IMG/VR virus record: IMGVR_UViG_3300020215_000143
Coordinates: 1 to 22,656 of that record
Strand: one strand, 5' to 3'
DNA from: a virus
Length of the DNA: 22,656 bases
The notes below the pieces were generated by a model. It saw only the letters and a program-made list of their open reading frames with translations, did no database searches and was not told where the DNA came from. The position numbers were made by a program, and so were the translations under genes. Below, in pieces: positions 1 to 22,656 of this stretch (position 1 is the stretch's first letter; every line of letters starts with the position of its first letter).

Positions 1-465
1 TCCGAGGAAAATAGAAGCCGCGGCTTATCCGTCGCCGCTACAGCGGAGATCCCGCGGCCTCCCCAGGGCGTGAACGCCTGGCAGCGCGCCCGGTTCTGGC
101 AGCAGATCCAGGAGTGGTTTGGAGAGTGGTGGGAGGGGGAGGAGCCCGACTTCATCCTGACGTTTTCGGCGCCGATCCTTGGCGAAGCGGGCGACGCCGA
201 GTTCTGCGCTGTTGTCGAGCACGAGCTCTACCACTGCGGCCAGAAGGAGGAGGAAGGCGAGCCGCTCTTCCACCGCGAGACCGGCCGGCCACTCTGGTGC
301 TTGAAGCCTCATGACGTTGAGGAGTTCGTCGGCGTCACGGAGCGCTACGGGGCCGGAGTGTCCCGCAACGTGTCCCGGATGGTCGAGGCGGGGAGGAGGA
401 CTCCGACGGTCGCTCCGGCCCGGCTGGCGCTGGCGTGTGGGCTCTGTCTCGGGAAGGCGGCGTGA
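1..465 (+). CDS. Putative phage metallopeptidase (5'-truncated)
   Basis: The reading frame is open from base 1, so the gene begins upstream of the window; a GTG at 70 is an internal candidate start but I prefer a truncated gene. The visible protein has a zincin motif HELYH (bases 220-234), where the two His bind zinc and Glu is catalytic. It is followed about 25 residues later by HDVEEF, which matches the conserved C-terminal His-Asp...Glu block of the small phage metallopeptidase family (PhageMetallopep). The fold is a compact single domain with no signal peptide or membrane segment in view. Its last codons (GGGAAGG) supply the ribosome binding site for the next gene, which starts inside its TGA. 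Its role in phage biology is not established; it often lies near terminase genes. The family call is fairly sure; the substrate is unknown. Confidence 0.8.
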   Translation, partial: SEENRSRGLSVAATAEIPRPPQGVNAWQRARFWQQIQEWFGEWWEGEEPDFILTFSAPILGEAGDAEFCAVVEHELYHCGQKEEEGEPLFHRETGRPLWCLKPHDVEEFVGVTERYGAGVSRNVSRMVEAGRRTPTVAPARLALACGLCLGKAA

Positions 466-665
466 TGGACAAGCCTGCTCTTCCAATCCAGCGACGCACC
501 GACGGCTGGCCTCTCTGCCCGTCGTGCGGTGGGGACGAGCTGTGGTCGGCGCGCCCACTCTCTGTCCCGCTACAAGGGCATGCCTGGACTCCGGGCCTAT
601 CCTGCTACCGGTGCGAGTGGACCAGCGACGGGTTGGTCCCTCCTCCTCCAGGAAAGGCGGCATAG
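465..665 (+). CDS. Small zinc-ribbon protein, 66 aa
   Basis: I chose the ATG at 465 because it overlaps the upstream stop (TGATG) and has GGGAAGG 7 bases before it; a GTG at 435 would add ten residues but has no better signal. The protein has two cysteine pairs: CPSC with a following GG about a third of the way in, and CYRCEW about 30 residues later. This is a four-Cys zinc-ribbon pattern. It is short and ends in a proline run. I do not recognise a specific family. Small zinc ribbons next to terminase genes are common in phages and may bind DNA or a partner protein, but no function can be assigned. The tight coupling to the metallopeptidase gene suggests they are made together. Confidence 0.7.
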   Translation: MDKPALPIQRRTDGWPLCPSCGGDELWSARPLSVPLQGHAWTPGLSCYRCEWTSDGLVPPPPGKAA

Positions 666-698
666 GCCTTTACCCGGCCTTGACGAGAACGCGAAACC

Positions 699-1154
699 AT
701 GGCCCGCCTCGAAGAAGCTCACAAGACCTACGTGGTGCAGCAGCTCGCCTGCTTCCGCTCCCCCTCAGAGGTGTGCGACCTCGTAAAGGAGGAATTCGGC
801 ATCGAGATCGACCGCCAGCAGGTGCGGAACTACAACCCCCTCCAGGTGGAAGTGGCCGCCAAATGGCAGGCCCTGTTCGATGCAACCCGGAAGAAGTTCC
901 TGGAGACCCAGGCGGAGATCGGGATCGCCCAGCAGAGCTACCGTCTCCAGGAGTTACAGGAGTGGTACTGGTGGGCGAAGCGGAAGAAGAACGCGGGACT
1001 GGCACGGGAGATCCTTGAGCAGGCCGCCAAGGAATCGGGCGGCGGTTTTACTAACCGCAGGGAATTGACCGGCAAGGACGGCAAGGAGCTGCCTGCCCCC
1101 ACCGTGAACGTGATCATCGACGATGGATCTACGACTTCACCCAAGGCAGGGTGA
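699..1154 (+). CDS. Terminase small subunit, DUF2280 family, 151 aa
   Basis: This is the DNA-recognition subunit of the packaging motor. The N-terminus (about residues 8-45) matches the helix-turn-helix-like part of DUF2280 proteins: an alternation ending in VKEEFGIEIDRQQVRNY. The middle (about 50-115) carries the family's conserved segments, including WQALFDATRKKFLE and an Ile-Ala-...-Leu-Gln helical region. The C-terminal block FTNRRELTGKDG (about 122-133) is a hallmark of the family. The length is normal for DUF2280. It overlaps the large terminase start by 32 bases, the usual arrangement of a small/large pair. The ribosome binding site is weak. Family and role are inferred from motif recall plus position, with high confidence. 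Confidence 0.9.
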   Translation: MARLEEAHKTYVVQQLACFRSPSEVCDLVKEEFGIEIDRQQVRNYNPLQVEVAAKWQALFDATRKKFLETQAEIGIAQQSYRLQELQEWYWWAKRKKNAGLAREILEQAAKESGGGFTNRRELTGKDGKELPAPTVNVIIDDGSTTSPKAG

Positions 1155-2538
1155 CGCGCTTCTCTCCCGAGGCACCGAGGTGCTCTACGGGGGAGCGGCC
1201 GGCGGTGGCAAGTCGCACCTGAAGCGAGTGGCCGCCATCGTCTGGGCGCTCGAGGTCCCGGGCCTTCAGATCTACCTCTTCCGGCGGACCTATCCCGAGC
1301 TGCTCAAGAACCACATGGAGGGGCCGAGCGGCTTCCCGGTCCTGCTGAAGGAACTGATCGAGACCGGATGGGCCCGGATCAACTGGTCCGATCTGGTGAT
1401 CAGCTTCAAATCGGGTTCGAAGATCTTCCTCTGTCACTGCCAGTACCCGAAGGACGTGTACAAGTACCAGGGTGCCGAGATGCACGTCCTGATGATCGAC
1501 GAGCTGACCCACTGGCCTCGGGAGATGTACGCCTTCCTTCGGTCGCGCGTGAGGATGGCGGGCCTGACTGTGCCGGAGAAGTACGAGGGCCTGTTCCCCA
1601 GGATCCTCAACGGCTCGAATCCGGGAGGGATCGGGCACAACTGGGTCAAGGCGGCTTGGATTGACCCTCAGCCGGCGCTCTCCGTCTGGCGAGCGGCTCG
1701 TGAGGACGGAGGGATGCTGCGCCAGTACATCCCGGCCCGGCTCGCTGACAACCCCTCGATTCACGACCCGGAGCAGTACAAGGCCCAACTCGCCGGTCTC
1801 GGGAATCCAGCTCTTGTTCGCGCCATGGAGGACGGAGACTGGAACATCGTGGCCGGCGGGATGTTCGACGACCTGTGGCGTCCCGAGGTCCACGTGGTAG
1901 AGCCGTTCGAGATCCCGCGTTCCTGGCGGATCGACCGTTCCCTTGATTGGGGTTCTTCGAAGCCCTTCTCCGCGGGGTGGTGGGCTGAGTCAGACGGAAC
2001 CGAGGCGACGCTGCGGGACGGCTCTCGCCGTTCCTGGTCTCGCGGCACCTTGTTCCAGATCATGGAGCACTACGGCTGGAATGGGCAGCCGAACGAGGGA
2101 TGCCGAAAGCTCGCCTCTGAGGTGGCGCGGGAAGTGGTAGCTATGGAGAAGGAGATGCCCTGGGGCTCCCGCGTCCGACCGGGGCCTGCCGACAATGCCA
2201 TCTTCGACGAGACGGATGGTGTGTGCATTGCCCGAGACTTCTCCCGCCACGGAGTGACCTGGACCCGTTCGGAAAAGAGCCCTGGCTCGCGGAAGGTGGG
2301 CGCCGAGAAGATCCGGGGCCGTCTGAAAGCAAGCCTCAAGGGGCCCATAGAAGAGCCGGGGCTGTTCGTATTCCAGGGCTGCCGGCACAGCATTCGTACC
2401 ATCCCGACTCTCCCTCGGGACGATCGGGACCAGGATGACGTGAACTCTGACGCTGAAGACCACGCCTACGACATGTGGCGCTACCGAATCGTCTCTGGCG
2501 GAGCCTCTGCGGGCTCCTCCTCTCTCCCTTGGGGCTAA
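1123..2538 (+). CDS. Terminase large subunit (packaging ATPase and nuclease), 471 aa
   Basis: This protein powers DNA translocation into the prohead and cuts the concatemer. The ATPase half shows a Walker A P-loop GGAAGGGKS (residues 23-31), a Walker B stretch VLMIDE (122-127; Asp126, Glu127) and an SNPGG coupling motif (165-169). The C-terminal RNase H-like nuclease half has acidic residues in the expected places: LDWG (Asp275), PADN (Asp357) and DHAYDMWRY (Asp446, Asp450). All key motifs are present and the length is typical, so it looks intact. It starts inside the small-terminase gene and is followed 12 bases later by the portal gene. The last ten residues are Gly/Ser-rich. Confidence 0.96.
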   Translation: MDLRLHPRQGDALLSRGTEVLYGGAAGGGKSHLKRVAAIVWALEVPGLQIYLFRRTYPELLKNHMEGPSGFPVLLKELIETGWARINWSDLVISFKSGSKIFLCHCQYPKDVYKYQGAEMHVLMIDELTHWPREMYAFLRSRVRMAGLTVPEKYEGLFPRILNGSNPGGIGHNWVKAAWIDPQPALSVWRAAREDGGMLRQYIPARLADNPSIHDPEQYKAQLAGLGNPALVRAMEDGDWNIVAGGMFDDLWRPEVHVVEPFEIPRSWRIDRSLDWGSSKPFSAGWWAESDGTEATLRDGSRRSWSRGTLFQIMEHYGWNGQPNEGCRKLASEVAREVVAMEKEMPWGSRVRPGPADNAIFDETDGVCIARDFSRHGVTWTRSEKSPGSRKVGAEKIRGRLKASLKGPIEEPGLFVFQGCRHSIRTIPTLPRDDRDQDDVNSDAEDHAYDMWRYRIVSGGASAGSSSLPWG

Positions 2539-2550
2539 AGGAGCACCAGG

Positions 2551-4254
2551 ATGACCACCACGACGCGGCATACTGTGAGCACACCTTCGGCGGCGTATGA
2601 CGCAGCCGAGAAGGAGAGGAAGCGGACGCGGTTGATCCTTGGAGGAACGGAAGCGCTGCGCCAGGAAGCTAGAGAGGGCGAGGGCGAGTGCAACGTTTTG
2701 CCTCGGGAGGTGGGAGAAACTCCTGACGAGTATAGCGTCCGGAAGGGGCGTACCTACCTGCGCAACTTCCTGAAGTCGGCCATCAAGGACCACGCCGCCC
2801 GGGTCTTCAAGAACCCTCCGCAACTCGGCGACGACGTTCCCGAGCTGATCCGAGGGAGTGAGAAGGTACCCGGCTGGCTGGAGAACTTCGACTTCCACGG
2901 CAACCACATGGACATGTGGGGGCGCTCGGTCTGGGAGACCGGAGAGGCGTTCGGGATTACCTATGTCCTGGTCGATAAGGCGCCCAGGCCACAGGACGAG
3001 GTGGTCAAGGCGGACGAGAAGCGGAACAAGCGCCGGCCCTATGCCGTCCACCTGGATCCAGAGTGCGTGATCGAGGTCTCGCCCCGGTTCGTCCACGGCG
3101 TGCCGAGGATCAACCGCCTGCGGTGGAAGCGGACGTACATTGAGAAGAAGTCGCGCTGGGACCCGGGCACCGAGAAGGAAGAGATCCGGGTCTACTACGA
3201 CGGTCTCGCAGAGGGGGAGAAGACCTTCCCGGCCGATCACTCCGCGCGGGCCTTGTACGAGGAACAGGAGCGAGCGGTCCCGGCCGAGATTCCAGCAGGC
3301 AGCATCGAACGCTGCGCCAGGTTCGAGGTCTACGAGGTGGTCAAGGACGCCAATGGGAAGAAGCAGGAGATCCTCCGGCCCGGTGAGGAGGGCTCCGGCT
3401 TCATGAAGCCCCTCACTCAGATCCCTCTGGTGCCGTTCTACTTCAATCGAACCGGGTGGATGGATGGGCGGCCTTGCCATCCCGAGCTTGAAGAGGCGAC
3501 TCTGGAGTACTTCCAGCTCCGGTCAGACCACAAGAACAGCGCCCACAAGGTGAGCCCGCCCGTGATCCATCGCTCCGGCTGGTCTCCTGATGAGGAAGCC
3601 GGGCCACAAAGGCAAGGCCAGATCGGCGCAGGCCGCTACTTCTGGTCCAGCAAGCCCGAGGCCGACATGAAGTACGTCGAGCACACCGGTTCCTCCCTCA
3701 AGGTGGTGGCGGAGATCCTCGACGACATCGCCAAGCGGGCCGATGAACTGAGCCTTCGACCCCTCATGAAGCAGACGGGCGACGTCGTCGCGACTGACAG
3801 CGCGCTCCGCACTTCGCAGGCCAACTCCGAGATCGAAGGTTGGCTGATCCACTATCGGGACGCACTGGAGAGGATCCTGGAGTTCATGATGCTCTGGGAG
3901 GGAGGGAAGGAGGGAGACGGCGGCTCCGTGGTGGTGAACAAGGAGGGCCTCACGCTATTGCCTGGCGGAAGCTTCCAGGAGGTGCGGGAGCTGCGCAAGG
4001 CTAGCGAGATCTCCCGAAAGACCGTCCTCAAGGAGGCAAAGCGCTACGGCATCCTCCATCCGGATACCGACGTGGACGAGGAGATCCGGGAACTCGAGCA
4101 GGAGACCCCTAAGTACGGAGCCCTGGACCTGGAAGATGCCCTGGCAGCCCTGGAGGCGCGGATCAAGGCCCTGGAGGGCGGGAAGGGGCAAGAGAAGGCG
4201 GAGGAGCCCACCGTCGACGGCGAGGGCGAGCGGGATGAGGACGTGGCGGCGTAA
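2551..4254 (+). CDS. Portal protein, DUF4055 family, 567 aa
   Basis: The portal forms the ring at the head vertex through which DNA enters and leaves and on which the neck is built. The ATG at 2551 has a strong AAAGGAG ribosome binding site upstream. The sequence matches DUF4055 portal-like proteins: an N-terminal helical region rich in charged residues, a central IPLVPFYFNRTGWMDGRP block (around residues 290-310) and the following LRSDHKNSAHK helix. The C-terminal 100 residues are very acidic and probably disordered. It lies directly after the large terminase and before the minor head protein gene, the standard place for a portal. Confidence in the portal role rests on family plus synteny. 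Confidence 0.88.
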   Translation: MTTTTRHTVSTPSAAYDAAEKERKRTRLILGGTEALRQEAREGEGECNVLPREVGETPDEYSVRKGRTYLRNFLKSAIKDHAARVFKNPPQLGDDVPELIRGSEKVPGWLENFDFHGNHMDMWGRSVWETGEAFGITYVLVDKAPRPQDEVVKADEKRNKRRPYAVHLDPECVIEVSPRFVHGVPRINRLRWKRTYIEKKSRWDPGTEKEEIRVYYDGLAEGEKTFPADHSARALYEEQERAVPAEIPAGSIERCARFEVYEVVKDANGKKQEILRPGEEGSGFMKPLTQIPLVPFYFNRTGWMDGRPCHPELEEATLEYFQLRSDHKNSAHKVSPPVIHRSGWSPDEEAGPQRQGQIGAGRYFWSSKPEADMKYVEHTGSSLKVVAEILDDIAKRADELSLRPLMKQTGDVVATDSALRTSQANSEIEGWLIHYRDALERILEFMMLWEGGKEGDGGSVVVNKEGLTLLPGGSFQEVRELRKASEISRKTVLKEAKRYGILHPDTDVDEEIRELEQETPKYGALDLEDALAALEARIKALEGGKGQEKAEEPTVDGEGERDEDVAA

Positions 4255-4284
4255 GCACGAACCACCCTTCGAGACTCGTTAGGG

Positions 4285-4290
4285 TAGAAT
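4285..4290 (+). promoter_or_regulatory. Possible -10 box for leaderless transcription of the 4297 gene
   Basis: TAGAAT ends six bases before the ATG at 4297, which would place the transcription start at or next to the start codon. No good -35 hexamer is visible 16-18 bases upstream and no strong Shine-Dalgarno sequence precedes the ATG (only AGGG, 12 bases away). This is the spacing expected of a leaderless mRNA promoter, but a chance match cannot be excluded. Confidence 0.3.
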
Positions 4291-4296
4291 TGTTGT

Positions 4297-4578
4297 ATGG
4301 CAAGAAAGATAAAGACGGACGTTGTCCTCACGCCGGCGGCTAGGGAGGTCTTCGCGTCGGAACCCCTGGGCTTGGGCTTGAAAGACCGCAGGTACTTCAA
4401 CTGCGACAATGTGGAGCAGCGAGGCAGTTTCTTGGAATTGGAGGTGAGTTATCCATTCACTTTCTCCGAGAAGGAGGAGTTGGTTTCCTTCCGGATATCT
4501 ATCCCTCTCCACTTCGTACTGTACACAATTACTGCGGACGACGAGACCAAGAGGCAGATGGGGTTCGTTGGAGACTGA
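4297..4578 (+). CDS. Uncharacterised small protein, 93 aa (possible moron)
   Basis: I do not recognise a family. The protein has a basic N-terminus (MARKIKTD), a central beta-rich part with alternating hydrophobic residues, and an ISIPLHFVLYTI strand near residue 70. It has no signal peptide or membrane helix. The gene sits between portal and minor head protein genes, where nothing is required for head assembly. By eye its base composition is less G+C-rich than its neighbours, and a possible promoter lies immediately upstream. Those features suggest an acquired accessory gene (moron) transcribed in the same direction as the structural operon. It could instead be an unassigned small structural protein. 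The next gene starts 11 bases after its stop. Confidence 0.65.
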   Translation: MARKIKTDVVLTPAAREVFASEPLGLGLKDRRYFNCDNVEQRGSFLELEVSYPFTFSEKEELVSFRISIPLHFVLYTITADDETKRQMGFVGD

Positions 4579-4589
4579 CGCGAACGAAA

Positions 4590-4937
4590 ATGCCCGTCCC
4601 TCCCGACCTCCACCGCATGCTCGTCGCCGCCCTCTTGGGCGCGGGAGCGATCCGGACGTCTGACGACCTGGAGGACGAGATCGCCGGCAAGGCGGGCACC
4701 ACTACCTGGACCGCCCTGGTGGAGGACTTCGCCTCGCTGCACGCCGGGAGCCCGAGGAGCCCTCGCGTGGTTGGCGCCTTCTTCCGGGTGCTGATCCGGG
4801 AGGGATACCTCACAGCCGAGGCGCTACTCCCTCCTGCGGCCTACACCGGCCCTCCCGACGGCGAAGAGCTGACCTCCCTGGAGCGGCGGTTCAAGACGAA
4901 GGCCAGCATGCGGGTGGTGAAAGGAGAGAAGGGATGA
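4590..4937 (+). CDS. Uncharacterised phage protein, 115 aa
   Basis: This is an unrecognised soluble protein, mostly helical by eye, with a hydrophobic N-terminal helix (residues 8-20, LHRMLVAALLGAGAIR) that looks amphipathic rather than membrane-spanning. A winged-helix-like rhythm is possible (an ...FFRVLIREGYLTAEAL... stretch around residues 64-80), but I cannot confirm it. The C-terminus is basic. Its stop overlaps the start of the next small gene by four bases (ATGA), and the two are probably co-translated. No clear ribosome binding site precedes the ATG at 4590. Position within the head operon suggests a minor or accessory head function, which is inference only. Confidence 0.65.
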   Translation: MPVPPDLHRMLVAALLGAGAIRTSDDLEDEIAGKAGTTTWTALVEDFASLHAGSPRSPRVVGAFFRVLIREGYLTAEALLPPAAYTGPPDGEELTSLERRFKTKASMRVVKGEKG

Positions 4938-5080
4938 AAGAGGCGCCTCCCGATTGGACCCCCTTCCAGAAGGATCTCCTGCAGGTCATTGAGCGGGCCC
5001 TCGCGGAGAGAGCCGTCCGAGAGGCTGCAGTCCAGGCCAAGGATCGTGACTTCCTCCGCTCCCTCGGCATCCAGCCCTAG
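4934..5080 (+). CDS. Small protein, 48 aa
   Basis: A short gene with a good ribosome binding site (AAGGAG at 4921-4926) seven bases before its ATG, which overlaps the preceding TGA (ATGA). The product is helical and charged, from MKEAPPDWTPFQKDLL to a C-terminal LRSLGIQP, with an Ala/Arg/Glu-rich middle helix. It ends in TAG at 5078-5080, only four bases before the ATG of the minor head protein. That gene has no Shine-Dalgarno of its own, so translation of this 48-aa frame may couple to it. No family is recognised. The gene is supported by start signals and packing on both sides, not by homology. Confidence 0.65.
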   Translation: MKEAPPDWTPFQKDLLQVIERALAERAVREAAVQAKDRDFLRSLGIQP

Positions 5081-5084
5081 CCCC

Positions 5085-6245
5085 ATGTCCTCCAACGACA
5101 ACATCCGGGACGGCACCTTCACCCACGAGGTGGGTCTGCGCCGTCTCGGCGCCCGCTTGGTGCGCGACTTGGTCAAGGTGCTCAACGAGGCCGACCGGGA
5201 GCTGCTCGCCAAGATCGAAGTTCGGCTGCGGGAGATCGAGACCAGGGGCTTCGACCGGGGGCCGTTCACCACGGCTCGGCTGGAGGCCCTCATGCACGAG
5301 CTACGGGGCGTCAACGCGGAGGCGTACAACCGGCTGGGGCTGTTCCTCCGGAAGGAGCTGCGGAACTTGGCTGAGTACGAGGTCGAGTTCCAGGCGCAGC
5401 TCGTGGCGGACTCCGTAGGTGGGGATCTCCGCTTCGCTGCCCAGGCCGGCATCCAAGCCAGCCGCGGCGCCCTGGAGGTCTCTTTGGTTCGCCCCTCCAT
5501 CGAGCAGCTTGTCTCCCTCATCGAGGCGAAGCCCCTCGCCGACGGTCGCCCGATCGCGCGCTGGGCCCGGGATCTCTCGGCCGGCAAGCTGGACCTGTTC
5601 GAGCGTTCGATCCAGCAGGGCATGCTTCAGGGGGAGAACCTCCGGGACATCATGAAGCGGTTCAAGGGCAGCCCGGGAAGCCCTGGCTTGGTGGAGATCC
5701 CGAAGCGCCACTTGGAAACCTGGGCGCTCACTGCGATGCACCACACGGCGAACGAGGCCCGGGACCAGTTCTACGACAAGAACCGGGACGTGGTGAAGGC
5801 CCTAGTGATCGTCGCCACCTTGGACGACCGCACCTGCGAGCAGTGCGTACCCAGGGACGGGAAGCGCTACACCCTGGACCACAAGCCGATCGGCCATGCC
5901 ATCCCGTGGGGAGCAGGGCCAGGCCGTTACCATCCTCGGGACCGGTGCACCTCGCGTCCCGAGCTGAAATCCTGGCGCGAGCTCGGGATCAACCTCAAGG
6001 AGGCGCCGGCCGGCACACGGGAGTCCATGGACGGGGCCGTCTCGGCCTCCCTCTCTGCCGAGGAGTGGCTCCGGAAGCATCCGGAGAGGGCCGTGAAGCT
6101 CTACGGGAAGGAGCGGGCTACGCTGTTCTTGGAGGGCGGCGTCTCGGCCGAGGATCTGGTCAAGAAGGACGGGACTCTGTGGACTCTCTCGGACCTTCGG
6201 GAGCGAGAGAAGGGGGCGTATCGGAAGGCTGGGCTGGCGGCGTAG
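5085..6245 (+). CDS. Minor head morphogenesis protein, Mu gpF / SPP1 gp7-like, 386 aa
   Basis: This family of minor head proteins associates with the portal during prohead assembly and may be ejected with DNA. I chose the ATG at 5085 (MSSNDN) over an upstream TTG at 4989, whose extra 32 residues are low-complexity overlap with the preceding gene. The N-terminal 200 residues are helical. The conserved domain, about residues 220-300, includes WALTAMHHTANEAR, then TLDDRTCEQC (Cys251, Cys254) and GRYHPRDRC (His283, Cys288). This gives the Cys/His pattern of the phage Mu protein F domain. The C-terminus has an EEWL...LSDLRERE segment also common in these proteins. It follows the portal gene after three small genes, normal for this family. 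Confidence 0.9.
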   Translation: MSSNDNIRDGTFTHEVGLRRLGARLVRDLVKVLNEADRELLAKIEVRLREIETRGFDRGPFTTARLEALMHELRGVNAEAYNRLGLFLRKELRNLAEYEVEFQAQLVADSVGGDLRFAAQAGIQASRGALEVSLVRPSIEQLVSLIEAKPLADGRPIARWARDLSAGKLDLFERSIQQGMLQGENLRDIMKRFKGSPGSPGLVEIPKRHLETWALTAMHHTANEARDQFYDKNRDVVKALVIVATLDDRTCEQCVPRDGKRYTLDHKPIGHAIPWGAGPGRYHPRDRCTSRPELKSWRELGINLKEAPAGTRESMDGAVSASLSAEEWLRKHPERAVKLYGKERATLFLEGGVSAEDLVKKDGTLWTLSDLREREKGAYRKAGLAA

Positions 6246-6247
6246 AA

Positions 6248-6274
6248 CGGGCGGCCCCGTGACGAGACCGCCCG
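6248..6274. terminator. Hairpin between convergent genes (possible bidirectional terminator)
   Basis: A perfect 7-bp G+C stem (CGGGCGG / CCGCCCG) with a 13-base loop lies between the stop of the plus-strand minor head gene (6245) and the stop of the minus-strand gene at 6305. No clear T-run follows on either strand, so termination efficiency is uncertain. Position between two convergent stops is the main support. Confidence 0.4.
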
Positions 6275-6304
6275 CGTTCACACTGTGAGGGTTAACCTGT
6301 AGGT

Positions 6305-6520
6305 CTAGATCGGACGCCAGTACCTCACGTCCGCTTCCTTGATCGGGCTACCATCCTCCGCCTCCCAGCCTGATGGCGCACGCTGGCCGCGAGCGGAGGG
6401 AATCGCGGACAGTTCTTCACTCTCGTTGATGAAGGTCGCGAGATCGACCAGTTCACCTTCAGGCGCAGTGTCCAGGGTTCTCCAGCCGTGCAACTCCGAG
6501 ATAAGGCTTCGTTCGACCAT
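6305..6520 (-). CDS. DUF551-like small protein, 71 aa
   Basis: The ATG at 6520 has a strong GGGAGGA ribosome binding site seven bases upstream; longer versions starting at 6583 or 6585 lack one. The protein has the signature of the small phage DUF551-type family: an early W-R-T-L-D-T-A-P segment (residues 14-21), a variable middle, then GWEAEDGSPI and a terminal VRYWRPI. These correspond to the usual WxxIDTAP...GW...ITHWxPLP layout, although the terminal LP is lost. The biochemical function of DUF551 is not known. The gene has its own sigma70-like promoter and lies convergent to the head operon, a moron-like arrangement. A second DUF551-like gene lies about 550 bases away on the same strand. 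Confidence 0.65.
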   Translation of the reverse strand: MVERSLISELHGWRTLDTAPEGELVDLATFINESEELSAIPSARGQRAPSGWEAEDGSPIKEADVRYWRPI

Positions 6521-6571
6521 TGGTGATCCTCCCAAGGACTGGGCGGAGCTTGATCGCTCCACCGCAAAGGA

Positions 6572-6600
6572 AGGATACACCACATTTAATGTTTTATCAA
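6572..6600 (-). promoter_or_regulatory. Sigma70-like promoter for the 6305-6520 gene
   Basis: On the minus strand, TTGATA (6600-6595, five of six consensus -35 bases) and TATCCT (6577-6572, four of six -10 bases) are separated by exactly 17 bases. The segment is A+T-rich in an otherwise G+C-rich region. Transcription would start near 6565 and run into the DUF551-like gene after about 45 bases of leader. Confidence 0.6.
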
Positions 6601-6603
6601 ATT

Positions 6604-6624
6604 GGGATGCCTGGGAAGCACCCC
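6604..6624 (-). terminator. Weak stem-loop after the gp10-like gene
   Basis: Reading the minus strand, GGGGTGC and GCATCCC form a 7-bp stem with one mismatch around a 7-base loop, followed by AATTTG. It lies about 30 bases past the stop of the antiparallel operon and just before the next promoter. The T-tract is short, so this is a tentative terminator. Confidence 0.35.
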
Positions 6625-6653
6625 TAGGTTGCGTGCGGAGGTACCTGCTGCCT

Positions 6654-7064
6654 TTAGGCCGCGTCCAGCATCTGAAGCCCCTCGGACAATGCCAGCTCGA
6701 TGAACTTGGCCGGCGCCCGCTTCGAGTGCCCGTCGTTCAGCTTGAGGATGTACACCACGTTGTTCGTGATGTACACGGTGTCTCCGAACTTCAGCTCGTT
6801 CAGGGCCGCGATGGCGCCAGGTAGCAGGTCCCCCGCAGTGCCGTACTTCTCGGCTCCTTCCGGAGGCTGGAAAGCCGAAGCCTGGCGCACGCTGACCGCC
6901 CAGCCGTTCTGAGCCCGGCCGGTGTCCCTGGGAGTCAACACCACGACACGCCCATGGATGTCCAGCGCCAGCTTCCGGAAGATCAGGACGTACAGCTCCT
7001 CCGTCATGCCCTTGTGCATGGCGTCGAGCTGGGCGAAAAAGGCGCTGAGGTCTACGAAGGCCAC
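6654..7064 (-). CDS. HK97 gp10-like tail completion/neck protein, 136 aa
   Basis: Proteins of this family sit at the head-tail junction and complete the tail end. The recognisable core is TPRDTGRAQNGW (about residues 42-53), followed by a VYITNNVVYI strand pair and the LNDGHSKRAPAKFIE segment near the C-terminus; DTGR...N and GHSK.AP are hallmarks of HK97 gp10-like proteins. I chose GTG at 7064 because the family's usual N-terminus begins near here and because it is two bases after the TAA (7067-7069) that would end the intact upstream DUF551 gene. ATG at 7130 or GTG at 7196 would give longer forms whose extra residues overlap that gene. No strong ribosome binding site is visible. The strand, opposite to all other virion genes except the neighbouring neck gene, is unusual. 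Confidence 0.78.
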   Translation of the reverse strand: MAFVDLSAFFAQLDAMHKGMTEELYVLIFRKLALDIHGRVVVLTPRDTGRAQNGWAVSVRQASAFQPPEGAEKYGTAGDLLPGAIAALNELKFGDTVYITNNVVYILKLNDGHSKRAPAKFIELALSEGLQMLDAA

Positions 7065-7066
7065 TT

Positions 7067-7252
7067 TTAATTCGGTCCGGCCGGCAATGGCTGCCAGTGA
7101 GTGATCGGGCCGAGCTACTGGGACCACCATTCTGGCCGATACATGCTGCGGTAGCAGCCAATCGACGCAAGACCGCGGCCAGAAGCGGAGTGCCACACGA
7201 GCACGAGCAGGTTCTCGGCCGGCAGGCGCTCCGAGACAGCGATCCAGCTCAC
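7067..7252 (-). pseudogene. DUF551-like gene interrupted by an in-frame TAG
   Basis: GTG at 7252 has a perfect GGAGGT ribosome binding site six bases upstream, and the frame begins VSWIAVSERLPAENLLVLV, the usual DUF551 N-terminus. It reaches TAG at 7117-7115 after 45 codons. Without that stop the same frame continues LGPITHWQPLPAGPN to TAA at 7069-7067; ITHWQPLP is the diagnostic DUF551 C-terminus. The gene is therefore intact in frame across a single amber codon. TAG ends other genes in the window (6245, 9370, 12136, 14326), so a phage-wide TAG reassignment is unlikely. Options are a recent nonsense mutation, suppressor- or readthrough-dependent expression, or a sequencing error. It lies between the neck gene and the gp10-like gene and may couple translation of the latter. 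Confidence 0.75.
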
Positions 7253-7274
7253 TCCGGCACCTCCAACCACTCCC

Positions 7275-7868
7275 TCACGCCCTCACTTGTAGTTCCCAAA
7301 GCGCCACCTGTTCAGCGGCGTAGGTGGCCTGGACGCCCTCGATCGACCGCACCGGGGCGGAGAGATCGGAGCCCAGGAGGATGAGGTCCCCTTTGCGGGG
7401 CTCGGAAGGGAAAGCCTCTCCGGAGGCGAGTACCTTCTGGTCCCCGTGCTGAACCTGCTTCCCGTCGATCGCCTTGAGAGCGTAGGACTCAATCCGGCCC
7501 TTGAACTCGGTCAGGATGCCGCGCTGGACCAAGACCAGCTTGCCAGCGGCCTCGTCCGTGAGGGCGCGATCCACGGCCAGCCAGAGGGCCTCGACGGCGG
7601 TCACCTCGGCCCAGCCGTTGTTCGCGGCCGTGGAGAAGCCCTGGACCCGAACCACGTCGCCGACGGCGTAGCCCTCCGCGGTCCACGAGCCGGAAACCCT
7701 CCGGAGGGAGTCGTCCGACGCCACGACCGAGATGTCTGAGGCCCGGGTCTGGGCAGCCGTCCCGTTGCCGGGGGAGAAGGTGCCGGAGAGCCGAACGTGA
7801 AGGAGAGCCTTCTGGTCGGCCAGGAGGGACGTGGCGAGGGCGCGGAAGGTCTGGTCAAGGGATGCCAT
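7275..7868 (-). CDS. Head-tail neck (head closure-like) protein with small inserted domain, 197 aa
   Basis: I chose the ATG at 7868, which overlaps the upstream stop (TGATG); an upstream in-frame start at 7937 would overlap that gene. The C-terminal half, roughly residues 115-197, has the layout of phage neck/adaptor proteins: YALKAIDGKQVQHGD (dG..vq.GD), a segment with PRKGDLILLG, and a final WELQVRA strand. The N-terminal MASLDQTFRALATSLL helix is also typical. Between them, residues about 42-115 form a compact beta module with VGDVVRVQGF...NNGW...LTDEAAG. The same pattern is present in the tail tube protein of this phage. The assignment as a neck protein comes from motif recall and the adjacent gp10-like gene; a generic tail protein is the alternative. 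Transcription is opposite to the main virion operons. Confidence 0.65.
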   Translation of the reverse strand: MASLDQTFRALATSLLADQKALLHVRLSGTFSPGNGTAAQTRASDISVVASDDSLRRVSGSWTAEGYAVGDVVRVQGFSTAANNGWAEVTAVEALWLAVDRALTDEAAGKLVLVQRGILTEFKGRIESYALKAIDGKQVQHGDQKVLASGEAFPSEPRKGDLILLGSDLSAPVRSIEGVQATYAAEQVALWELQVRA

Positions 7869-8095
7869 CAGAAGCCGTCCTCGCGCTTGACGTAAACCAG
7901 CCGAGCAACACAACCCTGGTTGTCGGTCTCTACCCAATACTCCTCGTGGTCCTTGGTAACCAGGATGTCCACTACCCCTTTGCCGTCGGTTCGCTTGACT
8001 AGCGCAGAAAAGCGTTTGCCGGGCAGGTAGCGGTCCACGACTTCCTGGCCTCTGTCGAACGGGATGACCTCAGCTAAGGGGATGCGCTCGTTCAT
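7868..8095 (-). CDS. Uncharacterised small protein, 75 aa
   Basis: The gene begins with ATG at 8095 overlapping the stop of the XRE gene (ATGA) and ends in a TGA sharing one base with the ATG of the neck gene. The product starts MNERIPLAEVIPF and then looks like a small beta-sheet protein: FSALVKR, VVDILVTK, EYWVET and CVARLVYVKRE are four alternating strands, mixed with many charged residues. No catalytic motif, signal peptide or membrane segment is visible and I do not recognise a family. Being sandwiched between a DNA-binding regulator and a neck gene, it could be a partner of the regulator (for example a toxin/antitoxin-like pair) or a small virion protein; neither is shown by sequence. 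Confidence 0.7.
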   Translation of the reverse strand: MNERIPLAEVIPFDRGQEVVDRYLPGKRFSALVKRTDGKGVVDILVTKDHEEYWVETDNQGCVARLVYVKREDGF

Positions 8096-8334
8096 GCCGC
8101 CAACCCCAGCGCCTGGAGCACCACCTCGCCCTTCATCCCCAGCGCCTTCATGAGCCAGGGGAGCGGCTCGGAGGTGTCGAACCGGAACGTGGTCCGTGTC
8201 CGCTCCAGATATTCCACAGTCTTGTGATCGATCTCCGGAGCGCCCGGGAGACGGCTCGCAACTTCTGCGAGTTTCTCCCTGCTCCAGCCGCGGCTCCTGC
8301 GCGCACGCTGCACCTCGTCGCCAATTCGGGACAT
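8092..8334 (-). CDS. XRE-family HTH transcriptional regulator, 80 aa
   Basis: I chose the ATG at 8334 because AGGAGG (8350-8345) lies ten bases upstream; a TTG at 8343 would leave only one base between them. The sequence follows a Cro/CI-type helix-turn-helix: IGDEVQRARRSRGWSREKLAEVA (helices 1 and 2), a recognition-helix region around IDHKTVEYLER, and a closing WLMKALGM helix. It is a bare DNA-binding domain with no dimerisation or cleavage domain, like Cro-type or antitoxin-type regulators. A palindrome that includes a TACAAT -10-like box lies just upstream, suggesting autoregulation. It leads an operon in which the next genes overlap by 1-4 bases, so it may control the antiparallel neck genes. 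Confidence 0.8.
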   Translation of the reverse strand: MSRIGDEVQRARRSRGWSREKLAEVASRLPGAPEIDHKTVEYLERTRTTFRFDTSEPLPWLMKALGMKGEVVLQALGLAA

Positions 8335-8380
8335 AGGCCCCAAACCTCCTAAAGTCTATAACCTTCCGGAACTACCTAAA

Positions 8381-8398
8381 GCTACTACGGATTGTAGC
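8381..8398 (-). promoter_or_regulatory. Candidate operator/promoter of the XRE-led operon
   Basis: An 18-base imperfect palindrome has arms GCTAC and GTAGC around an 8-base centre. On the minus strand it includes TACAAT (8396-8391), a five-of-six match to a -10 box, so a bound regulator would block this promoter. No convincing -35 hexamer is seen. About 50 bases of leader would precede the XRE start codon. Confidence 0.45.
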
Positions 8399-8443
8399 AC
8401 TTCGGGTGGTGCTCCGCTATTCCTGGTGCTTTCATGGAGCTGT

Positions 8444-8502
8444 GAGCGCTCCGGCACCGTTCTCCTGTCCCTCCTCATCCGGTCTCCTCGGCCGGAGCGC
8501 TC
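8444..8502. repeat. 12-bp perfect inverted repeat in the divergent control region
   Basis: GAGCGCTCCGGC (8444-8455) and its exact reverse complement GCCGGAGCGCTC (8491-8502) flank a 35-base loop that is pyrimidine-rich on the plus strand. A 9-base direct repeat CTGTGAGCG also occurs at 8440-8448 and 8513-8521. The structure lies upstream of the scaffold/coat operon and could act as a leader hairpin, terminator or protein-binding site; no T-run follows it. Confidence 0.6.
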
Positions 8503-8575
8503 GCTTTCCCGACTGTGAGCGAGATGCCACAGCCGGAACCCCTGGCGAGACGCCGGGAAAGCGAGGCGAGAAGCC

Positions 8576-9370
8576 GTGAAGCCGAAGTTGCTGAAGGTCC
8601 AGGTCAACGGGACCGAAGTTGAAGTCTGTGAAGTGAAGGACGGAAAGCCCGTCGCTGTCCATTCGGATGGCCGAGAAGTGCCGTTCGACATGGTCCATGC
8701 CGTGGACACGATCAAGAAGGTTTCCGACGAGCGCGACGAGGCCCGGACGAAGTTGACCGAGACCTCGAAGCTGTTCGAGGGCCTCGACGCCCAGGCCGCC
8801 CGCGAGGCGATCGAGAAGCTCAAGAAGATCGACGAGAAGAAGCTGATCGACGCCGGGCAGGTGGACACCGTCAAGGCGGAAGCCCAGCGCGCCCTGCAGG
8901 AGCAGCTCGACAAGCAGAAGAACGACTACGAGGCGAAGCTCCAGGGCTCTCAGTCCGTCATTCGCAAGCTTTCCATCGGCAACCAGTTCGCCACGTCCAA
9001 GCTGTTCAACGGCGAGGAAGCCACCTTCATCCTTCCGCCCGTCGTGGCTGAGTCCTACTTCGGTAAGTACCTCGACGTCGACGCGAACGGCAGCTTCGTC
9101 GCGTACTACGACGAGGCCAAGAAGCAGCCCATCTTCAGCCGCGAGAGGCCCGGCGAGAACGCCTCGTTCGAGGAGGCGATCACCGCCTTGGCCGACCGCG
9201 ACCCCAACAAGGACCGCTTCACCCGCGCGAGCGGCTCCGGCGGCAGCGGTGCGCCCGCTCCGACTGGCGGCAAGCCCGGCGGCAAGACCATGCAGCGCTC
9301 TCAGTTCAACGCTCTGCCCCCGGGCGAGCAGATGAAGTTCGTGAAAGACGGAGGCCAGGTCTCCGGCTAG
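8576..9370 (+). CDS. Capsid scaffolding protein, 264 aa
   Basis: Scaffolds guide coat assembly and leave the prohead afterwards. The N-terminal ~45 residues form a small beta domain (LLKVQVNGTEVEV). Residues about 48-135 are a long charged coiled coil rich in Glu, Lys and Ala, and the C-terminus has a Gly/Pro-rich linker followed by MQRSQFNALPPGEQM and a short KDGGQVSG tail. That C-terminal R-x-x-F-x-x-L...FVKxGG pattern is common in scaffolds encoded just before P22-type coat genes. The start is GTG with GAGG nine bases upstream. It is immediately followed by the coat gene (40 bases), the expected order. It is the first gene after the control region at 8335-8575. Confidence 0.85.
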   Translation: MKPKLLKVQVNGTEVEVCEVKDGKPVAVHSDGREVPFDMVHAVDTIKKVSDERDEARTKLTETSKLFEGLDAQAAREAIEKLKKIDEKKLIDAGQVDTVKAEAQRALQEQLDKQKNDYEAKLQGSQSVIRKLSIGNQFATSKLFNGEEATFILPPVVAESYFGKYLDVDANGSFVAYYDEAKKQPIFSRERPGENASFEEAITALADRDPNKDRFTRASGSGGSGAPAPTGGKPGGKTMQRSQFNALPPGEQMKFVKDGGQVSG

Positions 9371-9410
9371 CGAGCAGCAGACCGCCTCATTTTGAAAGGG
9401 AAATAAGACA

Positions 9411-10547
9411 ATGGCGAACACCCTCACGGGCCTCATTCCCGATCTCTACGAGGCGGTCGACGTCGTCAGCCGCGAGCTGACCGGTTTCATCCCGGCGGTC
9501 ACAATGGATGCCATGGCGGAGCGCGCGGCGAAGGACCAGGTGGTCTACGTGCCGATCTCCCCGACCGCGACGGCCGAGGACATCACGCCTGGGACCACTC
9601 CTCCGGACACCGGCGACCAGACCTTCGACAAGACGCCGATCACGATCACCAAGTCCCGGGCGGTCCCGTTCCGCTGGACCGGCGAGGAGCAGAAGAGCGT
9701 CAATAGCGGGCCCGGCTACTCGAACCTCCGTCGGGACCAGATCGCCCAGGCCATCCGCGCGCTGGTCAACGAGGTGGAGACCGACCTCGCGGGCCTCTAC
9801 ACCCGCGCTTCCAGGGCCCACGGGACGGCCGGCACCACTCCGTTCGCCAGCAACCTCTCGGATACCGCCCAGGTGCTCAAGATCCTGCTGGACAACGGCG
9901 CTCCGCCGAGCGATCTGCACCTGGTGATCAACACTACGGCCGGCGCCAACATGCGGAGCCTGTCGCAGCTCACCAAGGCGAACGAGGCTGGCGATCAGGG
10001 CCTTCTTCGGCAGGGCATCCTGCTCGACATCCACGGCTTCTCGATCCGCGAGTCCGCCCAGGTCAAGGCCCACACCAAGGGCACCGGCTCCGGGTATCTC
10101 GTGAACGACGCCACCCCTCCGGGCATCGGGGGTACGACCATCACCGTGGACACCGGCACCGGCACGATCCTGGCCGGCGACGTGATCACCCTGGCGGGCG
10201 ACACGAACAAGTACGTCGTCGGAACTGCACTCGGCTCCAACGTGGTGACCATCAACAAGCCCGGCCTGCGAGCTGCTTCAGACGATGACGACGCAATCAC
10301 CGTCGGCAACAGCTACACCGCGAACATGGCCTTCCATCGCCGGGCAATGATCCTGGCGGCTCGCCTGCCTGCTCTTCCGGAGGAGGGCGACATGGCCACC
10401 GATCGTCAGGTGATCGTCGATCCCCGAACTGGCCTTGCCTTCGAGTTCTCGATCTATCCCGGCTACCGGCGCGTTCGGTATGAGGTCGCGCTCGCCTGGG
10501 GTGTAGCCAACATCAAGCCTGAGTTCACCGCCCTGCTGCTCGGGTAA
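9411..10547 (+). CDS. Major capsid protein, P22 coat-like, 378 aa
   Basis: This is the shell subunit of the head. The N-terminus MANTLTGLIPDLYEAVDVV and the following stretch with GFIPAV, VPISPTATAEDITPG and RWTGEEQ match the P22 coat protein 5 family (HK97 fold with an extra inserted domain). The middle holds a beta-rich segment with LAGDVITLAGDTNKYVV (about residues 258-275), the usual position of a coat insertion in this family. It ends with a YRRVRYEVALAWGVANIKP strand. The length is a little short of P22 coat (430 aa) but typical of siphoviral relatives. An AAAGGGA ribosome binding site lies before the ATG. It is probably one of the most strongly expressed genes here. Confidence 0.93.
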   Translation: MANTLTGLIPDLYEAVDVVSRELTGFIPAVTMDAMAERAAKDQVVYVPISPTATAEDITPGTTPPDTGDQTFDKTPITITKSRAVPFRWTGEEQKSVNSGPGYSNLRRDQIAQAIRALVNEVETDLAGLYTRASRAHGTAGTTPFASNLSDTAQVLKILLDNGAPPSDLHLVINTTAGANMRSLSQLTKANEAGDQGLLRQGILLDIHGFSIRESAQVKAHTKGTGSGYLVNDATPPGIGGTTITVDTGTGTILAGDVITLAGDTNKYVVGTALGSNVVTINKPGLRAASDDDDAITVGNSYTANMAFHRRAMILAARLPALPEEGDMATDRQVIVDPRTGLAFEFSIYPGYRRVRYEVALAWGVANIKPEFTALLLG

Positions 10548-10556
10548 GGAGCCCAG

Positions 10557-10754
10557 ATGAAGAACACGCTGCTGCTGGTTGGCGAGGGCGGAGAGTCCGC
10601 CCGCGTCGACCCGGGGAGTCCGGCCGAGGCGCTGTTCCGTTCCCTGGGCTACGTCACCGAGGCGGAGCTGGCCGAGGCGGCGGGAGGCGGGGACGAGGGC
10701 GCCGAGTCCGCCCCCAAGCGTCGCGGCGGACGCCCGAAGAAGGTCCAGGAGTAA
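10557..10754 (+). CDS. Small protein with basic C-terminus, 65 aa
   Basis: The gene starts nine bases after the coat stop with an AAGGAG ribosome binding site. The product has a short beta N-terminus (MKNTLLLVGEGG), an acidic Ala/Glu helix in the middle, and a basic tail KRRGGRPKK. The GRP core in a basic stretch resembles an AT-hook. Small proteins with a similar make-up are common between coat and connector genes, but no function is established that I know of. It could contact packaged DNA or be a minor head protein. Its operon position suggests expression with the coat gene. Confidence 0.7.
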   Translation: MKNTLLLVGEGGESARVDPGSPAEALFRSLGYVTEAELAEAAGGGDEGAESAPKRRGGRPKKVQE

Positions 10755-10760
10755 CAGCCC

Positions 10761-11270
10761 TTGGCCCTAATCGACGAAGACGGCACCGGCAAGGCGGATG
10801 CGGAGTCCCTGTGCTCCGTGTCCGCTGCCAACGCCTACCACGAGGGACGTACCGGCACCGCCCTGGCCACGGCTTGGGCCGCTGCCGGCGACCCTGCGAA
10901 GGAAAGCGCTCTGCGCCAGGCGACGGACTGGCTGGAGGGCGAGTATGCCGCTCTCTGGCCGGGGCGCAAGAAGACCTCCGCGCAGGCTCTGTCGTGGCCC
11001 CGCTACGGCGCTTACGACATCAACAACCTACCGATCGACGAGTCCAGCGTGCCGGTCCCGGTGGTGAAAGCCTGTGCAGCCCTCGCTGCCAGGGCTCTTT
11101 CCACGCCGCTTAGCGCTGATCTGACCCGGTCCACCTACGTGAAGAGCCAGTCGGTGGGATCTCTCTCGCAAACCTTTGCGGACGGTGCTCCTGCGGAGAC
11201 GGTCTATACCGAAGTGCATCGGCTCCTGGCTCCACTCCTCCAGCCGGCGAACAAGATGGTGAGGGCCTGA
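10761..11270 (+). CDS. Head-tail connector, DnaT-like family, 169 aa
   Basis: The start is TTG at 10761 with AGGAG nine bases upstream; the N-terminus MALIDEDGTGKADAES is the conserved start of the phage family annotated as putative DnaT-like ssDNA-binding protein. Further family features are the ANAYHEGR segment (about 28-35), a LRQATDWLEGEY helix, ALSWPRYG and the VPVPVVKACAALAARAL helix. Despite the name, proteins of this family located right after the coat gene are generally taken as head-tail connectors (the gp6-like first neck ring), and I follow that reading from context. The length is normal and there are no signs of damage. The HExxH gene follows after three bases. Confidence 0.78.
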   Translation: MALIDEDGTGKADAESLCSVSAANAYHEGRTGTALATAWAAAGDPAKESALRQATDWLEGEYAALWPGRKKTSAQALSWPRYGAYDINNLPIDESSVPVPVVKACAALAARALSTPLSADLTRSTYVKSQSVGSLSQTFADGAPAETVYTEVHRLLAPLLQPANKMVRA

Positions 11271-11273
11271 CCA

Positions 11274-11747
11274 ATGGACTTTCGCTGGGGCAATGGTCCG
11301 TCCAGCCTCCTGGCGGGAGCCGTCGAATTCAAGGTGAAGCCCGCCCGCTTCAATCCGTTTGCGCTACCTTTCCGCCATTACTGGCGCGTAATCGTTTTCC
11401 CCTCGAAGAAGGCGATGCACTCCTACGGCCACTGGCGCTCTCCGAGGCCGGAGAACAAGAGCGGCTATGAAGGGATCTGCATTCCGTTCTGGCGCTGGAA
11501 TCCACTGACGGAGCAGCCGGGCCCGAAGCTCGGAGAAGTCTTGTTCTATCGGGGCCGTCTCGGCACGTCTGTGATCACTCACGAAGCGATTCATGTCACC
11601 GCGTCGACGATGCGAGTCCTGGTCAACCGTGAGGCGGTTGATCTCGGTGACGAGAACGGTGATCCGGAGGAGCGGTTCGCGTACACGCACTGCTCGCTCT
11701 GCCGACAGCTTGTCGATGGCTTTCACGCTGTGGGGCTTCTCGGATGA
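11274..11747 (+). CDS. HExxH zincin-like protein in the neck cluster, 157 aa
   Basis: Residues 103-107 read HEAIH, a zincin HExxH motif preceded by a hydrophobic strand (TSVIT). A possible third ligand lies in EERFAY (Glu132/Glu133), followed by a helix (CRQLVDGF). This is the active-site layout of a small metallopeptidase. The N-terminal ~95 residues are beta-rich with many aromatic residues and look unlike secreted peptidases; there is no signal peptide. It lies between the DnaT-like connector and the tail terminator, where many phages have head closure and gp10-like neck genes. In this phage those are on the opposite strand. It may process a virion protein or be an inactive structural derivative. 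The start ATG at 11274 is three bases past the previous stop. Confidence 0.65.
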   Translation: MDFRWGNGPSSLLAGAVEFKVKPARFNPFALPFRHYWRVIVFPSKKAMHSYGHWRSPRPENKSGYEGICIPFWRWNPLTEQPGPKLGEVLFYRGRLGTSVITHEAIHVTASTMRVLVNREAVDLGDENGDPEERFAYTHCSLCRQLVDGFHAVGLLG

Positions 11748-12136
11748 ACACAGAAGAGACCCTGCTCGCCCTGAACTCCTGGTGGGCCAACAACTGGACC
11801 GCCAGCCCCACGGACTACGACGGGAGCACCACCTACGCCGATCAGCAGTCCGGCTCGTGGGCGCGACTGACCATCCTTCCGGGGAAGCCTCGGTCCTTCC
11901 TGGGACAGTACATCCGGGAGAACCAGGGCATGCAGGTAGTCAGCCTGTTCGCCCGGGACGCCTCGCTTGCCCTGAACCTCGGCCAACGCGCCGAGACGCT
12001 GATCCAGGACGCGATCACCAGCCCGCCATCCGGCGTGACTTTCGAGACTCCCTACCTTCGGGTCCTGGGGCAGGACGAGCACGGCTGGTACAGGACCGAG
12101 GTTTCCGTGGACTACCACGTCACGCAGGCCCTCTAG
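11744..12136 (+). CDS. Tail terminator-like protein (DUF4128-type), 130 aa
   Basis: Tail terminators cap the tail tube and join it to the neck. The ATG overlaps the preceding TGA (ATGA). The protein starts with an amphipathic helix (TLLALNSWWANNW), then SWARLTILPG, a GQYIRENQGMQVVSLFA strand pair, the AETLIQDAI helix and a final YRTEVSVDYHVTQ strand. That alpha-beta-beta-alpha-beta arrangement and the closing beta strand fit the DUF4128 / gpU-like terminator group. Position directly before the tail-tube region supports it. The small 12149 gene follows after 12 bases. Confidence 0.75.
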   Translation: MNTEETLLALNSWWANNWTASPTDYDGSTTYADQQSGSWARLTILPGKPRSFLGQYIRENQGMQVVSLFARDASLALNLGQRAETLIQDAITSPPSGVTFETPYLRVLGQDEHGWYRTEVSVDYHVTQAL

Positions 12137-12148
12137 GGAGAACCAGAG

Positions 12149-12340
12149 ATGCCCATCTACGTCATCACCGCCCCCGGCTCTGCCGTAGGCGCCGAGGTCC
12201 GCGATGCGGTCGGTGCCGTGGTGGGCATGGTCCAGGGGGTTTCGTCCGAGGTCAACGACCGCAACCAGCTCGAGAGCCTGCGCGTCGTGTTCGAAATCCC
12301 TGAGCCGGTTGCCCCGGCTCCGAAGAAGAAGGGGGCCTGA
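12149..12340 (+). CDS. Small phage protein, 63 aa
   Basis: It starts with a GGGAG ribosome binding site upstream and lies six bases before the tail tube gene. The product has a beta N-terminus (MPIYVITAP), a valine-rich amphipathic segment (VRDAVGAVVGMVQGV) and a Pro/Lys-rich tail (APAPKKKGA). There is no recognised domain. It is conserved in position only in the sense that many related phages have a small gene between tail terminator and tube. It may be a minor structural protein; this is inference. Confidence 0.65.
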   Translation: MPIYVITAPGSAVGAEVRDAVGAVVGMVQGVSSEVNDRNQLESLRVVFEIPEPVAPAPKKKGA

Positions 12341-12345
12341 AGCTC

Positions 12346-13503
12346 ATGGAAACGAATCTCGTTCAGGGAAGGATCATCGAGGAAGTCACCCGGGGCACCA
12401 CGCCGGCGACCACCATGCAGAACATCAATCTGCGGTCCATGGCGATGACCCGCAACCGGACCACGGGTACCCCGGACATCCTACGAGGTGACCGGCGGCG
12501 GTACGCGGACCAGGTGCTCCAGGAGCACGGCGTCGTCTCGCTGCCGACGCTCTTCCAGTACGACAACACGACCCTCCTGCAGGAGGGCTTCATGCAGTCC
12601 GACTGGAGCTCGGCGATCAGTATCTCGGCCACCACGATCGGCTTCACCAGCGGCACCGGAGTGATTGCCGACAGCGGCAACGGCTTGGGCTCGCTCCAGG
12701 TCGGCGACTTCATCTGGATCTCCGGGGCGGCCCAGACCGGCAACAACGGCTGGCACGGCCCGATCACAGCTGCGGCGGCAGGCAGCATCACGGTCGCGAC
12801 CACGCTCACCACGGAAGCGGCCGGGGCTTCGGTGTCCATCAAGACTTGTCGCCTCGTGGACGGTTCGACGAGCAAGAGCTACGGCGTCGAATGGGACGCC
12901 GGCTCCTCTCAGGTGCGCCAGGCCAAGGGCCTCCGGGTCGGCGCGATGAACCTCTCCTGGAAGTCGGGCTCCTTCGTGGAGGAGTCCTACGAGTTGATGG
13001 GCAACGCTCCCGCGATGGCAAGCGCCACGATGGGGACCGGAGCGCCGACGGCGGCTCCCACCGGTCCCTTCCTCAACGCCCTGGGGAACTTCGCCTATCT
13101 GAAGCTCGGCGGTACCACTTCGACGCTCATCATCTCGTCCTTCGACTTCAAGGGGGCGAACGCGCAGGAGGGGCTCTACGGGATCGGCTCGACTGCCGGC
13201 CCGCGGGACATCTCCGACGGGGGGCTCTCGATCGCGGTGGACCTCAGCTACTACTTCGACAGCACCGATGGCAGGTCTCTCCAGGAACTGATCGAAGCGC
13301 ACACCACGACCTCGCTTTGGTGGCCGACCGTGGACAGCCTCGGCAACAAGGTGCTCTTCCACCTCCCCGCCCTCAAGCCCAACACCGGGGATCCCGAGAT
13401 CCCCGGCACCAACCAGCGAATCATGGGCAAGGCCTCTCTGGCGGCCTTCGCCGATGACACCACCTACGACCGCATGTTCGCGATGTTCAAGGTCGCGGCC
13501 TAA
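12346..13503 (+). CDS. Tail tube protein, 385 aa
   Basis: This is the major subunit of the tail tube. It begins with a regular N-terminal sequence (IIEEVTRGTTPATTMQ) common to large siphoviral tube proteins, then RSMAMTRNRTTGTPDILRG. Residues about 90-166 are an extra beta module (LQVGDFIWISGAAQTGNNGW ... LTTEAAG) like the one in this phage's neck protein. Later segments (WKSGSFVEESYELMGNAPA, FDFKGANAQEGLYG, KASLAAFADDTTYDRMF) fit a tube fold with an extended C-terminal part. It lies between the terminator and the G/GT chaperones, the normal order. The ribosome binding site is weak, so translation may couple to the preceding small gene. Confidence 0.85.
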   Translation: METNLVQGRIIEEVTRGTTPATTMQNINLRSMAMTRNRTTGTPDILRGDRRRYADQVLQEHGVVSLPTLFQYDNTTLLQEGFMQSDWSSAISISATTIGFTSGTGVIADSGNGLGSLQVGDFIWISGAAQTGNNGWHGPITAAAAGSITVATTLTTEAAGASVSIKTCRLVDGSTSKSYGVEWDAGSSQVRQAKGLRVGAMNLSWKSGSFVEESYELMGNAPAMASATMGTGAPTAAPTGPFLNALGNFAYLKLGGTTSTLIISSFDFKGANAQEGLYGIGSTAGPRDISDGGLSIAVDLSYYFDSTDGRSLQELIEAHTTTSLWWPTVDSLGNKVLFHLPALKPNTGDPEIPGTNQRIMGKASLAAFADDTTYDRMFAMFKVAA

Positions 13504-13535
13504 CCCACAGGACAGGAACAGAGGAGACCGGATCC

Positions 13536-13970
13536 ATGCTCAAGATCAAGAAGCTCAAAGAGGCTTTCAGCCGCGAGGACTTTCAGACCATCGACTACGG
13601 CGACGGCTTCAAGGTGTACGTCGGCAGGGCCGACCTCAAGGCGTACCAGGACTTCCTCTCCGACAAGTGGCGGCAGTGGGAAGCCAAGTCCAAGGGATCG
13701 CGCCGGAAGGAAGTGTCGCCCGAGATGCTGCGGGACTGGCAGAAGGAAGGCTTCGCCAAGCATCTGATCCGCTGGGAGGGCGCGGTCGGCGAAGACGGTC
13801 AGGAGATTCCTCCGACGGCGGAGAACATCCTCGCCGCCTTCAACGACCCGGAGAAACCCACCGAGCTGAGCCAGTCGATCGGCGACATGTTCTTCCAGGA
13901 GGTGCTGATCGCCTCCCAGAACGAAGCGGCCTACCGTGCCGAACTCCTGGAGGACCAGGCGGGAAAGTAA
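13536..13970 (+). CDS. Tail assembly chaperone G-like, 144 aa
   Basis: This protein corresponds to lambda gpG by position, length (lambda gpG is 140 aa) and its frameshift site. It acts in tail assembly with the tape measure but is absent from the finished virion. The ATG has a GAGGAG ribosome binding site. The sequence is charged: a short N-terminal beta part (FKVYVGRADLKAYQDFL), a basic linker, a DWQKEGFAKHLIRWEGAV domain and a C-terminal helix (DMFFQEVLIASQNEAAYRAEL). It ends GCG GGA AAG TAA, where GGGAAAG is a slippery heptamer, so some ribosomes should shift -1 and make the GT fusion. Family-level homology is not obvious, but the arrangement is diagnostic. Confidence 0.85.
   Translation: MLKIKKLKEAFSREDFQTIDYGDGFKVYVGRADLKAYQDFLSDKWRQWEAKSKGSRRKEVSPEMLRDWQKEGFAKHLIRWEGAVGEDGQEIPPTAENILAAFNDPEKPTELSQSIGDMFFQEVLIASQNEAAYRAELLEDQAGK
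13961..13967 (+). promoter_or_regulatory. -1 programmed frameshift slippery site GGGAAAG
   Basis: The heptamer is in the correct phase for X XXY YYZ slippage (G GGA AAG), immediately before the TAA stop of the G-like gene. It is the same heptamer used at the lambda G/GT junction. The T frame is open through the site and on to 14326. No downstream pseudoknot was identified by eye, nor is one required in lambda. Confidence 0.88.
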
Positions 13971-14326
13971 CGGAGGTCCTGTCTGCACAGCTCCCCCTCC
14001 TGGAGCTTGAGGAGCACGACAGGGCCGTTCTCGAAGAACTGGAGAGCCAGGGGATGGAAACGCAGCTCAGCCGAGTGCCTGCGCTGGACCCCTGGCTCTC
14101 TCGCGTCATGGGGCTGTTCTGGGAGGCCAACTCGGACCGCGGCGTGATCGCGGCCGGGTTTGGCGCTACCTACCAGCCCCTCACGGGGCGCAACGTCCGA
14201 GAGGTGATCCGCCTCGATGGCCTTCGAGGCCCCGCTGCCGACGATGCCCGCTACCTGATCGGCGCTCTCGATCGAGTCTTCATGGCCTACCACCGAGACC
14301 GGCAGAAGCGCGACTCGAAGAAATAG
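13967..14326 (+). CDS. T domain of the GT tail chaperone fusion (via -1 frameshift)
   Basis: After the -1 slip at GGGAAAG translation continues GTA ACG GAG (Val-Thr-Glu) for 119 codons to TAG, giving a fusion of about 263 aa with the G part. The T segment starts VTEVLSAQLPLLELEEH and includes a helical acidic region, an aromatic PWLSRVMGLFWEAN helix, and a basic C-terminus (RDRQKRDSKK). It has no plausible ribosome binding site and start at its 5' end, the first ATG being far inside (14054), which supports expression only as a fusion. In lambda the T domain recruits tail tube subunits to the tape measure complex. The tape measure gene starts three bases later, the canonical order. Confidence 0.85.
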   Translation, partial: VTEVLSAQLPLLELEEHDRAVLEELESQGMETQLSRVPALDPWLSRVMGLFWEANSDRGVIAAGFGATYQPLTGRNVREVIRLDGLRGPAADDARYLIGALDRVFMAYHRDRQKRDSKK

Positions 14327-14329
14327 GCC

Positions 14330-17300
14330 ATGTCCTTCGAAGCCACAGCCCAGATCAAGCTCGACGGCAGCCAGTACGTGGCCGCCGTCGAGACTTCCGG
14401 GCGCTCGATCAAGCAGCTCAAGGACGCCTGTGTCGGTGCGGACCAGGCCATGCGCTCCATGGACCGGAGCGTGGCGACCGGGACGACGCAGAACCGGGCG
14501 CTCGCCGGCTCCACCTCGGGAGCCGCGAAGTCGCTTTCCCAGATGCGGACGGAAGCGGCGGCGACAGGGGCGGCGCTGCGGCCCACCAACGACAACGCCG
14601 TGAGGCTGGCGCAGAGTACGGTGCGGCTTCGGGAGGAGGCCGTCAAGTTCAGCCCAGCAGCACAAAGGGCAGCGGTGGGGCTGAAAGAGGTCGATCAAAG
14701 CGCTCGGCGAGCGGCCGAGGGCCTGGACAGAGCTGGCAAGGAGGGCGCGGAGACGGCCCGGCAGATGGCAGGAGTCTCCGCAGCCTCAGCCGGCGTCGTT
14801 CGCTCTCTGAAAGAGATCGCGACGGGCGCAGCAGCCCTGGGGGTCGCCTACGCCGTCTGGAGAGGCTTCACTGCTGGCCTGCGGGAGTCCATCGCGGGAG
14901 CGGTCGAGGCAGAGTCCGCTTTCGCTCAGCTAGAGGCCGGCGTCAGGTCCACGGGTGGAGCGGCGGGGTTCTCGGCTCAGGAACTGGCCGATTACTCGAC
15001 TGAACTTCAGCGATTCACCGGAGTGAGCGACGAGGCTATCCAGGGCGCGCAGGCCATCCTGCTCACCTTCACGAACATCTCGGGCGACATCTTCCCCCGT
15101 GCCACGCGGGCGATTCTCGACCTCTCTGCCCGGATGGGGGGAGATCTCAGCGGTGCGGCGACGCTCGCCGGCAAAGCACTCAACGAGCCTGCTGAGGGCC
15201 TCTCTGCGCTTTCTCGCTGGGGCGTCCAGTTCTCCGAATCTCAAGAGCTTGCTATCAAGCAGATGGTGAAGGCCGGTGACGTAGCCGGTGCGCAGACTGT
15301 GATCCTGGCGGAACTGGAGAGGCAGTTCGGCGGCTCCGCCCGAGCCGCCCGGGAAACGCTCGGCGGGTCGATGCAAGCGTTATCGATCCAGATCGGAGAT
15401 CTCGCTGAGATGGCCGGCGGGGAGATGTCGCCCGCCCTGAAAGGTCTGTCGAACGATCTCGCTGGAGCAAGCAGGGAAGGGCAGGGCCTCCAGGGTCAGG
15501 CCGAGAATCTGGCGCGCAGCATGGGGCAGACCGCCGGAGCAGTCATCGAGGCCGGCCGCTGGATCCTGTCCTCTTACAGCACGATCCGCGGCGCTATCGC
15601 CTCTGCTTTGGGAACGTTCTTCGGGGCGCTCGCCAGTATGGGCGACGGTGTAGCGCAGTACTTGGAGCAGCAACTCACGATCATCGGCAAAGTGGTGCCG
15701 TGGGCGGAGTGGGCACGCAGAGGCGCGGAGGAAATCGCCGACTTCCGCAAGGGAGCCCTTCAGGATCTCCGATTCCTGTCTGAGGGGTTTCACGAGACAG
15801 CCGAGGAACAGCTTGCGCTTGGCATTAATACCCAGAATGTGGGTGTAGCGGCTCAGGCGGCAGCCGGAGCCCTGGCAGGGCTGAAGGAAGAAACCCAACA
15901 ACTCTCGGCCGAGCAAAAGAAAGCGGTCGCCGCAACGGATGATTCCATCGCAGTTCTCCGTAGAGCTGCCGAGGAAGCGGAGCGCATGCGAGCGGCTAAC
16001 GCGAAGGGACCACAGCAAGGCCGCGACGAAGCTCTGCTGATCGCGCAAGAGAATGCAGTGCGTCAGATTCGGAACGCCCTTCTGAAGGCTGGTCTTGACC
16101 TGTCCGTTCACGAGGTCGCCGCCATCAACGAATCGGTGGCGGCAAAGATTCGAGCCGGTCAGGCTGACGCCGTACGCGAGGCTCACGAAGCCCGAACCCT
16201 GGAGATGACCCGCGCCCGCCTTCAGAGCGAGGCCGAGCTCCAGGACGCTATCTCGGGCACCCGGGACGCCTCTATGGCCGTGACGGCCCGCATTCAAGCC
16301 GAGGACCAGGCCAAGCGGGAGCTTCGCGAGAATGACGAGAGCTACATCCGAGTCCTGGCCCAGCAGAACCTTGAGCGGGCTAAGTCAGCGCAGGCAGCGG
16401 ACTACGAAAAGCAGAGAGTGGGCTGGCAGAAGGACCACGCCAGGACCATGGCGGACCTGGACGCGCAGCTCGCGGACGCCATCAACCGCACCTCGACTGC
16501 TACCTACGAGAGGGCTGAGGCCTTGGAGGTCGAGCGGCGCGCGGCGGTGGCCGGGCTGAAGGCTGGCGACGACCGCATCGAGCAGATCCGGCGCGAAGTA
16601 GCAGCCGAGATGGAGTCTCTCCGCGCAAAGCAGGGCCGAATTGACGCACAGAACCGCCTCGATGCCGCTCTGGATGCCGTGGCCTTCAGCCGTGCCGAAG
16701 GGGCCGACTTCGCGCAGCAAGCAGAGGCAGCGAGGCGCTATGGCGCAGACGTGGCCGACATCCTGGCTAAGTACGGGCTGCTCTCGGATGCGACGCGAGA
16801 ACTTGGGGTTCAGGAGCAGATTCGAGCTGCGATCCAGGCGGAGGGACTATCCAGTCAGAACGCCGGCCACCGGAAGCGAATGAGCGAGATTGAGGCCGAG
16901 ATTCGAGGCAACGATGCTCTAACCCGCCAGGAGGCTGAACGCAGGGCTCAGCAGGAGATTGCCCAGAGAACGGCCGACCACATTCGGGAGCCGCTCGTCG
17001 GTGCGGTCAATGCCACTAAGGCGGCCTGGGAGGACTGGCTTGTTCACGCCGCCCGCACCGGGGAGGTCAGCTTCAAGTCAATCGCCAAAGCCTGGCTGGA
17101 TATCTGGATCGAGGCCATGGCGCGCTGGCTGGCTCGCTGGCTGGCGACGATCGCTCAGGGAAAGGCGGCGGAGGCGGCGCTCGGCTCCGGAGGCGGAGGG
17201 GGAGGGGGCGGCGGTTGGATGCAGTGGGCCGGCAAGCTCATGGGCGGAAGCGGCGGTCAGTACTCCTGGCTTTCGGGTAGCACTCCGGCCGGCAGCAATC

Positions 17301-20098
17301 TCGGAGCCTCGACCAGCATTATCGACGGAGCCGCCAGCGGTGGCAGCGGAAACGCCGCCCTGGCGAACAGCCTCGCCGGTTGGGCCCTCGCAGCCTATGG
17401 CTTGTACGTCGTGTACAAGGGCTTTATCGAGGACCGGGACACCCGGTGGGCCTACGCCAGCACTAGGGGCGCCAGCGACGGCAACAACAAGGGGCCAAAG
17501 GAAACCGTCCGCAACGCCATCAAGCAGATCGTGGCTGCCGCCGAGGATCTTGCGAAGCAGGTAGACCTCGCCTACGAGCAGGTGGGGGATGTCACCTTCG
17601 CCCGGCGCGGGAAGCTGTTCGAGGTGCGGATCGGCGCAGAGGCCATCGGCCGAGTCTTCGAGGACTTCAACCAGGCCGCCGAGTACGCGACCGTTCAGGC
17701 TCTGCGTACCGCCGAGCTGAGCGGCAACCTTTCCGACCTGGTCCGGACCGGTATCCGGGGAAGCAAGGCCGAGACCCGCCAGGACTTCGCGGCGGACGTC
17801 GAGTTCGTCCGCTGGTTGGAGCAGATCCCGTTTGCCGAGGCCGCCACAGGGGCGGCGGACATCGCGCAGCAGATGCGGGAGCTGTCGCAAACCTACGACC
17901 AGCACCTCGCCAAAGTCGACCAGCTCTATAGGGGCACGAATCAGTATCAGGCAGCCCTGGAGAACCTCTCGACCTGGTTCCAGCGGTCGGCTCAGGGCCT
18001 CCGGGACCAGATTCTCGGTGTCCAGCGCACCGAGGCCGAGCGGATCCGCGCTCAAGCCGAGGAGTACAACCGCCTCGCACTCCTGGAGCGCCAGAGGCTT
18101 CTGGAGGAGCGTCGAGCGGCTGAGGAGTACCGGCAACGACTCCTTCGCCAAGCCGAGCGGCGAGAGGCCGGCGAGGGTGGACCCCGGGCCGGTGGTGGTG
18201 GCGGCACCAACGGTGGGGGACAAGAGGGCGGTCCCACTCGCGGCTCCATGTATTCCGTCGCCACGGGCGCCATGGGCGTCTTCGCCTCCTCGCTCGTGAT
18301 GGTCACCGAGGCTGCCCTAGGGAGCGCCTCCGCGCTCGCAACGGCCGGCAGCTTGGTGGGCCTCTCCCTGGCTGAGATCGAAGCCCGGATCGCAACCCTG
18401 AACGCTCAGATCGAGAGTCTCGCCCCCATCTCGGAGGAGGAAATCCAGGCGGCGATCCGTCGGGCTCAAGGCGCAGCCAACGAGGCTCGGCAACAGCAGC
18501 GGCAGGCGCTCCGGGATCAGCTTGAGGACCTGCGGAACGCCTCCCTCTCAGAGCCGGCGCAGATGGTCGCCCAGACAGCCCGCCAGATCAGAGACTGGAC
18601 GGAAGCGGCGCGGGAAGCCGGCTTGACGGCGGCCGAGACGGCAGAGGGTGTTCGCCTCCTTGGCGAAGCCCTAGGCCGCGCCCTCCGCGAGCGCATCGCC
18701 CCCTTGTTGAACCGGAACTACGGCCTTCCCGACTTCGTCGAGGAGTACCGGCGGAACCAGCGGGAGATTGAGGCGCAGCGCCGCATCCCTCGTTCCCAGC
18801 GGATCGCCAACGGAGGTCCCCGGGATTGGGAGTTGAACGACGCCGAGCGGAACAACCGGGACAACTTCCAGTTCCAGGCTCGTCAGGCCATCGACGCCTT
18901 CGCGGGTCTCTCCGGGGGCATGGCCGCCACCCTGCGCCAGGCGGATGGCCTCCGGCGTGCCGTGCGGGAGATGGGGCTCTCCGCCGAGGAGACCGACCAG
19001 CTCCTGCGGCGCATTGACTTCGGTGTGGACCTCCAGCGCCAGAACGCCATTAACTCGATCATGGACCGGATCTTCGGCTACCTGCGCGAGAGCGGCCAGT
19101 ACGCCCGTCAGGCGGCCGAGTTCGAGCGGCAGAAGGTGAACCTGGAGTTCATGCTGATCGAGGCCGAGTTGCGGGCCTGGAACGCCTGGACGGAGGAAGC
19201 GGCCGGGCTGGTGAATTCCGCCCGCGAGATCGCGCTCCGGAACGCGGGACAAGCTGGCAACGCGAGCCGAGGTGGCGGTAGGGGAGGCGCAGACCCGCTC
19301 CAGGCGGCCCAGGAGGAGCAGGCTCGTCGCATCCAGGATCTTACCGAAGAGTTCAAGCGGACGACGGAGTCTCTCCGGGCCTTCCAGCAGGACCTGCGGC
19401 TGGACGATCAGCTCTCGGGCCTCTCTCCGCAGCAGCAGCTCGCCGAAGCGGAGAGGCGGTACCGGGAGGTACAGGCTCTCGCTCTGGGCGGCGACGTGGC
19501 AGCGCGAGGGGAGTTCGAGCAGGTGGCGCGCGCCTACCTCTCAGAGTTGCGGGACTTCGGCACCTCCGCGGGTGTGCGCGCCGCAGCCTTCGAGGACGTG
19601 GACAGCACCCTCACGCGGCTCCTGGGCATGACCACCTTCCGGGACGGAAACGTCCTCGTGCCGGTCAACGGCTTCGGCTCACAGAACGCGGCATCGGGGG
19701 CGGCCTCCCGCCCGGTGCGTTACACGGATCAGTACATCCTGCCCAAGGATCCGATGGGCGACCGGCCGAACCTGCCCGATCGCCCGGACCGGCCCGTGCC
19801 GGTTGTCGAGTTTCCGCGCCCCAAGCCGGCGCCTATCCCTCCCGGGATGGATTCCGCGAGAGACAACGCAGCGCTGGATCGCCTCGATCGTCTCGAAGCG
19901 ACCATGAAGGAGGTTAAGGAGGTGCTTCTTTCGATCGGGAAGGAAGTCGCCGGCAACCGCACCGACAACAAGGCGCTGCTCAGCCAGCTCGTGGAAGAGA
20001 TTGAGCAGGACTCGGCGACAAACGATGACCTGCGGGCGAAGTTCGGGCGCCTCCTGGAGCTGATGCGGGACAAGCCTACGAAGGGGAAGGCTGCTTGA
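14330..20098 (+). CDS. Tail tape measure protein, 1922 aa
   Basis: It sets tail length, occupies the tube lumen and helps DNA delivery. Residues about 1-160 are charged and helical; a first hydrophobic segment lies near 164-185. Residues about 190-400 contain a prophage tail-length domain with GVRSTGG, AILLTFTNISGDIFPRATRA and GGSMQALSIQIGDLAEM. Long coiled coils follow (about 500-930). A run of nine glycines (954-962) precedes two more hydrophobic segments, near 1008-1032 and 1306-1346. The C-terminal part is helical again, then Pro-rich (about 1812-1840), ending in a coiled coil. At the lambda ratio (853 aa for about 135 nm) the tail would be roughly 300 nm, an estimate only. Its terminal codons GGGGAAGG supply the ribosome binding site for the next gene. 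It follows the GT frame directly. Confidence 0.95.
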   Translation: MSFEATAQIKLDGSQYVAAVETSGRSIKQLKDACVGADQAMRSMDRSVATGTTQNRALAGSTSGAAKSLSQMRTEAAATGAALRPTNDNAVRLAQSTVRLREEAVKFSPAAQRAAVGLKEVDQSARRAAEGLDRAGKEGAETARQMAGVSAASAGVVRSLKEIATGAAALGVAYAVWRGFTAGLRESIAGAVEAESAFAQLEAGVRSTGGAAGFSAQELADYSTELQRFTGVSDEAIQGAQAILLTFTNISGDIFPRATRAILDLSARMGGDLSGAATLAGKALNEPAEGLSALSRWGVQFSESQELAIKQMVKAGDVAGAQTVILAELERQFGGSARAARETLGGSMQALSIQIGDLAEMAGGEMSPALKGLSNDLAGASREGQGLQGQAENLARSMGQTAGAVIEAGRWILSSYSTIRGAIASALGTFFGALASMGDGVAQYLEQQLTIIGKVVPWAEWARRGAEEIADFRKGALQDLRFLSEGFHETAEEQLALGINTQNVGVAAQAAAGALAGLKEETQQLSAEQKKAVAATDDSIAVLRRAAEEAERMRAANAKGPQQGRDEALLIAQENAVRQIRNALLKAGLDLSVHEVAAINESVAAKIRAGQADAVREAHEARTLEMTRARLQSEAELQDAISGTRDASMAVTARIQAEDQAKRELRENDESYIRVLAQQNLERAKSAQAADYEKQRVGWQKDHARTMADLDAQLADAINRTSTATYERAEALEVERRAAVAGLKAGDDRIEQIRREVAAEMESLRAKQGRIDAQNRLDAALDAVAFSRAEGADFAQQAEAARRYGADVADILAKYGLLSDATRELGVQEQIRAAIQAEGLSSQNAGHRKRMSEIEAEIRGNDALTRQEAERRAQQEIAQRTADHIREPLVGAVNATKAAWEDWLVHAARTGEVSFKSIAKAWLDIWIEAMARWLARWLATIAQGKAAEAALGSGGGGGGGGGWMQWAGKLMGGSGGQYSWLSGSTPAGSNLGASTSIIDGAASGGSGNAALANSLAGWALAAYGLYVVYKGFIEDRDTRWAYASTRGASDGNNKGPKETVRNAIKQIVAAAEDLAKQVDLAYEQVGDVTFARRGKLFEVRIGAEAIGRVFEDFNQAAEYATVQALRTAELSGNLSDLVRTGIRGSKAETRQDFAADVEFVRWLEQIPFAEAATGAADIAQQMRELSQTYDQHLAKVDQLYRGTNQYQAALENLSTWFQRSAQGLRDQILGVQRTEAERIRAQAEEYNRLALLERQRLLEERRAAEEYRQRLLRQAERREAGEGGPRAGGGGGTNGGGQEGGPTRGSMYSVATGAMGVFASSLVMVTEAALGSASALATAGSLVGLSLAEIEARIATLNAQIESLAPISEEEIQAAIRRAQGAANEARQQQRQALRDQLEDLRNASLSEPAQMVAQTARQIRDWTEAAREAGLTAAETAEGVRLLGEALGRALRERIAPLLNRNYGLPDFVEEYRRNQREIEAQRRIPRSQRIANGGPRDWELNDAERNNRDNFQFQARQAIDAFAGLSGGMAATLRQADGLRRAVREMGLSAEETDQLLRRIDFGVDLQRQNAINSIMDRIFGYLRESGQYARQAAEFERQKVNLEFMLIEAELRAWNAWTEEAAGLVNSAREIALRNAGQAGNASRGGGRGGADPLQAAQEEQARRIQDLTEEFKRTTESLRAFQQDLRLDDQLSGLSPQQQLAEAERRYREVQALALGGDVAARGEFEQVARAYLSELRDFGTSAGVRAAAFEDVDSTLTRLLGMTTFRDGNVLVPVNGFGSQNAASGAASRPVRYTDQYILPKDPMGDRPNLPDRPDRPVPVVEFPRPKPAPIPPGMDSARDNAALDRLDRLEATMKEVKEVLLSIGKEVAGNRTDNKALLSQLVEEIEQDSATNDDLRAKFGRLLELMRDKPTKGKAA

Positions 20099-22332
20099 TC
20101 GTTTCGCTGGGGCCCTTCGGATGGCTGCCGCTGGGGTCTCTACCGCCCGGCAGCGACGCATCTGTTCCTAATCCAGTTGCGGCCCTCCTGGACGACGCAA
20201 CCGGCAGGAAAACGATCCTGCTGCGTGCCCGTCCCTATGACCCTGTTGGCGCCCAGATCGTGGACGTGCTGATCTCGAACGATGGGTATGCCTCAGGTGC
20301 TACGGATACCTGGCCGGACGGCACTTCTCAGCCGCACCAGAAATTCAGAGCCCGCCTGGGAAAGCCGGCCTATTCGATTGAAAGCGGAGTCCTCAGCGGC
20401 GGTGAGATCACGGATGGTTCGGTGCCTGCCTTCGGCGAGCAGAACGTCATCAACACCGACGGCGAGTTGAACGACCATCTCGGATACGTCTGGGAAGGCG
20501 CGAGCCTGGAGACGTACCTCGGCGCGCCGTCCTGGCCGCTCCAGGACTTTGCCTTGATCGGCAAGGGCTCCTGCGCCGGCATCGAGCCGTCTCTTCTGGG
20601 CTACACAATTCGCTTTCGGGATCCCGCCTACCGCCTGAAGCGGCGGAACATGCACACGCAACGGTACAGGGGGCACGACACCTGCCTACGATTCGATGGG
20701 GTCGACGACCGAGCGACAGGTGGCAACAACCTGAACCAGACCGGTTCCTGCACCTTCGAGATCTGGGCTTGGCCGGAAACGGCGGGAAGCTTCGGCAGGC
20801 TGTTCTCCAAGGACGACGGGGTGACGGGCTGGACCATCTTCGTAGACAGCGACGACATCTTCTTCTTCATCCGAGGCGGAACGCTGGTCAGCACCTCGGG
20901 CGACAGGCTCACCCGAAGTCAGTGGAACCACATCGCCGTGGTGCTCGATGTGGTGGCGGACACCGTCACCTTCTATGTCAACGGTGAGCAGGTTGGGCAG
21001 ACGACGTCCTACACTACGGTACCCGCGACGAACACGCACACGTTCTCGATCGGTGCGCGCCATGATGGCGCCTCGCCCTTCAAGGGCCGACTCGACGAGC
21101 CGCGCGTGTGGACGGGAGTTGCGCGCTCGGCTCAGGAGATCCGGGACAACTACCTCCTGCAACTCCCCTCGCAGGCAAATCTGAGCTACTGGTCCTTCGA
21201 CGATGCGACCGGGGCAACCGCCTTCGGCGACTCGGGCGCTGTGAACCTCACCATCACGGGGGCCCGCTGGGTGGACAGCCTCACCGGGGGCAAGGAGCTG
21301 GCTGGCCAGGCCGTGCCGACCATCTGGGGCCGGGTGCTGAAGTACCAGCCTGTCCTGGTAGGCCGCCTCGGCAACGTATACCAGGTCCACGACGACGACT
21401 TCGAGGAGGTGACCACGCTGGAGGATGGCGGGGTGGTCTCCTGGACTTCGGCTGGCGACTTCACCGATCCCGACGACGCCACTTTGACAGCCGGGCAGTA
21501 CTGCACCTCGAAGGCTCGCGGCCTCATCCGCCTTGGCTCTGCGCCGGTTCGAACGCTCACGGCGAATCTCAAGGGCGACAACACGGGCGGCTATGTTGAA
21601 GACGGGGCGCAACTCGTTCGCAGGATCGCGACGGGCCGCGGCGGCCTCACGGACCCGGACGAAATCGACCTCGCGAGCTTCGCCGCGATGGTGACGACCA
21701 ACTCGGCGCCTCTTGGCTACGCCACCCGGTTGGACACGGAATCGGTGGACGAGGTCATCGTCACGATCATGCGGACGCTCTACGGATGGCGCACGTTCAC
21801 CCGGCAAGGGTTGCTGGCGGTTGGACGGCTGGACGAGCCGGGCACTCCGCGCTTCACCCTGGGGCGGAAGACCCTCCGAAAGTTGAGCCTGCGGCGAATC
21901 AACACCTCGCCCGCATCGAAGGCATGGAAGCTGGGCTATGCCCGCTACTACCAGACGCTGAATCCCGAAGGGCTGGCGACGTCCTTGACACAGCAAGAGA
22001 AGCTCGACCGTGGCCAGTCGTACCGCTACGTCACCACTCCGGAGGATGCCTCGGTCGTGGCAGCCGACACCGACGCCGAGGTGCTCGAAGAGGACACCCT
22101 CTTCGCCCTAGAGGCGGACGCACTGGCCGAGGCGATCCGTCGCCAGGCGATCACCGGCGTGCCGCGGTACACCTACGAGGCGCCCCAGACGATCGGCCTC
22201 TACCAGTACGCGATCAACGACGACGCCGAGCTCGAAGTCAACCTGCACGCCCACAGCGGGAACTGGCCGTGCACTATCGTGCGCTACTCGGAGCGGGTGC
22301 CGGATGCCGTGGCGCTGGAGGTATGGGGCTGA
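20095..22332 (+). CDS. Tail hub/tip protein with inserted LamG lectin-like domain, 745 aa
   Basis: The start is TTG at 20095 overlapping the tape measure stop (TTGA). Residues about 40-195 and 400-745 resemble the N- and C-terminal halves of large phage tail hub proteins; key marks are YRG at the end of the first part and ELAGQAVPTIWGRVLKYQPVLV plus GNVYQVHDDDFE at the start of the second. Between them, residues 197 to about 395, lies a concanavalin A-like LamG domain: CLRFDGVDD, FEIWAW, WNHIAVVLD, VTFYVNGEQVG, KGRLDEPRVW and then YWSFDDATG. LamG domains bind glycans, so this may contact the host surface. The insertion falls in the loop that normally reads YRGtg..EG..dLaG. The C-terminal part has no cleavage or peptidase motif that I can see. 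Confidence 0.8.
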   Translation: MIVSLGPFGWLPLGSLPPGSDASVPNPVAALLDDATGRKTILLRARPYDPVGAQIVDVLISNDGYASGATDTWPDGTSQPHQKFRARLGKPAYSIESGVLSGGEITDGSVPAFGEQNVINTDGELNDHLGYVWEGASLETYLGAPSWPLQDFALIGKGSCAGIEPSLLGYTIRFRDPAYRLKRRNMHTQRYRGHDTCLRFDGVDDRATGGNNLNQTGSCTFEIWAWPETAGSFGRLFSKDDGVTGWTIFVDSDDIFFFIRGGTLVSTSGDRLTRSQWNHIAVVLDVVADTVTFYVNGEQVGQTTSYTTVPATNTHTFSIGARHDGASPFKGRLDEPRVWTGVARSAQEIRDNYLLQLPSQANLSYWSFDDATGATAFGDSGAVNLTITGARWVDSLTGGKELAGQAVPTIWGRVLKYQPVLVGRLGNVYQVHDDDFEEVTTLEDGGVVSWTSAGDFTDPDDATLTAGQYCTSKARGLIRLGSAPVRTLTANLKGDNTGGYVEDGAQLVRRIATGRGGLTDPDEIDLASFAAMVTTNSAPLGYATRLDTESVDEVIVTIMRTLYGWRTFTRQGLLAVGRLDEPGTPRFTLGRKTLRKLSLRRINTSPASKAWKLGYARYYQTLNPEGLATSLTQQEKLDRGQSYRYVTTPEDASVVAADTDAEVLEEDTLFALEADALAEAIRRQAITGVPRYTYEAPQTIGLYQYAINDDAELEVNLHAHSGNWPCTIVRYSERVPDAVALEVWG

Positions 22333-22656
22333 TGGGCAACTCACTTCTGATGACGCCGATGCTTTCCGACGCCGCGACCCTGTCGACGACCGCCCCCGTG
22401 GCGGCTTCGATGCCGCTCAACTACCTCCAGAAGACGCAGCCGACGGACACGTGCCGGTGGACGGACACGACTCAGGTCACCTTTGACGTGGACCTGACCG
22501 CAGCTTACGCCTCGGCCGGGGTGTCGTCGTGGAACTTCCTGGCGCTGCTGTTCACCAACTTCGCGGCCGGCGACCAGGTGACGATCAAGACCGCCAGTTC
22601 GCAGGCGAACCTCACCTCGTCGCCCGTGTTCACGTCCACCACCGACGCGTGGCCGG
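22332..22656 (+). CDS. Tail tip protein, N-terminal part (truncated at window end)
   Basis: The ATG at 22332 overlaps the TGA of the hub gene (TGATG); the frame is open to the window's end, giving about 108 residues. It starts MGNSLLMTPMLSDAATLS and continues with AASMPLNYLQKTQP, then WTDTTQVTFDVDLTAAY, a VSSWNFLALLFTNF strand and DQVTIKTASSQANL. This order (an xNLL.tP start, LP..NLq, then a jelly-roll-like rhythm of alternating strands) is typical of a tail protein encoded right after the hub in related phages. A carbohydrate-binding-like beta sandwich is possible. The C-terminus is outside the window, so no fuller call is possible. Confidence 0.7.
   Translation, partial: MGNSLLMTPMLSDAATLSTTAPVAASMPLNYLQKTQPTDTCRWTDTTQVTFDVDLTAAYASAGVSSWNFLALLFTNFAAGDQVTIKTASSQANLTSSPVFTSTTDAWP

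Follow-up and report, generated by a model that had tools for sequence, protein, structure and literature searches.

Inverted and displaced head-closure and tail-completion genes in a phage genome fragment

The head-closure protein Hc1 and the tail-completion protein Ne1 normally close the phage head and connect it with the tail, and their genes lie among the structural genes. Hc1 belongs to the stopper family, whose members share the beta-barrel fold known from lambda gpFII and close the portal channel of virions as a dodecameric or hexameric ring. In Type 1 necks, the genes follow the order Ad1-Hc1-Ne1-Tc1, represented in SPP1 by gp15-gp16-gp16.1-gp17 (Lopes et al. 2014, PMC4362835), and the order of neck genes is sufficiently conserved for use in phage classification (PMC4362835). 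Loss of Ne1 leads to poorly infectious particles in lambda (gpZ) and to tails unable to join heads in P2 (gpS) (PMC4362835). A small, distant structural cluster located on both strands is described for a Stenotrophomonas myophage, with no neck genes named in the passage that describes it (PMC9025141). Within the terms searched, no description of inverted Hc1 or Ne1 genes was found in the literature.

The stretch of DNA analysed here, referred to as the window, is an IMG/VR virus record of 22,656 bases representing a linear fragment of an incomplete genome. All four protein families of the SPP1-like Type 1 module are present in it, but their order in one series is not: Hc1 and Ne1 are inverted and displaced, and are found on the opposite strand some 3-4 kb upstream of Ad1, away from the module. 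Furthermore, a DUF551 gene splits Hc1 from Ne1, and an unrelated gene encoding an HExxH protein lies between Ad1 and Tc. Caulobacter phage DMCA (PQ480021) and the siphovirus isolate ctIqW946 (MW202657) arrange their terminase, portal, scaffold, P22-type coat, Ad1 and tail genes as the window does, whereas their Hc1 and Ne1 genes directly follow Ad1 on the same strand. Pseudanabaena phage Pan1 (ON968452) likewise combines a P22-type coat with accessory genes between the Mu F-like (MuF) and scaffold genes, two of them on the minus strand, and its Ne1 is the closest annotated one to that of the window (42%); its inserted genes, however, are not neck genes and its Hc1-Ne1 pair is canonical. Ne1 has also left its place between Hc1 and Tc in Mesyanzhinovviridae and similar phages (Bhz59, HD01), where it follows the genes for tube and chaperone without a change of strand.

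On the plus strand, the window encodes a small DUF2280 protein, by its position a candidate small terminase, followed by the large terminase, a DUF4055 portal, the MuF head protein, a scaffold-like protein and a P22-type coat protein, and continues with the adaptor Ad1, tail terminator, tail tube, chaperone, tape measure and a large tail protein that has a lectin-like domain. Many relatives combine the same portal, scaffold and coat families. The concanavalin A-like lectin domain of the large tail protein (20095-22332; Laminin_G_3, E 4e-26, residues 207-349) is possibly involved in receptor binding. The leader of the scaffold gene (8444-8565) contains two inverted repeats with perfect 12-base arms (8444-8455/8491-8502 and 8500-8511/8554-8565), and its plus-strand RNA is predicted to fold modestly better than shuffled sequences (z -2.0). 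The features of the region from MuF to the tail tube are listed in Table 1.

Table 1. Genes and sites between the MuF and tail tube genes of the window
Feature	Position	Strand	Best support	Remark
Mu F-like head morphogenesis protein	5085..6245	+	PHROG 241 E 4.5e-97, Pfam Phage_Mu_F	left border of antiparallel block
71-aa orphan gene	6305..6520	-		3' end of block; own Shine-Dalgarno-like site
Ne1 / HK97 gp10-like tail-completion protein	6654..7130	-	PHROG 169 'tail completion or Neck1' E 3e-26
Small DUF551 protein	7115..7252	-	Pfam PF04448 23.6 bits, cutoff 22	between neck genes
Head-closure (Hc1/stopper) protein, 197 aa	7275..7868	-	PHROG 161 'head closure Hc1' E 5.9e-11
75-aa protein	7868..8095	-		no known family
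Small helix-turn-helix (HTH) protein, 80 aa	8092..8334	-	Pfam HTH_31 E 2e-4	below curated cutoff
Extended -10 promoter-like site TGCTACAAT	8391..8399	-	consensus match	upstream of antiparallel operon
Scaffold-like protein	8576..9370	+	PHROG 784 E 2.8e-52; PHROG 206 'head scaffolding' E 3e-19	right border of block
P22 coat-type major capsid protein	9411..10547	+	58.9% identity to Acinetobacter phage qsb1 capsid; 52.5% to Rhizobium phage P106B
Adaptor Ad1 (Pfam DnaT_2 family)	10761..11270	+	PHROG 477 E 8.5e-42
157-aa HExxH protein	11274..11747	+	PHROG 30714 (unknown function) E 8.6e-6	canonical Hc1-Ne1 slot; motif HEAIH
Tail terminator Tc	11744..12136	+	PHROG 179 E 8.4e-8
Tail tube protein	12346..13503	+	Pfam Phage_tube_2 E 1e-16	shares beta module with Hc1

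Between the MuF and scaffold genes lies a minus-strand block that reads leftwards as HTH, 75-aa, Hc1, DUF551, Ne1 and 71-aa genes. The first-pass annotation had placed neck-type genes antiparallel to the other virion genes, which is borne out by strand and order, with two additions: the small DUF551 gene separates the two neck genes, and the block extends further, to the 71-aa gene (6520-6305). The short overlaps it had described are present (4 bases between the HTH and 75-aa genes, 1 base between the 75-aa and Hc1 genes), and its label of the leading protein as an XRE regulator, of Cro/C1 type, corresponds to a sub-threshold match to HTH_31 (22 bits against a cutoff of 27). An AGGAGG-type ribosome site precedes the HTH gene. 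The 75-aa protein gave no match of note in Pfam, PHROG, NCBIfam or a phage tblastn search, and the 71-aa protein gave none in family searches including PHROG and Pfam, its likeness to DUF551-type proteins being visible by eye only. As in the Type 1 neck, Hc1 precedes Ne1 in transcription order. Inverted repeats flanking the block that could explain an inversion were looked for and not found.

Both neck assignments made in the first-pass annotation were upheld by the family matches in Table 1 and also by profiles built without the window sequence, which gave E 1.1e-6 for Hc1 and E 5.3e-24 for Ne1. Each of these profiles picks only its own minus-strand ORF in the window, with the next best match at an E value of at least 2. 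The start of Ne1 is uncertain: ATG 7130 would give a protein of 158 aa, GTG 7064 one of 136 aa. In alignments, Ne1 retains the family-conserved residues TPxDTGRAxxxW and N..Y...L..GhS..AP. The AlphaFold model of Ne1 (mean pLDDT 77), compared with solved structures, agrees with the SaPI1 neck tail-completion protein 9mu2_P (Z 8.0, rmsd 2.9, 95/109 residues), the next match reaching only Z 3.2. By Foldseek alone the Ne1 model matched weakly, and a PDB sequence search with the Ne1 profile returned nothing relevant.

For Hc1, a family profile that includes the window sequence matches the solved 'stopper protein gp12' (E 1.9e-14); the window protein alone gives no match to it. The AlphaFold model is of low confidence over residues 1-116 and confident in the C-terminal half. 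Residues 116-197 align with the lambda neck protein 8k37_M at Z 6.8 (rmsd 2.9, 66 aligned) and with 8gtf_M at Z 6.6, values to be read against unrelated beta-barrel chains that reach 6.7. At 197 aa, the window protein is longer than its relatives with a clear start (112-136 aa) owing to an insertion of about 80 aa in the N-terminal half (residues 39-122). This inserted beta module (7500-7755, minus strand) aligns with residues 119-166 of the tail tube protein encoded by the same phage (12700-12843, plus strand), at 40% identity over 48 aa (E 3e-6, z 8.2 relative to shuffled sequences). It also has weak matches among the tail-tube proteins of Brevundimonas phages. A tube profile even scores stronger on the Hc1 ORF than the Hc1 profile does, and the module was not seen in the Hc1 proteins of the relatives compared. 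It seems that the stopper took up a module in use on the tail tube.

The first-pass annotation had also noted that the plus-strand neck region (10761-12136) lacks Hc1 and Ne1, and indeed it holds only Ad1, the HExxH protein and the tail terminator. A gap of 3 bases separates Ad1 from the HExxH gene, which shares 4 bases with Tc; its motif is metalloprotease-like, and profiles detected no Hc1- or Ne1-like signal in its product. A profile search of all frames revealed no second Hc1- or Ne1-like ORF in the 22.7-kb fragment.

The arrangement was compared with 23 other loci (about 18 distinct) in which this coat family occurs with Hc1 or Ne1, drawn from IMG/VR, GenBank phages and GTDB genomes. In all 23, Hc1 and Ne1 lie on the coat strand, making the window the sole inversion in the sample; the same inverted block, sought in these related genomes, was found in none of them. 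The best terminase relative found in the terminase scan, locus L095 (62% terminase and 48% capsid identity), has a canonical neck. A scan of genome contigs yielded six capsid relatives, none of them inverted where the neck was recognised. Among viral contigs, Ne1 retrieved five weak relatives; Hc1, the HExxH protein, MuF, portal and tube retrieved none.

MuF and scaffold genes almost adjoin in some relatives and are 0.75 to over 4 kb apart in others (L061, L062, L082/L083). In L061 the gap (4811-8929), which lies within the head gene cluster, contains a HigB toxin gene, an adjoining HTH/Peptidase_M78 gene and another HTH gene, with HTH genes on the minus strand. Given the minus-strand and HTH genes in the gaps of relatives such as L061 and Pan1, this region takes up accessory cassettes, sometimes antiparallel and with a regulator. 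Hc1 and Ne1 agree with the rest of the window in GC and codon usage, their codon bias of 0.37 and 0.26, like that of the DUF551 gene (0.29), falling in the range of the plus-strand core (0.23-0.41). The 75-aa (0.09), 71-aa (0.04) and HExxH (0.12) genes are atypical and the HTH gene is intermediate (0.21). Elsewhere in the window, two orphan genes lie between portal and MuF (4297-4937), the first of which shows strongly atypical codon usage (-0.09) at a GC of 0.53.

Upstream of the block, the extended -10 motif TGNTAYAAT occurs at 8399-8391 on the minus strand, approximately 57 bases before the HTH start codon. It is the only one in the window, where 0.08 would be expected and 6 of 100 shuffles contain at least one. 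Its -35 region is poor, and a sigma-70 scan made no call there. Between this site and the HTH gene lies a 12-base near-repeat, AACCTCCTAAAG / AACTACCTAAAG, which could be an operator or could have arisen by chance. The earlier suggestion that the neck genes are under a separate regulator stands in part: the block probably forms its own minus-strand transcription unit, preceded by a promoter-like site, while control of the cassette by the HTH protein is something we propose rather than observe.

We consider it fairly probable that Hc1 and Ne1 are the phage's own neck pair, relocated and inverted into an accessory ('moron') cassette with its own promoter, and that they most likely are working neck proteins. 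The two middle genes of a Type 1 (SPP1/HK97-like) siphophage neck would have left the Ad1-Hc1-Ne1-Tc series and moved, inverted, into a cassette between the head-morphogenesis and scaffold genes, and the HExxH gene would have filled the vacated slot, though the events may have taken place in another order. Both proteins would then be made from their own minus-strand mRNA starting at the extended -10 near 8391-8399, with the small HTH protein encoded at its head most likely autoregulating the cassette. We infer that the site works as a promoter and that these are the only Hc1 and Ne1 copies in the genome. The first-pass annotation had left open whether they are the only neck proteins or extra copies; the former fits better because the slot is filled by another gene, conserved residues are kept and codon usage is native, although a second neck set may lie outside the record, as this is a 22.7-kb fragment. 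In another explanation, which we regard as unlikely, an extra Hc1-Ne1 pair was captured from another phage as a moron, and the real neck genes lie outside the fragment or were replaced by other proteins. The block does sit at a site of accessory genes together with HTH, DUF551 and orphan genes, and the nearest relatives of Ne1 (Pan1, HD01, Bhz59) differ from those of Ad1 (DMCA, L014). All virion genes of the window, however, are mosaic in their best matches, each with different nearest relatives, so that this mismatch is not special; moreover, the neck codon usage is native, and the canonical slot lacks Hc1 and Ne1, both of which lie inside the head-tail module in relatives.

An assembly artefact, in the form of a chimeric contig that includes an inverted or foreign segment, would be in line with the single metagenomic record and with the scans, which found no second genome with the junction. 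We nevertheless hold it to be very improbable: merely inverting the block would not bring back the canonical order, given that another gene tightly occupies the slot after Ad1, Hc1 and Ne1 resemble the rest in GC and codon usage, and neighbouring genes of the block overlap neatly. The exact fit of the HExxH gene into the canonical slot might also mean that the neck role passed to its product or to other plus-strand proteins that went unrecognised, leaving the minus-strand pair as a decaying or repurposed remnant. There is just a slim chance of this, since both minus-strand genes are intact with conserved residues, whereas the HExxH gene looks foreign and its product combines a metalloprotease-like motif with no Hc1- or Ne1-like signal.

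Returning to the relocated working pair, a more far-reaching idea, which we put forward only tentatively and regard as rather doubtful, is that the essential head-tail joining genes were uncoupled from the late operon of structural genes and came under a local HTH-controlled promoter, by which the supply of stopper and tail-completion protein would be timed or dosed separately, with the stopper gaining a tube surface module. The arrangement is unusual but built of known parts. A flipped and displaced neck pair suggests that the canonical order is not mechanically required, and the phage is a natural case in which the importance of co-transcribing the neck genes could be tested. Detection of necks by gene context, which relies on tolerated gene distances, would miss necks of this kind.
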